IMG/VR virus record: IMGVR_UViG_3300036851_000151
Span: 1 to 62,834 of that record
Strand: one strand, 5' to 3'
Source: a virus
Length of the DNA: 62,834 nucleotides
In this document: piece by piece, positions 1 to 62,834 of the stretch
Position numbering within the stretch: the stretch's first letter is position 1
Layout of the letters: every line of letters begins with the position of its first letter
Position numbers and translations under genes: made by a program
Notes under the pieces: model-generated
Seen by the model: only the letters and a program-made list of their open reading frames with translations
The model's database searches: none
Told to the model about the DNA's origin: nothing

Positions 1-107
1 GCAAATTGCTCAGATGTTAAGCATTTTTTCGTAAGGCAAGCTGATGATGTCGGTGTACATCCTTCCTGTCGCGCTATGCTACCCAGAGAAAAGACAGGGA
101 AATGCCG
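1..107. repeat. Left copy of 107-bp end repeat
   Basis: Bases 1-107 are identical to 62706-62812. The repeat includes the 5' flank and first two codons of the small gene at 102. After base 107 the two copies diverge at several positions yet still encode a similar peptide. This indicates a circular or end-redundant contig of 62,705 bp in which the right end was read from a slightly different allele. A true duplicated locus is less likely. Being so short, the repeat could simply be assembly overlap. Confidence 0.9.
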
Positions 108-290
108 GACATTCCAGACACACCCGAAGGGGTAGCCTTTGCTCTCATGAAGGAGATATTGCAGGTCGAGGAAGACTTGCGGACGAACCTTTGCGCTCGA
201 GCTCGAATGCTCGACTTGTTTGCCGAATGCTTGGCCACAGCGAGGGGCGGGCGGATGGTCTGCAGGCGCGCGATAGATCGCGTCCATTAA
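102..290 (+). CDS. Small hypothetical protein, first gene of the rightward arm
   Basis: 62 aa, start ATG with a purine-rich AGACAGGGAA just upstream. The protein is acidic at the N-terminus with a predicted helical middle and an Arg-rich C-terminus. No function is recognised. It converges with the Cro-like gene and overlaps its 3' end by 4 bp. A second allele of the first nine codons appears at the right end of the window, where residues 3-4 are Lys-Thr instead of Asp-Ile. That conservation of a reading frame supports the gene being real. Confidence 0.6.
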   Translation: MPDIPDTPEGVAFALMKEILQVEEDLRTNLCARARMLDLFAECLATARGGRMVCRRAIDRVH

Positions 291-490
291 GCGGCCTCCG
301 TCGCGGGAGCCCAAATGTCGGGACGTATTTGATAGAGCGGTATCGACAGCCGCTCGCTAATCACCAACGCTCGCGCGACCGGGATACGGTTCGCGCGGCG
401 CCAATCGCAAACCGATGAATGGCTGACGCCGGACAGCTTGGCGAGTTCGCCAACGCCTCCAGCCTCGGAAATGATTTCGTCAACGGTCAT
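287..490 (-). CDS. Cro/YdaS-like HTH regulator
   Basis: 67 aa, leftward, divergent from the repressor at 584. Residues about 9-45 form a helix-turn-helix of the YdaS/Cro-like kind: a short N-terminal helix, then LAKLSGVSHSSVCDWRRANR, where the recognition helix contains SVCDW and is followed by IPVARALVISE. It is small and consists almost entirely of the HTH. The position, back-to-back with an XRE repressor across a shared operator region, matches a Cro partner in a lysis-lysogeny switch. The role is inferred from this arrangement. Confidence 0.75.
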   Translation of the reverse strand: MTVDEIISEAGGVGELAKLSGVSHSSVCDWRRANRIPVARALVISERLSIPLYQIRPDIWAPATEAA

Positions 491-499
491 GTAGATATT

Positions 500-549
500 G
501 TTGGAATATCCTACTCAGAATGTCAACCCGAATTGTTGGGGCGTCCAAC
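500..549. promoter_or_regulatory. Divergent operator region of the lysogeny switch
   Basis: Two 15-bp dyads share a half site GTTGG. One is at 500-514 (GTTGG, AATAT, CCTAC) and one at 535-549 (GTTGG, GGCGT, CCAAC), the latter a perfect inverted repeat. Their centres lie 35 bp apart. A related site (GTTGG, ATAAT, TCAAC) lies at 2117-2131. The two sites sit between the divergent Cro-like and repressor starts, where operators are expected. No clear consensus -35/-10 pair was recognised. Confidence 0.55.
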
Positions 550-583
550 GCATGGATTTATGCGGCGTGCGATGGTCGCCGGC

Positions 584-937
584 ATGGCAAACGAGACTCT
601 TGGCCAGCGGCTCAGCCGCCTTCGCGCGGATAAATCTGTCGATGAGAAGCGCTCTGTAACCCAGGACGAAGTTGCGGATGCAGTCGGTATTGGCCGCAGC
701 ACTTTGGGCACCATCGAGGCCGACCACGACGTCCCCGGCCTTGCAACCGCGCGGGCTCTTGCCGACTATTACGGCGTGTCGCTCGATTGGCTGGTCACGG
801 GAGAGGGCTACCCACAGCCCACCGCGCTGCAAGAGCGTACCGCTCGCCTCGCCTCGCTATTTGATGCCCTGCCGCCTAGCGAACAGGAAATCGTCGAAAC
901 ACTAGCCCAAAGCCTCTCGCGCCTTCCGAGAAACTAA
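584..937 (+). CDS. XRE-family phage repressor
   Basis: About 117 aa from ATG 584; ATG 560 and 572 are in-frame alternatives, and none has a strong Shine-Dalgarno. Residues about 4-60 are a classic HTH_3 domain containing VTQDEVADAVGIGRSTLGTI, followed by ARALADYYGVSLDWLVTGEG, which is typical of CI-like repressors. The C-terminal part is short, with no LexA-type Ser-Lys autocleavage domain, so induction by RecA-stimulated cleavage is unlikely. The start is placed downstream of the two operator-like repeats. It probably maintains lysogeny against the divergent Cro-like gene. Confidence 0.8.
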   Translation: MANETLGQRLSRLRADKSVDEKRSVTQDEVADAVGIGRSTLGTIEADHDVPGLATARALADYYGVSLDWLVTGEGYPQPTALQERTARLASLFDALPPSEQEIVETLAQSLSRLPRN

Positions 938-1144
938 TCGGCTCGCGGGCGACCAGATGACCCCGCTCCCCGAGCGCGCGGCGGGGCGGCCCCCGTGAGC
1001 GACGGGCGCAACTAGCCGGGTGGACGGCCGCCGTTGGCACGGTTGCCGCCGTGACGAGCCCGGCGCGACCTGCACGATTGGATAGCTACAGTTGGGATGC
1101 CAGCGACGTTCATTGCCACTGCTCCAGCAGCTGTTTTGACGGGA

Positions 1145-1951
1145 ATGAAGATGCAAATCGACGCAAGCGCGAATCAGCTCACCGGGCGACCCGTGATGGT
1201 GTGTTCTTTTCCAAAGGCGGGAACCTATCTCGTCGCCGAACTCCTCAAGGGGATGGGATGCAAGCCTACTGGCCTGCATCTCTTGGTGAATAGGGTCAGT
1301 GACTATAGTTCCGTCTCGATTGATCAAGCGCGCACTCAAAATCAACAACTGACGACCTCGCGCTCATTCGACGAAGTGCTGCCGCTGATCCGGCATGGCC
1401 ATTTTGCAGTTAGTCATTTGGTAGCCGATGAACGCGTGCAGCGAGCGCTTGCCGATTTCCATGTTATTTTTGTTTATCGTGAAATACGGGCGACGTTTCT
1501 TTCTCATATGCGATTCTTTTTGGCAACGGAGCGCAAAACCGCCGGCAAGGACCTGTGGAAAGACCTGCCCGAAGGACCGGAAATGGCCGTTGCAGCATTT
1601 GATGATTTCGGCGCGGCCCATACCAAAATGTGCCAGAGGATGGTAGCTTGGCTCGACGCGCCGGGCGTATTGGCGATCAGTTTTGAAGAATTAATCGGGG
1701 ATTATGGTGAAGCCGCCGCAGTTGGGGCGGCGCGGCGGCTAATTGAATTCTGTGAACCCATCAATAGCGAAATTGACACGGGGATCCTGCTTTCGTCTGC
1801 TATAGCCACGAGAACGCTAAGCTCATCAGGAGCGCGCACCGATGTCGCGCGGTATTGGAGCGATGCCCTTGAAGAGCGCCTTCGAGAGGCTGGCGGTCTA
1901 ACGATCAATCAGCGCCTCGGTTATCCGCCCTCCTGGCGGACCAGTCTTTGA
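1145..1951 (+). CDS. Sulfotransferase-family protein
   Basis: 268 aa from ATG 1145; ATG 1097 is an alternative. Residues 21-34 (SFPKAGTYLVAELL) match the 5'-phosphosulfate-binding loop of PAPS-dependent sulfotransferases. Residues about 110-121 (VYREIRATFLSH) match the 3'-phosphate-binding Arg-Ser motif. The C-terminal half (YWSDALEERLREAG) resembles the end of that fold. It would transfer sulfate from PAPS to a glycan or small molecule; the acceptor is unknown. The gene contains AT-rich stretches unlike its neighbours and stands alone between the repressor and the early arm, a typical place for lysogenic-conversion cargo. Confidence 0.7.
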   Translation: MKMQIDASANQLTGRPVMVCSFPKAGTYLVAELLKGMGCKPTGLHLLVNRVSDYSSVSIDQARTQNQQLTTSRSFDEVLPLIRHGHFAVSHLVADERVQRALADFHVIFVYREIRATFLSHMRFFLATERKTAGKDLWKDLPEGPEMAVAAFDDFGAAHTKMCQRMVAWLDAPGVLAISFEELIGDYGEAAAVGAARRLIEFCEPINSEIDTGILLSSAIATRTLSSSGARTDVARYWSDALEERLREAGGLTINQRLGYPPSWRTSL

Positions 1952-2116
1952 CAATGCGCCAGCGGGCGCCCGGTCATCAGTTGACGCGCTGATCACCGTC
2001 CCCATTGCTCTCGCCGGGCTCATGGGCAAGGGCTTCCGTTGGTTTTGACCTAGAGCACCCCCGGCGCCCGACTAGCCCCGTTCCGGCGGGGGGGGCGGGC
2101 AACCATTCTGGCTAAA

Positions 2117-2131
2117 GTTGGATAATTCAAC
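2117..2131. promoter_or_regulatory. Third operator-like dyad
   Basis: GTTGG-ATAAT-TCAAC has the same half sites and spacing as the dyads at 500-514 and 535-549, with one mismatch. It lies in the 267-bp gap ahead of the pentapeptide gene. A TTGACG at 2141 could be part of a promoter, but no well-spaced -10 is visible. The rest of gap 1952-2218 holds a GC-rich run at about 2084-2099 and nothing else recognised. The phage repressor may also control this arm. Confidence 0.4.
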
Positions 2132-2218
2132 AGAAACCGCTTGACGATCGTCGTTGGCTATACCAACATCATCCCATCGGATCGATCGCGCCGCCCTGGC
2201 GCACGATGGGAGATACAG

Positions 2219-2836
2219 ATGCCGGACGCTGCCGCCACTATTACCGTAAAAATCCCGTTCCTCCGCTGGCGCGGCCGCGCCGATCTCGAAATTCAAATCC
2301 CGAGCGACACCGATCCGCAGTGGCATTTGCGGGCTGCGCTCGAAATCGCAAACCGTGACCACGCCCGCCTCGACGGTGCCCGCCTCGTCGGTGCCCGCCT
2401 CGTCGGTGCCCGCCTCGTCGGTGCCCGCCTCGACGGTGCCCGCCTCGACGGCATCCGTAACGATTTTTGGGACGTGCTGTTACGGGCACAGCCGGAAATA
2501 CCAGCGTTGCTTGCCACGCTGCGCGAGGGCCGCATAGACGGCAGTACCTACGACGGCGAATGCGCCTGCCTCGCCGGGACGATCGCCCACGCCCGACATG
2601 TCCCATATGCCCAGCTCGGCTTTGCCGATGCGTCACGGCCTATCGAGCGCTGGTTCCTCGGGATCAGGGTCGGTGACACGCCGGAGAACAGCCAAATCGC
2701 CGCCATCACCGAGCGCTGGATCGTCGAGTTTCCAGTCGCTGATCGGTCAAACGAAATCATCGCCTGGAATTGGGATCGATCGCGCCGCCTAACCACACAC
2801 AGATCGATCGCGCCGCCCGCTGCGGCCGAGAAATGA
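2219..2836 (+). CDS. Pentapeptide-repeat-containing phage protein
   Basis: 205 aa from ATG 2219, preceded by GGGAGATACAG. Residues about 49-78 are six back-to-back pentapeptides (ARLxG) encoded by near-perfect 15-bp DNA repeats. They are followed by a conserved C-terminal domain with IDGSTYDGECACLAGT and LGIRVGDTPENSQI. Six pentapeptides make only about one and a half turns of a quadrilateral helix, so this is not a full gyrase-protecting type protein. Homologues with this C-terminal domain are familiar from phages and plasmids but have no known function. Confidence 0.7.
   Translation: MPDAAATITVKIPFLRWRGRADLEIQIPSDTDPQWHLRAALEIANRDHARLDGARLVGARLVGARLVGARLDGARLDGIRNDFWDVLLRAQPEIPALLATLREGRIDGSTYDGECACLAGTIAHARHVPYAQLGFADASRPIERWFLGIRVGDTPENSQIAAITERWIVEFPVADRSNEIIAWNWDRSRRLTTHRSIAPPAAAEK
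2363..2452 (+). repeat. Six tandem 15-bp repeats within the pentapeptide gene
   Basis: Six consecutive units of GCCCGCCTC-G(A/T)C-GG(T/C) encode Ala-Arg-Leu-Asp/Val-Gly. The copies differ essentially only at the fourth codon. Unit length is a multiple of three, so copy-number change would keep the frame. Confidence 0.9.
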
Positions 2837-2846
2837 GGAAACAGGT

Positions 2847-3362
2847 ATGCCGTTTATTAAGCGCCGGATTTACGTAGCGTCATCCTGGCGCAATTCGTTG
2901 CAGCCTGACGTGGTTGCTGCCCTGCGCGAAGAGGGCCACGAGGTCTACGATTTCCGCAATCCGGCGGCCGGCAATAATGGCTTTGGCTGGCGACAGGTAG
3001 ACGAAGACGCTTCCAATTGGACGCCGCGTCGGTTCGCCGAACTGGTGACATCGCATCCGGTTGCCGCCGAAGGTTTTGCGCTCGACAAGGCAGCGCTCGA
3101 CTGGTGCGACACCTGTGTTCTCGTCTTGCCGTGCGGTCGATCCGCTCACTTAGAAGCCGGCTACGCGTGCGGCCAAGGCAAGCACGTTTTCGTCATGCTT
3201 CACGAAGACAAATTCGAGCCCGAGCTGATGTACCTGCTGGCCAAGGGGATCGGCTGCTCGATCGGCGACATGCTCGTGCACTTCCGATACGCGGACGATA
3301 GCTGCAAGCCGGCGCTCGGGTGGGACAACGTGAAGCCACGCTTCGGCTTGGACGCCGCCTAA
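2847..3362 (+). CDS. Nucleoside 2-deoxyribosyltransferase-like protein
   Basis: 171 aa, start ATG with AGGAAACAGGT upstream. It has the N-terminal strand RRIYVASSWRN, then YDFRNP, DKAALDWCDTCVLVLPCGRS and AHLEAGYACGQGK. These match the NDT/DUF4406-like Rossmannoid fold, in which the conserved Asp and the Ser-x-x-x-Glu segment bind nucleoside or ribosyl substrate. It probably acts on nucleotides or nucleosides during infection. It is the first enzyme-like gene of a run of small early genes. The fold is fairly sure and the exact substrate is not. Confidence 0.7.
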   Translation: MPFIKRRIYVASSWRNSLQPDVVAALREEGHEVYDFRNPAAGNNGFGWRQVDEDASNWTPRRFAELVTSHPVAAEGFALDKAALDWCDTCVLVLPCGRSAHLEAGYACGQGKHVFVMLHEDKFEPELMYLLAKGIGCSIGDMLVHFRYADDSCKPALGWDNVKPRFGLDAA

Positions 3363-3430
3363 CACCACCAGAACAACAGATCGCGCCGCCCGCTGGCGGG
3401 TGGGGCGCAGAGGATGACGAGGGCGCAGAG

Positions 3431-3724
3431 ATGACGAAGTGTCCAAAAGTTGGTAGTCGCGTCCGCTTCAAGGGCAACCTCGTGGTTGGCCCGTGCACCG
3501 GAACTGTGCTGCGCATCTATGAGCATGACGAATGGCCGGAATCTTTTCCGACTGGCCTGGCGCCGGAAAGTGATTGGAGTGTCCGGCTCAAGTGCGACAA
3601 GCGCCCGACGCCGTGGTGTTACGGAGATGATTTGGTGTTCGCGCCAAGTGTCAGCGACCTATCGCCACTGAATACCCCACCACCCCGTAACCCGCCGCCG
3701 CGTGCCGCGATGATGGAGAAGTGA
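3431..3724 (+). CDS. Hypothetical early protein
   Basis: 97 aa from ATG 3431, preceded by GAGGGCGCAGAG. An N-terminal beta-rich segment (VGSRVRFKGNLVVG, GTVLRIYEHDEW) looks like a small barrel, and a Pro-rich C-terminus follows. No function is recognised. It ends one base before the next gene. Confidence 0.55.
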   Translation: MTKCPKVGSRVRFKGNLVVGPCTGTVLRIYEHDEWPESFPTGLAPESDWSVRLKCDKRPTPWCYGDDLVFAPSVSDLSPLNTPPPRNPPPRAAMMEK

Positions 3725-3725
3725 C

Positions 3726-3968
3726 ATGTCGTTCAAATTCCACCGAGGCGACTACCTGTCGGACCTGATCACCGGGTTTAAGGGTGTGGTTGTCGGTCGA
3801 TCCGATTATCTCACGAGCTGCAACACGTATTGCCTACAGCCGCCGGTCGATCAGGACGGCAAGCATGTCGACGCGCAATGGTTCGACGAGCACAGCCTGG
3901 AATACGATCCGGCACATCTAGGCCAAAAACTGAGCCTGGAGCGCGCCACCGAACAGCCTCCGGGTTGA
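3726..3968 (+). CDS. Hypothetical small beta-rich protein
   Basis: 80 aa, start with AGAAGTGAC upstream. It has FHRGDYLSDLITGFKGVVVG followed by CLQPPVDQDGKHVDAQWFDE, a pattern seen in small phage proteins predicted to form an SH3-like barrel. No function is known. It probably forms an operon with the preceding gene. Confidence 0.6.
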   Translation: MSFKFHRGDYLSDLITGFKGVVVGRSDYLTSCNTYCLQPPVDQDGKHVDAQWFDEHSLEYDPAHLGQKLSLERATEQPPG

Positions 3969-4016
3969 TTAAAGAGCCGCGAGCCGCGAGCCGCGTGCCC
4001 GTCGTGAGGATGTGAG

Positions 4017-4187
4017 ATGTCACAACGAACTGTACGCAAGCTTCACGATCCATGCCGCACCCTAGCCGACGTGCTGGCGGAGATGCGGGCGCGGCTTGAC
4101 ATCGCGGGCGCCGGTGAAGAGCGGCAGTTGCGCCGATGGATCGCCGTCATCGATGCCGAGATCGCGCAGCGGCAGCGGGCGGCGTGA
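4017..4187 (+). CDS. 56-aa hypothetical protein
   Basis: A short reading frame from ATG 4017, with GTGAGGATGTGAG upstream, to TGA at 4185. It is mostly helical with alternating charge (LADVLAEMRARLDIAG, then ERQLRRWIAVIDAEIAQRQR). It is spaced normally between its neighbours (12 bp to the next start). It is probably a small helical-hairpin protein of unknown role. Confidence 0.5.
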   Translation: MSQRTVRKLHDPCRTLADVLAEMRARLDIAGAGEERQLRRWIAVIDAEIAQRQRAA

Positions 4188-4199
4188 GGGAGAACGGAA

Positions 4200-4826
4200 G
4201 TGGGCATGCGCTTCTCACTGAATTTCAGCCGCGAACATTGGCGCTTGATATTGGCGGCGGTCGATGCGGCCAGGACCAGCATTGGCCAGGATATTCAACT
4301 GAACCGGCCGTCGAGGGCAGGCTTAGAAGCTTTAACGGCCGCAAATGAAGAATACGACCAAATCCGCTCAATTGTCGCTTCCGCTCTCGACGATGCCAGC
4401 AAGGTAACAAAAATGACCATCGACGCAACCACTGCCGACACTATGCCGCGCGACCCGCTCGCGATGGCTGAGACGGCCAACGATCTCATGGTCGAGATCG
4501 GCGATGCCCGCTCCATGCTGGGCCAATGGGCCGCCGGTATCCGCACCCCGAGGATCGCGCGCGAGATGGCGCTGGCATGCCTGCATTCGGCGCGCGAGGG
4601 CATCGACGAGCTGATCCGGGAGTTGGCCGGTCAGCCGCCACCCGCAGCCGATCGATCCATAGCGCCAACCGTATGCCCGCATTGCCGCCTGTTTGTTTCA
4701 AAACGGCGGCTCTTGCCGTTTGGGCGGCTGTCCGATGGGCGGAGATTTCTGATATGCCCCTCGACGCCAGCCTCGCCCAATGCGCCGTCAGGACCGCCCA
4801 CACGCCGACCAGCGACGCCGCGATGA
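4200..4826 (+). CDS. Hypothetical helical protein
   Basis: 208 aa from GTG 4200 (ATG 4206 is alternative), with GGGAGAACGGAA upstream. Long helices fill residues 10-150. Near the C-terminus CPHCRLF resembles half of a zinc knuckle, and the last 30 residues are Pro/Arg-rich and overlap the next gene by 73 bp. The tail may therefore be read-through after a small indel. No function is recognised. Confidence 0.5.
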   Translation: MGMRFSLNFSREHWRLILAAVDAARTSIGQDIQLNRPSRAGLEALTAANEEYDQIRSIVASALDDASKVTKMTIDATTADTMPRDPLAMAETANDLMVEIGDARSMLGQWAAGIRTPRIAREMALACLHSAREGIDELIRELAGQPPPAADRSIAPTVCPHCRLFVSKRRLLPFGRLSDGRRFLICPSTPASPNAPSGPPTRRPATPR

Positions 4827-5095
4827 CCGACGCGCTAACCGTGCTTCGCCCCGCCAAGCTCACGCAGGCGACGGTCAAGATACACCGCATCCTCGATCTC
4901 GACCGTATCGGATACCTCCACGACCGGATGCTCGGCGAGCTGTCCGCTCTGCTGACGGAGGCCGGGCAGCCCGAGCTTGCGGCGCGCGTCGATGTCATCG
5001 CGGCTGATGGGTTCGGTGGGGATTTGCGGCCGATCGAGACCGCAGCACGGGAATTGCTGACCAAGCCCAACGTAACAAAAGCGACAGGAGACTGA
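4754..5095 (+). CDS. Hypothetical protein
   Basis: 113 aa from ATG 4754, with GGAG 10 bp upstream. Helical (LTQATVKIHRILDLDRIG, LGELSALLTEAGQPELAARV). No function is recognised. It ends just before the GTG start of the next gene, which suggests translational coupling. Confidence 0.55.
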   Translation: MPLDASLAQCAVRTAHTPTSDAAMTDALTVLRPAKLTQATVKIHRILDLDRIGYLHDRMLGELSALLTEAGQPELAARVDVIAADGFGGDLRPIETAARELLTKPNVTKATGD

Positions 5096-5096
5096 A

Positions 5097-5735
5097 GTGC
5101 CCATCGACCTATCGATCATACCCGTCGAGCGCCTTGCTCTGCTTGACACCGCCATTCTCTTTCATGGCCCGCACCGTGGACAGGGCGGCGGCACCCCCGA
5201 TTGCAAACACTGCGCCCGCGAGCTGCTGATGGAGGTCGTGACGGGGAAGCATGAAGATGCAACTCCGCCGGGCTGCACGACGCTGATGTCGCTCTTGCCG
5301 AGCCTCAACGATGGGCCATGGCGTGACGACGCGCATCGCACCGAAGTCATGCGGCCGTATCTCCGAAAGATGCTGTTGCTCGACCCAGCCAGCGATGAGC
5401 GGCGTGTCTATGCTGTCATCGATCTGGTCTATCGGCAGACGCTGCCGGACAGTTGTGATGCGCTGAAGCTCGACAAGCACGGGTCGGCGCTGCGCGATCT
5501 TGCGCCGATTGTAGATCGGCAATCTGCCCTCGCCGCCCGCGCCGCCCTCGCCGCCCTCGCCGCCCGCGCCGCCCTCGCCGCCCGCGCCTCCCGCGCCGCC
5601 CTCGACGCCCTCGACGCCCTCGACCCCCGCGCCGCCCGCGCCGCCCTCGCCGCCCTCGCCGCCCTCGACGCCCGACCGGCGTCATGGGAGCGAGGGGTCA
5701 AACAGGTTCTTGATCGTATCTGCGAGATCGAGTGA
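5097..5735 (+). CDS. Ala-rich-repeat phage protein
   Basis: 212 aa from GTG 5097, with ACAGGAGACTGA upstream. Residues 1-140 form a globular part containing PDCKHCARELLMEV. Residues about 144-192 are an Ala-Arg/Leu/Asp repeat with three-residue periodicity, probably a long amphipathic helix. A short C-terminal helix (RGVKQVLDRICEIE) ends the protein. Similar Ala-repeat proteins are frequent in early arms of related phages; their role is unknown. Confidence 0.6.
   Translation: MPIDLSIIPVERLALLDTAILFHGPHRGQGGGTPDCKHCARELLMEVVTGKHEDATPPGCTTLMSLLPSLNDGPWRDDAHRTEVMRPYLRKMLLLDPASDERRVYAVIDLVYRQTLPDSCDALKLDKHGSALRDLAPIVDRQSALAARAALAALAARAALAARASRAALDALDALDPRAARAALAALAALDARPASWERGVKQVLDRICEIE
5526..5672 (+). 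repeat. Degenerate 9-bp repeat array in coding sequence
   Basis: About 16 imperfect units of GCCGCCCTC, GCCGCCCGC or GACGCCCTC. All are in frame and encode Ala-Ala-Leu, Ala-Ala-Arg or Asp-Ala-Leu. Changes fall at first and second codon positions of the variable codon. Confidence 0.8.
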
Positions 5736-5808
5736 CGCCGCGCACCCACCCACAAACACCTCGCGCCGTCGCCGTGACGGAGGCCGCACGGGAGAGGAAG
5801 CCGCTGAC

Positions 5809-6060
5809 ATGCTCGACGGAGCCAGGGATTACGATAGCGAAGAGTGCCGCCCGCTCGACCGCGAGCGCCTCGCCCGCATGGCCGAAGCCGGCAACTGGCT
5901 CGCGTGCCCCGCGCGGCGGCGGCGGCGCCATCTCGGCCAGGCCATCGCGCGGTGGATCGCGGCGCTCGCGATAGCGGCGGCCGCGGCGTGGGTGATGTCG
6001 GATTGGGCTACGGCCGCTTTGCTCGACGAGCAGCGGCTCGCGCTTCTGGGGATCAGCTGA
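5809..6060 (+). CDS. Small membrane protein
   Basis: 83 aa from ATG 5809, with GGAGAGGAAG upstream. A basic segment (CPARRRRRHLGQ) precedes one hydrophobic helix of about 20 residues (IARWIAALAIAAAAAWVM), which suggests an N-in membrane anchor. The stop overlaps the next start (TGATG). Function unknown. Confidence 0.55.
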   Translation: MLDGARDYDSEECRPLDRERLARMAEAGNWLACPARRRRRHLGQAIARWIAALAIAAAAAWVMSDWATAALLDEQRLALLGIS

Positions 6061-6563
6061 TGTTGATGCCGCGCTTCACGCTCGACGATCAGATGCGAGC
6101 GCATACCGAGTGGGGAGCCAACTGCGGCCCCGGCGCGATTGCCGCAATTACCGGGCTTACGCTTGACCAGCTGCGGCCGAACATGGGCGATTTCGAGCGG
6201 AAGCGGTACACCAATCCGACGCTCATGTGGGAGGTATTGAACCGGCTCGGCGTGAAATGGCACCGCCTGCGGTTGCCGCTGACGTGGCCGCAGTGGGGCT
6301 TGGCCCGCATCCAGTGGTACGGCCCATGGACTGAACCGGGAGTGCCAGCCCGCGTAGCCTACCGGCACACGCATTGGGTTGGAGCGTGCTCGCGACCCGG
6401 CAACATCGGCATCTTCGATATCAACGCCATCAACAACGGGACCGGCTGGTGCTCGCTCAAAAATTGGGGGGATACGCTGGTGCCGTGGCTGGTCTCCGAG
6501 ACTGAGTCACAAGCCGACGGGCAATGGTCATTGACACACGCCGTCGAGGTCGAGTCGCCATGA
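6060..6563 (+). CDS. Predicted papain/C39-fold cysteine peptidase-like protein
   Basis: 167 aa. EWGANCGPGAIAAITG puts Cys22 at the start of a helix, as in C39-like and other papain-fold enzymes. YRHTHWVGAC (His105) and IGIFDINA (Asp120) are spaced and placed like the catalytic His and Asp/Asn. There is no signal peptide, so it would act in the cytoplasm. It starts within the stop codon of the membrane-protein gene. Catalysis is inferred from motif order; it could equally be a transglutaminase-like or deamidase relative. Confidence 0.5.
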   Translation: MLMPRFTLDDQMRAHTEWGANCGPGAIAAITGLTLDQLRPNMGDFERKRYTNPTLMWEVLNRLGVKWHRLRLPLTWPQWGLARIQWYGPWTEPGVPARVAYRHTHWVGACSRPGNIGIFDINAINNGTGWCSLKNWGDTLVPWLVSETESQADGQWSLTHAVEVESP

Positions 6564-6823
6564 CGCCCGCCGCCGCCACGCTGGCGAAGCGCGCCGACGA
6601 TGTCGCTCGTCGGGACCGGCGACAGGCTGCGCTGCGGTCCGTTCGCGTGCCTCGCATCCTGTTCGTGCCGGCGGCCGTCCGCAGCGCGGTCTACGACTTG
6701 CTGCACACCGAGATCGGCCGGCTGCACGGGAAAGCGCGGCAGGCGATCAGCGCTGGCCGCCGCCGGGCGCTTGATGCGCGCGCCGATGGGTTGCGGAAGC
6801 TGGCTGACGAGTTGGCCCGATGA
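6560..6823 (+). CDS. Basic hypothetical protein
   Basis: 87 aa, ATGA overlap with the gene before and after. Arg/Ala-rich and helical (LAKRADDVARRDRRQAALRS; GRRRALDARADGLRKLADEL). Possibly nucleic-acid binding from its charge, but no domain is recognised. Confidence 0.55.
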   Translation: MTPAAATLAKRADDVARRDRRQAALRSVRVPRILFVPAAVRSAVYDLLHTEIGRLHGKARQAISAGRRRALDARADGLRKLADELAR

Positions 6824-7026
6824 TGACATTCCTGCGTTACGCCCTTACCGCCGTAGCGGCCTATCTGCTGCAGCTCGGCATCGATGCGGTTCTGCCGGCC
6901 GATACTGATCGCATGCTGGTGATAGTCGTCGCTGGTGTCGGCGCCATCCTTTGGGCTGCATTTTACGATGCCGTTCACGGCTGGAAATCCGTTCGCGTCG
7001 ATCAGAAAATAGGAGAGCGGCCATGA
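6820..7026 (+). CDS. Small two-helix membrane protein
   Basis: 68 aa. Two hydrophobic stretches (LRYALTAVAAYLLQLGIDAV and MLVIVVAGVGAILWAAFY) suggest a membrane hairpin. Start and stop both overlap neighbouring genes by 4 bp, so it is translated as part of the early operon. No function is recognised. Confidence 0.6.
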   Translation: MMTFLRYALTAVAAYLLQLGIDAVLPADTDRMLVIVVAGVGAILWAAFYDAVHGWKSVRVDQKIGERP

Positions 7027-8018
7027 CCCCGGTGACCGGCGTCGTGCGCGGGATGGCGGAGGCGACTGACGAAGAGATCCGGTCGCTGCGGGATTTCGAC
7101 CGCAATGGCGGCATGATCCGAGGCATGCCGATGGCCGACTATCTCGCGATCAAAGCGCTGTCGGCTGGCGGCATATGGGCTTTGGTCGATGAAGCGCCGG
7201 CAAAATACTGGCTGCGCTCACCCTTTAATCCAGACTACCAGCCGGATAATTCCGCGACGTTCGACATTGGAACTGCCGCTCATCTGGCGGTGCTAGAACC
7301 GGCAGCTCTGGCAGCCAGCATTGTAGAAATCGACGCGGATGATTTCCGCACCAAGGCGGCGCAGGCATCACGTGATGACGCTTATGCCGCCGGCAAAACG
7401 CCGCTGCTGCCAAAACACCTCGCTACCGTCAATGCTGTCGCGTTGGCGATCGAGGCTCACCCGGTCGCGCGCGAGGCGTTCCGCGGCGGCGCGCCGGAAG
7501 TCACATTCGTTTGGAACGATCATGCGACAGGCGTCCCGTGCAAATGCCGCGTCGACTATCGCCCCGACGACGGAAGCCATCTTGTCGATCTGAAATCAGC
7601 GGCAAGCGCCAATCCGCGAGAGTGGATCAAGAACGCGGCCCGGCTCGGATACTTCTCCCGCGCCGCATTCTATCTCGACGGCGTAGCGCAGGCGTCTGCC
7701 ATAACGCCGAGCGATTATTGGTTCGTCAATGTCGAGAAAGAGCCGCCTCATCTGATTTCGGTCTGCGCCTTCGAGATCAAGGCCATTGAATTTGGCAGGA
7801 TGATCAACCGTAAGGGGATCGATTTATTCGAGACCTGTATGCGTACGCAGGATTGGCACGGCTATCGCCAGCCTGGCTCAAACCGGGACCGCGCCTTCCG
7901 CGTTTCGCTCCCCGTATGGGCAGAGTACGCCCTCGCCGACCGCGATCAGGCCGGTGAATTCCGTACCAAACTCACAGCTGCCGATGCTCGGCGCTCCCAG
8001 GAATGGTTAGCCCCATGA
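7023..8018 (+). CDS. RecE-like PD-(D/E)XK exonuclease (DUF3799-like)
   Basis: 331 aa. GTAAHLAVLEP supplies the conserved His. CRVDYRPDD followed by SHLVDLKSAASA gives the Asp-(x)n-Asp-Leu-Lys nuclease core, and AAFYLDG fits the following conserved helix, as in exodeoxyribonuclease VIII C-terminal domains. It would resect double-strand ends to feed the downstream Sak4-like ATPase, forming a phage recombination module. Start ATG 7023 overlaps the preceding stop; ATG 7053 is also possible. Confidence 0.8.
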   Translation: MTPVTGVVRGMAEATDEEIRSLRDFDRNGGMIRGMPMADYLAIKALSAGGIWALVDEAPAKYWLRSPFNPDYQPDNSATFDIGTAAHLAVLEPAALAASIVEIDADDFRTKAAQASRDDAYAAGKTPLLPKHLATVNAVALAIEAHPVAREAFRGGAPEVTFVWNDHATGVPCKCRVDYRPDDGSHLVDLKSAASANPREWIKNAARLGYFSRAAFYLDGVAQASAITPSDYWFVNVEKEPPHLISVCAFEIKAIEFGRMINRKGIDLFETCMRTQDWHGYRQPGSNRDRAFRVSLPVWAEYALADRDQAGEFRTKLTAADARRSQEWLAP

Positions 8019-8170
8019 CCGAATGGCGGACGATCCCTTCGTGTCCCGAATACGAAGCGAGTGATGCTGGCGAAATTCGCCGCCGGTATCGAGCGAAGGG
8101 AGCTGTTGTCGGCGCTCTGGTGCCGGCTGCACCTGTCCGCGGACGTTCGGCGCCGGCGGCGCGCGGATGA
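8015..8170 (+). CDS. 51-aa NUMOD4-like fragment
   Basis: A short frame starting in an ATGA overlap. EWRTIPSCPEYEASDAGEIR resembles the NUMOD4 DNA-binding motif that normally precedes an HNH domain in free-standing homing-type endonucleases. No HNH follows, and the rest is Ala/Arg/Pro-rich. It could be a remnant of a homing endonuclease or a trimmed DNA-binding protein. Confidence 0.4.
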   Translation: MTEWRTIPSCPEYEASDAGEIRRRYRAKGAVVGALVPAAPVRGRSAPAARG

Positions 8171-8247
8171 CAGACGAATGGTGCCCGCTCCACGGCCGCG
8201 ACCCCGATGCCGAATACGAGAAGATGAGGGACGACCGCGATGAATGA
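8167..8247 (+). CDS. Possible 26-aa ORF
   Basis: ATG 8167 overlaps the stop before it and its stop overlaps ATG 8240, so it is perfectly tiled between neighbours. It is acidic and includes EWCPLHGRDPDAEYEK. Length alone makes it doubtful; tiling is the only support. Confidence 0.25.
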   Translation: MTDEWCPLHGRDPDAEYEKMRDDRDE

Positions 8248-8573
8248 TCGAACCATGGGAGAAACGAAAGACTGCCGAGGCTGTCGGTTCTGGAGCGAGA
8301 TGATCGCCCAAGCTCTCGGCGGCCGGCCGGTTGAGGCGCTTTGCCTGAGCGAAGGGTCGAAGCGCGGCCAATACAGGTTGCGGCAACGAAGGCCGACGTC
8401 TCGACGCCGGCGGGGCGCCAGGTCATTCGCTCGACTGCCTACAAGATCGCGCGCTCAAAGACAGCACTCGACGAGATGCCCTCGTCAAAGAGGGGCTATC
8501 AGAGCCGGCCGCCACTACCGCCGTGACAGCTATTGCGCGCGGCACCGTGCCGAACGTGAGGATTTCGTACTGA
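8240..8573 (+). pseudogene. Collapsed remnant of two phage genes
   Basis: Three pieces lie in three frames. From ATG 8240, DCRGCRFWSEMIAQALGG followed by VEALCLSEG looks like the start of a small Cys-containing phage protein. From about 8386 in another frame comes VSTPAGRQVIRSTAYKIARS followed by KTALDE. At 8472-8573 in the third frame is DALVKEGLSEP, then VTAIARGTVPNVRISY and a stop. The last two look like the beginning and very end of one widespread recombination-module protein whose middle is missing. The likely cause is an internal deletion or an assembly collapse. Confidence 0.55.
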
Positions 8574-8574
8574 T

Positions 8575-9924
8575 ATGGGCATTTTGCAAATCGAGCCGGT
8601 CAGCCTCAGCGGCATGCGGTTCCTGTTCAGTTTCTACGGCCTCTCGGAAACCGGGAAAACGCTGTCGGCGCTACGGGTCGCCGCCGGCCTTGAGCCGGAC
8701 CCGCGCAAGCGCATGCTGCTCGACACGGAAGGCGGCCAAAGAGGCCGCGCCTACGTCAACGAGATCGACGGCGGCTACCTCTATGCCAGCCTGTCACCGC
8801 CTTACACGCCGGAGCGCTACATCCAAGCGCTGAACGAGATCGAGGCGGCTGGGGTGACTGTGCTGGTGACAGACTCGGCAAGTCACAGTTGGTTCGCCGA
8901 GGGCGGCGTCCTGGCAATGGTCGAGGAAAGCACCCTCAAAAACGACATGGCGAAGTGGAAGGATCCGAAGCGGCGGCTCGGGAAGATGATGCAGCGCTAC
9001 CGATCGAGCGATATGCACCACATCCTTTGCTCGCGGGCGAAGCAGCCACTGGTCGAGGCCATCGTCGACGGGCGCAAGACTTACGTGCCTGGGCCGGTAG
9101 TGCCGATCCAGGAAAAGATGATGCGCTACGACATGACCGTCATCGCGCACATGCTCGGCCGCGGCGCTTTCACGCTGGAGTCGCCGCAGGGTAAATGCCC
9201 CGGCAATCTGCTGCCGATCTTCACAGCCAGCGAGTTGATGAATGAAGAGACGGGACGCCGGCTCGCCGAATGGGTCAATGTCCGCGCCACGCTATCGCCG
9301 GAATTCCGCGCGCTGAAGGTGCAGGCTGCCGAGATGGCCGCGCTGGGCTTGGCACCCTACGGCGAGTTCTGGGCCACGCTAGACAGGTCGGCGAAGGCAG
9401 CTTTGCTCGCCGAGCACGACAACCTCAAGAGCATCGCCAAAGCGGCCGATGACGAGCGCGAGCGTGCCCGCTCTGACACCGAGACTGAGGAACGGGCCGA
9501 TCGCGAGCGCGCCGACCCGAAGCTCGACGCCCCATTCGGCCAGCGCGGCATCGAATTGGCGGAAGGATCGCAACCCCATTCCCCGCCAGCCAACCAGGAA
9601 GGACAGAGCGACTTTCGGCAAGGGTCGGGTGACACTACCGATGCCGGAACACAGCCGGCCGGGGATACCTTAGACGCGCCGCGCGACCTGCTCGGCGACC
9701 CGCCGGCGGAGAACCTGGCCGTGCCGCTCGACCGCGACCCGGACATCAGCGCGCTCGCGTATTACGGCCGGCAGATGCTCGCGATGATTGCCGAGCGGCC
9801 CGGCGATTGGCAGCGCGCCGCGAGGATCAAAATCGCGAACGAGGGCGGCATCGCAAGGCTCAAGAGCGGCTGCCACGACCTCTATCAGGAAGTACAGGCG
9901 GCGCTCGCGGAGGCGCCGCGGTAA
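8575..9924 (+). CDS. Sak4-like RecA-fold ATPase
   Basis: 449 aa. Walker A is YGLSETGKT (residues 21-29) and Walker B is about VTVLVTDSAS (residue ~97). The N-terminal 240 residues match the AAA_24/Sak4 type of phage single-strand annealing or recombinase ATPases. The long C-terminal part is charged and disordered (about 290-380), then ends in a helical segment. It follows the RecE-like exonuclease, so the two probably make a recombination pair. It starts one base after the remnant's stop. The C-terminal extension is unusual and may bind a partner. Confidence 0.7.
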   Translation: MGILQIEPVSLSGMRFLFSFYGLSETGKTLSALRVAAGLEPDPRKRMLLDTEGGQRGRAYVNEIDGGYLYASLSPPYTPERYIQALNEIEAAGVTVLVTDSASHSWFAEGGVLAMVEESTLKNDMAKWKDPKRRLGKMMQRYRSSDMHHILCSRAKQPLVEAIVDGRKTYVPGPVVPIQEKMMRYDMTVIAHMLGRGAFTLESPQGKCPGNLLPIFTASELMNEETGRRLAEWVNVRATLSPEFRALKVQAAEMAALGLAPYGEFWATLDRSAKAALLAEHDNLKSIAKAADDERERARSDTETEERADRERADPKLDAPFGQRGIELAEGSQPHSPPANQEGQSDFRQGSGDTTDAGTQPAGDTLDAPRDLLGDPPAENLAVPLDRDPDISALAYYGRQMLAMIAERPGDWQRAARIKIANEGGIARLKSGCHDLYQEVQAALAEAPR

Positions 9925-10967
9925 TGGCTGACGGCACCAAAATCGAGTGGACCGATGCCACCTGGAACGCAATCGTCGGCTGCAGCGTGACATCGCCCGG
10001 CTGCACGAATTGCTATGCGATGAGACAGGCGCCGCGGACGGACGCGTTGTCCATCGGTGCGCCATGGGCTGGGCCGGCCGGCAAGCTGACTAAGGCATCA
10101 AAAGCCGGGCCGGTCTGGACTGGGGCTGTACGGCTGGTCGCGCGGCGGCTTGACGAGCCCCTCCGATTGCGGAGGCCCCGGCGCATCTTCGTCAACAGCA
10201 TGGGCGACTTGTTCCACGAGAACGTGCCAGACGAATGGATCGATCGCGTGTTCGCCGTCATGGCGCTGGCGCCGCAGCACACGTTCCAGGTGCTGACCAA
10301 ACGCGCCGAGCGGATGCATCGCTATATGACGGAGCTGGTCAAGGGGCCGTCGGCTGGGCGCGTCAGCGTCGTCGAAGACGATGGTGTAGAGCGGCCGATG
10401 ACCGGTGTTCAGTTCCGCATGACGAGCGTCATGTGCGACCTGTATCCCAACGTGCCACCGCAGGCATTGAACTTCGCTGCAGAATGGGCAGACGATCATT
10501 ATCCGGACGGTGACGGCTTCCTGCGCTGCTGGCCTCTCCCGAACGTCTGGCTCGGCGTCTCGGTAGAGGATCAGGAACGCGCCGACGAGCGAATCCCGCC
10601 CCTGCTCGCGACGCCGGCGGCGAAGCGCTTCATCAGCGCCGAGCCGATGTTGGCGCCGATCAGGTTACGGCAAATGCTTACAGCAGCCGGCGACGGCGAT
10701 TGGCTGGCGAGCGGCCTCAGTGGCGAGCGGCGAGGTCTCGATTGGGTGATCGTCGGCGGGGAGAGCGGGCACAGCGCCAGGCTATTCAACACCGATTGGG
10801 CAGCCAGCATCGTCGAGCAATGTCGCTCGGCAGGCGTCGCATGCTTCGTCAAGCAGCTCGGCGCTCACGTCATCCAGGGCGGCGAGCGCCGGGTCAAACG
10901 CGACAAGAAAGGCGGCGACTGGTCGGAATGGCCGCACGAGCTGCGCGTCCGGGAGTTCCCGCGATGA
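9924..10967 (+). CDS. DUF5131 (Gp37/Gp68) family protein
   Basis: 347 aa, TAATG overlap with the ATPase gene. The opening IEWTDATWNAIVGCSVTSPG followed by CTNCYAM carries the Cys triplet typical of this phage and bacterial family. Later motifs are NSMGDLFHE, HTFQVLTKRAERM, LPNVWLGVSVED and DWVIVGGESG. The Cys spacing resembles radical-SAM iron-sulfur ligation, but the reaction is unknown. An insertion around residues 140-195 makes it longer than many relatives. Family assignment is confident; function is not. Confidence 0.85.
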   Translation: MADGTKIEWTDATWNAIVGCSVTSPGCTNCYAMRQAPRTDALSIGAPWAGPAGKLTKASKAGPVWTGAVRLVARRLDEPLRLRRPRRIFVNSMGDLFHENVPDEWIDRVFAVMALAPQHTFQVLTKRAERMHRYMTELVKGPSAGRVSVVEDDGVERPMTGVQFRMTSVMCDLYPNVPPQALNFAAEWADDHYPDGDGFLRCWPLPNVWLGVSVEDQERADERIPPLLATPAAKRFISAEPMLAPIRLRQMLTAAGDGDWLASGLSGERRGLDWVIVGGESGHSARLFNTDWAASIVEQCRSAGVACFVKQLGAHVIQGGERRVKRDKKGGDWSEWPHELRVREFPR

Positions 10968-11353
10968 CCCCGGAGAAACAGGCCGCGATCCGTGAAGCGG
11001 TAGCGTGGCGCATCCTTGCGGCTGAGCCCGATGATCTCCGTATTTGCGCCGGGCCAGCACCATGCGTTCCTGAGCCACAGGCATGCTCCTGCACGCGCCG
11101 CCTGCTTAATACCGCCAACGCCGCGATAGCCGCGCACCTGAAGGCGCTGGAGTCTGCCGGGTACACCGTAGTGCCGAGCGAGCCCAATGATGGCGACATC
11201 GAGAGCATCGTCAAGGCTGACTTCCTGCACTGGTGCGTCTATGGCGGATACACCGACGAAGTAAAGCGCATGGAATGGCTGCGGATGAAAAACATCGAGG
11301 TAGAGCAGTTTCGCCGCCGATACAGCGCAATGCTCACAGTGGGGTTGCGATGA
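10964..11353 (+). CDS. Hypothetical protein
   Basis: 129 aa, ATGA overlap on both sides. It contains CSCTRRLLNTANAAIAAHLK and a C-terminal helix pair. No function is recognised. Confidence 0.55.
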   Translation: MTPEKQAAIREAVAWRILAAEPDDLRICAGPAPCVPEPQACSCTRRLLNTANAAIAAHLKALESAGYTVVPSEPNDGDIESIVKADFLHWCVYGGYTDEVKRMEWLRMKNIEVEQFRRRYSAMLTVGLR

Positions 11354-11802
11354 CCGAAGCCCCGCCCTCATCGTCGCGATGCGGAAATTGCGGCTCCATC
11401 AACCCGGTATGGTTTGCGCCCAACGTCCTTTGGAACTTGGTTATTGGCGGACCGGAGGCAACAGACGATCCTGGCGGCATCCTCTGTCCTGCATGCTTCA
11501 TTGAGCGAGCCGAGTCGAGAGGCATAGCGCCGACTGCATGGGAACTGCGCCCCGAAGTGTCCGCCCCGCCGCCAGCGTCGCGGGACAACGCCGATAGGTT
11601 GAAGAAGCGCGACGCGATCAGAGCGCGCGTAACAGGTAAAAACCCCTTCGGCGCCTACGTCGTCAATGCCGATGTCTCGTTTCTATGCGCCGAACTCAGA
11701 ATACAGGGGACGCTACTCATGGCGATCTGCGCGCGGCAGCTACAGACATGGTTCAGTGCATCTTTGCGTGGCTGTGATCCACATGACGGGTGTTTTCGTT
11801 GA
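11350..11802 (+). CDS. Zinc-ribbon-like phage protein
   Basis: 150 aa. CGNCGSINPVWFAPN followed by LCPACFIERAE gives two CxxC knuckles, as in a small conserved phage family that usually ends soon after the motif 'TAWELRPE'. Here about 60 further residues follow without obvious domain character, so the C-terminus may be a recent extension. It probably binds zinc; partner unknown. Confidence 0.6.
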   Translation: MTEAPPSSSRCGNCGSINPVWFAPNVLWNLVIGGPEATDDPGGILCPACFIERAESRGIAPTAWELRPEVSAPPPASRDNADRLKKRDAIRARVTGKNPFGAYVVNADVSFLCAELRIQGTLLMAICARQLQTWFSASLRGCDPHDGCFR

Positions 11803-12326
11803 CGCGCTTTTCAAAGTTGCAGGATGCGCTCGCCTCCCCGCAGCCTGACGCCGGGCCACGCGCCTACGGAACCGAATGCGACAAACACGGGCATTCGTGC
11901 GGCGAGTGTGACGCCGATTATATCTTAGCAATGCGACCGGGCACCCCGGGTGCCCATGACGACAAACTGACGGGCAAGGAAATTTTGTTAACACTTCCAG
12001 CCACGCTCTCAAACAGAGACGTGATGGATGAAGCACGCGATATTTACAGCTCCGTAACTTGGAGCAACGACCCCGATTGGTGCCGAGATTATATCGTTGA
12101 GCACCTTTCCAGATACGGCCAAGCGGCTGCAGCGAAGATGCGGGAGGCGGTAGTCACGTGGCACGAAGCACAAGAACTCGCAATCCGCAACACCCCGCTC
12201 GGGCGCGAAGGCTTGCACACCACCATCCAGGGCGCGCACATGAACGCGCATCGAGAGAGCGCTGCGTATTTTCGCACGCTCCCTGTGCCGCACGATGTAG
12301 CAGCGGAAACGAAGGAGATGGAGTAA
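11790..12326 (+). CDS. Hypothetical protein
   Basis: 178 aa from GTG 11790 (TTG 11799 is possible). An early CDKHGHSCGECDADY cluster could bind a metal. The rest is helical (RYGQAAAAKMREAVVTWHEA). Base composition is slightly more AT-rich than upstream genes. No function is recognised. Confidence 0.5.
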   Translation: MFSLTRFSKLQDALASPQPDAGPRAYGTECDKHGHSCGECDADYILAMRPGTPGAHDDKLTGKEILLTLPATLSNRDVMDEARDIYSSVTWSNDPDWCRDYIVEHLSRYGQAAAAKMREAVVTWHEAQELAIRNTPLGREGLHTTIQGAHMNAHRESAAYFRTLPVPHDVAAETKEME

Positions 12327-12694
12327 TGACAGGCGACAATTTTCATATCGACATTACTCATGATGGGGACATTGCAGATGCAATGCGAATTGCTTTTGCA
12401 GGAGCGCCAGGAGGTAAGGCGGAGGCTTACATTGTGGACGATAACAAGGGTTTGGTGTTCTTTTGGTCCAAAGATGAGAACAAGAGCATAAACCTGCCGT
12501 TCAAGCTAGACGCCTCTGGTGCAGCAGACTTCGCAAAACGGTGGTTAGCCGAGCAGGATTATGGGCCGCAGCTAGATCACGACGGCGACAACTGCAAGGG
12601 TTGGAGGTTGTATAACGAGTCATGGGGAAGAGTTGAGGGGTACACCTACGGCTTTGTGGCTGTGCAGCCAGCGTGGGCGATGTACGGCAAATAA
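12326..12694 (+). CDS. Conserved phage hypothetical protein
   Basis: 122 aa, TAATG overlap with the previous gene. The C-terminal block (LDHDGDNCKGWRLYNESWGR then FVAVQPAWAMYGK) is recognisable from other phage early regions. No function is known. Confidence 0.6.
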   Translation: MTGDNFHIDITHDGDIADAMRIAFAGAPGGKAEAYIVDDNKGLVFFWSKDENKSINLPFKLDASGAADFAKRWLAEQDYGPQLDHDGDNCKGWRLYNESWGRVEGYTYGFVAVQPAWAMYGK

Positions 12695-12707
12695 GGAGGG
12701 AATTGTG

Positions 12708-13013
12708 ATGCCCATCCCGCCGATGAAACCCAGCGCCGAAGAGCGTACAACTCGTATCGTGTTAGGGATGCACGCGATACGCAAAGAGGAGAAATTTACT
12801 CCTCTCATTGACGGATTAAAAGATGCTTGGCGCGACGGCTACACCGCCAACTCTCGCGCCGAGCGCATGCTGGCGGCGCTAGAACCAACCGACGAGCTGA
12901 TATCGCGCATCGCTTTCGCAATTCGAGACAGCCCGGATGGTGCAGCGCGCGCCGCACTCATCGCTATTCGCGACATTCTCTCCGAAATCGCAGCGCAGGA
13001 GCCGGGACGGTGA
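12708..13013 (+). CDS. Hypothetical protein
   Basis: 101 aa from ATG 12708 behind a strong AAGGAGG at 12693-12699. Helical, with ERMLAALEPTDELISRIAFA. The good ribosome binding site suggests a start independent of coupling. Function unknown. Confidence 0.6.
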   Translation: MPIPPMKPSAEERTTRIVLGMHAIRKEEKFTPLIDGLKDAWRDGYTANSRAERMLAALEPTDELISRIAFAIRDSPDGAARAALIAIRDILSEIAAQEPGR

Positions 13014-13303
13014 CGACATTATCTCGCGAGGAATTGTTAGTGCTGGCGATCGAGGAATGTGCTGAAATCATACAGGCCGCAACCAAATGTTTGCGCTTCG
13101 GTTTCGATAGCAATCACATCCCTTCGTATGGCCGCAACGATATTAAGCTCTCCGCTGAGATCGGTGATTTGCTTGGCATATTTGCCGCCCTTCATCCGCA
13201 TTTGGACGCAACTACGATAGGTGGTTGCAAAAGCACAAAGATTGCCCGCGCCGAAGCAGCCAAACGCGACTATGGCATCCGCTCCAGGGAGCCCCCCACA
13301 TGA
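13010..13303 (+). CDS. MazG-like nucleotide pyrophosphohydrolase-related protein
   Basis: 97 aa from GTG 13010 (GTGA overlap). LLVLAIEECAEIIQAATKCL followed by KLSAEIGDLLGIFAAL matches the EExxE...ExxD metal-binding pattern of phage MazG-like proteins, though the second Glu position is less canonical. It would hydrolyse non-canonical or alarmone nucleotides. It sits in the early arm, away from the ribonucleotide reductase. Activity is uncertain. Confidence 0.6.
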   Translation: MTTLSREELLVLAIEECAEIIQAATKCLRFGFDSNHIPSYGRNDIKLSAEIGDLLGIFAALHPHLDATTIGGCKSTKIARAEAAKRDYGIRSREPPT

Positions 13304-13578
13304 GCCGGGCGAGCGCTGAGCGAGATCACGAATGTTTTCTTTCCCGGCATCACAACTTGCCGCCGTGCAAGAGTATCTTTGCTTGCGGCTTGCGACAGAC
13401 CGCGAAAAACAGCCAGCTTATGAACAATATCCGCGCCCTATCGACGCAAGACAGCGAGGCTGGCCGAAGCGCGAGGCTGGCCTTGGAAGCAATTGAGACG
13501 GAGGCGCGGCGCCGGGCGAATGACAGGCTTTCCAACTTACGTGCCGAGTTGGGCCAGCGCGACGCGAGCGGCGGATGA
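13300..13578 (+). CDS. Hypothetical protein
   Basis: 92 aa, ATGA overlap with the MazG-like gene. Its C-terminal half is helical and charged (ARLALEAIETEARRRANDRL). No function is recognised. Confidence 0.5.
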   Translation: MSRASAERDHECFLSRHHNLPPCKSIFACGLRQTAKNSQLMNNIRALSTQDSEAGRSARLALEAIETEARRRANDRLSNLRAELGQRDASGG

Positions 13579-13853
13579 CCGAGCGCCCATCGAAGACGAA
13601 CGTCCGACGTGTGGATCACCGCGAGATCGCTTATCGACAAGGCATGCGTGCCTTTAACGAGGGCTACCCGCGGCCAGATAATTCTTGGCCCGATGAAGAG
13701 TGGCGCGGCCATCTGAACGAGGGGCAATGCCGATGGCTGGGCTACATGATGGCGCGAGGATTAAAGATCCTGGCCGAGATCAAAAGCCAAGACACTGTGC
13801 GCGATTATCTCGAGTTCGGTGTCGATTTGCCGCCGGATTTCAACAATGACTGA
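13575..13853 (+). CDS. Hypothetical protein with RMF-like segment
   Basis: 92 aa, overlapping the previous gene by 4 bp. AYRQGMRAFNEGYPRPDNSW and CRWLGYMMARG resemble the G-x3-A-x3-G...NPW pattern of ribosome modulation factor-like proteins, but similarity is weak. Confidence 0.45.
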   Translation: MTERPSKTNVRRVDHREIAYRQGMRAFNEGYPRPDNSWPDEEWRGHLNEGQCRWLGYMMARGLKILAEIKSQDTVRDYLEFGVDLPPDFNND

Positions 13854-13894
13854 GTGCGCCCCGAAGACGATGCGTCGGCCCGCGGAGGTCGCCG

Positions 13895-14329
13895 ATGAAT
13901 GACTACGATCCCATTCTTCAGCGCCTTGAGGTAGAGGACGCGGCGAAACACGAGCGCGTCCGTCAAGTGCTCTACGAAGCCGGGCGGCCTGATCTTGTCG
14001 CCGAACTCGACGCCAAGATGCGTGATATCCGCACCGGCGTCGCGATGGCGCAATCGGCCTGGCACAGCATCTCGCCGGCGCAGCGGCTGGCGCTCCAATT
14101 CGCGGCCCACCCAGGATGCAATCTGCGCCGTGTTGGGAATCAATATTTAGCCGCGGCCGCTATATTCCGCCGTCCGGAGCGACCGATACGCGTGCCGACA
14201 GTCCGCAACCTGTGTGCCCGAGAACTGCTGGCATGGAACGGCGGGGCATTCGATCCGGAAGGGGCCGCCGTCATCACCGAGCGGGGCCTGTTCACGCTGG
14301 CGCACGGCCGGCCCGCGGAGGCGCCGTGA
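13895..14329 (+). CDS. Hypothetical protein
   Basis: 144 aa, start ATG behind CGCGGAGGTCGCCG. It has an N-terminal helical segment, then PTVRNLCARELLAWNGG and AAVITERGLFTLAHG, a pattern seen in small phage proteins. It overlaps the excisionase-like gene by 4 bp, tying the early arm to the integration module. Confidence 0.55.
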   Translation: MNDYDPILQRLEVEDAAKHERVRQVLYEAGRPDLVAELDAKMRDIRTGVAMAQSAWHSISPAQRLALQFAAHPGCNLRRVGNQYLAAAAIFRRPERPIRVPTVRNLCARELLAWNGGAFDPEGAAVITERGLFTLAHGRPAEAP

Positions 14330-14727
14330 GCGCCGAGCGCCCCGCCATCGAACCGCTGTACCTGGAGGCGGTCGCCGCCGGCATGATCGGCATCAAGCCG
14401 CGCCAACTGGCGGCTGAGCGCGTTGCCGGCCGGATCACCTTCCGCAAAGTGGCGGGCAGGGTAATGTACCGCGCCGACGATCTGGCCGAATGGCAGGAGA
14501 GCGTAGCATGTCGCGCCCACCCGAGGGACCAAAGCTCCGGCCAAACCGAAAGCGCAAAGGCACCTTCTACATCTACTTCACCGACCGGGCCACCGGGCGC
14601 AGCCGCGAGCGTTCAACGGGCACTCGCGACCGCACAGAGGCTCACCAGATCTTCGCGCGGTGGCTCAGCGAGCGAGACGACGCACCCGCATGGGACGGGC
14701 CACGTCGTGCCGCTCAGGCAACCATAG
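14326..14727 (+). CDS. xis: Excisionase-type HTH protein
   Basis: 133 aa from GTG 14326 (GTGA overlap). Residues about 9-58 (AAGMIGIKPRQLAAERVAGR, then ITFRKVAGRVMYRADDLAEW) are a MerR/AlpA-type winged HTH as in phage excisionases. The last 75 residues run through the start of the integrase gene in another frame and look like non-selected sequence, so the functional protein may be only the first 60 residues. It would direct excision together with the integrase. Confidence 0.6.
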   Translation: MSAERPAIEPLYLEAVAAGMIGIKPRQLAAERVAGRITFRKVAGRVMYRADDLAEWQESVACRAHPRDQSSGQTESAKAPSTSTSPTGPPGAAASVQRALATAQRLTRSSRGGSASETTHPHGTGHVVPLRQP

Positions 14728-15560
14728 CCGACGTGCTGGCGATGTACCTCGAACAGCATGCGGCTGAGCATACCGCCTCACCGGAGACGGCCGCAGCATC
14801 AGTCAAGGCGCTGCTCGGCTGGTGGGGCGAGCGTACCTGCGATTTCATCAAGCCGGAGACATGCCGGCTGTACGTGCGCGCCCGCAAGGCGGCGGGGATC
14901 GCCGAGGCGACAGCAGGCCGCGAGCTGACGACGCTACGGGCCGCGCTCGGGTACGCGCACAAAAACGGGCACCTGCTAGACCGACCGTTCGTCGAGCTGC
15001 CGCAGCGCCCGCCAGGTCGCGACCGCTGGCTCACCCGATCGGAGGCCGCCCGGCTGCTGTGGGAGAGCCGGCGCGAGCCGCACGCGCGTCACCATCTGCC
15101 ACTATTCATCCTGCTCGGGCTGGCAACCGGCGCCCGACCGTCGGCGTTGTTCGACCTCCGTTGGACGCAGATCGATTTTGACCGCGACCGGATCGACTTC
15201 AACCAGCCCGGCCGCCGGCAGACCAGCAAGCGCCGCCCGATCATCTCGATACCGCGGCGGCTGCGCTGGTTCCTCCTGCGAGCGCACGCGCGGGCCTCGT
15301 CGCCCTACGTGCTGTCCTACGGCGGGCACAAACTCACCCGGGTAAAGGTGGCGTTCCGCAAGGCGCGGGAGCGCGCCGGACTCGGGCCAGATGTCTTGCC
15401 GTACACGCTCAGACACACGGCAGGGACGTGGCTCGCGCAGGCCGGCGTCGAACTTTGGATCATTGGCGGCTGGCTCGGGCATACCCAGGCGCGAACGACC
15501 GAGCTCTACGCCCATCATGCACCCGGTTTTATGCAAGCAGCAAGGAAGGTAATGGACTGA
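14508..15560 (+). CDS. int: Tyrosine recombinase, phage integrase
   Basis: 350 aa from ATG 14508 with CAGGAGAG upstream. Residues 1-54 are a small basic N-terminal DNA-binding module (KLRPNRKRKGTFYIYF). A SAM-like core-binding domain follows, then the catalytic domain: Arg210 (GARPSAL), Lys241, Arg302 (PYTLRHT, where Tyr replaces the usual first His), His325 (WLGHT) and Tyr334 (TELYAH). It integrates the phage at attP, which was not located. Its N-terminal module is copied in the gene at 16016. Confidence 0.92.
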   Translation: MSRPPEGPKLRPNRKRKGTFYIYFTDRATGRSRERSTGTRDRTEAHQIFARWLSERDDAPAWDGPRRAAQATIADVLAMYLEQHAAEHTASPETAAASVKALLGWWGERTCDFIKPETCRLYVRARKAAGIAEATAGRELTTLRAALGYAHKNGHLLDRPFVELPQRPPGRDRWLTRSEAARLLWESRREPHARHHLPLFILLGLATGARPSALFDLRWTQIDFDRDRIDFNQPGRRQTSKRRPIISIPRRLRWFLLRAHARASSPYVLSYGGHKLTRVKVAFRKARERAGLGPDVLPYTLRHTAGTWLAQAGVELWIIGGWLGHTQARTTELYAHHAPGFMQAARKVMD

Positions 15561-16006
15561 TGATGCGGATGGTCGTCGAGAAAGACGCGGCCGAAATCCT
15601 AGGCATTCCTCAGCGCACGCTCTACAACGAGCGTCGCGTTGGCCGCATCGGATATCGGCGGGTTGCGGGGCGCATTCCGATCAAGATCGGCTTCACGTCA
15701 TGGGAAGATCCGCAGCACCGGATGGCGCTTCTACAAAGCGGGAACCCGGAGCGGCTGCGGCTGATCTGTGAAGCGCCCGGCGACCGCTATTCAGAAAAGG
15801 CCCTGCACAGAGAGTTTGCCGACGACCGAATGGTCGGCGAGTGGTTCGCCTGCTCTGCCCGATTGCTTGACCTGATCAAGCGGATCAAGGCCGGCGCGGC
15901 CATCGCGGAAGCCCTCAAACCACAGCAAAATACTGGCCAAGAGAACGCCGGCAGAATCCCCGTCAGTTCCCGGAACGTCCCGCAAAACTCCGTAGCAAAA
16001 AGCTAG
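15560..16006 (+). CDS. Chimera: excisionase-like HTH fused to GIY-YIG-superfamily domain
   Basis: 148 aa, TGATG overlap with int. Residues 5-38 (AAEILGIPQRTLYNERRVGR, IGYRRVAGR) follow the same pattern as the HTH of the gene at 14326. At residue 40 it switches directly into a MUG113/T5orf172-like domain: IKIGF (the 'YIG' strand), HRMALLQSGNPERL, RYSEKALHREF and GEWF, with Arg54 and Glu79 matching the conserved Arg and Glu. The first 'GIY' strand is missing at the junction, so nuclease activity is doubtful. The last 40 residues are low complexity. Confidence 0.65.
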   Translation: MMRMVVEKDAAEILGIPQRTLYNERRVGRIGYRRVAGRIPIKIGFTSWEDPQHRMALLQSGNPERLRLICEAPGDRYSEKALHREFADDRMVGEWFACSARLLDLIKRIKAGAAIAEALKPQQNTGQENAGRIPVSSRNVPQNSVAKS

Positions 16007-16015
16007 GATTTGCTT

Positions 16016-16942
16016 ATGGAATCCACCTCGTCTATGTCTTCGCGCCTCATCGCCCAGATCCCAGCATCCGCAGTTTCTAAGGCATCTCGGGGCGTTTCTC
16101 AAAAGGTGCCCGCAAAACGTGTCGGCAGAATCTCGGCGGGCGGCCGACCGCCGGAGGGTCCGAAGCTCCGACCGAACCTAAAGCGGAGCGGGATTTTCTA
16201 CATCTATTTCACTGATCCAGATACCGGGCGCAGCCGCGAAAGGTCAACAGGAACGCGGGATCGGGAGGAAGCCGAGAAGTATTTTGCCAATTGGCGACCG
16301 AACGTGAAGAGGATGTTTAAATCTACGAAAACAGTCTTCGGATTGATATATTTCATCCGAGCGCCGAACGCGATTAAGGTAGGTTTCGCTCAAAACATCG
16401 CCAAGCGCTTCGCTGATATCCAGACCGCGAACCCAGATAGATTGGCGTTGCTGGGTTCGATCGAAGGGAATTACGAAGTCGAGAAAGCTATACTTTACCA
16501 GCTCGCGAAACATCATATTCGCGGGGAGTGGCTCCATGCGCATCCAGAAGTTATCGAATATGTGAACAATTTGCTTTCGGGCAGACCAGCGGGCGCGTTG
16601 CCTGATACGGGAGTTTCGACGATGCCTATCAGAATTCAGCGGTCGCGAGCCAAGGGTTGGCGAATGCCGGCAAACACAATTTATGTTGGACGCCCCAGCC
16701 GCTACGGGAACAAGTATCGCCCCGGACGGCACGGTGATGCAGCTGAGTGTGTGCGGAAATTCCGGGAGGATTGGGAGTACGGCTTGGCCCATCCACTCGG
16801 TAGTGTTCTCTTGAACGCCACGCTCAACGAGCTTCGTGGTCACGATCTCGCATGCTGGTGCGCGCTCGATCTACCGTGTCACGCCGACGTGTTACTCGAA
16901 CTGGCGAACGCACCGCGACTTTTGCGGAGCGTCGGCACATGA
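16016..16942 (+). CDS. Chimera: integrase N-terminus, GIY-YIG-superfamily domain, DUF4326
   Basis: 308 aa from ATG 16016 with AGGA 7 bp upstream. Residues 42-94 (PEGPKLRPNLKRSGIFYIYF, then TGRSRERSTGTRDREEAE) closely copy the N-terminal module of the phage integrase. Residues 107-188 form a complete MUG113-type domain: FGLIYFIRA, IKVGFA, KRFADIQ, a Glu near 156, and RGEW. Residues 204-300 are DUF4326: KGWRMPANTIYVGRPSRYGN, LRGHDLACWCALDLPCHADV. An internal ATG at 16622 behind GGGAG could also make DUF4326 alone. I know of no described protein with this order. Confidence 0.7.
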   Translation: MESTSSMSSRLIAQIPASAVSKASRGVSQKVPAKRVGRISAGGRPPEGPKLRPNLKRSGIFYIYFTDPDTGRSRERSTGTRDREEAEKYFANWRPNVKRMFKSTKTVFGLIYFIRAPNAIKVGFAQNIAKRFADIQTANPDRLALLGSIEGNYEVEKAILYQLAKHHIRGEWLHAHPEVIEYVNNLLSGRPAGALPDTGVSTMPIRIQRSRAKGWRMPANTIYVGRPSRYGNKYRPGRHGDAAECVRKFREDWEYGLAHPLGSVLLNATLNELRGHDLACWCALDLPCHADVLLELANAPRLLRSVGT

Positions 16943-17019
16943 CCGACAGCGCCGACGTTTCCGGAATCTGCGGTTTTTTGAGCACTGTCCGGATTACTGT
17001 CCGGAGAATCCAAGCATGA
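16939..17019 (+). CDS. Possible 26-aa ORF
   Basis: ATGA overlap with the chimera gene. It covers a short direct repeat (two copies of ACTGTCCGGA/G). Composition is not distinctive; real only if the coupling is used. Confidence 0.2.
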   Translation: MTDSADVSGICGFLSTVRITVRRIQA

Positions 17020-17025
17020 ATGAAC

Positions 17026-17154
17026 ATGCTCGATGAAGGCGAGGAACCGACCGCCGCCGACCTCGCCCGTATGGACAACATCCATACCGAAATCGAGAAA
17101 TTCACCGAGACATTCGACGCTGAGGTTTTGAAACGCCATGGAGGCCAGCAATGA
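17026..17154 (+). CDS. 42-aa acidic protein
   Basis: ATG 17026 to TGA 17152, ATGA overlap with the next gene. Acidic and helical (DEGEEPTAADLARMDNIHTE). Codon use fits the region. Function unknown. Confidence 0.4.
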   Translation: MLDEGEEPTAADLARMDNIHTEIEKFTETFDAEVLKRHGGQQ

Positions 17155-17453
17155 CCGCGCGGGAAGAGTACATGATTTACGTGCCGACGCTTGGCGACCG
17201 CCTTCGCCGGGCGCTGGGGTATCGCCAGCGGCTGCCGGAAGATTTCGACCCAGAGCCGAACGACTGCCCCTATTGGGCCAAGACCGTCATCATCGTGCGG
17301 TTCGATTGGCGCGACCGCCTACGCCTGCTACTAACCGGTGGTGTCGAGGTAGCAACCGAACATCGGACCAGCGAGCAGATCGAGAAGATGATCGGGCACA
17401 CCGCCGTCACTTTGCTCGGGCCGGGCGATCGGCGGCTCAAAAAGAAGCCATGA
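17151..17453 (+). CDS. Hypothetical protein
   Basis: 100 aa. It has RLRRALGYRQRLPEDFD and an amphipathic or hydrophobic stretch (DRLRLLLTGGVEVATEHRTS) reminiscent of small phage proteins of unknown role. Translationally coupled at its 5' end. Confidence 0.55.
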   Translation: MTAREEYMIYVPTLGDRLRRALGYRQRLPEDFDPEPNDCPYWAKTVIIVRFDWRDRLRLLLTGGVEVATEHRTSEQIEKMIGHTAVTLLGPGDRRLKKKP

Positions 17454-17493
17454 CCCCCGCCTCTGCCCCAACCCGGCACACCGGGAGAGAGTG

Positions 17494-17730
17494 ATGCGCA
17501 TCATAAGCGCCAGCCGCAACCTTTTCCGCGGCACGCACAAGGGCGCGTCGATTGAGATCGAACGCGAGCCAGATGGGAGCTTTTACATCATCGTGACGGC
17601 GCGGGATGGCGGGCACCTATACGACGGCTGGGCACCCGACACTGTGCTGAACATGCGGGCCGCGAAGGCTGAGGCCATCGACGGCGCATGTCTTGGTCCG
17701 CAACCCCGCCCGGCGAGCGGGATGGAGTAG
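17494..17730 (+). CDS. Hypothetical protein
   Basis: 78 aa from ATG 17494 (GTG 17491 adjacent), with GGGAGAGA upstream. It has predicted beta strands (GASIEIEREPDGSFYIIVTA). No function is recognised. Confidence 0.55.
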   Translation: MRIISASRNLFRGTHKGASIEIEREPDGSFYIIVTARDGGHLYDGWAPDTVLNMRAAKAEAIDGACLGPQPRPASGME

Positions 17731-17741
17731 GAGATACAGGG

Positions 17742-18011
17742 ATGGACGAACTGATTGCGCGGCTTGAGGCCGCGACAGAGGGAAGCCGCGAGCTTGACCG
17801 CGAGATCGAGTGCAGCCTGCAGCCGCAGCACGCCGCGCTGATCCGCCGCGATAAATGGGATTGCAAGGCGTTCACGATCACTATCGCGATCTCCGATGAT
17901 ACCGGCGCCGTTATTACCTGGGACGACGGCCACGCGCACGGCACGCATAAGGCAACGCCGATCGCCCTCTGCATCGCCGCGCTCCGTGCCCGCCAGAGAG
18001 CCACCCCATGA
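17742..18011 (+). CDS. Hypothetical protein
   Basis: 89 aa from ATG 17742 with TAGGAGATACAGGG upstream. The N-terminus (DELIARLEAATEGSRELDRE) matches a recurrent small phage protein family of unknown function that ends in IALCIAALRARQ-like helices. The 4-bp overlap with the next gene supports an operon. Confidence 0.65.
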   Translation: MDELIARLEAATEGSRELDREIECSLQPQHAALIRRDKWDCKAFTITIAISDDTGAVITWDDGHAHGTHKATPIALCIAALRARQRATP

Positions 18012-18286
18012 TCATCCCCCGCAACCCCCGCGAGGCGGCGCTGGAGCGCTTCGATAAAGACGTGCCGCAGCATCGTCCGATACCGCCTGCAATCGCCTAC
18101 CCGGCGGATTATGGGCTGGCGAATACGACCGCTGACCTGATCTGGCAATACGGCCTAGACGGCGCGATCAACAGATTGATCGAGATGGCGGAGCGGATTA
18201 CTGCCGGGGAGAAGCCGGTGGATTGGGTAATGCGCCGCCGTCGGGTAGACCCGACCGAGAGAATTATTGCAGAGCGGAGCAGATGA
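18008..18286 (+). CDS. Hypothetical protein
   Basis: 92 aa, ATGA overlaps at both ends. Helical with conserved-looking NTTADLIWQYGLDGAINRLI. No function is recognised. Confidence 0.5.
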   Translation: MIIPRNPREAALERFDKDVPQHRPIPPAIAYPADYGLANTTADLIWQYGLDGAINRLIEMAERITAGEKPVDWVMRRRRVDPTERIIAERSR

Positions 18287-18513
18287 TGGGCGCGCACCTA
18301 ATCGACGGAGAATTTCAGTCCGATAAATACCCGACAACGCCGCGCGGGAAGGTGCCGCTGTCGTGCAGAGACGTAACAGCGCAGGACTTGCTTTGGGAAT
18401 ACGCGCAGCGTCGCCGAGCGGTCGATGCTCCGATGATCTGGAAGAGGCGCTACGGCGCGCCAGCTATAGGCCGGCCCCTCTCCCCGCCGCCGATGGCGGA
18501 TGGCGAGGGATGA
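18283..18513 (+). CDS. Hypothetical protein, probably frameshifted
   Basis: 76 aa. HLIDGEFQSDKYPTTPRGKV, then CRDVTAQDLLWEYAQRRRAV, resembles a small conserved phage protein that normally continues with 'DDLEEAL'. Here that continuation is readable only in another frame from about 18428 (SDDLEEALRRASY), which implies a one-base indel near 18425-18430. The present C-terminus is therefore probably aberrant. Confidence 0.5.
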   Translation: MMGAHLIDGEFQSDKYPTTPRGKVPLSCRDVTAQDLLWEYAQRRRAVDAPMIWKRRYGAPAIGRPLSPPPMADGEG

Positions 18514-18866
18514 TTGCCGCATCACCTGTCCCGGCGAGCGTCCAGCCAGCTGAGCTGATCCCCTCGGATTTGGGTCGTGCGTTATTTATCGCTGCCTTGG
18601 GAATTGGCACCCTTTACGGCCTAGATTTGACGCATGTCGCCAACACGGCGACTGCGTGTGGATCACGGGGGAATTGGGGTCGACCGGAAAGATGGGAGAC
18701 CCGGCGATGTGCCGCGAATATAACCCAGCAGATGGCCAAGAGATTAAGGCCTGGCCCGTCGTCGAGACATGGTTTCTCGGCCGCTTTATCGCCTGCAGCG
18801 AGGATAGGCTTCCCTCGCTATGGTGGCGGGTCAAACTCCGCTTGGGACTGCTGTTCAAGGGGTTAG
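18510..18866 (+). CDS. Doubtful ORF overlapping a better candidate
   Basis: 118 aa, ATGA overlap with the previous gene. The first 50 residues (AELIPSDLGRALFIAALGIG) are plausible; the rest is Arg/Ser/Gly-rich like out-of-frame sequence. A frameshift into the gene below is possible. Confidence 0.3.
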   Translation: MIAASPVPASVQPAELIPSDLGRALFIAALGIGTLYGLDLTHVANTATACGSRGNWGRPERWETRRCAANITQQMAKRLRPGPSSRHGFSAALSPAARIGFPRYGGGSNSAWDCCSRG

Positions 18867-18874
18867 GGCGGTAA
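18656..18874 (+). CDS. Small hypothetical protein
   Basis: 72 aa from GTG 18656 (ATG 18692 is alternative). EIKAWPVVETWFLGRFIACS and LWWRVKLRLGLLFKG read as real protein, perhaps membrane-associated. The frame stays open upstream to 18554 without a start, so the true N-terminus may lie in the overlapping ORF across a frameshift. Confidence 0.4.
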   Translation: MWITGELGSTGKMGDPAMCREYNPADGQEIKAWPVVETWFLGRFIACSEDRLPSLWWRVKLRLGLLFKGLGR

Positions 18875-18960
18875 TGGAAAACGATTCCGGCCGCCCCGCG
18901 CGAGTTGCTGCGAGGGTGGAACTGGGCTCGCATGCGACGTGACGAACGAAGGACGAGACG

Positions 18961-19539
18961 ATGGCTGAAGGTGCGACTGCGTATCCACTAGCGTGGCCAG
19001 CGGGCTTCGCACGCTCGGCGAAGCGTGAATCTGGTCGGTTCAAGACGACACTTGCCGGCGCGCTGCGGAACGTGCAGGACTCGCTCCGCCTGTTCGGCCA
19101 GGACAGCGGCAAGCCAATATCCGGCGTCGTGATGTCATCGAATGTGACGCTCGGCAGCGAGCGCCCCGCTGATCCCGGTGTCGCGGTCTATTTCACCTGG
19201 GAGGGCATGCAGATTTGCATCCCGGTTGACCGTTACGACAGCGTAGCCGCCAATCTGCAAGCGATCCACCACATCCTTGAGGCTCGGCGCGTCGAACTGC
19301 GCCACGGAACACTGGCGCTTGTTCGCGCCACCTTCTCAGGCTTCAAGGCGCTTCCGGCCCCGAAGAGCTGGCGAGATGTTCTTGAGATCGATGAGGCCGC
19401 GCGCGTTACTGCTGACGACGTGGACCGCCGCTACCGCGATCTGGCAAAACAGCGGCACCCCGACGCCGGCGGGAACGCCGCTGCGATGGTCGAACTCAAT
19501 CAGGCCCGCGCCGATGCCCGCCGAGAGCTTGGCGCATGA
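18961..19539 (+). CDS. J-domain (DnaJ-like) protein
   Basis: 192 aa from ATG 18961 with AAGGACGAGACG upstream. Residues 1-130 form an N-terminal domain (AYPLAWPAGFARS..., DPGVAVYFTWEGMQICIPVD). Residues about 137-190 are a J-domain with helix II (DVDRRYRDLAKQRHPDAGG), including the HPD motif, then MVELNQARADARREL. It should recruit a host DnaK. This architecture is known from phages and plasmids; the phage process it serves is unknown. It is the last gene of the rightward arm. Confidence 0.75.
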   Translation: MAEGATAYPLAWPAGFARSAKRESGRFKTTLAGALRNVQDSLRLFGQDSGKPISGVVMSSNVTLGSERPADPGVAVYFTWEGMQICIPVDRYDSVAANLQAIHHILEARRVELRHGTLALVRATFSGFKALPAPKSWRDVLEIDEAARVTADDVDRRYRDLAKQRHPDAGGNAAAMVELNQARADARRELGA

Positions 19540-19564
19540 TCGCCGCCTGGGTTGAAACTAGAAA

Positions 19565-19591
19565 GGCCGGCGCGGGGTGCCCCGGCCGGCC
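19565..19591. terminator. Hairpin between convergent arms
   Basis: GGCCGG (19565-19570) pairs with CCGGCC (19586-19591) and inner GGGG (19574-19577) with CCCC (19580-19583). No T-tract follows on either strand, so termination is inferred from its position between the convergent J-domain and membrane-protein genes. Confidence 0.45.
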
Positions 19592-19652
19592 CTGATGGAG
19601 AGAGATGATGCCAGCGCGGCGCCGAGCGCGGTCCAGTCGCGCAGCTTGCGGA

Positions 19653-20012
19653 TCACGAGCGGCGCGCCAACTCGGCGCGGTTGAGATCAGTCGTCGTTGT
19701 CGGGGTGCCGGCCGACGTGACGACGGCGACCGGAGCGCCGGCTTGGTATGTCGCGCGGGCCGAGGCTTCGGCTGACAGGACGGAGCTGGCACGCGAGGCT
19801 CTGATGGCCGCCACCTTCTGCCAGGCACTCCACCCCGCCGCGCCCAGCATCATGGCTGCGCCGGCCGCCATCTCGATCTGGCTGCCCGTGACGGCGCTCG
19901 CCCAGGCGAACCCGAGGCCGCCCAGCGCGGCGAGCACGGCGCGAAACAGCCCGGCCAGGATCGGGAGGTAGGCCGACCAGGCGCTTGGGACTTGGTTGAT
20001 GTCGTCTGACAT
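19653..20012 (-). CDS. Holin-like membrane protein (Pam3_gp28-like)
   Basis: 119 aa from ATG 20012 (minus strand) with GGAGATAGTCC upstream. Two to three hydrophobic segments are visible in residues 13-60 (LAGLFRAVLAALGGLGFAWA; GAAMMLGAAGWSAWQKVAAI), followed by a Thr/Ser/Ala tail. Size, topology and neighbours (endolysin, other small membrane proteins) fit a holin or accessory membrane protein of the lysis cassette. Confidence 0.55.
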   Translation of the reverse strand: MSDDINQVPSAWSAYLPILAGLFRAVLAALGGLGFAWASAVTGSQIEMAAGAAMMLGAAGWSAWQKVAAIRASRASSVLSAEASARATYQAGAPVAVVTSAGTPTTTTDLNRAELARRS

Positions 20013-20016
20013 TGGA

Positions 20017-20211
20017 CTATCTCCACAAAAGCCGGCCACCGCCGCCCGAAAGACCGAGCAGCAAATCCACGATTACGATCAACGCGATCAGGACGAACGC
20101 GACTTGAATAATCAGCGGGAACGGATGCGGGAGGGGCAGAAGCGTAATCACCCAGTACGCGACCCCGAGCACAAGCAAGATGATGATCAGGTTGACGAGC
20201 AACGGGAGCAT
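20017..20211 (-). CDS. Small two-helix membrane protein
   Basis: 64 aa, almost entirely hydrophobic: LVNLIIILLVLGVAYWVITL and VAFVLIALIVIVDLLLGL. It lies in the lysis cassette and could be a holin or antiholin. It ends 4 bp before the previous gene's start. Confidence 0.55.
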   Translation of the reverse strand: MLPLLVNLIIILLVLGVAYWVITLLPLPHPFPLIIQVAFVLIALIVIVDLLLGLSGGGGRLLWR

Positions 20212-20318
20212 GGCGATGTTCCGATGCAGAAGGGCCGCGCGGGGCGGCGAGGAATGCGGTGTTCGGGAATGGCGGCTAGGGTTGCCGCGGCGGGTGCTTT
20301 CATCGCGTGTGGCGCGTC

Positions 20319-20507
20319 TTATGCGTCTGTCCGCTGGGCGAGGTACCCGGCGATTACCGCGAGCGTAGCGACCTCGATTGCCTCAAGCGTCTCGCCGCCG
20401 ATTTGAGTTAGCGGCCTGCCCAAAAGAGCCAGACTGACGACAACCGCCAGCGGGTGCATCAGCAGCCCGGCCGCCAGGATAATCGCCACAATATCGCGTG
20501 GGGCCAT
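20319..20507 (-). CDS. Small membrane protein in lysis cassette
   Basis: 62 aa from ATG 20507 (minus) behind GAGGGTGTG. Two hydrophobic helices (IVAIILAAGLLMHPLAVVVS; ATLAVIAGYLAQ). Its start abuts the end of the endolysin gene. Holin candidate; which of the three small membrane proteins is the holin cannot be told. Confidence 0.5.
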   Translation of the reverse strand: MAPRDIVAIILAAGLLMHPLAVVVSLALLGRPLTQIGGETLEAIEVATLAVIAGYLAQRTDA

Positions 20508-21295
20508 CACACCCTCGGCTGCCCCGCCGCGGCGAGCAACTCGTTGAGCGCCGCCCGGCTCAGCCTGCCGAAGTCCCCATCGATCTCTGCTCGGTAGTAC
20601 CCAGCGTCGCGCAGCGTTGTTTGCAGCGCCCTGATGGCATCGAGCGGGGCGATTGCCGCCACCGGGGCCGTTGCGGGCGCTGGCGGCGCTTCCTGCGCGC
20701 CCGGTCGATAGTTGAACTCCCCCGTCCGCCAGAACAGATCGAAAGCCACGTTCTTCCGCTCGTCGACGTCGCCGAATGAGATGCCGACGGCGTCTTTCAT
20801 CTTCTGCCAGCCGCCGCCATTGTAGCGCCACAGCATGTAGGCGACGGTAATCGCGGCGGCGACCTCGGGCTTATTGGCGAGCTCGGGATCGCTCACGATG
20901 TCGTGACCGGTGAGCGTCTTCAGCTTCTCATGATTCGACCGCCCAGTTAGCTGGACCGTGCCATGCCCGCGGAACCGCCAGCCGTCATCCGGCTCGACCT
21001 GGCCGAGATGATGGATGTGGTTGAACTGCGGCCCGTACACGTAATTGAAGAACCGCTCGTCGCTGGCCTTCAGGTCGTTGATGAAGGCGTCTGATTTGTC
21101 GCCGAGCCGGCTGCGGAAAGTCGCGCGAATGCGGCTGTTCGACGTGTTGCGATACGGCGTCTCCGATCGTGAGTCGAAACCGCTCTCGCCCATCGCGATC
21201 GCCGCGGTACCGGCGCGCAGCTCGTTGTTGTGCATACCCTGACGGTCCATCTCGGCGCGCAGCAGAGCTTTCGCGGAAGCTAATTCATCCGGCAT
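20507..21295 (-). CDS. Endolysin: GH19 lysozyme/chitinase-like with C-terminal binding domain
   Basis: 262 aa. Residues about 20-185 form a GH19-like catalytic domain (AGTAAIAMGESGFDSRSE with a candidate catalytic Glu; WRFRGHGTVQLTGRSNHEKL; AAAITVAYMLWR). A linker rich in Ala/Pro follows, then residues about 218-258 (LQTTLRDAGYYRAEIDGDFG) match a PG_binding_1 domain at the C-terminus. It has no signal peptide, so it is holin-dependent. It would cleave peptidoglycan glycan strands to release progeny. Confidence 0.85.
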   Translation of the reverse strand: MPDELASAKALLRAEMDRQGMHNNELRAGTAAIAMGESGFDSRSETPYRNTSNSRIRATFRSRLGDKSDAFINDLKASDERFFNYVYGPQFNHIHHLGQVEPDDGWRFRGHGTVQLTGRSNHEKLKTLTGHDIVSDPELANKPEVAAAITVAYMLWRYNGGGWQKMKDAVGISFGDVDERKNVAFDLFWRTGEFNYRPGAQEAPPAPATAPVAAIAPLDAIRALQTTLRDAGYYRAEIDGDFGRLSRAALNELLAAAGQPRV

Positions 21296-21331
21296 CTCTT
21301 CGCCCTTTTTATGTTATAAGTTTGGCCGTGG

Positions 21332-21417
21332 GCCGGCTTGGTGGAACGGGCAGACACGGCGGACTTAAACTCCGCTGCCATCGCGCATTGAGGGTTCGAG
21401 TCCCTCAGCCGGCCCCA
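21332..21417 (+). tRNA. tRNA-Leu (UAA)
   Basis: The 7-bp acceptor GCCGGCT/AGCCGGC is present. The anticodon loop CTTAAAC gives anticodon TAA, with stem GCGGA/TCCGC. A longish variable arm can pair TGC with GCA. The T arm GAGGG-TTCGAGT-CCCTC is standard, and CCA is encoded. The discriminator base is C, unusual for bacterial tRNA-Leu. UUA is a rare codon in this GC-rich phage, so the tRNA may serve low-GC genes or replace a host tRNA. Confidence 0.85.
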
Positions 21418-21423
21418 AAAATC

Positions 21424-21502
21424 GCTGGCGTAGCTCAGCCCGGTAGAGCGCCCGCTTTGTAAGCGGTCAGGTCGTAGGTTCGGGCTCCTACCGCCAGCAC
21501 CA
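21424..21502 (+). tRNA. tRNA-Thr (UGU)
   Basis: Acceptor GCTGGCG pairs with CGCCAGC, followed by A and encoded CCA. Anticodon loop TTTGTAA gives TGT. D-stem GCTC/GAGC is present. The T arm GTAGG/CCTAC encloses TTCGGGCT, eight bases instead of seven, so the T loop carries an extra base. It lies 6 bp after tRNA-Leu on the strand opposite to the surrounding lysis genes. Confidence 0.8.
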
Positions 21503-21524
21503 GTCTTCTGATATAATTCTAATC

Positions 21525-21947
21525 ATGATATGTCGTGTTTGCCGAAAAGATCAGGACGCGAGCAATTTCCCAGTAGGCCACGCAGGTCGCAATTTGCCAT
21601 GCTACGCATGTGTGCGCGACTACAATAAAAAATGGTACGATAACAATCCCACGCGCCGTGAGTATTTAGGCAAGCAAAAAACCGCTCAGGTCAAACGCAA
21701 CAACGCCGCCGTTCTTGCATACCTAGAGAATCACCCATGTGTTGACTGCGGCGAAGCGGACCCTATAGTTCTTGAATTCGATCATGGCGATGGTGGCGGT
21801 AAGGTGGCCGCCGTTTGTTTCGGTATCCAGCACGGCTGGTCAATAGCAAAGCTAATGACCGAGATCGCGAAATGTGACGTGCGGTGCGCCAACTGCCACA
21901 GACGAAAGACAGCCAGAGAGCGCAGTTATTTCAGGGCCGGGCTGTAG
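21525..21947 (+). CDS. HNH endonuclease
   Basis: 140 aa. CRVCRKDQDASNF and CYACVRDYNKKW give an N-terminal zinc pair. HPCVDCGEADPIVLEFDH followed by KCDVRCANCHRRKTA is a full HNH core with Cys zinc ligands. It lies just downstream of the tRNA pair on the same strand, with lower GC than its neighbours. It is likely a free-standing homing-type or DNA-processing nuclease inserted near the tRNAs. Confidence 0.8.
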   Translation: MICRVCRKDQDASNFPVGHAGRNLPCYACVRDYNKKWYDNNPTRREYLGKQKTAQVKRNNAAVLAYLENHPCVDCGEADPIVLEFDHGDGGGKVAAVCFGIQHGWSIAKLMTEIAKCDVRCANCHRRKTARERSYFRAGL

Positions 21948-21980
21948 CGCCCGTTCAAATCGAGGCCGTCAGCACCACCT

Positions 21981-22163
21981 CTACCGCCGCACGACCCGCA
22001 GGCCATGCACCAGGCGCACCATCGTCGTCTCGTGGCCCTCGTAGGTCTTGCGCAGCACCCGGACCTCGCCGGTATCGGTGTCCACGGCAACGGCGCCGGC
22101 AATCTCGGTGCAGCTCCGCAGGTCGATGACGGCGTGCGTCTTCGGGTCGATCTCGCGGATCAT
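21981..22163 (-). CDS. Small hypothetical protein
   Basis: 60 aa, ATGA overlap with the end of the PAS-receiver gene. Beta-rich (AGAVAVDTDTGEVRVLRKTY). It may be co-translated with the signalling protein. Function unknown. Confidence 0.45.
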   Translation of the reverse strand: MIREIDPKTHAVIDLRSCTEIAGAVAVDTDTGEVRVLRKTYEGHETTMVRLVHGLRVVRR

Positions 22164-23023
22164 GCCGGTGCCGCTGCACGGCCAGGCTTGATGTGCGTAG
22201 CGATCAATTCCTTCAGTTCGCTCGCCCGCAGCGGCTTCCCCGCCGATGCCGTAAACCCCGCGGCCAAAAGTTCTTCATCCGGCGGGAGATCGCCACTGAT
22301 GGCGATCATCGGGACATCCTTTGCGAGAGCTTGCGCGCGTGCCGGAAGCTCGATCCCGTCCATATCGGGGAGCCGCAGGTCGACCAGTGCTATCGCGTAA
22401 TCCTTGACCCCTATCTCAAACAGCGCCAATTCTCCCGTCCCGGCGACTGTGGTTACATATCCGGCACCAACCAGCATGTTGACCAGCATCGCTGCGTGCC
22501 CGATGTCGTCCTCGACGATCAGCACCTCCTGCTTCGGGCTGGGCGGCGCTAGGACGGGGAGGATCGCGTGAACGATTGCCAAGTAGTAGGTCCCGGAAGA
22601 CACGACCAAAGGGCACAGCATGACATTGATGCTGATGTCGTCCCCGGTCTTCCGAACGCCCTTCGCGTTGAGCCCAATCCCCATCGGGCGCAGCCGGGGA
22701 TCGCGTGCGTACTTCGCGCGGTGCGCGGCGTGTTTCTCCCGCAGGTGAGCCGGGACCAACATCTCGACGGATTGCCCGATCAGCTCCTTCCGGGAGTGCC
22801 CGAACATGACTTCGACGGCACGGTTCACACTGACGATCACGCCGCGCTGGTCGACGATGGCGAGACCGGACGGGATGCCCTCAACGCAAGCCTCGTTCAG
22901 CTCAATCCGCAGCCGCTGGTTGGCCAGTTCCTGGAGCTTCACCGCGTCCAGCTCGCGCAGCACGCCTGCGGTGTCCGGGGATAGTCCATGACCGATTTCG
23001 CCGGGATCAGTCATTGGTCGCAC
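22160..23023 (-). CDS. PAS domain plus response-regulator receiver protein
   Basis: 287 aa from GTG 23023 with AGGAG 5 bp upstream (ATG 23014 and TTG 23038 are alternatives). Residues about 42-155 are a PAS sensor (GLAIVDQRGVIVSVNRAVEV, MFGHSRKELIGQSVEMLVP). Residues about 165-280 are a receiver domain with the acidic pair at 172-173 (VLIVEDD), phospho-acceptor Asp215 (LVDLRLPDMDG), Ser243 (ISGD) and Lys263 (GKPL). No kinase or output domain follows, so it may be phosphorylated by host kinases and act by protein contact. Unusual in a phage. Confidence 0.8.
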   Translation of the reverse strand: MRPMTDPGEIGHGLSPDTAGVLRELDAVKLQELANQRLRIELNEACVEGIPSGLAIVDQRGVIVSVNRAVEVMFGHSRKELIGQSVEMLVPAHLREKHAAHRAKYARDPRLRPMGIGLNAKGVRKTGDDISINVMLCPLVVSSGTYYLAIVHAILPVLAPPSPKQEVLIVEDDIGHAAMLVNMLVGAGYVTTVAGTGELALFEIGVKDYAIALVDLRLPDMDGIELPARAQALAKDVPMIAISGDLPPDEELLAAGFTASAGKPLRASELKELIATHIKPGRAAAPA

Positions 23024-23300
23024 GCCGTCTCCTAACAACGTCGCGTGTTAGTTCATCCTGCAGAGCACGCCTATCATGCTGCGTCTGCTCAAGCTGCTCG
23101 CGGGCCTCCCGTAATTCAGACCGCAGCTGTGCTATCTCCGCCCTGGCATCCCGCAACTCCGATCGCAGAGCGGCAACCGCAGCGCTCTCGTCAATGCGCA
23201 CCTCTCGCGCCTTGACGCGGCGGTTGGTACTCGTATTGAGGATGAGCGCCGCCATAGCGATCACCGCAGCGGCGGTAGATATCCAGTGGCCTACGTCCAT
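23007..23300 (-). CDS. Membrane-anchored coiled-coil protein, i-spanin candidate
   Basis: 97 aa from ATG 23300 (minus). One N-terminal hydrophobic helix (WISTAAAVIAMAALILNTST) is followed by a strong coiled coil (ALRSELRDARAEIAQLRSEL) up to a basic C-terminus. This layout is that of inner-membrane spanins, and the lysis genes are nearby. No outer-membrane lipoprotein partner was found inside it. It overlaps the PAS-receiver gene. Confidence 0.45.
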   Translation of the reverse strand: MDVGHWISTAAAVIAMAALILNTSTNRRVKAREVRIDESAAVAALRSELRDARAEIAQLRSELREAREQLEQTQHDRRALQDELTRDVVRRRRATND

Positions 23301-23369
23301 CCTGATCCTGCCACCGAATAAAGGTACGGCATGATGATCCGCGGCGAGACATCCGCCGACGATCGACAT

Positions 23370-23831
23370 CTATTGCTCGGCATCTTCTCTGGGCTTGGGC
23401 ACGGCTAGCACCGGGAGTACAGCGACCTCCGGGTTCAGATCCAATTCCTCCCTAACCCGCGGCATGATGTCCCGCAACAGTCTAGCCGAGGCGCGTTCAC
23501 GGTCGCTGATCAGGGTATCGTCAGTCGCGATGATCCGCTCGTACAGCAGCTGGTCGAGTTCCCGCTCCTCAGCGACGGTCAAGCTGAACGGTGGCCCCAG
23601 TTTGGCCAGCAGAGCGTCCATGACAGGTGCGTGGGCATGAACCAGCTCGGGCACAACGACAGCCTGGACCGCCGCCCACAACGACTGCGCTGGCCGGTTC
23701 CTGATGATCTCGGCATCCCGCTCCAGATTACCGATACGCACCAGCAAGGTTTTCTGGAGATACCAGTAGCGAACCGTGAGGAAGACGACCACGGCGACGA
23801 CCAGGATCAGGACGACTGAGTTCCAGTCCAT
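23370..23831 (-). CDS. Membrane-anchored hypothetical protein
   Basis: 153 aa. One N-terminal transmembrane helix (VVLILVVAVVVFLTVRYWYL) is followed by a helical soluble domain (RELDQLLYERIIATDDTLIS; LLRDIMPRVREEL). No family recognised; likely part of the lysis or host-interaction set. Confidence 0.5.
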   Translation of the reverse strand: MDWNSVVLILVVAVVVFLTVRYWYLQKTLLVRIGNLERDAEIIRNRPAQSLWAAVQAVVVPELVHAHAPVMDALLAKLGPPFSLTVAEERELDQLLYERIIATDDTLISDRERASARLLRDIMPRVREELDLNPEVAVLPVLAVPKPREDAEQ

Positions 23832-23873
23832 TCGTGGGCTACGCTCGGGTTGGAGTGGATAGGCCGCCGGATT

Positions 23874-24149
23874 TTACGGCTTTACAAGCTCGTCGCGGCG
23901 CTCAGCCGTAATCGCTCCCATCGAGACAAGCGCCTCGATGACCGCGGCACGCTCGTCGTCAGTGAGCCGGCTGAATGAATCGGGCGAGGGAGCATGCGCC
24001 GATGGGTCGCCGACCGGCGCATAAGCACCGGCCTTTCCCTCGGGCACAACCTCCAACCCCTCGGGCGGGGTGTAGGGGGTTTTGCCATCCCACAGGATGA
24101 CGTTGACCGTCTCGCCCGCGGCATTGACCAAGGCATAGCGGTTGTCCAT
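23874..24149 (-). CDS. Tail-fibre-associated small protein
   Basis: 91 aa. The start DNRYALVNAAGETVNVILWD and YTPPEGLEVV match small proteins that follow tail fibre or adhesin genes and are often fibre chaperones or tip subunits. C-terminal helices follow. It starts at the stop of the Gly-rich protein. Role inferred from position. Confidence 0.55.
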   Translation of the reverse strand: MDNRYALVNAAGETVNVILWDGKTPYTPPEGLEVVPEGKAGAYAPVGDPSAHAPSPDSFSRLTDDERAAVIEALVSMGAITAERRDELVKP

Positions 24150-25177
24150 CAGAAATACTCCACGACCAAGAGCCAGCCGGCGCCGCCTGCGCCACCATTG
24201 CCGGCAGCCGAACCGTTCAGGGCCGATCCGCCGCCGGCGCCGCCACCGCCTTGACTGCCCGTGCCGCCGTTGCCCGCAGCGCCCGCAGCGTTACCGTAGC
24301 CGCCACCACCACCGTTTCCGGGCGCATACGCCACCAGCGGCGCTTCCCCATTGGTCCCATTTGGCGTTCCGGAGTTGCCACCTGGCGCAAGCGTCACGAC
24401 GTTGCCGCGAGCAGCGCCGCCGCCTATGCCGCCATTGTTTGATGCCGGCGCGCTGCTGACCCCGCCGCCGCCGGCCCCGCCTGCCGCACAGGTCGCCGAA
24501 TGATTGGCGCTTCCCGCAACGCCCGCGGCCGAGCTTCCCGCGCCACCGGTTGCCATTGCGGAAGTGGCGCTATTGGCTGTGCCCCCCGCGCCCGCCGCTA
24601 TTCCTCCGGCCCCGGCAGTGGACCCCGACGCGTTGGCGCCGCCGGTGGAACTCCCGCCGCCGCCGCCGGCTGCAATCGCGGCAAACTGAGCGCCAGCCCC
24701 GCCCCCGCCGCCCCCGGCAGTGAGGAACGTGCCAAACGTGGTGTTACCGCCGGCCGATCCTGGATTGCCAGCGGTGTCGTCGGTGCCGGGCGCCGTACCG
24801 CCAGCGCCCGCGGCGCCGATCGTTACCGTCCCCGACGCGCCGAGATCAGACGCGCGGAATATGCGCTCGATACAACCAGCGCCACCGCCGCCGGCACCGC
24901 CGGAGATGGCCGAGCCGCTGACCCGTCGCCCCCCGGAACCGCCGCCGCCGCCGCCGCCGCAAGCGATCACGTGAACCGTCTTCGCCCCGGCCGCGAGCGT
25001 GAAGGTGCCGCTGCCGGTGAATAACGTGATCTTCGTAGTGACGCCAACATGGACGAAAGTCGCTAGATTGGCGAGCGTGTCCTTCAGCGCCTCGGATGTG
25101 CCCTGCGTGACGACGAACAAGTCGGTCCCCGCCAGTGCGGCGGCGTTGTTCAAATTTGGGATATCAACGATTGCCAT
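24149..25177 (-). CDS. Glycine-rich tail protein, adhesin-tip-like
   Basis: 342 aa. Residues 1-60 form a fibre-like N-terminus (IPNLNNAAALAGTDLFVVTQ). From about residue 70 the protein is dominated by Gly-rich loops (GGGGGGGSGG and similar), ending in GGAGGAGWLLVVEYF, as in glycine-rich tail proteins thought to fold as polyglycine-II sandwiches. These often determine receptor binding. It follows the tail hub gene directly. Confidence 0.7.
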   Translation of the reverse strand: MAIVDIPNLNNAAALAGTDLFVVTQGTSEALKDTLANLATFVHVGVTTKITLFTGSGTFTLAAGAKTVHVIACGGGGGGGSGGRRVSGSAISGGAGGGGAGCIERIFRASDLGASGTVTIGAAGAGGTAPGTDDTAGNPGSAGGNTTFGTFLTAGGGGGGAGAQFAAIAAGGGGGSSTGGANASGSTAGAGGIAAGAGGTANSATSAMATGGAGSSAAGVAGSANHSATCAAGGAGGGGVSSAPASNNGGIGGGAARGNVVTLAPGGNSGTPNGTNGEAPLVAYAPGNGGGGGYGNAAGAAGNGGTGSQGGGGAGGGSALNGSAAGNGGAGGAGWLLVVEYF

Positions 25178-26998
25178 TTAAAAACCTGCTCCGATTGTGT
25201 TTGCCCCGCCAGCGCCGATCACGTTCCCAGAACCAGCGCCTATCTCGTCATGCACGCTGATCGTCAGCGTCTCGGATGCAGTCCAATCAGAGACACGGTC
25301 GGTTGTGTCGGAGCGGTGACGGATCTGGAATTCGTATTCCTCGCCTTCGACTAGCGGGCCGACAACCACGCCATCGACGCCATCCGAGACACCCCACGGC
25401 AGCCAATCAACGTCGGCCGTGCGCTTGTACCGGACCTCGACGAGCAGATAATCTTCGGGCGGCGTAGACCATGTGAGGATCGCGGACACCTCGAATGGCG
25501 CGACGCCAAAGCCGCCCGGCACCGGGATATCGCGCTCCGGCACGATCGGCGGCGGCAGCGGCGGTGCCTCGCCCTCTTCCGTCGTCTCGTCCCAGTCGTA
25601 GGCCGCCTCGTTTGCCGAGCGCCACTCGACCTGGACGCCGGTTATCGTGTTGCCCTCGAATATCTGATCGAGCTTCACCAATTCGGCCGTGATGTTCAGC
25701 CCCAGCTCGGCGCAGTTGATGATGAAAAACCGCTCGCCCATGAGCATGAGGCCGCGGAGATTGCAGACCATCGTGCCGGCCCAATCTGGATTGAGCCGCG
25801 CCGCGGCGATCTTCATCAACCGCCGCGTCTGTGTGTGGCTGGGCGAGCAGTAAAACTCGAAATCAGCGACGAACTCGCCCCGGTCGGCAACATCGCCGGC
25901 GTCAATCCACGGGTCCGCGTCGGTCTCCTGATAGTCGTGATCGGGCGACGTATAGCGTGCCCGGATCGTGTTGGCCGTCGCCAAGATGTCCGCGCCGCGC
26001 CGGACCTCCGAGAACGCCAAGATCGCGTCGTCGTCAATCGTGACGGCTGGCGTTTCCCATTTGCCGACCCTAATGCCGATGCCGCCGTTCGGGGTCGGAA
26101 AGACCTGGCCGTCGCAGCATTGGAGGAACCGGGCCAGCACATCGGCCGGCCGCTCATCGAACCGATAGGTATTCCACAACCGGTAGCGCGGTTCGGTGCC
26201 GCCGGCATTGAGCGGGATCGCCTCATCGCAAATTGCGATGGCGTCTTCCCAATAGTCGATCGCCGCCGCGATCTGCGCCTGCGGGATGCGAAACCCGTCG
26301 GCATGGATCATGAAGTCGAGGATGCAGCGCGCGGGGTTGTCAGACCAGCTTGCCGCCCCGATGACGCCGCCGGATACCGATGGGACTAACGCGCCACGCT
26401 GAACCTGGCGATAGAGCGTGTCGGCCAGGCGGGGGAACATGTCATTGATCTGCTCCGCCTTGACCTGGTGCATGAGCATGTAGGCTTTGGGGATGCCCTT
26501 GCCCAAATGATCGCTCGTCCACACCCCCGGAAACGCAGCCTCAAGCAGCAGGAATTGATACCCCGCGGCCGATCCAAGTTCCCATTCGAGCCGGACCTTG
26601 CTCGATCCTCCAACATTGTACTTGGGCGTCGTGACGGTGTTGCCGACGAGCTCGACCGTAACGAGAGTGTCGTCGATCCAGTGCTCTTCAACCTCGTCGA
26701 TCTCGCCAGACCCCATCGCGAAAACACGATGCAGCACGCCCGTCTGGGTGTTCGCGAACATATATGACCCGGCGACCTTGACGCGGCCGTAGCTGCGCTG
26801 CCGCGGTGCCGTCGACTGCCGGATCAGGGTTTGGCCATCGCTCGGCTTTGGCTGTGCCGGCCGAAACAGCATCGTGCTCAGCAGCGACAGCCCGAGCCCG
26901 ACCGCGATCAGCACGCCTTGCGCGAGGATCGTCGCCGTCGCCGCGCCAACCCCGATCGCGGTGAACCCAGCCGCGATAAACGGTACCGCAAACGCCAT
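25178..26998 (-). CDS. Tail tip/hub protein with fibronectin III domain
   Basis: 606 aa. Two hydrophobic stretches open the protein (residues 5-45), as in lambda gpJ-like and gene-transfer-agent tip proteins. Then come APRQRSYGRVKVAGSYMF, RCILDFMIHADGFRIP and ERPADVLARFLQCCDGQVFP, matching tail-hub cores. About residues 490-585 form a fibronectin type III-like domain (VSAILTWSTPPEDYLLVEVR). The end, EIGAGSGNVIGAGG, is nearly copied at the end of the tail-terminator protein at 40233. It probably forms the baseplate hub and binds the fibres. Confidence 0.75.
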   Translation of the reverse strand: MAFAVPFIAAGFTAIGVGAATATILAQGVLIAVGLGLSLLSTMLFRPAQPKPSDGQTLIRQSTAPRQRSYGRVKVAGSYMFANTQTGVLHRVFAMGSGEIDEVEEHWIDDTLVTVELVGNTVTTPKYNVGGSSKVRLEWELGSAAGYQFLLLEAAFPGVWTSDHLGKGIPKAYMLMHQVKAEQINDMFPRLADTLYRQVQRGALVPSVSGGVIGAASWSDNPARCILDFMIHADGFRIPQAQIAAAIDYWEDAIAICDEAIPLNAGGTEPRYRLWNTYRFDERPADVLARFLQCCDGQVFPTPNGGIGIRVGKWETPAVTIDDDAILAFSEVRRGADILATANTIRARYTSPDHDYQETDADPWIDAGDVADRGEFVADFEFYCSPSHTQTRRLMKIAAARLNPDWAGTMVCNLRGLMLMGERFFIINCAELGLNITAELVKLDQIFEGNTITGVQVEWRSANEAAYDWDETTEEGEAPPLPPPIVPERDIPVPGGFGVAPFEVSAILTWSTPPEDYLLVEVRYKRTADVDWLPWGVSDGVDGVVVGPLVEGEEYEFQIRHRSDTTDRVSDWTASETLTISVHDEIGAGSGNVIGAGGANTIGAGF

Positions 26999-27001
26999 GC
27001 T

Positions 27002-27406
27002 TTATGCGATCTTCCATGCAGCGATCACGCGCACGCGATCGATAGGGATGAGGGCGAGGCTTTCATCGAGGCGCAGCGCCCAACGTCGTTCGGTACGGAT
27101 CGCGCAGGCTGCCGCATCAGCAATCACCACAACGGCGACATCGCCGGGCGCCGGATTGCATGTCAGGGGTGCGCCAGCGCGGCGCAGAGCGCGCCCGACG
27201 GCGCGGGGCAGCCCGCCATAGCCCGATAGCAACGCTTCTGCACCACGCGCGTCCTCGTAGCCGCCACGGCAGTACGCCATCGGGTCGATGCCGAGCCGCT
27301 CTTGAACCCACCCAGCCAGGAACAAGCAGCAGTCCGATTTGCCGAGCACGAATGGAATCGCGGCTTGCTGCTGGAGATATTCAGCTAACTCACGCGTGAC
27401 ACTCAT
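27002..27406 (-). CDS. DUF6950-like tail-assembly cysteine protein
   Basis: 134 aa. FVLGKSDCCLFLAGWVQERL puts a Cys at the start of a helix, as in NlpC/P60-like tail proteins of the DUF6950 type. PGDVAVVVIADA follows, but a clear catalytic His is not obvious. It sits just before the hub protein, where lambda-type phages have a K-like protein. Confidence 0.65.
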   Translation of the reverse strand: MSVTRELAEYLQQQAAIPFVLGKSDCCLFLAGWVQERLGIDPMAYCRGGYEDARGAEALLSGYGGLPRAVGRALRRAGAPLTCNPAPGDVAVVVIADAAACAIRTERRWALRLDESLALIPIDRVRVIAAWKIA

Positions 27407-27454
27407 CGCGCACGATGCCGCGGGCGGTCCGCCTGCAGAAGAGCGCGATCGGTC

Positions 27455-27724
27455 CTATTGCCCCAACACGCACTCGACGTTCAGCACCTGCCCACCACCC
27501 GGAACCAAAGCATTGCGCTCCCGAGCCTTGTCGGCCAGTTCTGCCGCTCGCTCCTTGCACTGAGCCTCGGTAGCTTGTGGGGCGAAGTGATCGCCGTATG
27601 TCAGGTTGCGTCTCTGGAACATGACGTGGATACACCATTCGTTAGCGGCGCATTGGGAGACCTGCTGCGCTCCTGCGGCGACGGGAAAGACCATTATCGC
27701 AGCCGCTAGTAGAATTTTGATCAT
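27455..27724 (-). CDS. Secreted small protein
   Basis: 89 aa from ATG 27724 (27745 is alternative). A clear signal peptide (IKILLAAAIMVFPVAAGA, cleavage before QQ) is followed by a short domain with Cys at QCAANEWC, QCKERA and VECVLGQ that could form disulfides. It lies between the spike and the K-like gene. Possibly an exported entry-blocking or periplasmic protein; unproven. Confidence 0.55.
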   Translation of the reverse strand: MIKILLAAAIMVFPVAAGAQQVSQCAANEWCIHVMFQRRNLTYGDHFAPQATEAQCKERAAELADKARERNALVPGGGQVLNVECVLGQ

Positions 27725-27741
27725 CGGTCGGAGAATCCTCG

Positions 27742-30700
27742 TCATTGCAGCTCGCAGGAGAGCGTGTACTCAAAACTCAGGCTCGTCGCGCTGGTAGCCG
27801 GCGCGCCCTGATGCTGGAGCCTCGCCCAATTCTGATTTGCCACCACAGTGGACGGCGTTATCCCGCTGATCCAGCTGCCGGTGAAATGCGAGACTTTGTT
27901 GATCGCGCCGAGATGGTCGTAGGTTTTGAGCGTCGGCGAACACGGCATCCGAGGGACGATCGGCCAGTTGACGCTGAGATTGCCGGTCGGCCCCGAAGTA
28001 GTGACAGACGAGTTGGTGCCTCGCGCCGTACCGACCGCGGTGCCATCGGGGTAGCTCTTGCGGAACCGCTGCTGCGCCCTGGAAATACCTTCGAGCGGCG
28101 AATACCAGTCCAGTTCACCAATGGTGCTTCGGTTGGGAGCGAGCCCGCGGCTCTTGTAGTACAAGGGAGGATTGTCGCCCTTGACGAGGGCCGCATCACT
28201 GATCTCAAACGAGGCATCCGCAGTAGTCAGGAGCGGACTTGGGGTTGTGGTAAATGCTCCAGTTGGTGAGAATTTAGGCCCCTGGACGAAGCCAGCCAGC
28301 GAAGACGCCTGATAGTTGAGGCCAGCCGCAAGGGCGAACCCCACGCGCATCCCCGTCGTACCGAGGCCCGAGGGCCATGACCCGATGCTGAATGTCATCG
28401 GCGTCGACCCGGCCGACGTAGCGTTCGCCGTTAGCGTGATCTGTGTCGGTGAATCCACAGACAGGATGGTCGTACCAGTAGGCACACGACTCGATGCAAC
28501 GCTGTTTCCCGGCAACAGCCCCGTAGTCGAAGCCATCCCGGTAACAATAGGGCTACCTACAGACGTCGTGCCGCCTAAATTTATGAACGCGCTCATCTGG
28601 GCGCAGAACCCGATGCGCTTCGGCACGCCCGCAACGGTCGAGAAGTGCTGAGTATAGGACGCGCTCTGGACCCCGAACGTCTCACCACTGCTTATCCAGG
28701 TACCAAAGTTCCCCGTCACGCTCGTCTCAACCAATGCGGTCCAGCAGACATTGGAGACGCTGCCCGCTCCGATGGTGGGCTTGATATCGATGACGTTGGC
28801 CGCGTCCATCGGCTGATAGACGACCAGGTAGTCATCGTCGCTGGGCGTAACCACGGGCGTCGTCGTCACGACCTTCAGGCTGGCGTTAGTACCCCCCGCG
28901 ATACCAGAGCCACGAGAGGTGGTCGTGACAAGCGCGTCCGTCGTCTTCTGACCTACCACCCACCCGTCAAGCGTGTTCGTTACCGCGGCGGAATTGTTGG
29001 TCGAAGTCGTATAATCGCCTCCCTCATTCTTCTGATCAATCTGCATGTCTTGGTTGATCAGCTTGTTCGGTCCGGTGCGCCTGGTCATCGTGATATTGGA
29101 CCAGTTCTGGAAACTGGTCGTGCCCCAGATGCGCTTGATGTCCAGATCACCCCACTGACCCGGGTCCATCGTCCAGTCGGCCGCGTTGTCCTTGAACATG
29201 TAGATCAAGGCACAACAGCCCGACACCAGCTTACCGGTGATACCCTGCACGCTCCCGTTGGACCCATCGAGAAATTCGTGGAGACCGCGCGAGCCATCCA
29301 GATTGATGGTGTTATAGAGGTTCGGCCCCCAATTGATGACTTCGACCCAGTTGTTGCGTTCAGGTGGCGCGTAGCCGGGCTCGATCCTGATTATCGAGGC
29401 CTCGGTGTTGGAAAAGTTGGAGACCTGGATGCCTTGCCCAATGATATTGGCGTAAGGGATCAGGGGCACGCCCTGCCGGAAATAGAAGTTGCTGTAATAG
29501 GCCTCCTCGTAGGAGCCGCTATAGATCTGGAATGTACCAGTGGGGCCGAACATCAGGTTGAGGTACGCGTGGTACTCAGCGCCAAGGCATTTTACGCCTT
29601 CTAATTTGCCCTCGAAGCCGGCGTTGATCTCGACGCAGGAGACGCCCTCGCCAAATGTGAAATCCCAGCCCTTGCTGCCCCCACCGATATGGTCGTCGCC
29701 CGCGTCGTTAAACGCCGGGCTGACCTTGTGGTACAATTGCGCATTGGTGCTGTTCTGCCCGATCACGTTGTCAAGCCGCACGCCTGGCGAGTTGTAGACG
29801 TGCACCGGCTCGAACGTGTTCCTCGCGTGCATGTCACGGACCATCGGGTCACGGGCATACTCCGCAAAAATATGATTGCCGGCGCTGGCGGTGGCCAGCA
29901 TCGGGGTCATCAGGTTGATCGTGTTGCCGACGACCGAAGCGACCCCGAGCGATTGCGTAATCGTGCCGGAGTTCGATGAGGCGCCGAGATCGAATATTAG
30001 TTGGGCGGCCACAGTCGTGGGAGACAGCGCGGCCGTGCTGAGGGTAACTGAAGTGGCTGACGTAACGTCTGCGATCGTCGTGTTCGGTGGGATGGTGACC
30101 CCGTAGACCCGAGTGCCGATGGTCAGCCCCTTGGTGGCCACCAAGTCCGTTACGAGGGCGGAACCGGATGTCGTGGTTCCGGTCATCTCGAACATCGTCC
30201 CGTCGAGCTGAGCCCAGAGCTGGTTGTTGCCGGCTATGAACCCGGTTGGATCGTCGACGGTTAGTGACGTTGCTCCTGGTAGCGCATCCTCGGTCAGCCT
30301 CGTGCCGACCCCCGAGATCGACAGCCCGGCACCACCACCCCAGATGACGCCGAAATGAGCGCCCGTACCGGAACCAGTGGTCGACGCCTGGTCGACCGTC
30401 CCGATCGGGATGATGGAGCAGACGCCGCGTTCGGTGATCTTGGCGCCCATGATCGACGCCCCAAACTGGAGCGTGTCCCCCAACCCGACGCCGGTCGAGG
30501 TGACGGGCCGCGACAACTTGATCGTCATCGCCCCGCCGGTATTTCCACCGGCCGCGACGACGTAGGTACCGGCGCTTAGTGCGCCCGGCGACGTCGTGTC
30601 GATGACCCCCATCTTCGGGTAGATTATTCCACCCGGCGGGAACGACACCGTTAGTGTATCCGGTGTGGCGGAAGCCACGACCGTGGCTGCCGTCGTCGTG

Positions 30701-31539
30701 GCCGTGGCGGACGGCGAGACGCCCGTAATGGTGATCTGCGGGGGGGTGCTGCATACCCCCGCCTTGTGGGATCCCGCCCCGAGCGTCACCACGTCGCCAA
30801 CGGCATAGTCGGTGCCGCCCCAGACCATTACGATGTCCGCGAAGCCGGTCTTCTGCTGTAGCGATCGGACCGAGAAGTTCTCGAACAGCGGGCGACCGCG
30901 GCTGCGGTAGGCCAGCACGTGCCCGGTCGAGTTGGCATCGATGATCTCGGTGCCGGGCTCACTGGTATCAAACCCACCGCGGCCAGTCCCGCGCACCGCG
31001 TAGGGCTTGCGGAATACCACCTCGCCCGTCTTGTAGCATGAGCCGGATGGCAGCCGCAGGCCGACCCCGTCCATCCTGTCGAGCGCCAGTGCAGCGGCTC
31101 GCAACGGCGTCGTGTTGTCGGTTGGCGTGCCTGCTGTCAGGTAATCGCACTTGACGCCCCACTGGCCGGCATCCGCCTCGGTGCCGTAGAGTGCCTTGAA
31201 CGAATTGCCGCCGTCGGCATCCGTACAAAGCCCACCATCGTTGGCTAAACCGTTGAAGGCGCATGTGCCGAGCTGGCGCACAAAGCTCAAATCCCCCGCG
31301 CCCAGCCCAGCGGCGAAATCGGACCGAACGACACCATACGGGGCCGAGTCATAGGTCAGAGTTGCGAGTGCCGTGTTGTCGGCAACACGCAGCGCCACCT
31401 TCAAGCGCATTACGCCCAGCACGCGCTCGAAGAAATCCCCGCCGAACGTTGTCGGAGCCTGCTGAACAATATCAGCCGCGCCCGCGGCGGCGATCAGCCC
31501 CACCGTAAGAAGGAAAGCGCTAACCCACCGCCGCATCAT
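27742..31539 (-). CDS. Tail spike-like protein with signal peptide
   Basis: About 1265 aa from ATG 31539 (ATGA overlap with the fibre gene). It begins with a signal-peptide-like segment (WVSAFLLTVGLIAAAGA). Residues about 100-260 resemble a pectate-lyase-type parallel beta-helix (QWGVKCDYL, LDRMDGVGLRLPSGSCYKTG). Two copies of a beta repeat follow (GTTTSGSALVTDLVATKGL near residue 450, and TSVGSPIVTGMASTTGLLPG near 1040). Probably a receptor-binding spike. A cleavable signal would be strange for a virion part; see findings. Confidence 0.65.
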   Translation of the reverse strand: MMRRWVSAFLLTVGLIAAAGAADIVQQAPTTFGGDFFERVLGVMRLKVALRVADNTALATLTYDSAPYGVVRSDFAAGLGAGDLSFVRQLGTCAFNGLANDGGLCTDADGGNSFKALYGTEADAGQWGVKCDYLTAGTPTDNTTPLRAAALALDRMDGVGLRLPSGSCYKTGEVVFRKPYAVRGTGRGGFDTSEPGTEIIDANSTGHVLAYRSRGRPLFENFSVRSLQQKTGFADIVMVWGGTDYAVGDVVTLGAGSHKAGVCSTPPQITITGVSPSATATTTAATVVASATPDTLTVSFPPGGIIYPKMGVIDTTSPGALSAGTYVVAAGGNTGGAMTIKLSRPVTSTGVGLGDTLQFGASIMGAKITERGVCSIIPIGTVDQASTTGSGTGAHFGVIWGGGAGLSISGVGTRLTEDALPGATSLTVDDPTGFIAGNNQLWAQLDGTMFEMTGTTTSGSALVTDLVATKGLTIGTRVYGVTIPPNTTIADVTSATSVTLSTAALSPTTVAAQLIFDLGASSNSGTITQSLGVASVVGNTINLMTPMLATASAGNHIFAEYARDPMVRDMHARNTFEPVHVYNSPGVRLDNVIGQNSTNAQLYHKVSPAFNDAGDDHIGGGSKGWDFTFGEGVSCVEINAGFEGKLEGVKCLGAEYHAYLNLMFGPTGTFQIYSGSYEEAYYSNFYFRQGVPLIPYANIIGQGIQVSNFSNTEASIIRIEPGYAPPERNNWVEVINWGPNLYNTINLDGSRGLHEFLDGSNGSVQGITGKLVSGCCALIYMFKDNAADWTMDPGQWGDLDIKRIWGTTSFQNWSNITMTRRTGPNKLINQDMQIDQKNEGGDYTTSTNNSAAVTNTLDGWVVGQKTTDALVTTTSRGSGIAGGTNASLKVVTTTPVVTPSDDDYLVVYQPMDAANVIDIKPTIGAGSVSNVCWTALVETSVTGNFGTWISSGETFGVQSASYTQHFSTVAGVPKRIGFCAQMSAFINLGGTTSVGSPIVTGMASTTGLLPGNSVASSRVPTGTTILSVDSPTQITLTANATSAGSTPMTFSIGSWPSGLGTTGMRVGFALAAGLNYQASSLAGFVQGPKFSPTGAFTTTPSPLLTTADASFEISDAALVKGDNPPLYYKSRGLAPNRSTIGELDWYSPLEGISRAQQRFRKSYPDGTAVGTARGTNSSVTTSGPTGNLSVNWPIVPRMPCSPTLKTYDHLGAINKVSHFTGSWISGITPSTVVANQNWARLQHQGAPATSATSLSFEYTLSCELQ

Positions 31540-33200
31540 GCCTGCACCCACGTCGAAAGAGATTCCACGAATTGAAAATCGAGCCGGCCGGTCTGCGGCA
31601 GCTCGTTGGTGATCCAATCAACCGCATCCCCAACCCCTGGCGTGATCGTTAGCGCATCGATCCGCTGCCGCGTTGCAATGCGCAGCATCCGTTTATCTGC
31701 CCCTTCGGGGAGCGCGACCGTCAGCGCCGCGATTGCCGCTGCCGGATTGATAATCAGAATGGCGTCGCTGGGGATAAGCGTGATGGTCGCGCCGGTTATC
31801 GGCGCTTCAAGCCGGTAAGCCGTCGACCTGGTATTGAAAGACACACGATTCGCGGCAATGACGATCACATCAGTGACGTGGGAATCACCGAAGAGATCGA
31901 CGAATGGCCGAAAATAAATCGACCCGGCCGGAGCTACAAAATCAGGCGCGATCTCGCCATCGTCCGTCAGCGCTATACGTGTGATGCGTTCCTGAATGCC
32001 ATCCGCCACCGTTAGCGCGATGTCCTCGACGGTCGTCGTACCGCCCGACACAACGCCGGTCTTGTCGTTTTGCATCCACCGGATGCCGAGTGTAACCGAG
32101 TCGTTCAGCGGGTCGACGGGATCGATTTGCCGCTGGACCTTCCAACGGATTTCATAGGCGTACCCCGCCTCAACGGCAAACGCAGGTACGGGCGCGACGG
32201 TTTGGGGATCTGCGGCAGTCGCAGCATCCACCCGGACTACACTGCCGGCGGCAGTGATGATCACCCAGCCGGGATCGATCAGTGTAGCGTCAGCCGGCGC
32301 GCCGGTCTTCGACGTACCATACAGCGCCACCGCGTCGCCGGGCCGCTCGGTCTGTGCTGCGGCGACCAGGGACGGTACCGGCGCAGCATCGGCGAGCGCC
32401 TGGTCTGCGTCCGCTTGCGCCGCCGCCGCGGCGGCGGATGCGATAGCTACCGCGGCCGTGGTATAGGCCGTGGTCGCGATCTGGGTGGTGTTCGTGCCAG
32501 GTGCCGCCGTGGGAGCGGCGGGAACGCCTGTCAGGGCCGGGGAGGCAAGCGGCGCCTTTAGTGCTAGGGCGCTCGCGGTCGCTGTCGAGACGACGTCAGC
32601 GGCGGCCTCGACAAAAGCCGTCGTCGCGACTTGAGTCGTGTCGGTTCCGGGCGCCGCCGTCGGAGCCGCAGGCACTCCCGTAAACGTCGGGTTGGCGAGC
32701 GGCGCTTTGAGGTTGAGCGCGGTTTGCGTCGCCGAGCTTACCGGCTTGTTCGCGTCTGACGTATTATCGGCGTTCGCGAGGCCGACCTGGGCTTTGGTAA
32801 CGCTGTGCGGATTGTCGTTTGCCGCCTCGTGCACCCCGAGCTCGGTTTCGAGCGCTGTGACATCCGCGGCAACGACGTTTGCGGCCGCCTGCGCGAATGC
32901 GGTCGTTGCGATCTGGGTAGTGACCGTCCCCGGAGCCGCTGTAGGCGCTGTCGGCGTGCCGGTAAGCGCGGGTGATGCCAGTGGTGCCTTGAGCGCGAGC
33001 GCGGTGGCGGTAAGGGTCGAGATTGGTTTATTGGCATCGGACGTATTGTCGGCATTCCCGAGGCCGACATCGGCCTTGTCAACGTCGTGCGGGTTATCGA
33101 GGTCGGCCAGATGCGCGGCGATGTTCGCGCGCGCCGTAGCGTCGAACGCACCGCCATAAATCTTAATCGTCTTGGTGCTGAGATCGAGTTGCCCGCTCAT
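31536..33200 (-). CDS. Tail fibre protein with collar repeats
   Basis: 554 aa. Residues 1-240 alternate NPHSVTKAQVGLANADNTSD-type collar repeats (two) with ALALKAPLASPALTGVPAAP-type repeats (four), each ending in TTQIATTAF. A C-terminal beta-rich domain follows, ending ESLSTWVQA. This is a classic trimeric fibre shaft-plus-tip layout. It is translationally coupled to the spike gene. Confidence 0.8.
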   Translation of the reverse strand: MSGQLDLSTKTIKIYGGAFDATARANIAAHLADLDNPHDVDKADVGLGNADNTSDANKPISTLTATALALKAPLASPALTGTPTAPTAAPGTVTTQIATTAFAQAAANVVAADVTALETELGVHEAANDNPHSVTKAQVGLANADNTSDANKPVSSATQTALNLKAPLANPTFTGVPAAPTAAPGTDTTQVATTAFVEAAADVVSTATASALALKAPLASPALTGVPAAPTAAPGTNTTQIATTAYTTAAVAIASAAAAAAQADADQALADAAPVPSLVAAAQTERPGDAVALYGTSKTGAPADATLIDPGWVIITAAGSVVRVDAATAADPQTVAPVPAFAVEAGYAYEIRWKVQRQIDPVDPLNDSVTLGIRWMQNDKTGVVSGGTTTVEDIALTVADGIQERITRIALTDDGEIAPDFVAPAGSIYFRPFVDLFGDSHVTDVIVIAANRVSFNTRSTAYRLEAPITGATITLIPSDAILIINPAAAIAALTVALPEGADKRMLRIATRQRIDALTITPGVGDAVDWITNELPQTGRLDFQFVESLSTWVQA

Positions 33201-33529
33201 ACCGTGTAGCCCTCGATCACATTGATATCGGCGATCAACTCGGTATCACCCTCGACAGACAGATACAGCCGCGTCAGCCGGCCGATCGGCATCGCGTCGG
33301 CATCTGCGGCCAGCAGCGACAGCACGAGATGCCCGTTGACTGCGTCCGCGGCATCGACCGTCACAGCTTGCGATCCCCCCGCCCAGCGCATCATTGCAAG
33401 GCAATCGAGGCCCGTCAGATCGGTGACGATTTCTTCATCCGGATCGTCCCAAATGCGGACGTGCCACGACCACGCCTCGTTGCGGACGAGCGGGATCGCC
33501 TCGTCAATGAGGGGGGTTCCGTCGAACAT
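33197..33529 (-). CDS. Conserved tail-region protein
   Basis: 110 aa, beta-rich (AWSWHVRIWDDPDEEIVTDL; GRLTRLYLSVEGDTELIADI). It overlaps the fibre gene start by 4 bp. Similar small proteins sit before fibre genes in related phages; probably a fibre attachment or baseplate component. Confidence 0.5.
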   Translation of the reverse strand: MFDGTPLIDEAIPLVRNEAWSWHVRIWDDPDEEIVTDLTGLDCLAMMRWAGGSQAVTVDAADAVNGHLVLSLLAADADAMPIGRLTRLYLSVEGDTELIADINVIEGYTV

Positions 33530-33643
33530 TAACCGTCACCGCGAGTGACGGAATGATCAGTCTGTGATAGGTTGAGGCGGGTCGAGACGGCGGTTCCAAC
33601 ACCATCCCGACCCTGACCACATGACCTCGGATAGGAGATCAAG

Positions 33644-34549
33644 ATGGCTACCATTACCCCTATTCCCCCTGAGAAGCGGTTTCAAGACCTGACCGGCCAG
33701 CGGTTCGGCCGGCTCGTAGTGCTCGGATGGGCCGGCCATTCAAAACCCAACGCCGCGTGGGTCTGCCGCTGCGATTGTGGTGGCGAAAAACTCGCGCTAA
33801 GCCACAACCTCAAAAGCCTTCGCACACGAAGCTGCGGATGCCTTAACCTCGAAAACCTATCTAACTCAGGCTCCGCCGATTTCTGCGCGCGGGATACGAA
33901 GATGCACCCGGAGCACAAAGTGTGGGGCCAGATGATCCGCCGATGCCACAACCCGACCGAGCGTCGATTTGCCGATTATGGCGGGAGGGGTATTTCTGTT
34001 TGTGACCGTTGGCGCTACGGCGAGAATGGGACACATGGCTTCATGTGCTTCATGACCGACATGGGGTCGCGCCCATCGCCTAAACACACAATCGATCGAG
34101 TGAACAACAATCTCGGATATTCCCCGGACAACTGCGAATGGCGAACACGGACGGAGCAGGTTCGCAATCGGCGAAACACCATAATGATTGTCTATCAGGA
34201 TCGCGAAATGTCTCTCGCAGAGGCGTGCGAGATAGCGGGAGTTCCTCTTCGCGTTGCCAGTTCACGGTTGCGGAATGGCATGGCTGCTGATCTTGTGTTG
34301 AGCCAACCAATAAAGAAGCAAAGGGGCCATACCCCTAACAGGACTGTGGTGTATTGCGGGGAAACGATGCTCTTGGCGGCGGCGTGCAAGCTGGCTGGCA
34401 TATCTCTTGGTGCAGTGCAAATGCGTATCCATAGGGGCATGTCCGCAGAGCTTGCTTTATCGCAACCGCCACGTCTCAGAAGCACGAAAGAATACAGGTC
34501 AAAAATCGGGCCAATTTATGGTCGCGTTAGTAAGCATCGGCACGAATGA
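33644..34549 (+). CDS. Homing-type HNH endonuclease inserted in the tail operon
   Basis: 301 aa from ATG 33644 with TAGGAGATCAAG upstream. It has an N-terminal zinc-binding module (WVCRCDCGGEK, TRSCGCLN), then HPEHKVWGQMIRRCHNPTER, YGGRGISVCDRW and HTIDRVNNNLGYSPDNCEWR (the HNH-like core). Two C-terminal NUMOD-type helix repeats follow (MSLAEACEIAGVPLRVASSR; MLLAAACKLAGISLGAVQMR). It is on the opposite strand to the virion genes, and its last 51 bp overlap the end of the neighbouring tail gene. Likely a selfish gene. Confidence 0.85.
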   Translation: MATITPIPPEKRFQDLTGQRFGRLVVLGWAGHSKPNAAWVCRCDCGGEKLALSHNLKSLRTRSCGCLNLENLSNSGSADFCARDTKMHPEHKVWGQMIRRCHNPTERRFADYGGRGISVCDRWRYGENGTHGFMCFMTDMGSRPSPKHTIDRVNNNLGYSPDNCEWRTRTEQVRNRRNTIMIVYQDREMSLAEACEIAGVPLRVASSRLRNGMAADLVLSQPIKKQRGHTPNRTVVYCGETMLLAAACKLAGISLGAVQMRIHRGMSAELALSQPPRLRSTKEYRSKIGPIYGRVSKHRHE

Positions 34550-35080
34550 ACAGAACAAATCGCCCGGATAGCGATGCTGTTGCTCTCGATCCGTGTAGCG
34601 CCCGGCCGGAGGGCGCGACCGACCAAAGAACGCGTTTTCGCTACCCAGCGTAATGATCCGGCGCGCGCCCTGACCCTCGGTTGCAGCCTCGCGCGTCACC
34701 CGCGGCTGCTGCATGAGTCCCATGTAAAGCGCGATCGGAGCACCGAGCGTCGACCAGTCGGCGTTGAACAGCTGCTCATAGACCACGACGTTGCGCCCCT
34801 GCACGATGTCAGCCGAGTCGAGCGCAATCGCGAGCAGGTCGACGGGCGAATCTGCGACGCCGCTCAGCGTGAATGTCACCCGCTGGGATTGCGCGTTGCG
34901 GACTTCCTCCAGCCCCTCGATCGTCCCGAGATCACCGCAGCCGATATAGGCCTTGCCGTCGAATGTGCGCGGCCCGAACCCGTTCCAGATGTATGTTGGC
35001 GCGCCGTCGAAATCGAAGTCGCAGAGCAGCGCCGCATAGACGATGCCAGCATCAAACGTGCCCGGCGGGAAGAACGGCAT
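34499..35080 (-). CDS. Minor tail protein (DUF2163-like)
   Basis: 193 aa from ATG 35080, which overlaps the stop of the 49-aa gene. It has FDFDGAPTYIWNGFGPRTFD, then VTFTLSGVADSPVDLLAIAL and GARRIITLGSENAFFGRSRP, as in baseplate proteins of gene-transfer-agent-like tails. The 3' end is intact despite overlap with the HNH gene. Confidence 0.6.
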   Translation of the reverse strand: MPFFPPGTFDAGIVYAALLCDFDFDGAPTYIWNGFGPRTFDGKAYIGCGDLGTIEGLEEVRNAQSQRVTFTLSGVADSPVDLLAIALDSADIVQGRNVVVYEQLFNADWSTLGAPIALYMGLMQQPRVTREAATEGQGARRIITLGSENAFFGRSRPPAGRYTDREQQHRYPGDLFCSFVPMLTNATINWPDF

Positions 35081-35229
35081 TATTGCTTCTCTACGTCCCC
35101 GACCACAAAGTAATGCCGATACCCACAATTCTCGTGGGTGCTGACGAGCGCTCGCCCATCATCGGTTCGCCGAACGATCCATTCGGATTCAGGCAGCAGC
35201 TTCAACCGTTTCGCTGTGTTGTCTTCCAT
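35080..35229 (-). CDS. 49-aa tail-operon protein
   Basis: A short frame perfectly tiled by TGATG at its start and TAATG at its end. It has AKRLKLLPESEWIVRRTDDG and NCGYRHYFVVGDVEKQ. The tiling and normal codon use make it convincing despite its size. Role unknown. Confidence 0.6.
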   Translation of the reverse strand: MEDNTAKRLKLLPESEWIVRRTDDGRALVSTHENCGYRHYFVVGDVEKQ

Positions 35230-35816
35230 CAATTCGGATCCTCTAGAAAAGTCACATCAGCAACAGCCATTCCCCCGGGCGTGACGGTCAGCGCCATCGC
35301 GTCATCGCTCGCGAGCCGGCACTTGCAGATCGGCGTTCCGATCTCGACGGTTGTCGCGTCGGCATAGTCGGCTCGGAGCGGCGGCCGGATCGTGCAGGTG
35401 TAGTCGTCGGTCGAGACGCCGGTCACGTCAACGACGCGGTGCAAGCGCCCATCGCCGACAGCGAAATGGTAGCCATCCGCCATGATGTCGCCGACCCGCC
35501 GGATGACTGCTACCGTGTCACCTTGCGCGTGCGCGCCGACGAGCACGCCGTCGATCGTGCCCTGCTCTTCGCCAATCAGCGGCACGTAGATCGCCACCGC
35601 GCCGCCGTCCAGTCCCGCCTCGACGGCGCGCCAGGCGCGGACCTCCGTAATATCTTTGATCACGATGCGCCGGTACTGGATTCGCCACGCGCCGGCCGGC
35701 GACGCGATCCGCTGCGTAAAGCCGGAGGCCGCGACGGTCCCGGCAGTCGTGCGGGCGAGATATTGGCAACTAATCTCGCCCGGCCGCAGAACGAGGTGAG
35801 GCCAGAAATCGGTCAT
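35229..35816 (-). CDS. Minor tail protein
   Basis: 195 aa, beta-rich. SPAGAWRIQYRRIVIKDITE, AWRAVEAGLDGGAVAIYVPL and YTCTIRPPLRADYADATTVE are typical of baseplate-associated proteins following the tape measure in related phages. No enzymatic motifs. Confidence 0.55.
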   Translation of the reverse strand: MTDFWPHLVLRPGEISCQYLARTTAGTVAASGFTQRIASPAGAWRIQYRRIVIKDITEVRAWRAVEAGLDGGAVAIYVPLIGEEQGTIDGVLVGAHAQGDTVAVIRRVGDIMADGYHFAVGDGRLHRVVDVTGVSTDDYTCTIRPPLRADYADATTVEIGTPICKCRLASDDAMALTVTPGGMAVADVTFLEDPN

Positions 35817-35843
35817 TTAGGGCGACCCGGCATTCGACAAGCC

Positions 35844-36464
35844 TCAGTGCGTCGTCGGGGATTCCTCGGTGCCGGCCGCATTCCCCGGCCTGAGCGGCAG
35901 TTCTTCCTGCGCGAGAGCGTCGGAGCCGGTCAGGTCGATCTTGACGCCGATCGCCGCGTACAGATCAGGCGCCGCGAGCGCCGCCGGGCGGCGACCGGCC
36001 GATCGGCAGATGATCTCCAGCGAGCGCGAGATCGCGTTTATCTGCGCCGTGCGTGCCCGCATCGCGCTAAGCTCGGCTCGCTCCTGTTTCAGCTTCTCCC
36101 GCTGCGGGCCGCGCAGTCCGGCTTTGTACCCGCCCGTTCGCCGGATCGTCGGTATGACTTCGCCGGTAATCCAGCGGCGGAACCGATGCGGGACAGTTCC
36201 GGCCTTGACCGCGTCGCGCGACCGCAGAACCAGCGTCCAAAGGCCACTCTCGGAAACGAGCCAAACCTCCTGATGGCCGCCAAGGGTGTATGTTGAACAT
36301 ATACCCTTCTCGTCATCATCGAGGTTTTGGAGCGCTTGAGCAGTGTTCCGAATACCCAGATTTTTGCAGATATCGACGGCGACAAACCACGGCTCGGCAT
36401 CGCGCATGACGACCCGTACCAAGCCCTCGCCTTCGAATAGGAATGGGATCAGCGAATTTTCCAT
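35844..36464 (-). CDS. BRO-N domain protein (antirepressor-like)
   Basis: 206 aa from ATG 36464 behind CAGGAGACTGAA. Residues about 5-105 are a BRO-N DNA-binding domain (VRVVMRDAEPWFVAVDICKN; LVSESGLWTLVLRSRDAVKA; FRRWITGEVIPTIRRTGGY). A coiled linker and an unrelated helical C-terminus follow. BRO-N proteins usually regulate phage genes as antirepressors. Its place inside the tail genes, right after the tape measure, is unexpected. Confidence 0.8.
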   Translation of the reverse strand: MENSLIPFLFEGEGLVRVVMRDAEPWFVAVDICKNLGIRNTAQALQNLDDDEKGICSTYTLGGHQEVWLVSESGLWTLVLRSRDAVKAGTVPHRFRRWITGEVIPTIRRTGGYKAGLRGPQREKLKQERAELSAMRARTAQINAISRSLEIICRSAGRRPAALAAPDLYAAIGVKIDLTGSDALAQEELPLRPGNAAGTEESPTTH

Positions 36465-36642
36465 TTCAGTCTCCTGTGGAGGCCGGGCGCCAAGACCCGG
36501 CGCGGCGTTCGGGCAGTCGCCCATAAGACGACTCCCGGCCCCCACAGAAGTTCGGGGAAAACCGGCAGCCGCCGCTCTGTCCCGCTTGGCAGCGGGTAGT
36601 CGATTTGTGCTTTAGCCAGCGCGGCCGGCCCAACGGCAGCCG

Positions 36643-39135
36643 CTATAGCTGCCTCTGAGACGCTTCGCTGCTCATGCCGGACCAGTTCCGCTGCACCGCC
36701 TTGGTAGACTGCGCGACCGAGAGCTGCACGATCGTCCCGGTGCGGCTGACGATTTGCTGATCGGCGATGCCGGCTATGAACGCGTTGTTCGGGTTGAGCT
36801 CGATGCGGATCACTTCGCCGCCGCCGCCGCCCGGCGGATCGACCCTCACCCTCTCGTCGGGCGACGCCCAAAACTGCACAAGCTGGCTATCGATCCCCCC
36901 GGAGCCGCCTACCCGGAAGCTCCCGCCATCGGCAAACGCCGGTATCAGATCACCACCGCCGCCAAAATCGACCTGTCCGCCGTTGATGATGCCCCCGGAA
37001 AACAGTCCCAGAATTGACCCAAGGAAGCCACCGCCGCTCCCCGTATCACCGTGCAGCAATGCGCGGAATGCCTGGCTAGCGAGCGTCTTGCCGAGGTCGC
37101 GCAGTAGCCCGCCAAGCGCCTCTCGCACTTTGAAAGTGCCCTCGGTGATGCTATCGAACGCCCGCGAAAACGTATTCTCAAATACGCCGCCAACTTCGCG
37201 AATCTGATCCATCAGTGCACGCTGCCGGGCGAGCTGATCCATCGCGTCGTGCAACGCGTTGACCTCGCGCTCCCTAGCCTCGACGGCTTCGTTGGTCAGA
37301 TCCAGGCCGGCGGCCTCGGCTTGCTGGCGGACCTTCAGCAGCGCGACTTGCCGATCGATGTGCTCGGTGCTCTTCCCCTGCAATTCAACCTGCAAGCGCA
37401 GCTGATCGGAATGTTCGCGGTCTTCTTGGCTCTGCTCACCGAACCGGCGCTCTTGCCGTGCGCGCGTCGCGTCGACAAGCTGAGCATTACGCTTTCTGGC
37501 TTCTTCCGCAGCCTGGGGCGCCTCGGCGGCGGCGCCATACCTCTGCATCCGCTCTAAGGTCGCTTGCGCGCCCGCTTCCGCTATCCTGCCGGTGCCCGTC
37601 CGATACCCGAGGCCGATAAACCGGTCGGCGGCTATCTCCCCCTGCGCAAGGGCAAATGAGCTTTCAAATTCCGTCGCGCGACCGGCCATAAACGCGTCTT
37701 GAGATGCGCCCGGCCGCGCCAGAAGACTTCCGCCGCCGCCGCCGATCGCCGCCCGAAGTGCCGGGTTGTAGTTCGCCCAACGGCCAACACCGCCACGGGG
37801 AGAATTCAAGATCGTCCGGGCCATCTGCCGCTGAACGTCGTATGGCGCCGACATCGCATTCGGGTACATCCCGAGATCGACCCCCGCCTCGCGGGCAAAG
37901 TCTCGCCACGTCGAGTTGGTGATCTGGAAGTTGCCCTGCGCGGTGCTGATCGATTTCGACACAACGCCTTGGTGGATGTTTCGGCCGCCGCTCTCGTGCT
38001 GCTCAATCAGGTCAAGTGTCCGCTCGACATCACCGACCCCGCTAGCGCCGCTTGCTCCACTTGCGGGCGGGATCGCGGCGCGAAACTCCCTTGCCCCCTG
38101 AACTCCCATAAGCTTGTTGAACCAATCCGGCGGCTGAAGCTCGAAAACGGCCTTCAACGCCTTGGCGAGGGCGTTCATGCCGTTGACGATGCCCATGATG
38201 AGATCGCTGCGGGATGCCGAGTCGAGCATCTCGGCGATGTTGATCCGCACATCGCGCATCGCCTGAGCCATCGGCGACAGCGCTTCCTTGCTCAAGCCCT
38301 CGGCCCGCTGTTCGATCAGCCGGAACCAGCGGTCGAGATGCTGCATTTCCATGCCGAACTTGGCCGCCTCGCGCGCCGCCGCGACTTCCCGCTCCGTCAC
38401 GACGCCAAGCTGAAGCGCCAGCTTGCTGAGCGAGTCCACGCCGCCCGTAATGGCCCCGCTCAGTTGTTGCGGCGCGTCATCGCCCAGAACCGGCACGAGG
38501 TTCTGCCCGGTTCGCACAACCCGCTCGGCTGCGCCTGGGCTGACGCCGGCGCGCACCGCCCCGCGTAGTGCCGTCCGCGCATCCGCTGCCGTCAGACCGA
38601 CATCGCGGAGACGCTTGGCAGCCGCCTCCAGACCCGCTGCGGTCGCCTGGCCCTCAACGCCGAAGCCTTTCAGCATCACGTTGAACTGCCGCAACGCGCT
38701 GGTCGATTCCAGCGCCCGCGCAGTCAACACACCGATTCCTACGGCAACAGCACCGATGCCAGCCGCAGCGGCAGTCGCCGGCGTAATCATGCCGCGCAGC
38801 GCCGTCGCAGCGCCGCCTAACACATTTCGGACGCCGCCGCCCTGCTGAAACGCCTGGATTACATGGCCGGACTGATTTGCCAGAACCCGAAACGGAGATG
38901 CCCCAGACGCAAACTGCGTAGCGATATCATTGAGCTGAAAACTGAGCTGCGTAACCGCGAAGGTTGTTTGACGCGCGTTCCGCTGAAACTGGTCGAGACT
39001 CGTGCTCGCGCTACCGAATGCCCTTGTAACCCGCCGGCTAGCGTCTTCCGCCCGCTGTCCAATCAGCGGTATCTGCCGATCGAAGACCGCAGTGTCGAAC
39101 CCAAGGCCGACGTAAAGCGACCCGATTTCAGGCAT
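36643..39135 (-). CDS. Tape measure protein with transglycosylase-like domain
   Basis: 830 aa. The N-terminus (VGLGFDTAVFDRQIPLIGQR) and amphipathic helices run to residue ~340, with hydrophobic segments near 110-150. Residues about 365-455 form a lysozyme/SLT-like domain (LDLIEQHESGGRNIHQ with candidate Glu, TAQGNFQITNSTWRDFAREA, GVGRWANYNPALRAAIG). A long charged coiled coil follows, then a C-terminal membrane-like segment. At about 1.5 A per residue it predicts a tail near 125 nm, a siphovirus value. The muralytic part probably aids entry. Confidence 0.88.
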   Translation of the reverse strand: MPEIGSLYVGLGFDTAVFDRQIPLIGQRAEDASRRVTRAFGSASTSLDQFQRNARQTTFAVTQLSFQLNDIATQFASGASPFRVLANQSGHVIQAFQQGGGVRNVLGGAATALRGMITPATAAAAGIGAVAVGIGVLTARALESTSALRQFNVMLKGFGVEGQATAAGLEAAAKRLRDVGLTAADARTALRGAVRAGVSPGAAERVVRTGQNLVPVLGDDAPQQLSGAITGGVDSLSKLALQLGVVTEREVAAAREAAKFGMEMQHLDRWFRLIEQRAEGLSKEALSPMAQAMRDVRINIAEMLDSASRSDLIMGIVNGMNALAKALKAVFELQPPDWFNKLMGVQGAREFRAAIPPASGASGASGVGDVERTLDLIEQHESGGRNIHQGVVSKSISTAQGNFQITNSTWRDFAREAGVDLGMYPNAMSAPYDVQRQMARTILNSPRGGVGRWANYNPALRAAIGGGGGSLLARPGASQDAFMAGRATEFESSFALAQGEIAADRFIGLGYRTGTGRIAEAGAQATLERMQRYGAAAEAPQAAEEARKRNAQLVDATRARQERRFGEQSQEDREHSDQLRLQVELQGKSTEHIDRQVALLKVRQQAEAAGLDLTNEAVEAREREVNALHDAMDQLARQRALMDQIREVGGVFENTFSRAFDSITEGTFKVREALGGLLRDLGKTLASQAFRALLHGDTGSGGGFLGSILGLFSGGIINGGQVDFGGGGDLIPAFADGGSFRVGGSGGIDSQLVQFWASPDERVRVDPPGGGGGEVIRIELNPNNAFIAGIADQQIVSRTGTIVQLSVAQSTKAVQRNWSGMSSEASQRQL

Positions 39136-39460
39136 CGGTACGCTCGATGACCTTGCCGCCCATCAGCAGCGTGAACATGCGGGCTTGGTCGCGCATCTGT
39201 TCCCAGGATTGCGTTTTCGGACGGCGGTGCTTCGTGCGGCCGATCAGGTCTTCAAGTTTCGGCATGCGCTTTGTGCGCTGCAGTGCCGCCGTGTGCCACG
39301 CCTGCCACGCGATCTCGGCGTGTTGCTGCTCAAAACGAAGGCGAGCTGCCGCGAAGTAGATTTCTATTTGTCGGGGGGTCGAGTCCCAAAAGATGGCCTC
39401 GTTGAAGCCGCAGGCGAGCCACTCCTTTAGGAGCTCAGGCCAATCCCATCCTCGCCCCCC
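39128..39460 (-). CDS. Tail assembly chaperone extension (gpT-like, by -1 frameshift)
   Basis: About 108 aa read in the -1 frame of the upstream gene from the slip site at 39454-39460 to TGA 39130-39128, which overlaps the tape-measure start by 8 bp. GWDWPELLKEWLACGFNEAI followed by FWDSTPRQIEIYFAAARLRF resembles gene-transfer-agent gp10.1-type proteins. It has no start of its own. Expected as a C-terminal extension of the chaperone, as lambda gpG-T. Confidence 0.75.
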   Translation of the reverse strand, partial: GGRGWDWPELLKEWLACGFNEAIFWDSTPRQIEIYFAAARLRFEQQHAEIAWQAWHTAALQRTKRMPKLEDLIGRTKHRRPKTQSWEQMRDQARMFTLLMGGKVIERTDA

Positions 39461-39777
39461 TTCGGAGGGTTTCCGTCATCTTCCTTCGGCGTCGGGAACG
39501 CCAGATCATATGCCTGCATAAAGTACGTTGCAGCCTGTACGTTACCGATCTGGTCGATGATCTCGCCGGCCTGGTCGAGTGTCATCTTGCCGCCCAGCCC
39601 GACGCGGATCGCAGCGCGCAGAGACCGGAAGCTGAGATCATTTAGACGACGGCCGATTTCGCCGAAAGGTGCGCCTAGTTCAGACTCCAAAGAACAAATG
39701 ACGTTGGCGGTAATACGAATTGTATGTACCGCGCCGCCAGCATCAAACGAGACCTCACCCTTGACAGGGTTCGCCAT
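39427..39777 (-). CDS. Tail assembly chaperone N-terminal product (gpG-like)
   Basis: 116 aa. VSFDAGGAVHTIRITANVIC, SLRAAIRVGLGGKMTLDQAG and AATYFMQAYDLAFP match the chaperone encoded between tail tube and tape measure. The zero frame ends eight codons after a G-GGG-GGC heptamer (complement of 39454-39460), where ribosomes can slip -1 to make a roughly 216-aa fusion. Confidence 0.8.
   Translation of the reverse strand: MANPVKGEVSFDAGGAVHTIRITANVICSLESELGAPFGEIGRRLNDLSFRSLRAAIRVGLGGKMTLDQAGEIIDQIGNVQAATYFMQAYDLAFPTPKEDDGNPPKGGEDGIGLSS
39454..39460 (-). promoter_or_regulatory. Putative -1 ribosomal frameshift site
   Basis: On the minus strand the zero-frame codons AAG GGG GGC contain the heptamer G GGG GGC (X XXY YYZ form). 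Slipping one base back gives GGG GGG and opens the 108-codon chaperone extension. The location matches the conserved frameshift of long-tailed phages. Confidence 0.7.
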
Positions 39778-39787
39778 ATTTCGCCCC

Positions 39788-40210
39788 TTAGCTTGAGAAT
39801 GTCGGCTCGCCGGTTGGCTGGAAAGTCGCCGTTGCCGTCATCTTCGCATCAACCGCATCTTCCACACTAAAGCCAGTGCAGAACGCGAGCATCTGGAAGT
39901 ATTGAGCATTTGGAAATGTAACCTTAATGTTCCGCGATACGTCTGCAGCGAGCCGCGCGATCACGGCATCCTGCGAAGCGCCGCCAGCGATGAAATTGAG
40001 CCCGACCGTGATTTCGCCCATCGCGCGAAGGCCAGGAATAAGCTCTCGCCACCGGTTGGGTGAGTCCATATGCGTGGCGTCCTGCGTCTCCCGACGGAAA
40101 GAGATTCCGTTGATGCTCAACACCTCCGCGAGGGCAGTAAAGACTTCCGGCGACCCGGCATCACCAATTGCGAACGTGGTGCCATAACCAATGGCTGCGC
40201 TCGTAGCCAT
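39788..40210 (-). CDS. Major tail (tube) protein
   Basis: 140 aa. SINGISFRRETQDATHMDSP followed by NRWRELIPGLRAMGEITVGL is the signature of siphoviral and gene-transfer-agent tail tube proteins; VTFPNAQYFQMLAFCTGFSV and MTATATFQPTGEPTF complete the beta-barrel. It is placed between the tail terminator and the chaperone. Confidence 0.85.
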   Translation of the reverse strand: MATSAAIGYGTTFAIGDAGSPEVFTALAEVLSINGISFRRETQDATHMDSPNRWRELIPGLRAMGEITVGLNFIAGGASQDAVIARLAADVSRNIKVTFPNAQYFQMLAFCTGFSVEDAVDAKMTATATFQPTGEPTFSS

Positions 40211-40232
40211 GTCAGTTACTCCTACTCATGGT

Positions 40233-40688
40233 TTAAGTCCCGGTACCGATCACGTTGCCGGCACCAGCGCCGAGCCCGTAGTCAGCAGCCGCCGTTCCGC
40301 CGTGCCAGATTTGGAAGTCGAGGCTGATGCGGAATAACACCTCGGCCGGCGGCGTGCCGTCCTCGGTCATGTCCCGCTTGCTAAGTAGGAAAGCGCCCTG
40401 GATTAGGACACCATCGACAACGACCTGAGCGCCGCTCAGCGCCCCAACGACAGCGCGCGACAGCGCTAATGCCTGCCCATAGGTGCCGGCCCAGCAATCG
40501 ATTTGCACACGCGATTCACAGAGTCCCGAAGGACCACCCATCGTGTAGTCGGGAACATCGTCAATCCCATGCAGCGCGACCGACGGCAACGCACTGCCTC
40601 GCGGCAGCAAAGACCAAGCGATACGATCGCCGGCCAGCGCCGTGACAGCGTCCGCCTCCAAAAGCAGCGCATGTAAAGCCTCTTCCAT
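40233..40688 (-). CDS. Tail terminator/completion protein (DUF3168)
   Basis: 151 aa. ALPSVALHGIDDVPDYTMGG and CESRVQIDCWAGTYGQALAL are the DUF3168 hallmarks, with a final domain FRISLDFQIWHGG. The last 15 residues (DYGLGAGAGNVIGTGT) are not part of the family and repeat the end of the tail hub at 25178. It caps the tail at the head-tail joint. Confidence 0.8.
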   Translation of the reverse strand: MEEALHALLLEADAVTALAGDRIAWSLLPRGSALPSVALHGIDDVPDYTMGGPSGLCESRVQIDCWAGTYGQALALSRAVVGALSGAQVVVDGVLIQGAFLLSKRDMTEDGTPPAEVLFRISLDFQIWHGGTAAADYGLGAGAGNVIGTGT

Positions 40689-40741
40689 GCGGCGGCGGCC
40701 TGCCTATATTCGTGCGCGTGTCGATTTCGGAAAGACGAGAG

Positions 40742-40951
40742 ATGTCAACCGCAACTTGGTTTGTCTTCGTGGTGCCGATGTTTGCCGGGCAGCCGGAGAT
40801 GCCCGCGCAGACGCCCCCCGACCCTCACGCATTCAACAAGCTCCTCGGGGATCTGGAAACCAAGCATCCCGAGCCCGCCTTGTTCCGCGAACTCATGCGA
40901 AATGTGCCCAAACCGGGCATCGGAGAACCGACGCAGCTACTCCCGCGCTAG
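40742..40951 (+). CDS. Small plus-strand ORF in the head-tail operon
   Basis: 69 aa from ATG 40742 with GAAAGACGAGAG upstream. It fills a 259-bp gap in the leftward operon. The N-terminus is hydrophobic (TATWFVFVVPMFAGQPE) and the rest is helical (FNKLLGDLETKHPEPALFRE). Possibly a small inserted gene; function unknown. Confidence 0.4.
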   Translation: MSTATWFVFVVPMFAGQPEMPAQTPPDPHAFNKLLGDLETKHPEPALFRELMRNVPKPGIGEPTQLLPR

Positions 40952-41460
40952 CGCGTCGCGCGCCGTGCCTGACGACGCCGCGCCCGCTCCGCTGTGCGCT
41001 TGATCTCGTCGCCCATGTCTTTTCCGATGCCGTCGAGCATGGCCTTTTTGTTTTCGTCCCAGGCTGGGCGCATGTAGGGCTGCGGCACGTGATTTTTGTT
41101 GCCGAATTCCTGTTGCGTGGCCTGCGGATGCCGGCCAGGGCCGATAAACACTTCGACCGGGGCCGAACCCGCCGCCTTGGCCGCAGCGCGCGCCTGTCCC
41201 GCGGTCCCGCCCGCCCCACGTGTCGCCGCGAATGCTCGGGCCGATGGCGTCTTGTGCCCTTTGGGCCTCTTGGTCGTGGCGTGGATTGAGTTACGAAGAT
41301 CACCTTGATCTACCGGCGCCTTCGCCTTGGCCGCCGCTACGATCGGTTGGGCGCGCTTCAGCAAGACCCGCTGTTGCACCCGACGCTGCGTCGCCTTCGA
41401 CAGCTCGGCGAGATTTGCCTTCAGCTCCGCAAGGCCATCGACTTTTACCGGGATCGGCAT
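40948..41460 (-). CDS. HK97 gp10-like tail completion protein
   Basis: 170 aa from ATG 41460 (TGATG overlap). GLAELKANLAELSKATQRRV, AKAKAPVDQGDLRNSIHATT and PQATQQEFGNKNHVPQPYMR are the typical HK97 gp10 motifs, followed by a basic C-terminus. It works at the head-tail junction. Confidence 0.85.
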   Translation of the reverse strand: MPIPVKVDGLAELKANLAELSKATQRRVQQRVLLKRAQPIVAAAKAKAPVDQGDLRNSIHATTKRPKGHKTPSARAFAATRGAGGTAGQARAAAKAAGSAPVEVFIGPGRHPQATQQEFGNKNHVPQPYMRPAWDENKKAMLDGIGKDMGDEIKRTAERARRRQARRATR

Positions 41461-41822
41461 CAATCGTTTCGAGCCGCAGCCGTAATTTCGAGCTCTTGGT
41501 GAAAACCAAGCTCTTTCAAACCAACGATGTTGTATTCGCGCCCGCGCTCAACGAGCCGATCCCTCGGCGTCAAGTCGTCGACCCGTTCCGACCAGCGAAT
41601 GACAAAGCGGCTCGTGACAGTGGACCCTACCTGCTGCGCGGCGACACGCTCGGCGTCGCGAATGTCGGTCTTCACCGCGGCGACGCTGGTCATGTCCTGC
41701 CATTCCTCGACGATCGCGCCGAGGGCGTCCTTCGTGATCTCGCCATGAGCGTCTCGCACCTGGGCTAGGCGGCGAATCGTGATGCGGTGATGGCGATAAG
41801 CCCCGGCCGGGAGACGCATCAT
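41460..41822 (-). CDS. Head closure protein
   Basis: 120 aa from ATG 41822 (TGATG). YRHHRITIRRLAQVRDAHGE, WQDMTSVAAVKTDIRDAERV and IRWSERVDDLTPRDRLVERG are typical of head-tail joining (SPP1 gp16-like) proteins. Confidence 0.8.
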   Translation of the reverse strand: MMRLPAGAYRHHRITIRRLAQVRDAHGEITKDALGAIVEEWQDMTSVAAVKTDIRDAERVAAQQVGSTVTSRFVIRWSERVDDLTPRDRLVERGREYNIVGLKELGFHQELEITAAARND

Positions 41823-42418
41823 CACACCACCGAATGACGGAAATTTGCGGCCAAGCTAAGGATGCTGTTCGGCACCGACTTCAGCTCGATCGCCGTCGAG
41901 TCTTCCCTAGTCATCCACCAATCCGCGACCAGTAACCTGATCATCTGCTTGATGCGGTGCGGGACAGCAGCGGCGCTCGGGAACCCAGCCACAAACGTAA
42001 CCGTGACCGCATCGTCGCGAGAATAGGTCGCTGGCCACGACTGCCCCGATTTGAGCACGATACGGGGGCCACATTTGTGGTTCGCAACAAGCGAATAGAC
42101 ACTCGTGGCGAGCGTCTGCGTCGCGTCGTCCGCGTCCTGATAGGTGATCGATGTCACCGATTGAACCGGGCGCACTGGCAGGCAGATCGGGCTCGAAAAC
42201 CCCGTGTATTGCTGGCTCCACGTCTGCGGCGCCAGCGCGAGGCCGAGAATACCGCTCGGCCCGTCGAATTTTTCGGTTGCGGCGTCGAGATATTCGCGCA
42301 GCAGCATATCTTCCGCGGAACCGTCGATGATCTCGTGCGCGCGCACTTGCTCAAGAGCAACCGGCGGATCGAGCGGCGCCACGGTACGGACGGGATTGAG
42401 TACGGTCGTCATCGTCAC
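41822..42418 (-). CDS. Head-tail connector (gp6-like)
   Basis: 198 aa from GTG 42418 (GTGA overlap; ATG 42412 is possible). DPPVALEQVRAHEIIDGSAE, REYLDAATEKFDGPSGILGL and VPHRIKQMIRLLVADWWMTR match phage connector/adaptor proteins (YqbG/gp6 type). It bridges the portal and the closure protein. Confidence 0.8.
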   Translation of the reverse strand: MTMTTVLNPVRTVAPLDPPVALEQVRAHEIIDGSAEDMLLREYLDAATEKFDGPSGILGLALAPQTWSQQYTGFSSPICLPVRPVQSVTSITYQDADDATQTLATSVYSLVANHKCGPRIVLKSGQSWPATYSRDDAVTVTFVAGFPSAAAVPHRIKQMIRLLVADWWMTREDSTAIELKSVPNSILSLAANFRHSVV

Positions 42419-43314
42419 GCCGCTGCGGAACGGTCTTGCTCAGCAATGAAGCCGTCGAACGCGGCGAGAATATTTTCGGTCGTGTCCTCTGCCCAGACAA
42501 TCTGCTGATAGGGCGGCGAGCCCGGTATCTGGCCGCCTGGTTCGATCCCGCAGGCACGGAAGTATTCGACGGTGCACGTCCGCATCAAATTCTCCGTCGT
42601 CGGCTTCAGCATCAGCACCGGAGCGTCGAGCGCGAGGGTGAACCACATCGGGCCATTGGAGACGCCCATGTTGCAGACCGCCGAGCGGTACAGTGTCGCT
42701 CGACGCTCAAGATCGAGCGCCGCCTCGTGGTGCGGCAAAAACCCTGGTAGCTCCTCCGCGGCGCGGCGTGTGTCCCGAATGATCAGCACGTCGTAACCGC
42801 GCCGCTCGATCTCCAATGCCGCCGCGCACCAGGCTGCGACATTGCTGTTGCGCTCCGGCCAGTGCTCGGCCTCGCGCAGCGTAATGGTGACCAGCTGCTG
42901 TTGTCCACCAAACCGGAAGATCGGCCCGCGGTCGACGGCAGGCCGTAGCGGCCGCACCCCGTGCCGCAGCATCTCGGCCTGTATCCGCAACCCGTAATGC
43001 GGAGCCATGAAGCCCATCGCCTCGCGGGTATCGCGGCGCTCCGGCCGATCCTGCCGCAACACGATATCGGCGCTCGGCAGCATCCGGCACATCGGCACGA
43101 CGACGCAATCGAGCATCTGGCGGCGCTCGCCGAGCGTCCGCGGCCAGAACCGATCATCGCGAAAGCCGCCCCATGGACCGGGCAATATCTCGATACGCAA
43201 CCGCTCGGCCTCGCGCTCGATGCGCCAGCTCTCCGCCGCCTGCAGGAACGCGACGACATCGTATGAGGCCGGAGAGACGTGCAAATCGTAGTACGCCGTG
43301 AGCGTCACGACCAA
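42415..43314 (-). CDS. Glycosyltransferase-like protein (GT-B-type)
   Basis: 299 aa, overlapping both neighbours. The N-terminal half has PGPWGGFRDDRFWPRTLGER and VVVPMCRMLPSADIVLRQ. The C-terminal half has LVTITLREAEHWPERNSNVA, YDVLIIRDTRRAAEEL and CNMGVSNGPMWFTLALDAPV, the kind of nucleotide-sugar-binding Rossmann half seen in GT-B enzymes. Similar proteins occur near phage head genes. Substrate unknown; it may glycosylate the virion. Confidence 0.55.
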   Translation of the reverse strand: MVVTLTAYYDLHVSPASYDVVAFLQAAESWRIEREAERLRIEILPGPWGGFRDDRFWPRTLGERRQMLDCVVVPMCRMLPSADIVLRQDRPERRDTREAMGFMAPHYGLRIQAEMLRHGVRPLRPAVDRGPIFRFGGQQQLVTITLREAEHWPERNSNVAAWCAAALEIERRGYDVLIIRDTRRAAEELPGFLPHHEAALDLERRATLYRSAVCNMGVSNGPMWFTLALDAPVLMLKPTTENLMRTCTVEYFRACGIEPGGQIPGSPPYQQIVWAEDTTENILAAFDGFIAEQDRSAAA

Positions 43315-44423
43315 ACCTCATTCAGCCCGGCAACGATCTTGTCGGCCGCCGGATGGTTCGCCGTCGCCGCGCCGAGAACCGTCATCCGCTGCTCGAAATT
43401 CCGCAGATAGTGCGGGCGCATCATCCGGCGCAACCAGAACTCCAGCACGTCCGGCACGTTGAGCGGCGTCCCGTGCGGATGCGTCTTCCAGGCCGGCGAC
43501 AGCTCGGCGAACGCGACCTCGCCAGCGGAGGGATAGGCGATCTCTGCGTCGAGGAACCGGCCGATCAGATCGTCATCGATCGTGCCCTTGAACGGCAGCG
43601 GCCGGTCACGGCGCACGAACATCGGCGTAAGATGGAAGCAATGCATCGCGACGTTCGGCCCGTCCTCAAAGAACAGGATCGTCGGATGCTCGCTCGCGCC
43701 ATGACCCCAGATGCACTCGTCGGTGATGTGGTGGCGGTGTGACCATATCCACCGGAACAGCGCCCCGGCGTCCGCGCCGATCGGCATGGTGCCGGCTTTC
43801 TCGGCCTGCGTCCGGATACCGACCGACGCGACAACCCGCTTACCGGCGATCATCTGCTCTTGCACGTAGCGAAAGCACTCTCGGCTCGGGACAACATCGC
43901 TGTTCAGGAGCACCGCGACCCCGCCGGGCGGCGTCAAATGCAGCACCTCGCGGTGCGCCTGCTTGAAGGCGTCCCAATAGTTCGCCGGCAACTGCGGCAT
44001 CCGCTGGTCTTTCGGGATCGGCCCCATCGCGCGCAGCGGCGGGAACCTGATCGAGAAGGCGCCGCCGACCGCGTCGCGAAATGCGGCCTGATCGTCGGTG
44101 TGCACAACGAACGTGACGTTGCGAAAGTCGCTCTCAGCCAGCGAGGCGAGAATGGCCGGCACCACGTACCGGCAGGCCAGGTCGACGTAATACGGTCCCC
44201 ATGCCGGGATGCCGATCATCACCGGCGGCAGCCGAACCGCCGCGATATCGGGCACCGCCTCGCCGGGGATATAGTTCACGATGCTGCGGCGGATTTCGCG
44301 TGACACCAGCCCATTTCGTTCCAACTCCCGTGCCCGGCTTTCGCTGACTTCGATGAGGTGGTTTTCGAACGCCATCGTCCGGCCGTTCATGAAGTCCCGG
44401 CGGACCTGAACTCGCAGCGTCAT
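43305..44423 (-). CDS. Glycosyltransferase-like protein (GT-A-type) with head-module N-terminus
   Basis: 372 aa. Residues 1-42 (LRVQVRRDFMNGRTMAFENH, SESRARELERNGLVS) resemble the N-terminus of the protein at 44979. The rest has VMIGIPAWGPYYVDLACRYV, NVTFVVHTDDQAAFRDAV, GGVAVLLNSDVVPSRECFRY (a DxD-like position) and FKGTIDDDLIGRFLDAE, in line with a GT-A-like transferase. Late-operon expression suggests modification of virion components. Confidence 0.6.
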   Translation of the reverse strand: MTLRVQVRRDFMNGRTMAFENHLIEVSESRARELERNGLVSREIRRSIVNYIPGEAVPDIAAVRLPPVMIGIPAWGPYYVDLACRYVVPAILASLAESDFRNVTFVVHTDDQAAFRDAVGGAFSIRFPPLRAMGPIPKDQRMPQLPANYWDAFKQAHREVLHLTPPGGVAVLLNSDVVPSRECFRYVQEQMIAGKRVVASVGIRTQAEKAGTMPIGADAGALFRWIWSHRHHITDECIWGHGASEHPTILFFEDGPNVAMHCFHLTPMFVRRDRPLPFKGTIDDDLIGRFLDAEIAYPSAGEVAFAELSPAWKTHPHGTPLNVPDVLEFWLRRMMRPHYLRNFEQRMTVLGAATANHPAADKIVAGLNEVWS

Positions 44424-44986
44424 GCGGCGTCTCGGAACAGGATGCCGAGGCCCATATTCGATCCCTGGGTCACAATCTCCCGGTGCTGGTAGCGATCTTT
44501 GATCTCGCGCCAGAAGCGGCCGACACCGTTCGGTTGGTGGTCGCTCATATGACCATCGGGGGCCGCGACATCGTGAAACGCTACCACCGGGGCCATGCCA
44601 CCGTAGGTCTCGAAATCATGCCGAACGCCTTCGTAGCGGTGATCAGCGTCGATGAGGATCAGGTCGAATGGTGCCATGCCGCGTGCGGTGGCAATGATCT
44701 CCGGGCTGCCGGAGTTGCCGAACGCAGCAAAAGCCTCGACCCCATCAGCACGCAGCCTGTTCACGGTCGCGGTCAGATTTTCCCGCGCACTGGAATTTTC
44801 CGACAGGTCAATCGCCAAACCGATACCGCCGCCCCCGATCGCCGTCATCACGGCATAGAAGCTGTCGCCATTGCGGCTACCGATTTCCAGATAGCGCCGG
44901 GCATTCAACCCCCGGACTAGATCGCAAAATTCGGCCAACTCCGCCGCGTCCTGATTCACCATTTCCCCCGCGAGGTAGTCACGCAC
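44420..44986 (-). CDS. Class I SAM-dependent methyltransferase
   Basis: 188 aa. RYLEIGSRNGDSFYAVM is motif I of the Rossmann methyltransferase fold, GIGLAIDLSEN motif II, and FDLILIDADHRYEGVRHDFE motif IV with the metal/substrate acidic residues of the Methyltransf_24/cephalosporin-hydroxylase-like family. ATGA overlaps link it to the two flanking transferases. It may methylate a sugar added by them. Confidence 0.75.
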   Translation of the reverse strand: MRDYLAGEMVNQDAAELAEFCDLVRGLNARRYLEIGSRNGDSFYAVMTAIGGGGIGLAIDLSENSSARENLTATVNRLRADGVEAFAAFGNSGSPEIIATARGMAPFDLILIDADHRYEGVRHDFETYGGMAPVVAFHDVAAPDGHMSDHQPNGVGRFWREIKDRYQHREIVTQGSNMGLGILFRDAA

Positions 44987-45728
44987 CGAGCGCTTCCATC
45001 AGGCTCATCTTCGGGTACGAAGCCAGCGCGCTGATCGGCGACGCATTGATAACCACCACGCCCAGCGCGGCCAGAACCGGCGCCTGCCCATCGATCATGC
45101 GGCGCCACTTGCGAACCGTGTCGTCGGCGGGGTTGTTGAGCCCGTCGCCGTGCTTGCCGTGCCAGTGCAGGCCGCGGTCAACCCGCATGTCGTAGCCGAC
45201 CAGCACCATCCGCGAGACACCAAACTGCACCGCCAGATTGAGCGCGGCAAACCCGGAGTTTCCGCCGTGGCTGATCTCGCCGGGGGACGTCACAAGGATG
45301 CGGGCATCGTTGCGGCCGGTGACAAGCCTGACACCCCATGCCGGCCGATCGACCAAACGCTCGTCCTGGCTGATCTTGAGACCAGCGAACTCGGGCACAC
45401 CGCGATTACGCTCCCACCAGACGAAATCGGTCGCATAAAGCGCGTCTGCCCACGGTGCAAGCTGCCAGGAATTGTTGATCGCGATGGCCCGCGCCCGGCC
45501 GCGAGCAGCGTCAATCGGAACATCCTTGGCGCTCGGGCCGGAGGCGACGATGACGCAAGTCTCGCCGCGCCAATCGGGGAACCACTCGGGCGCCGCCTGC
45601 TGCGCCGCGAGGGGCGTGACGAGCCGGCCGCTGAGTTCCCGGGCACGATGCTCGCTGACATCGAGCACCTGCCCGGGCTCCGCAATCCCCCGGCCGTTCA
45701 AAAACGGCCAGAGAACCTTAACCAGCAT
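44979..45728 (-). CDS. DUF115/MptE-like putative glycosyltransferase with head-module N-terminus
   Basis: 249 aa. Residues 1-38 (VKVLWPFLNGRGIAEPGQVL, SEHRARELSGRLV) resemble small proteins found next to major capsid genes and the N-terminus of the gene at 43305. The catalytic-like part has CVIVASGPSAKDVPIDAARG, IAINNSWQLAPWADALYATD, LVGYDMRVDRGLHWHGKHGD. This pattern is shared with DUF115 proteins linked to glycan or flagellin modification. It begins 6 bp after the capsid gene. Confidence 0.6.
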   Translation of the reverse strand: MLVKVLWPFLNGRGIAEPGQVLDVSEHRARELSGRLVTPLAAQQAAPEWFPDWRGETCVIVASGPSAKDVPIDAARGRARAIAINNSWQLAPWADALYATDFVWWERNRGVPEFAGLKISQDERLVDRPAWGVRLVTGRNDARILVTSPGEISHGGNSGFAALNLAVQFGVSRMVLVGYDMRVDRGLHWHGKHGDGLNNPADDTVRKWRRMIDGQAPVLAALGVVVINASPISALASYPKMSLMEALGA

Positions 45729-45734
45729 GTCCTA

Positions 45735-47003
45735 TCAGGTTCCGGTCTGGAACGTGCCGTAGATGAACGACTCGGGGCGGTAGACCGCAAGAGCAAGCCG
45801 CTCTTCGCCGCGCAGCGTGGCAAGATTCCGGCGAAAGTTGTCGCTGTCTTCCGTCGAGATCTCGACCATCGCATCTTCACGGTCGAAGATTTGGGCGCCG
45901 AGCATGAACGCGCCGACCAGGAACTTCGTGACGAGCATCGCCTGCGTTGGCACGACCGGCAAACCCCAGAGACGCACAGTGGCGTTGCCCTGACCATCGT
46001 CACTCGACGTGATAAGGTATTTGCCCTGCGTATCCTTCGCCATCTCGATCCGCGCCCAGTCAGTCGGATGCAGCACGACGCCAGTTGCCGGGAATTCGGC
46101 CAGTTCCGTTTGTAGGATCGCGAGCCGGATATCGTCGATGCGAGTCGGCAGCTCAGGCACGAACGTCCGGCTAAACGCGGTCGCCTGCGTTACGATGCCG
46201 TTGAGATTGGCCCCGGTGCCATCGCCGTTGAGAAGCTGCTGTTCCTCAACGAATGCGAGACCGTATCGCAGGCGCCCATCGATGCTGGTTTCGAGCTGCG
46301 GAGCATCATCAAGGATCTGTTTCGATGCCACGATGAAATGCGCAATCGTCGCGACCGGAGCCAGCTTCAGCTCGTAGTCGATGTCCGACTCTGGCTTCAG
46401 ATCACCTTCCGACACGACTGCGGCGGCATTCGAGAAACCGACCTCGCGAACATACTCGATCGCGTTGCTCGTCGTGCGGCCCGGCGTCAGCAGATCGCGG
46501 ATCGTCATGCGCCGGTTCGGGCGCTCGATGATGCCCGAGCGCCGATCGGCCGGAACCAGCACGTCGCGCGTCGCGCCGGCGGTAACAGTCGTGATCGCGG
46601 CCATGTTGGCGCGAACGCGACCGCGCCATCGCTGCCGGTCAGGATCGGTCAGAACCGCCTTGATGCGCTCGTCAGTGATAAAACGCTGGCCCGGCGTCAT
46701 GTATGCATCGGCATCCCCGCCGCTGCCGCCGGGACGGCGAACCGCCTTTTGCTCGAGGTCCTGGATCTGCGCCCTGGCAGCCGTCATTTCGGCGACCAGC
46801 TTGTCGATGATCGCCGTCCGCTGCTCGTTCGCCTCGGTCAGCGCCTTGTCGACTTGCGCCTTCAGCTCGTCGGTGACCCTCTGGCCCTTCTCGACCTTGC
46901 CGAGGATGTCGGTCGCGAACTGCTGGACCTCTTGCGATACGCCCTCGATCTGCGCCTTGATCGGCCTGATGTCTTCGAGCGTCAAAACTCCACCGTCGGG
47001 CAT
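45735..47003 (-). CDS. Major capsid protein, HK97 fold
   Basis: 422 aa. Residues 1-90 are a coiled-coil scaffold-like delta domain (EGVSQEVQQFATDILGKVEK...), probably removed by the neighbouring S49 protease. The capsid domain has RMTIRDLLTPGRTTSNAIEY, HFIVASKQILDDAPQLETSI, FVEEQQLLNGDGTGANLNGI, LHPTDWARIEMAKDTQGKYL and LWGLPVVPTQAM, all classic HK97-family motifs. Confidence 0.95.
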   Translation of the reverse strand: MPDGGVLTLEDIRPIKAQIEGVSQEVQQFATDILGKVEKGQRVTDELKAQVDKALTEANEQRTAIIDKLVAEMTAARAQIQDLEQKAVRRPGGSGGDADAYMTPGQRFITDERIKAVLTDPDRQRWRGRVRANMAAITTVTAGATRDVLVPADRRSGIIERPNRRMTIRDLLTPGRTTSNAIEYVREVGFSNAAAVVSEGDLKPESDIDYELKLAPVATIAHFIVASKQILDDAPQLETSIDGRLRYGLAFVEEQQLLNGDGTGANLNGIVTQATAFSRTFVPELPTRIDDIRLAILQTELAEFPATGVVLHPTDWARIEMAKDTQGKYLITSSDDGQGNATVRLWGLPVVPTQAMLVTKFLVGAFMLGAQIFDREDAMVEISTEDSDNFRRNLATLRGEERLALAVYRPESFIYGTFQTGT

Positions 47004-47014
47004 CGCGCCCTCCT

Positions 47015-48148
47015 TCAGATCCTGAGATGTTGACGAATGCCATCGAGGCTTTCCGCCAGAGCGGCGAGATCGGCCTTGGTGATGGCGCCTTCCGTCGATG
47101 TCTCAGGATCCCCCTGAGTCGTTCCCTTGCTGCGGCTGACGGCTGCTTCAGCTTCTGACCTGGTGAGGCCCAGGATCCCCCTGAGCCCCTCTTCCAGTTC
47201 GCGGGTCGACAGCTGATCCCCAGCTGCCAATTTCGATTTGACTGTCTCCATGGCCCGGGCTCGCGCTGCCGTACCGACGCGTGCCGCATTGGCCACAGGA
47301 TTGAACAGGCCACTGCCGAAGCGCTCGAGCGTCTCTTCGAGCGTGCCGATGCGATCAGCCATGCCGCGGGCGACCAGTTCCTCGGCGCCGAACATGCGCC
47401 CGGCACCGAAGCGGTCGCGAACCGCCGAAAGTGTCACGTTCCGGCTGCGGGCAAGGCTGCGAACAAACGCGTCCCCCGCCTGATCAACACGCGACTGTTG
47501 ATGCTCTGCTTCGGACTGCGAGAGCGGCTCGAAACCGCTGGCCCGAATCTTGTTTTCGCCCGACCGAATGATCGTGACCTTGATGCCGTCCTGCTCGAGC
47601 ATCTTCGTCACGTCTTCGTGGATACGATAGGCGCCAACTGATCCGGCCTCGCCGCCTGGCGTAACCACGACCTCATCAGAGGCCGCGGCCAGCCAATAGG
47701 AAGCGCTCGCCGACAGACTGTTGACCTGCGCGATGATCGGCTTGACGCCGCGCGAGTGGTATATTTCATCGGCTAATTCCTGGGTGCCGGCGACAGTCCC
47801 GCCCGGGCTGTCGTGATCGAATACGATTGCCTTAACGTTGCCGTCGCCGAGCGCCGCGCGGAACGCACCAGCGAGCATCTGCATCGACGTCCCGCCGCTG
47901 AACTCCATCATCATGTTCATGCGCTGCGCCAGAACACCGTAGACGGGGATGACCGCAATCTGACCTTCGGCCTGCGCGACCTCACGCTGCCGCGTACCCG
48001 GTATAGCCCTCGCCATATCCTCGGCGGCCAGCGCCTCGCCCCCCTTCGCCTTGCGGACCAGGAATGCCGACACCTGGCGCAGCTTCTCTTCCTGCAGCGC
48101 CCAAATCTCGCCGGCGCAGGCCATGATGACGTGCGGGTAGCTGATCAT
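47015..48148 (-). CDS. S49 (SppA-like) head maturation protease
   Basis: 377 aa. QIAVIPVYGVLAQR, VKAIVFDHDSPGGTVAGTQE (oxyanion region), NSLSASASYWLAAASDE (Ser148) and IRSGENKIRASGFEPLS (Lys200) give a Ser-Lys dyad. The C-terminal 100 residues are helical and may scaffold the capsid. It is positioned between portal and capsid genes and overlaps the portal gene. Confidence 0.93.
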   Translation of the reverse strand: MISYPHVIMACAGEIWALQEEKLRQVSAFLVRKAKGGEALAAEDMARAIPGTRQREVAQAEGQIAVIPVYGVLAQRMNMMMEFSGGTSMQMLAGAFRAALGDGNVKAIVFDHDSPGGTVAGTQELADEIYHSRGVKPIIAQVNSLSASASYWLAAASDEVVVTPGGEAGSVGAYRIHEDVTKMLEQDGIKVTIIRSGENKIRASGFEPLSQSEAEHQQSRVDQAGDAFVRSLARSRNVTLSAVRDRFGAGRMFGAEELVARGMADRIGTLEETLERFGSGLFNPVANAARVGTAARARAMETVKSKLAAGDQLSTRELEEGLRGILGLTRSEAEAAVSRSKGTTQGDPETSTEGAITKADLAALAESLDGIRQHLRI

Positions 48149-49449
48149 TGCACCACCTCTAGCCGCCGTTGCTGCGGGCGGGCTTCGGGCTCGTTCATCG
48201 TATCGGTTGCCGGCGCATCCGCGACCTTGACGGGGGCGCCATTTTCGTCGAGTGGCGCCAACGTCTGATTGACGTAGTGCCGATCGCCGCCCTCAAAGCG
48301 CGGGTAGTTTTCGTAATCGCAAATCTGGTTCGGCGATAAGCCGCCGACCTGGATCAGCTTCCAGTAAAACTCGGCCCGCTCCTGTGGGTCGCCCTGCAAA
48401 ATGGCTTCCGGCGAAAACTCAAAATACAGCTTCTGCCGCTCGGCAGCCGGGATCAGCTGGCGGCGAGCCTGTTGCTGCACCAGCACCAATTCCGAGCGCA
48501 GCCAGAGCTTGTACCAGCCGCGGATAACCTCGCCGACGCCGGCGCCGTACATCGTCTGGCCGGGGGCGGAATGCGCCACGAGAATCGGTGGTATGTTGCC
48601 GAGCAACCGGCAGATTTCCTCGATCGAGAACCGCCGCGTTTCGAGCAGCTGCGAGACCTCCGGCGTGACGCCAATCGGCTTGTAATCGAAGAAATCGCCT
48701 TCCAGGATGCCGACCTTGCCGGCGTTGCCGGGGCCGGTCATACGCTCGGCCAGCTGAGTGCGGGCCAGTTCACGCATCTCCGGGCTAAGCGGCTGCTTTG
48801 AGATCAGCCAGCCCGAACCGCGCATCCCGTTCGCAAAATGCGCCGCAGCAGCGTGATCCGCCGCGCGCGCCGAGCCGATGGCGTTCCGGCCATAATCGAA
48901 CGGCGACCACCCGACACGGCCACCAAAACCGAAACCCTTGACGTGAAAAATCTTGTCTTCGGTGAACTCGTGTTTCTTTCCGACCTCATCGAGGTAGGTA
49001 TATTTTCGAGATCCGTCCCGGTTCAGTGTCACTTGCATTGTGCCGCAGTCGAGCGGCAGAGGATTAAGCGCGATCAGCTCGCGGTTCTCTCCGGTCCCCC
49101 GGTAGACCTTTTCCGAGTACGCGTTCCCGTAGACCGCAACGCAGGCCTCGACCCCCATCCAGTATTCTGAGCCGCTCTGATCGGCGTTTGGCTCGTCGTG
49201 CACGATTCGGTACAAGGGATGATCGTCGCGCAGAATCCGGCCGGCATCGCCGGCCTTCTCGTAGAGCATCATCGGGCACGTCCCGACGGTGCGCGCGCGG
49301 AGACCCACGCCGGACGAAAACGCCGAAATCTGCATCGCCGTCACCGGCGATACCGGCTCTCCGGTCCAGCTGTCGGAGCTGAAATACTGCGCCCAAAAAT
49401 TGCCGTCGGTCAGTTTGATGCGCTGGCCAATCCACGAAAGCAGGCTCAT
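48145..49449 (-). CDS. Portal protein, HK97 family
   Basis: 434 aa. SSGVGLRARTVGTCPMMLYE, PNADQSGSEYWMGVEACVAV, GNAYSEKVYR, EFTEDKIFHVKGFGF, VGILEGDFFDYKPIG and RFSIEEICRLLGNIPPILVA are hallmark portal motifs. It forms the dodecameric DNA gate. ATGA overlaps connect it to terminase and protease. Confidence 0.95.
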   Translation of the reverse strand: MSLLSWIGQRIKLTDGNFWAQYFSSDSWTGEPVSPVTAMQISAFSSGVGLRARTVGTCPMMLYEKAGDAGRILRDDHPLYRIVHDEPNADQSGSEYWMGVEACVAVYGNAYSEKVYRGTGENRELIALNPLPLDCGTMQVTLNRDGSRKYTYLDEVGKKHEFTEDKIFHVKGFGFGGRVGWSPFDYGRNAIGSARAADHAAAAHFANGMRGSGWLISKQPLSPEMRELARTQLAERMTGPGNAGKVGILEGDFFDYKPIGVTPEVSQLLETRRFSIEEICRLLGNIPPILVAHSAPGQTMYGAGVGEVIRGWYKLWLRSELVLVQQQARRQLIPAAERQKLYFEFSPEAILQGDPQERAEFYWKLIQVGGLSPNQICDYENYPRFEGGDRHYVNQTLAPLDENGAPVKVADAPATDTMNEPEARPQQRRLEVVQ

Positions 49450-51188
49450 ACGACCACCGCGTTGCGCAGAAATTCGCCAAGGTCAGGCCGACGCGCCGCC
49501 ACCGGATTGCGAGTCATCCGAAAGCCGCCGTTCCACAGCGCCACAACCGGGTCAATCTTGGCATCGCCGGCGCTCTGCTTGGTCGCGCGGATGCCAGTAG
49601 CGGTCGGCTCGATCTTCACGTTCCCGACGCACCAATCCATCAGCGTCGAGGGCGCGTGGAGAAGCGTTCCGTTGGTCAAGCGCCGCTCGACCGCCTTGAT
49701 GCCGGGCATCAGGAACCCGCCCTGGCCGATTCCGACGAGGCGGCCGTTTTCCTCGGTGACATCGATCTTCGCGAGCTCGTCGACCAATTCGCCGATCGCG
49801 GCGGTGTCTACCGCGACCTCGGCTAGCAAGCCGCGATCCTGTATAGCCTCTATATGCGCAACGATTTCGGGCAGATCGGCCAACTCATCATCGACGATGG
49901 TCAGCTCGCCAAGGGCCGCAAACGTCTGCAACCGGCTCGCGATCGCCTGCCTCCTGTCAAGCACCCCCTCGTGACACCACGCATGCGACCATGACAGCCA
50001 GCGCTTGACCTTCCGCATCTCGCGGCTGCCAAGGATCGTAACCTCGATCTCGATTTCGTCCCGTTCCCGGCCGAGCACGTTGAAGCCGAAGAGATCGTCT
50101 TTCCCGCCGCCGTCAGCACCGACGATCACCACCTCGCAGCGGTCGAGCAATCCGGCCAGAGTCAATTCGGGATCGCATCGGCGCTCCCAATCCTCGGCGC
50201 CGGGCCACCGGTTCGCCTTCGTGCCGACGCCGATCTCGATGTTGAGATGCTGGGACGCCCAAATCCGGCGCGCGTGGTCGCCCTTGCTTTTCTCAGTTTC
50301 CCAGTCAGGGATCATGTCCCGTAAGTGTACCGACCGGCCGAGGTTCGGCAGGACGAGCGGCCAATTCTTCGGGTTTTGCCACTGCCGCTCGTCAGTAGCG
50401 ATGTCGATCGGGAACTCGTGCAGCACCGACAGCAGCGGCCGGATCTGTTGCCCCCGGAACGCGCCATCGCGCACCCGCCGCGCATGGATCAGCTCGTCGC
50501 GGAATGCCCCTGTCGGCTCATCGTCGCTCTGGGTTGTGGCGACGACGAGCAGCCCCTCGGGCGTCTTGTCGAGCCCGCCGCGGATCTGCCGCATTACCTT
50601 TGTCGTGTGCTTGTTGCGGCCGAGTAGATGGAGCTCGTCGACCAGCGCGAAGATCAGGATGCCGCCGGTCACGATGTTGAGATCGAACGTCTTGACTACC
50701 GCCTGGGTACCGTTTTGACGATCCTCAATAATTTTCTGATGCCCTATCAGCTTGAAGCGCCGCGTCAGCGCCGGGTCCAATTCGATCATCCCGGCCGCCT
50801 GGTCGAACGCCCGATCGCTGATCGATTGCGTGGGGCCGACGAACATGGCCTCCGCGTTCCGGCGCTCGTTCATCAGCAGGACCGCAATAAGCAGCCCGGC
50901 GAAGTACGTAGTTTTTGACTGCCCTTTCGGTGCAAGCAACAGGATATCCCTGATCCACCGCTCACGTCGTACCGGATCCCAGGAGCCGAACGCCGCCCGC
51001 ACGATGTCGCGGAACCACTGGCCGGCAGAGTCCCCAAGGCGGGGTTCGTCAGGTTGGTCGGGCAACCGGATCGCATCGAAATACGCCAGGCCGTCGTTCG
51101 CCTCGCTCTGGAACAGCGGCAGATCCGGAACGAGCGAGCGGCCAGCGCGGAGCCGGTCAGCCCAATCGGGGCAGGACAAATCCCACAT
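49446..51188 (-). CDS. terL: Terminase large subunit
   Basis: 580 aa. ATPase: Walker A APKGQSKTT (residues 86-94) and Walker B LIFALVDELHLL (about 178-189). Nuclease: VIVGADGGGKDDL (first Asp), VDTAAIGELVDEL (second acidic) and DAKIDPVVALWNGG (third Asp). It is a Terminase_1-type protein that cuts and packages phage DNA. The nearby HNH gene suggests cos-type packaging by analogy with HK97-like phages. Confidence 0.95.
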   Translation of the reverse strand: MWDLSCPDWADRLRAGRSLVPDLPLFQSEANDGLAYFDAIRLPDQPDEPRLGDSAGQWFRDIVRAAFGSWDPVRRERWIRDILLLAPKGQSKTTYFAGLLIAVLLMNERRNAEAMFVGPTQSISDRAFDQAAGMIELDPALTRRFKLIGHQKIIEDRQNGTQAVVKTFDLNIVTGGILIFALVDELHLLGRNKHTTKVMRQIRGGLDKTPEGLLVVATTQSDDEPTGAFRDELIHARRVRDGAFRGQQIRPLLSVLHEFPIDIATDERQWQNPKNWPLVLPNLGRSVHLRDMIPDWETEKSKGDHARRIWASQHLNIEIGVGTKANRWPGAEDWERRCDPELTLAGLLDRCEVVIVGADGGGKDDLFGFNVLGRERDEIEIEVTILGSREMRKVKRWLSWSHAWCHEGVLDRRQAIASRLQTFAALGELTIVDDELADLPEIVAHIEAIQDRGLLAEVAVDTAAIGELVDELAKIDVTEENGRLVGIGQGGFLMPGIKAVERRLTNGTLLHAPSTLMDWCVGNVKIEPTATGIRATKQSAGDAKIDPVVALWNGGFRMTRNPVAARRPDLGEFLRNAVVV

Positions 51189-51190
51189 GG

Positions 51191-51637
51191 TCAGTGGACC
51201 GCAGCGCCGCCACGGCGCGCCATAATCTCGCCGATCTCCGTTGACATGTCCGGCACCTTCGCGTCGATCGCCGCCTGCTCTTTCTTGCCCAGCTTCGGCT
51301 TCGGCTGACCAGGTGCCGCAGTCGCTTCGGACCTTGCCGCCTCGATGAACTCCTCCGCTGCGCCGCCGACGCCAGTGATGTCGTGCAACTTCCGCTGCGC
51401 CGAGATGTTGCCCGCGCGCGCCGCGGTGAAGAGCAGCCCAACGACCTCGCGGCGCCGCCTTGCCGCGCCATACTGCAATTCGTGGGCGAAATACTTCTCG
51501 AGCGTGTCGGCGCTACAGCCAATCGCTAAGCCGATCTCCGCATGCGACATCCTGCATGCGAGCATCTGCTCGACCTCGCGCTTCAGCGCGGCCGTGGCTT
51601 TGAAACTAGGGCGCCCGCGGCGCCGACGCATCGTCAC
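51191..51637 (-). CDS. terS: Terminase small subunit
   Basis: 148 aa. An N-terminal HTH (MSHAEIGLAIGCSADTLEKY) is followed by FAHELQYGAARRRREVVGLL and GNISAQRKLHDITGV, the standard small-terminase pattern. The C-terminus is Lys/Ala-rich. It recognises the packaging site, which may lie in the gap just upstream. Confidence 0.85.
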   Translation of the reverse strand: MTMRRRRGRPSFKATAALKREVEQMLACRMSHAEIGLAIGCSADTLEKYFAHELQYGAARRRREVVGLLFTAARAGNISAQRKLHDITGVGGAAEEFIEAARSEATAAPGQPKPKLGKKEQAAIDAKVPDMSTEIGEIMARRGGAAVH

Positions 51638-51760
51638 GATTTGACGGTTCCTGTGGAGATTTTGCAGACGGCAGAGCCAGCGGTATAAAAAAATCCCTGC
51701 GTGACAGCCCCGCAGGTCCCGAGAAGATGGGGTTGTGAGGTTTCGACTACCCCCCCCCTA
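51638..51760. other. Gap before terminase small subunit, candidate packaging site
   Basis: 123 bp between the HNH and terS genes. It contains an A-run (AAAAAAA near 51690), a short GC palindromic stretch and a C9 run at about 51752-51760. cos sites usually lie here. No cohesive-end sequence can be read directly. Confidence 0.3.
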
Positions 51761-52168
51761 TCACCTACGATAGAGGTCGATGGTGAGCGACACAGCGACC
51801 TTGCTGTCGAGGCGAAGGTCTTGCTCGCGCAACTCTCCCTGTTCGTACTTGGCTTCGAGGATTTGTTTAACGACGCTGTGATGCCAAGTGCACGAGGGCT
51901 GCCAGTTGTGCGGGTCCATCTTGAGGTCGTGATCGCCACGAAACGGAACGATGTGGTCGACCAGCGCGGTGGGTGTCACGTCGTCTACGGCCTCGCATCC
52001 GAGGCATAGAGGGTGTTGCTTGCGATAGGCGAGCGAGGCTCGATCCCATGCCCGATCGTAACCGCGCGCTCTTGCGCTTCCTCGAGGGTGCCCGGCCGGG
52101 GCGTCGAGCGCCGACGAATTGCTGAGCGTGGGCGCCGACCGCTTTAGGGTGCGGGCGGATATCTTCAT
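51761..52168 (-). CDS. Terminase-associated HNH endonuclease
   Basis: 135 aa. GSARARGYDRAWDRASLAYR and HPLCLGCEAVDDVTPTALVD, then HIVPFRGDHDLKMDPHNWQP and CTWHHSVVKQ, form the HNH core of the HK97 gp74 group. In those phages the HNH protein works with terminase for specific cos cleavage. It directly precedes terS here. Confidence 0.85.
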   Translation of the reverse strand: MKISARTLKRSAPTLSNSSALDAPAGHPRGSARARGYDRAWDRASLAYRKQHPLCLGCEAVDDVTPTALVDHIVPFRGDHDLKMDPHNWQPSCTWHHSVVKQILEAKYEQGELREQDLRLDSKVAVSLTIDLYRR

Positions 52169-52224
52169 CGGCTGTGTCTCGGAGACGCTTCGCGAGTGAT
52201 GGCGACGCGGCCCTCGTGAAACCG

Positions 52225-52240
52225 ACCGGGTGCCCGGCGG
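52225..52240. terminator. Short hairpin between NusG-like and HNH genes
   Basis: CCGGGTGCCCGG forms a compact dyad in the 120-bp gap 52169-52288, with more GC-rich repeats beside it. There is no T-tract. It may act as a weak terminator or an antitermination signal; that is inference from its place after the NusG-like gene. Confidence 0.3.
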
Positions 52241-52288
52241 GCGGCGCGCAACCAGGAGGTAAACCTCACTTTCTTGCGGCCACGGCGG

Positions 52289-52876
52289 TTAGGCGACAGC
52301 TTCAACCGACGCTTCGTCTATTTCCGTTTCGGTTAGCCGACCGAAGATGTCAAGCATTAAATTCAACCGCTCCGTGCCGGCCTGCTCTTTAACGAGAGCG
52401 TTGAAGCCAGCGAAAGGCCCGGAGAGCACACGCACATCCTGCCCCGGTTGGTACATCGGCTCATCCATGGGCATCTCAAATCCGCGCTTGACCCGGCCGC
52501 ATTCGATGAGCACACGCCCGCCGCACTCGCTCACGAGACGCTGCAATTTGGCAATCTGGCACGGGCGCGCCGCCACGGGGCGCCCATGCATCCGCAGCAC
52601 ATCGTCCACACCATCGGCATTGAGCACCGCCTTAAGCCACTCGTCAGTGAGAACGCCGCGAACGAAGCCATAACCAGGGAACAGAGGCCCATCAATGACC
52701 CGCCGCTGGCGCCGGCTTGACACAACAACCCGACATTCAGGCAGCCACACTTGGTCAACGCCCAGCCGCAGCCGCAAATCATCCCGTGCCCGATATTCTC
52801 GCAGCGCACAGAACGCGTACCACGCCGGCGGTGATAGCGACGCGTAAAGCTCGGCCTTCCGGAGCGCCTGGCTCAT
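52289..52876 (-). CDS. NusG/RfaH-like transcription elongation factor
   Basis: 195 aa. Residues about 18-110 are an NGN domain (AWYAFCALREYRARDDLRLR, VWLPECRVVVSSRRQRRVID, GPLFPGYGFVRG). Residues about 140-190 are a KOW domain (YQPGQDVRVLSGPFAGFNAL, LNLMLDIFGRLTETEID). It would bind RNA polymerase and change pausing or termination. It is encoded just ahead of terminase and the long virion operon, an apt position for a late antiterminator. Confidence 0.85.
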   Translation of the reverse strand: MSQALRKAELYASLSPPAWYAFCALREYRARDDLRLRLGVDQVWLPECRVVVSSRRQRRVIDGPLFPGYGFVRGVLTDEWLKAVLNADGVDDVLRMHGRPVAARPCQIAKLQRLVSECGGRVLIECGRVKRGFEMPMDEPMYQPGQDVRVLSGPFAGFNALVKEQAGTERLNLMLDIFGRLTETEIDEASVEAVA

Positions 52877-52903
52877 CCTTCCCCCAATTCCCCGATTGCG
52901 CGG

Positions 52904-53416
52904 TTACGCCGCATCTTGCGCCAGCCCGAGCGTAGGCTCGCGCCCGTGGTCGGCGGCGGCGTCGGAGGGCGGCGCGATCGGCGTCGTTTCCGGTTGGGGT
53001 TTGGTGCCGACGGCGAACCAACGGTCGTTGCCATCGCTCCTGGCTTTCCCCTGCGTTGCGAGCGCGTCCAGCGCGTCGCGTACCTGCTTGGGTCGTAGAT
53101 CGAGCGCGCCAGCGATCCCGTCGACGCCATGCGGTGCGCTATCCCAGTCCCGCAGGAACGCCAGCACGATGCCGCTTATGTCACGCCGCGGTGACCGTGT
53201 GCGCCGTTCTGTGCCGCCGGGCATGGCGTCCTTGATGGCGTCGAATGTTGCGTCCACGCATGGTGCGATAGCGGCTTCCTCGGCGTAAGCCTGGATGGCC
53301 TCGTTGATGCCGGTGAGCTGCCCGTCGATGCCGCGGACGGCATCGACGTGCGTCTGGCGGAGATCTTCGAGCTCGCGCCGGCGCTGCTGCAGGCGGGGCG
53401 GGATGGTCGTGGTCAT
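52904..53416 (-). CDS. Winged-helix-like protein with coiled coil
   Basis: 170 aa. An N-terminal coiled coil (RLQQRRRELEDLRQTHVDAV) precedes about residues 85-140 (ISGIVLAFLRDWDSAPHGVD, LRPKQVRDALDALATQGKAR), a winged-helix pattern. Probably DNA-binding; target unknown. Confidence 0.55.
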   Translation of the reverse strand: MTTTIPPRLQQRRRELEDLRQTHVDAVRGIDGQLTGINEAIQAYAEEAAIAPCVDATFDAIKDAMPGGTERRTRSPRRDISGIVLAFLRDWDSAPHGVDGIAGALDLRPKQVRDALDALATQGKARSDGNDRWFAVGTKPQPETTPIAPPSDAAADHGREPTLGLAQDAA

Positions 53417-53670
53417 TTGTAGATAGCGTCCTTTACTTGTTCCATGATTTTGGCAAGATCGCCCTTATCGCGTATCGTGTATGTCTTGCCGTGACACTCT
53501 ATTGAAATTTGGCTAGCAGGCGGGTCGCCTTCGCCTGACCATTGAATAGTACTAACGAAAATATTCACCTTATCCGCTGGCCGCCCGCACTGTTCGCACA
53601 TGAACAACGAATATATTTTCGGCATATCGTCATAAAGCGCGCCCGGCCGATGGCCTAGTTGAATCCGCAT
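53413..53670 (-). CDS. Small zinc-knuckle hypothetical protein
   Basis: 85 aa from ATG 53670 with GAGAGG upstream (ATG 53625 is possible). FMCEQCGRPADKVNIF carries a CxxC, then ISIECHGKTYTIRD. Locally more AT-rich than neighbours. Function unknown. Confidence 0.5.
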   Translation of the reverse strand: MRIQLGHRPGALYDDMPKIYSLFMCEQCGRPADKVNIFVSTIQWSGEGDPPASQISIECHGKTYTIRDKGDLAKIMEQVKDAIYK

Positions 53671-53908
53671 TGGACGCAACCTCTCACTTCGTCTACTAGG
53701 GCAACTACCTCCTCGATGGTATTCCCAGCGGCGATAAGGGTCCGCGCCAGTTCTCGAATCGCGGCGGTGTCAGCCCCGATGTTTGGATTGACGCATAAAC
53801 CTTCGGGACGAACTAGCTCACCGGCCAGCGCAAACATTTGTATAGTTGCAGCTGCATTCATCGCGGTCTCTCCGTCAGGCTGCGGCATGGGAGGCTCCGT
53901 CGGCGGCA

Positions 53909-53909
<1 letters not shown>
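53655..53909 (-). CDS. Hypothetical protein
   Basis: 84 aa from ATG 53909 (TGATG). Helical (IRELARTLIAAGNTIEEVVA) and ends CVQCGFN. Function unknown. Confidence 0.5.
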
Positions 53910-54912
<1,003 letters not shown>

Positions 54913-54913
<1 letters not shown>

Positions 54914-56373
54914 TAGAATTGACCCTGGTGCGCGAGGTTTTCGAACCGCTGCCGTTCGCCGTTGAATGCGACTTTCGCAACACCGGTTCGGCCGTGTCGG
55001 TTCTTTGCTACGATGATTTCGGCGAGGCATTTAATGTCATCTAGGTTGCGCTGCCAGTCGGCAAGGCGCTCCGCATAACGCTCGCTTGTCTCGAATTCTT
55101 TACGCTTTGGCTCTGTCCGAGACGCGTAGTATTCCTCGCGGTAGAGGAACATGACGACGTCTGCGTCTTGTTCGATGTCGCCGCTTTCCTTCAGGTCTGA
55201 CAGCGTCGGGCGCTTGTCGTCGCGGCTTTCGACGCCGCGGTTGATTTGCGACAGCAGAAGAACCGGCACGTCGAGCTCTTTGGCAATTGCCTTCAGCGAG
55301 CTGGTAACATCGCCTATTTCAACGCGCCGCGATTCCTGCTTGCCGCCCTGCCTGACGAGCTGTAGGTGGTCGATGATGACGAGGTCGAGCCCGGTCCGGC
55401 GTTTCATCCGCCTGGCCCTTTGCCGCATTTGGTTGACCGATAGGCGCGGCTGGTCGTCGACCTGGATTGGCAGGCCGTTGAGGTATTTCTGCGCCTCGAT
55501 TAGCCGCGCCCAGTCACAGCTTTCGACCCGCCCATGCCGCTGAGCCTCGGTCGATATCCCGGTTACGCCAGCGATCCACCGACGCGCCAGTTCGAGGCGG
55601 GTCATCTCGAGCGAGAAGAACAGCACCCGCTTCCCGGCCTTGGCGCAATTGGCCGCGATGGTGCCAGCACCGGCGCTCTTGCCCATCGCAGGGCGACCGG
55701 CGAGCACATGCATGTCGCCGCCGCCCATGCCGGTCACGATGCGGTCGAGGTCGACGAGACCAGTATCCACGATGATGGCGCCGCCGCGACGGTACGTGGC
55801 CTCCATTTCTGTTATGGCGGCCTGCACGGCATCGCTCAGCGGCCGCGGGGCGCCCTGTCGCGTGCCACGCTCGGCAATCTCATAAAGGCGCTGCTCGGCG
55901 TCGTCGAGCACGGCCAGGAAATCGCGGTCTGGGACAACCGAACGAGCGTCGCTGCTGATCTCGTCGACGGCCAGCACTAGCTCTCGGCGCCACGCCAAGT
56001 CGCGCACGGTCTGCGCGTAGAACGGCGCGTTGAGAACACTGACGGCGCTCGCGGCCAGGATGGCGATATACTGGCCGCCCCCGAACTGCTTCAGCGCTGG
56101 GTCGTCAGCGAAGTAGGAGTACAGCGTCACCGGGCTGGCGACGCCGCCATTGCCGATTATGCTGCCCATCGCGCTGAAGATGCTGCCGTGCACCCGGTGC
56201 GCGAAGTCGTCGGGGCTCACGACGTCGCAGACAGCATCCCACGCCTTGTTGTTTACCAGGATGGCGCCTAGCAACCACTGCTCGGCCTCGTGGTTGACGA
56301 GATGCTTCAGTGCCTCGAATGCGACTTCGGAGATGCCGATTGACGGCGACCGCAGCGGGGTAACGTTGGTCAT
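54913..56373 (-). CDS. dnaB: Replicative DNA helicase DnaB
   Basis: 486 aa. Residues 25-165 form the N-terminal helical domain (HEAEQWLLGAILVNNKAWDA). The RecA-like domain has Walker A AGRPAMGKS (about 225-233), LFFSLEMTRLELARRWIAG, Walker B LDLVIIDHLQLV and VPVLLLSQINRGVESRDDKR followed by LSDLKESGDIEQDADVVMFL. Full family length. It unwinds phage DNA at the replication fork. Confidence 0.95.
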
Positions 56374-56567
56374 CCCGCCCTATCCAAAAACAGCCGCAGC
56401 CACACCTTGCGCGCCACATCGCGCCGTCGCACGGCGGCCTTCGTTGGATGCGCCATCGCCTCCTGCACGGCGGCCCTGTAGCGCTGCCACGCGCGATCGA
56501 GCGGCGTCGCGATACTGGTGACGGCCGGCGGGCGCTGCATCGCGGCGGCTGTCACGGTGTTAGTCAC
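56370..56567 (-). CDS. Small hypothetical protein
   Basis: 65 aa, overlapping dnaB by 4 bp and the RusA gene by 8 bp. Basic and helical (AWQRYRAAVQEAMAHPTKAA). Function unknown. Confidence 0.5.
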   Translation of the reverse strand: MTNTVTAAAMQRPPAVTSIATPLDRAWQRYRAAVQEAMAHPTKAAVRRRDVARKVWLRLFLDRAG

Positions 56568-57324
56568 CGGCGGCCTCGCGCGTGCTGCGGAGGAACGGCG
56601 TCACTTCACCGCCCGCCTTCACCTGCTCGCCGATCACACGAACAGCGTCGTTGTAGGAGCCGAGAGCGCCGGCATGCTCGTCATAGGGGCGGTCGAACAG
56701 TGGCCCCTCGTCGCGCTTCCGATTGCGGTTCTTCGCTGCCGCTGAGTGCATGCCGCCGCCTTCGTAAAAGGCGAGGCGCTCGCGGATGTCGGCGATGTAT
56801 GACGGCTGCGCGGCGATGGTAGCGCTCATGCCGCGGCCCCGGAAAGAAAGATCGGCCGAGTCATCGGCAGCGGCCCGAGGCGATAGCGCCGGCGTCGCTT
56901 CAACCGCTGGCCAGACCGTGATCCGCAACAACGGCCGGTCGCTGTAGCGCTTGATGACCGCGCCCTCGACGATCTGCCGGTCATCGTTCCAAATCAGCTT
57001 GTTGGCTGCGTCGCAAACCTTGGCGATGTTGTCCCAGTCCGGCGACACGCACGGGCGGAGGATACCAAGAAGCGCCTCCCGTCTGCGCTTCCCCGACCAA
57101 CTCGCCGCGATCGGGAAATCGGCCTCAACCAGCACCCGCAACGGCATTTCAAGCAACGGGCGCCCGGCCATCGCCTGCTTGGCGGCCACCCTTAGATTGC
57201 CCTCGTATTCCTCGGTTTTTTGATCGGTATGCACGAGGATTGCGCCGCTTTTCGCGCGGAACGACCGCGGGCGGCCCTTGCCGCGCGGATGCCCTAGCAT
57301 CTCGACAATGATGGGAAAGGTCAT
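56560..57324 (-). CDS. rusA: RusA-like Holliday junction resolvase with C-terminal extension
   Basis: 254 aa, about twice the usual RusA length. Residues 1-145 are RusA (GHPRGKGRPRSFRAKSGAIL, PDWDNIAKVCDAANKLIWND with the catalytic Asp residues, IVEGAVIKRY). From about residue 166, at an in-frame ATG (56829), a second segment begins (SYIADIRERLAFYEGGGMHS, HAGALGSYNDAVRVIGEQVK) that looks like a separate small protein fused in. It resolves recombination intermediates before packaging. Confidence 0.8.
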   Translation of the reverse strand: MTFPIIVEMLGHPRGKGRPRSFRAKSGAILVHTDQKTEEYEGNLRVAAKQAMAGRPLLEMPLRVLVEADFPIAASWSGKRRREALLGILRPCVSPDWDNIAKVCDAANKLIWNDDRQIVEGAVIKRYSDRPLLRITVWPAVEATPALSPRAAADDSADLSFRGRGMSATIAAQPSYIADIRERLAFYEGGGMHSAAAKNRNRKRDEGPLFDRPYDEHAGALGSYNDAVRVIGEQVKAGGEVTPFLRSTREAAGD

Positions 57325-57350
57325 TGGTGCGTCGGCCCTCGCGCGGCTCT

Positions 57351-58058
57351 TTAATGGACGGCTTCGGCCGAAGCGCGGCGCGAGCGGCGCCCACCGTTGA
57401 GCGGCACGACACCGGAATCAGTCTCGTCGGCGGAGGTTTCCTCGTGATCCCTCAAGCCCTGAGCATGGCCGCGCGCCCAGATCGGGTATGCGGGCGACGT
57501 CTCCGGGTGCGGATTGCCTTCGGCCGCCCTGCCCTCGATAGCGGCCTGTCTACCATCGGCGAAGGTATAGCCCGCGTTGGCCAACTCCTCGGTCGCCTCG
57601 GCCGAAGTGTCCTCGCCATGATCGGCCTCGACCTCGACGTTGTCGGGCAGCGGCTCGCGCTCCGGCAGCGGTTCGCTTGGCTCTCGACCGGTATCGTCGC
57701 CGGCGCCTTCACCGTCACCCTCTGGCGGCTCCGCTGCGGCGTCAGCGGTCCCTTCGGTTTCCTCTTCGAACATATCGCCCTGGGCCGCCCAATCGGCCCA
57801 CTCACGGTAGGTGTCGAACGCGCGCAGAAAATCTTTGCGCTTGGTGTCCTCCATGTCGTCGAGCCGGCAGAACAGTTTCGCCGCCTGCGGGTGGATCCCG
57901 AGCGGCTCCGCTTTCTTCCATTCGCCGGCATGGGTCATGTTCGCATCGTTCAGTCGTGATCGGGCCGTGCCGACCGTGCGAACGAAGCGACGGAACGTGT
58001 CCGCCTCCAGCTTCGGCGGCTCCGCCCATTCCTTGCTCGCCCTACGTCCTCGCGCCAT
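57351..58058 (-). CDS. Hypothetical protein with RMF-like C-terminal segment
   Basis: 235 aa from ATG 58058 behind GGAGGGGATTTCG. The N-terminus is helical (ADTFRRFVRTVGTARSRLND, PQAAKLFCRLDDMEDTKRKD), the centre is acidic and disordered, and the C-terminus has FADGRQAAIEGRAAEGNPHP followed by ETSPAYPIWARGHAQG, similar to ribosome modulation factor-like tails. A comparable N-terminal pattern occurs in some alphaproteobacterial nucleoid proteins. Role unclear. Confidence 0.5.
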   Translation of the reverse strand: MARGRRASKEWAEPPKLEADTFRRFVRTVGTARSRLNDANMTHAGEWKKAEPLGIHPQAAKLFCRLDDMEDTKRKDFLRAFDTYREWADWAAQGDMFEEETEGTADAAAEPPEGDGEGAGDDTGREPSEPLPEREPLPDNVEVEADHGEDTSAEATEELANAGYTFADGRQAAIEGRAAEGNPHPETSPAYPIWARGHAQGLRDHEETSADETDSGVVPLNGGRRSRRASAEAVH

Positions 58059-58080
58059 CGAAATCCCCTCCAAATCGCCG

Positions 58081-58278
58081 CTAGGCGGCGCCATCAATCC
58101 CCCGCGCCACGCGCCGGATGCGCTCGGCGACATCGCCCGGGTCGCGCAGATCGGGCAGCGCGGCGGTGACGCCCTCGGCCGCCAGCTCGGCGCGGATCGC
58201 GCGCATCAGCTCGCCGCTCTCGACGGCGCGGGCGATGCCGTAAAGGGTATGCGCGATGCTTCGGGCGTCGTGGCTCAT
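58081..58278 (-). CDS. Small hypothetical protein
   Basis: 65 aa, ATGA overlap with the GcrA-like gene. Helical (GIARAVESGELMRAIRAELA). Function unknown. Confidence 0.45.
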   Translation of the reverse strand: MSHDARSIAHTLYGIARAVESGELMRAIRAELAAEGVTAALPDLRDPGDVAERIRRVARGIDGAA

Positions 58279-58604
58279 GCCGCAAGCTCCGCCGGAGCCG
58301 GTTTCTCGGGCCGGCCAGCGGGCCGCGCAGCGCCGGTCGTCGCCACCAGCACGCGGTCGAGGTCGGCGTGCAGCGCGTCGAGGCGGCCTTGCATCGTTGC
58401 CTCAGACGCAGACCTCAGCTCCCCGCGCAGCTTCCATCCCCGCCGATGCGCCTGCCCGATGACGGTGTTCTTCGTGACGCCGAGCAGCACGCCGATGGCA
58501 CGCGCCCTGAGCTCGGGGCATTCCTCCCAAAGCCGCCGCATCTCGGGCAGCAGCGCCGGCGGAAACTTCGGGCGGTTGATGTGGAGGTTCGCTGGCAAGG
58601 TCAT
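58275..58604 (-). CDS. GcrA-like HTH protein
   Basis: 109 aa from ATG 58604 behind GAGGGTATCGCC. LPEMRRLWEECPELRARAIG and VLLGVTKNTVIGQAHRRGWK follow the GcrA pattern (a helix pair ending VIGxxHRxG). GcrA binds sigma70 and methylated GAnTC promoters in Alphaproteobacteria. Here the N-terminal helix is shorter and the tail is Ala/Pro-rich, so sigma binding is not assured. Confidence 0.55.
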   Translation of the reverse strand: MTLPANLHINRPKFPPALLPEMRRLWEECPELRARAIGVLLGVTKNTVIGQAHRRGWKLRGELRSASEATMQGRLDALHADLDRVLVATTGAARPAGRPEKPAPAELAA

Positions 58605-58614
58605 GGCGATACCC

Positions 58615-60453
58615 TCAATCGGCTGCGCAGGTTTTTTGCCCGAATTCGTCGAAGGTGCATGCAGCACCACCGATCACCGGCGGCGCGATCGGCTCGTCTG
58701 CGTTGTGCCGAACACCCATCAGCTTGCCGTTCCGATTGAACGTCGTCGCACCTTTCGCCCCGCCGTGGTAGGCGAGAAGGTAGAGTTCCTTGAACTCGCC
58801 GAACGGCACGCCAGGACCGTGGCCAGCGATCTGGCCGTTAACGTTGCACGTTTTAGACACGGCTTGATCGATCCACCGCTGCGCACCGCACAGCACGCGG
58901 ACGTGATCCTGAGCCGACACCTCGTTGGCCGTTTTACCTTCCACGCCAAAGAACTGCAGCGCGTAATCGGTCACGGTGAAACTCTGCTGCCCAGTCGGCA
59001 TGAAGATGTTCATCGTCGTGCGCAGCGAGTACGGGGGCTCGATGCCCGACGAGACGTTGTCAGCGGCCATTGAGATTGTTCCGGTCGGCGCGATCGACCC
59101 GAGATGACTATTGCGCAGCCCGTGCCGTGCGATGCCATCGCGTAACTCGTCGGTAAGGCGGTTCTGGACGAACCAGCCTGCTAGGTATTTTTCGGCGTCG
59201 AAGAGCGCGAACGGCCCCTTCTCGCGTGAGAGCGCGATCGACGTGCGATAGGTTTGGTGCGCAATCCGCTCCAAAATCTTGTCTTGCAGCGCCAGATACT
59301 CTGAACTCCCGTATGCGAAGCCGATCACCTCGATAGCGTTCGCCATGCCAGTGACGCCGATACCCATGCGGCGCTTGCTCTGTTCTTCGTGCCGCTGCTC
59401 ATCGAGAGGGTAATTCGTGATGTCGATCACTGCGTCGCAGGCCCGGACCAAGCAATCGACCGCATCGTCAAGAAGATCGAAGTCGATGCCGAACATGCTG
59501 GCGCTGGGATCGACAACCCGCAGCGCGGCAGGGAGATCGGTCGCGGCGTACTTATCGGCGGCTTGGTGAGCGAGGCTGCGCCCGACGTGAGACGGCACAA
59601 GCAGCTTGACGATGTTCAGGCTGCCGAGGAGGCAAGCGCCGTTCGGCGGCAATGGCACCTCACCACACGGGTTTGTCGCTGCGATTTCCTCGCAGTAATA
59701 GAGAGGGTTGCGCTGATTGATCCGGTCGATGAACAGAACGCCGGGCTCGGCCCAATCCCAATTGTTCTCCATCATCGTCGACCAGACATCGACGGCGCGG
59801 ACCTGCGCGTGCACGGTGTCGCGGAATTTCAGGTCGTAAAGGCCATCGGCGTCGAGCGCTTCCATGAACGCGTCGGTGACACCGACCGAGATATTGAAGT
59901 TGGTTAGGCGCCCGGAATTTCGCTTGGCGTTGACGAATTTGAGAATGTCCGGATGGTCGCACCGCAAAACACCCATCATCGCGCCGCGGCGATGCCCGGC
60001 CGTCAGGATCGTGTCGCACATGGTGTTCCAGACATCCATGAACGACAGCGGCCCCGACGCGAAGCTGCCGTGTCCGAGGCCGCGGATTGGCTCGCCACTC
60101 GGTCGCAACGTGGAAAAATCCCAGCCGCAGCCGCCGCCGGTCCGCAACGTCAATCCTGCCAGCTTCAGCGCATCCATGATGCCGGCGAAGCTGTCGTCGA
60201 TGGTCGGCCCGAGGTAGCAGTTCATGGCGGTCGTCAGATACGGGCGCCCGACTGAATGCTGCTGCCGACCCGCCGGCAAAATAACCTGGTCGCGCAGATA
60301 TCGGAGGGTCCGGCGGAATTGCTGGTCGCTGTCGCTGACGGCACGGGCATACCGGACACAGAAATCGTCGAACCGCTCCTCTGGCGCCCGATACTTCGTT
60401 GCATGCAGAAGCTGCCCGAACTCGGTGCGCGGCCCGAATCTCTCTGCGCTCAT
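58615..60453 (-). CDS. nrdJ: Adenosylcobalamin-dependent (class II) ribonucleotide reductase
   Basis: 612 aa. TTAMNCYLGPT (redox Cys), RTGGGCGWDFSTLRPSGEPI, GHRRGAMMGVLRCDHPDILK, NPCGEVPLPPNGACLLGSLN (catalytic Asn/Cys/Glu), GIGVTGMANAIEVIGFAYGS, LGSIAPTGTISMAADNVSSG and the C-terminal Cys pair CTFDEFGQKTC are all present. It reduces ribonucleotides to deoxyribonucleotides using B12, independent of oxygen. Shorter than many cellular NrdJ, typical of phages. Confidence 0.93.
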   Translation of the reverse strand: MSAERFGPRTEFGQLLHATKYRAPEERFDDFCVRYARAVSDSDQQFRRTLRYLRDQVILPAGRQQHSVGRPYLTTAMNCYLGPTIDDSFAGIMDALKLAGLTLRTGGGCGWDFSTLRPSGEPIRGLGHGSFASGPLSFMDVWNTMCDTILTAGHRRGAMMGVLRCDHPDILKFVNAKRNSGRLTNFNISVGVTDAFMEALDADGLYDLKFRDTVHAQVRAVDVWSTMMENNWDWAEPGVLFIDRINQRNPLYYCEEIAATNPCGEVPLPPNGACLLGSLNIVKLLVPSHVGRSLAHQAADKYAATDLPAALRVVDPSASMFGIDFDLLDDAVDCLVRACDAVIDITNYPLDEQRHEEQSKRRMGIGVTGMANAIEVIGFAYGSSEYLALQDKILERIAHQTYRTSIALSREKGPFALFDAEKYLAGWFVQNRLTDELRDGIARHGLRNSHLGSIAPTGTISMAADNVSSGIEPPYSLRTTMNIFMPTGQQSFTVTDYALQFFGVEGKTANEVSAQDHVRVLCGAQRWIDQAVSKTCNVNGQIAGHGPGVPFGEFKELYLLAYHGGAKGATTFNRNGKLMGVRHNADEPIAPPVIGGAACTFDEFGQKTCAAD

Positions 60454-60710
60454 GTGCTGCCTACCTTGGATTTTGATTGGTGAGCCGCTGCATCTGCCGC
60501 ATCAACAGAACGGGGCCGTGGCATTCCGCGGCAGCCGATACAGGTGCTGTCTGCCGATGTCGCCGGCGGGCCGGCGATCACCCAGCACGGATCACCACCG
60601 TTGCATTTCTTTGGGCGGCATTGCTGCCGGACCGGCATCCACTCGGCGTAAAGAGCGAAGTCACGTGCCGTGTACTGCGCGGCCTGGCCGACTTTGGCGT
60701 GGCCTCTCAC
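60450..60710 (-). CDS. Cys-rich small protein next to the reductase
   Basis: 86 aa from GTG 60710 (GTGA overlap), ending in an ATGA overlap with nrdJ. QQCRPKKCNGGDPCWVIAG and STCIGCRGMPRP give five Cys that could bind zinc or serve as a redox partner. The tight coupling to the reductase gene is suggestive; no family recognised. Confidence 0.5.
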   Translation of the reverse strand: MRGHAKVGQAAQYTARDFALYAEWMPVRQQCRPKKCNGGDPCWVIAGPPATSADSTCIGCRGMPRPRSVDAADAAAHQSKSKVGST

Positions 60711-61120
60711 TGGCCCGGCTCCCGCGCGTCCGGGTGGCCGATGTGCTCGGCGGTGCCGTTGGCTACAGCCAGAAACCCGCGCGCGACTTGCGAAACTTCC
60801 GTTCTTTCCAGCGGGCCAGGAACCAGTCGCGCCAAACGAGGATGAGCTGCCAAAAAGTCTTGCCGGCGTTTTTCATATTCCCCCCGAGCGTCGATCAGAT
60901 CTTGTGCCTGTTCGACGTAGGCTCTGATTTTGTCTGCCTCGTGGGCGTCGATCCGGCGCGCGTTGCCGTAATAGAGGCAGCGCACCCGAGCGAACGGGTG
61001 CGCCAGCGCGCGAGCCGCCCACGCGATAGCGGCCTTGCGGCTGCCACCGGGGGCAAGCTCGACAATCGCTGAGACATGCCCGCGCATTTCTTCGCGGGTT
61101 GCCTCAAAGGTGAAGGTCAT
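60707..61120 (-). CDS. HTH-like hypothetical protein
   Basis: 137 aa from ATG 61120 behind AAGGGCTCGAAC (an upstream ATG at 61192 is possible). APGGSRKAAIAWAARALAHP followed by CLYYGNARRIDAHEADKIRA resembles a small alphaproteobacterial DNA-binding family. The C-terminal part is helical. Probably a regulator. Confidence 0.5.
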   Translation of the reverse strand: MTFTFEATREEMRGHVSAIVELAPGGSRKAAIAWAARALAHPFARVRCLYYGNARRIDAHEADKIRAYVEQAQDLIDARGEYEKRRQDFLAAHPRLARLVPGPLERTEVSQVARGFLAVANGTAEHIGHPDAREPGQ

Positions 61121-61341
61121 GTTCGAGCCCTTGAACGGGAAATTTGCGTTAGGGGATTGCTTGTTCGACACCTTGGATCGCTCCGGTTGCATGGTGTGGG
61201 TCCCATGCAGAGAGAGCGACACAACGGAGGCTTCAGACGACAGATGACACGGCCGGCCACCATCATCTCTCCTGCATGCCCCGGAGAGGGCGCGCGAGGC
61301 GCAGCGATGACCGGCCGTGAGGGTGGAATTAAGGTGACGGG

Positions 61342-61719
61342 TCATGCGGCGCGCCCTCTGGCAGGAGGGCTTGTCGCGTTTTCTGGGTTACGGGCTTCCA
61401 GCCCGCACGCCCGGAGTGCCCGGTACAGCAAGTCGTACACGCCGCGACGGGTCCGATGATGGCCGCCGATCAGCGCGACGATCGCTTCATCGTCGTCGCC
61501 GACCGCGGCCCCCGCAACGTTATCGCCGTTGTCGGTCAGCCGGCCGCGGCGCCACGCATCGCGAAGCGCGCCAGTGAACGGTGGACATTTCTTCAAGATG
61601 ACGGCGTATTCGCCGAAGTTACCTGGCAGGACCGCGATATTAGCGATCTCGACCAGCCCGATTGTGCGAGCACGCTTCTCGTCACCGCCTGGCAGCAGCT
61701 CGATGGTGACGCGGATCAC
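61342..61719 (-). CDS. Hypothetical protein
   Basis: 125 aa from GTG 61719 (GTGA overlap). IRVTIELLPGGDEKRARTIG followed by EIANIAVLPGNFGEYAVILK, then RRGVYDLLYRALRACGLE, recalls small phage proteins of unknown role. Confidence 0.55.
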   Translation of the reverse strand: MIRVTIELLPGGDEKRARTIGLVEIANIAVLPGNFGEYAVILKKCPPFTGALRDAWRRGRLTDNGDNVAGAAVGDDDEAIVALIGGHHRTRRGVYDLLYRALRACGLEARNPENATSPPARGRAA

Positions 61720-62096
61720 CGCGCCGTCTCCCGCCCGTCGATCGCGTCCGCTACGGCGCGGCGATGGGCGGCGGGGATTGCGAGAGCGGCCGCTTCGTCG
61801 GGTGTCAGACAGCGGAGAAATCCTTTCGGCCCGACGATCGCGACGACGGCCGCATCCGGCCCGCTGGCGAGGTCGATGCCGATGAAGATCGAAGGCCAGC
61901 GGGGGATAGGCGGCACCGCTGGCGGCAGTCCTGGCCCGAGCACGCAATCCGGCCGATGAACGATGTCGCCCTTCAGATCACGGTAGGCGTTGCTATCGGC
62001 GCAGTTGCACCCCGATCGCACGGCACTCTCGGCATCGCGTATTTCGCGGGCGCGAATGCCGATCGATGCGTCGTCTATGATCGAGGGGCGGGTCAT
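61716..62096 (-). CDS. Hypothetical protein
   Basis: 126 aa, ATGA overlap with the GcrA-like gene. A Cys cluster (RSGCNCADSNAY, HRPDCVLG) precedes IFIGIDLASGPDAAVVAIVG, which looks like the first strand of an RNase H-like fold, but the protein is too short to be a complete nuclease. C-terminus helical. Confidence 0.45.
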   Translation of the reverse strand: MTRPSIIDDASIGIRAREIRDAESAVRSGCNCADSNAYRDLKGDIVHRPDCVLGPGLPPAVPPIPRWPSIFIGIDLASGPDAAVVAIVGPKGFLRCLTPDEAAALAIPAAHRRAVADAIDGRETAR

Positions 62097-62521
62097 CTAC
62101 GCGGCCTTCCGCAGAACGCGCCGGAGTCACGCCGGGGCAAGCCCAATCGATTTGCCTTGCCGATGACAGCGCCTTTGCTCGTCCCGAGTTGGCGGCCGAT
62201 ATCGGCCGCGCGCATGTCGGTCCCCCAAAGCTCGCGCAGCACCGCGATCTTTACTTCGCTCCAGCAGAAAACGGCCGACTCGGTATCGAATTTAACGCCG
62301 GGGGTTTCACCCGGACCGGCATCGTTCTTCGGAACCGGCAGCGCGATTGCAAGCGGCGTGGTCAGATCGAGCATCCGCCGCAGGATCACGACCTCGCGGG
62401 CGCCCTGGTGCGGGATGCGCGCCTTGGTGATGCATACCTGTTCCCAGCCCCGCGTAATCCACGCCAGCGCCTCTCCGGCCGGCTTGGAAGCCCACTCGCA
62501 CCGGAAGCCGAGCGCGGTCAT
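62093..62521 (-). CDS. GcrA-like cell-cycle regulator protein
   Basis: 142 aa from ATG 62521 (GTG 62530 is alternative). The N-terminal half resembles a small phage domain (CEWASKPAGEALAWITRGWE, QVCITKARIPHQGAREVVIL). The C-terminal half is a clear GcrA HTH (CWSEVKIAVLRELWGTDMRA, ADIGRQLGTSKGAVIGKANR). The order is reversed relative to host GcrA, in which the HTH is N-terminal. It may redirect host RNA polymerase to phage promoters. First sizeable gene of the leftward arm. Confidence 0.65.
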   Translation of the reverse strand: MTALGFRCEWASKPAGEALAWITRGWEQVCITKARIPHQGAREVVILRRMLDLTTPLAIALPVPKNDAGPGETPGVKFDTESAVFCWSEVKIAVLRELWGTDMRAADIGRQLGTSKGAVIGKANRLGLPRRDSGAFCGRPRR

Positions 62522-62625
62522 GTCGCCCACTGGCTTCTGATGTATGAAAGCAGCTTCACCGCCTCGCCCTCCGCACGCCCCAGCGCGGCCTCTCGATCTC
62601 GCGGACCTTGCCCTCGTCGGACCAT
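62518..62625 (-). CDS. Possible 35-aa leader ORF
   Basis: ATG 62625 to TGA 62518, ATGA overlap with the GcrA-like gene. Ends EGEAVKLLSYIRSQWAT. A competing frame from ATG 62642 (RRRWSDEGKVREIERPRWG) looks like a broken GcrA N-terminus. Neither is certain. Confidence 0.25.
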   Translation of the reverse strand: MVRRGQGPRDREAALGRAEGEAVKLLSYIRSQWAT

Positions 62626-62642
62626 CGACGCCGCGCGCTCAT

Positions 62643-62705
62643 TAGACGCGCTCCAACTGAACGCCGTTCAGCAATGTGTCAGAAATGTGACCCATCAGAG
62701 CCTTA
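62643..62705. promoter_or_regulatory. Divergent control region at the circular junction
   Basis: Together with bases 1-101 this separates the leftward arm from the rightward gene at 102. It contains two copies of AATGTG(T/A)C, a small dyad AGCAA-A-TTGCT at 62705-62715 and a T-rich stretch. No consensus promoter was identified, but both arms must start near here. Confidence 0.4.
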
Positions 62706-62812
62706 GCAAATTGCTCAGATGTTAAGCATTTTTTCGTAAGGCAAGCTGATGATGTCGGTGTACATCCTTCCTGTCGCGCTATGCTACCCAGAGAAAAGAC
62801 AGGGAAATGCCG
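62706..62812. repeat. Right copy of 107-bp end repeat
   Basis: Identical to 1-107. It marks closure of the circle or short terminal redundancy. Confidence 0.9.
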
Positions 62813-62834
62813 AAGACGCCAGATACCCCCGAAG
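62807..62834 (+). CDS. Partial second allele of the first gene
   Basis: Nine codons from ATG 62807 (MPKTPDTPE), cut by the window end. The same gene at 102 begins MPDIPDTPE. Third-position and two amino-acid differences show a related but distinct allele. Confidence 0.5.

Follow-up and report, generated by a model that had tools for sequence, protein, structure and literature searches.

The closest described system is Odn (Gp88) of vibriophage ICP1, an origin-directed nuclease in which a T5orf172 domain is joined to a RepA_N domain with 42% identity to its satellite counterpart (PMC8263062). Odn cuts the satellite origin, which is bound by the protein that Odn resembles, and cutting needs a Glu (PMC8263062). 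Its authors knew of no earlier gene against mobile elements that had captured a sequence-specific DNA-binding protein (PMC8263062). In a survey, MUG113 and T5orf172 formed one homing-endonuclease group in which domains are exchanged with satellites; the genes were treated as homing endonucleases lying near conserved phage genes, and the T5orf172 homing genes mostly use CapR, DUF723 or DUF4397 zinc fingers (PMC10448857).

The locus described here lies in a separate virus record of 62,834 bp, the whole of which is called the window. Two of its genes (gene 1 and gene 2) resemble Odn in being phage-encoded, in having an N-terminal sequence-specific DNA-binding domain common to another mobile element's protein and in carrying a GIY-YIG domain of the T5orf172 type in which Arg and Glu are conserved. 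They differ in that the RepA_N of Odn comes from a satellite replication initiator and origin iterons are cut, whereas the domains in the window are an integrase (Int) arm module and an excisionase (Xis)-type helix-turn-helix (HTH). Moreover, the donor family (Int/Xis) is carried by the phage itself with its own att adjoining, whereas the donor of Odn is the satellite. No RepA_N match was found by Pfam in the MUG113 proteins of the window or of four virus records, related to one another, that are considered below (L061, L193, L195 and L196), and the window genes are not members of the Odn family. With the phage T5orf172/MUG113 homing endonucleases they share the nuclease family, conserved-gene neighbours, mosaic architecture and fast turnover, but those enzymes sit near terminase, capsid or nrd genes, whereas the genes of the window and of the L061-type phages have Int/Xis domains and sit in an int-att module. 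In the literature, largely without subscription papers, we found nothing combining integrase, GIY-YIG, arm-type and excisionase. An earlier note on this DNA knew of no described system with such a layout; within the openly readable literature this holds for the integrase and Xis parts, but chimeric T5orf172 nucleases with another element's DNA-binding domain had already been described.

The phage-type genes of the window include terminase, tape measure and a DnaB-like helicase. Between 14.3 and 17.0 kb an Xis-like HTH gene, a tyrosine integrase, gene 1 and gene 2 follow each other on the + strand (Table 1). The resemblance of the first gene to Xis is confined to about its first 60 codons. Gene 1 begins with an ATG that overlaps the int stop, and the start of gene 2, preceded by AGGA, lies ten bases past the gene 1 stop; the two genes thus appear to fill a slot between int and a putative attP. 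The earlier note had placed them directly after the Xis-like and integrase genes, the first as an HTH with the Xis signature joined to a MUG113/T5orf172 domain without its first strand, the second as the integrase N-terminal module followed by a complete MUG113 and DUF4326. Both reading frames are intact, and Pfam and the Xis alignment for gene 1, and profile matches and the integrase alignment for gene 2, agree with that description.

Table 1. Features of the integration locus in the window and of the conserved block in L061-type phages.
Feature	Position	Strand	Evidence or remark
Xis-like HTH gene	14326..14727	+	PHROG excisionase 7.4e-5, HTH_17 3.8e-3; overlaps int
Tyrosine integrase	14508..15560	+	Phage_integrase 7.5e-18, PHROG integrase 5e-52
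N-terminal arm-type module of integrase	residues 1-53		
Gene 1, Xis-like HTH + MUG113/T5orf172	15560..16006	+	MUG113 (PF13455) E=2.8e-10, T5orf172 (PF10544) 5.6e-6
Gene 2, integrase arm module + MUG113/T5orf172 + DUF4326	16016..16942	+	Pfam, alignment, model
Gene 2 integrase-type arm module, residues 44-93	16145..16294	+	40/50 aa (80%) identical to integrase N-terminus
Gene 2 MUG113/T5orf172 domain (GIY-YIG superfamily)	16340..16564	+	Pfam, residues Y112, K121, R131, E156, model
Gene 2 DUF4326 domain	16646..16900	+	Pfam 5.7e-23
Tandem repeat ACTGTCCGGATT / ACTGTCCGGAGA	16984..17008	+	putative integrase arm-type sites (attP)
Conserved non-coding block	L061 9337-9538		
Conserved non-coding block	L193 5031-5222		
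Conserved non-coding block	L195 4619-4805		
Conserved non-coding block	L196 4597-4791		

Some features of the window lie apart from this locus. Its ends (1-129 and 62706-62834) form a terminal direct repeat of 129 bp that is only 95% identical, unlike an exact end repeat, possibly because the assembly mixes strains. At 5526-5674 a unit of about 60-68 bp recurs in copies that are 85-92% identical, and adjoining phage-borne tRNA genes for Leu (taa) and Thr (tgt) occupy 21332-21502. A protein encoded at 18961-19539 has a C-terminal DnaJ-like domain below the Pfam cut-off, and its DNA resembles the 'molecular chaperone' of Microcystis phage Mae-JY30.

In gene 2 an additional N-terminal tail precedes the arm module, which is of the tyrosine integrase arm type (weakly similar to Pfam DUF6538) and stands without core-binding or catalytic domain; Pfam gave no Phage_integrase match in this gene. 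The module is nearest to that of the window's own integrase, with 75.6% DNA identity over 119 bp. Between these two copies pS is 0.80 (saturated) and pN 0.145, and between the integrases of the window and of a related phage (L091) the values are 0.47 and 0.155. Because silent sites are saturated and replacement sites are not, the arm of gene 2 is no recent duplicate of the adjacent integrase. It seems to have been kept at the protein level, on a branch that pN/pS does not tell. Third-position GC is lower in the arm copy than in the integrase, both in the window and in L061. The second part of the protein matches MUG113 (9.6e-8) and T5orf172, the latter complete from model position 1. In the AlphaFold2 model of residues 36-196 (mean pLDDT 81.6) a beta-beta-beta-alpha module is followed by the GIY-YIG-type order beta-beta-alpha-beta-alpha, with a complete first hairpin (strands at model 74-81 and 84-90) that holds Y112. 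The Tyr, Arg and Glu expected of GIY-YIG are retained, and the Glu is followed by Tyr where most relatives have His (ILYQ versus LHxx). That the middle domains are related to GIY-YIG is thus borne out by the profiles of both genes and by the predicted fold of gene 2.

A sequence search of the PDB gave no match for the fusion proteins of the window, and a PDB fold search with the two-domain model of gene 2 returned PCNA alone, which we dismissed as meaningless. In the viral structure library BFVD the best match to the arm and MUG113 model was a 'MUG113' protein of 192 aa from an uncultured phage (A0A6J7WXW5, E 1.3e-8). The alignment runs from end to end, and the protein, possibly a further arm fusion, is taken here as a lead only. 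DUF4326, proposed to process ADP-ribose derivatives (PMC9503650), forms the C-terminal domain of gene 2 and stands alone in other phages, for example at 5007-5420 in L061; the window is the only instance that we encountered of its fusion to an arm module and MUG113.

Candidate binding sites for the arm module can be compared with those of L091 (IMGVR_UViG_3300028802_000058), whose xis and int have 74.6% DNA identity to the window and which has xis-int-att with both gene 1 and gene 2 absent. About 240 bp past its int lies the 3' part of a tRNA-Thr gene, which by eye looks like the att core; ARAGORN called no complete tRNA at this site. Repeats of TGTCCGGATAA flank this core at 1342, 1525 and 1538, and they have the motif TGTCCGGATWA in common with the tandem pair of the window. 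As short tandem pairs like that of the window occur in 4-5% of 100-bp stretches, the repeat alone is weak and it is the motif shared with L091 that carries weight. Together the repeats of both phages are putative integrase arm-type sites. The tRNA-Thr core of L091 had no good match within the window, where an att core of its own was not found.

The reading that we favour, tentatively and as quite possibly correct, is that gene 2, and possibly gene 1, encodes a chimeric GIY-YIG nuclease directed to the att region by a targeting domain from an integration protein. It draws on domain make-up, location, recurrence, candidate arm sites and catalytic-type residues, and we infer from it the binding, cleavage, biological target and self-protection of these proteins. 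Gene 2 would recognise attP at its arm-type repeats by way of the arm module, and gene 1 would recognise Xis sites through its Xis-type HTH. The GIY-YIG body would then nick or cut att DNA in phages or prophages that are related and share the integration system. Competitors would thereby be excluded or cured, and relatives might in addition receive the nuclease gene in their int-att slot (homing); the data fit exclusion, homing or both. The mode would be like that of Odn, with RepA replaced by integrase or Xis specificity. As the phage's own tandem sites begin 42 bp past gene 2, self-cutting would have to be avoided.

Similar genes were observed in phages with a second integrase type. The tyrosine integrase of L061 (IMGVR_UViG_3300037478_000191) is very different from that of the window, and directly 3' of its gene lies a 174-aa fusion of an arm module to T5orf172/MUG113 (T5orf172 1e-11). 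Over 46 aa the arm of this fusion shares 57% identity with the integrase of L061, and over 36 aa it shares 31% with that of the window. It shows a weaker version of the protein-conserved, silent-saturated pattern of gene 2, and it scores slightly better with the integrase of L196 than with its own, as if acquired from a relative. Relatives of the L061 integrase returned from the viral collection were L193, L195 and L196. In L195 and L196 a fusion of HTH_17 (2.4e-6 and 5.7e-7, both above cut-off) to MUG113 lies directly before xis-int, its stop overlapping the xis start and its HTH not derived from the phage's own Xis, and in L193 a MUG113 protein without an extra domain lies directly 3' of int. 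A single MUG113 gene is present in each of these four records, and in each it lies at xis-int-att. The MUG113/T5orf172 profile is over the curated cut-off in these genes and in genes 1 and 2, and the residues expected for catalysis (Tyr, Arg and Glu) are retained in gene 2 and in the genes of the four records. About 100 bp of strongly conserved non-coding DNA (the conserved block of Table 1), probably the att region of L061-type phages, lie immediately 3' of int in L195 and L196; in L061 and L193 the block comes after the MUG113 gene.

The positions of these MUG113 domains and those of the window, scattered over the MUG113 tree with moderate support, point to several separate recruitments. The L061-type phages are related and do not represent four independent events, but their differing architectures are independent. 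Assembly error, which the earlier note had named as a way in which such fusions could arise, is unlikely in view of this recurrence, including the different MUG113 genes in the int-att slot of L061 and L193. A like adjacency, for which the note had proposed a search in other prophages, was thus encountered, and its proposal of Xis and Int specificity on a nuclease-type body is backed by the recurrence in a second integrase family and by the precedent of Odn (PMC8263062). Cleavage or silencing directed at att sites, for example against a competing prophage, as the note also suggested, may be what such proteins do.

The same comparison bears on a somewhat unlikely explanation, that these genes are selfish free-standing homing endonucleases which colonise the conserved xis-int-att module, cleave relatives without them and are copied into the break; the borrowed domains would give a site preference and the phage would gain nothing. 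Between int and att the slot is empty in L091, L195 and L196 versus filled in the window, L061 and L193. The integrases of L061 and L193 are 98.8% identical, yet the MUG113 domains of their slot genes are only about 30% alike, and the junctions lie close to the int end and at the conserved att block, so that turnover of the slot is rapid. This, and the published view of T5orf172/MUG113 genes as homing endonucleases near conserved genes (PMC10448857), is what such colonisation would look like. However, homing needs no capture of a matching DNA-binding domain, and the DUF723 and DUF4397 zinc fingers, usual though not universal in these enzymes, had no Pfam match in the genes of the window, L061, L193, L195 or L196. 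In addition, the overlaps of the gene 1 ATG with int and of the HTH-MUG113 fusions with xis (L195 and L196) suggest co-expression with the integration genes.

MUG113 is rarely found near an integrase elsewhere, which indicates that the association is specific to phages of the window and L061 type. An integrase was nearby in 2 of 72 genomic MUG113 loci, MUG113 was present in one of 50 DUF4326-bearing virus records (that record being L061), and no integrase adjoined the MUG113 proteins picked without regard to integrases (L084-L090 by profile, L189-L192 by record annotation). Scans of viral contigs for gene 1, gene 2 and the arm module revealed no second copy of the exact window fusions, nor did two scans of genome collections. 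In 385 Alphaproteobacteria and 398 Pseudomonadota genomes, queried with arm and MUG113 together or with the MUG113 profile, there were MUG113 proteins and no arm fusions. Because the searches relied on short peptide seeds matched exactly or on a sample of genomes, the absence of further copies is weak evidence. In Mycolicibacterium phage phi1_186018 we discounted an apparent HTH-MUG113 fusion next to an 'integrase', because its N-terminus is CxxC zinc-ribbon-like and the neighbouring 'integrase' has by eye no likeness to one.

Some annotations met in these records deserve mention for their own sake. In L088 (PP947710.1) the 'DnaD-like helicase loader' at 2890-3309 is a CxxC zinc-ribbon joined to MUG113 and the 'integrase' at 3375-4421 does not resemble one, both likely misannotations. 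Integrase frames at 5425-6462 of L096 and 5350-6528 of L102 (Sneathiella and Roseospira genomes) are broken by a stop codon. A MUG113-like coding sequence overlaps or adjoins tRNA-Lys in many T5-like phages of Escherichia and Salmonella.

Gene 1 is the less certain member of the pair. Its Xis-like HTH reaches about residue 40, after which MUG113/T5orf172 begins at the second strand: the MUG113 match covers residues 42-106, and the T5orf172 match begins at model position 13 of 101, which means that the first strand is absent. The HTH_17 match (1.7e-4, under the curated cut-off) is partial, covering model positions 5-35 of 51, and is followed by MUG113, whereas an excisionase has a complete HTH_17/Xis domain alone. 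Over 30 aa the HTH is 63% identical to the Xis of L091 versus 53% to that of the window, as if it had been acquired from a relative, and its signature GRIGYRRVAGR compares with GRITFRKVAGR in Xis. R54 and E79 are present. In alignments the place of the absent first strand is taken by the Xis wing (RIGYRRVAGR), whose Y32 lines up with the Tyr of GIY, and by this alignment the wing may stand in for the strand, in a region (residues 28-37) modelled by AlphaFold2 below pLDDT 50 (mean of the model 66.6). A PDB fold search with the model listed Xis and MerR-type proteins, none significant. Without a normal first strand gene 1 may be inactive as a nuclease.

GIY-YIG homing enzymes can double as repressors, as I-TevI does; a 2006 paper on this subject is among the references of PMC8263062. 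The fusions could likewise be non-cutting regulators that compete with Int and Xis for arm-type and Xis sites and either set the balance of integration and excision or act as repressors of the int operon, with GIY-YIG as a fold for dimerising or for holding DNA. We consider this improbable overall, though it has to be taken seriously, especially for gene 1. The position of the genes inside the xis-int operon, the missing strand of gene 1 and the example of I-TevI all suit it, but the catalytic-type Tyr, Arg and Glu kept in gene 2 and in the genes of L061, L193, L195 and L196 speak against it, as does L091, which appears, from its tRNA-Thr att core, to integrate without such genes. Chance fusions or decaying remnants without common function in a recombination-prone slot are very unlikely, as the truncated domain of gene 1, the fast turnover and a DUF4326 merely appended to gene 2 are outweighed by an arm-MUG113 join made independently in two integrase families with each arm like the local integrase lineage, by the retention of arm protein sequence over saturated silent sites and by reading frames open across 148-308 codons.

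Beyond the window, the att-directed nuclease reading can be extended, more speculatively still, to a class: temperate phages might repeatedly fuse GIY-YIG domains to Int arm or Xis-type domains, place the fusions in or beside xis-int-att and so attack the att region of competitors with which they share an integration system. If this is true, the rivalry of temperate phages over integration sites would have a weapon class of its own in which Int/Xis specificity is combined with a nuclease. It would also add further captures of the Odn kind with a different and easily recognised target, the arm sites of attP. The prediction would be readily tested, since every fusion adjoins the integrase and the att sites that it should recognise.
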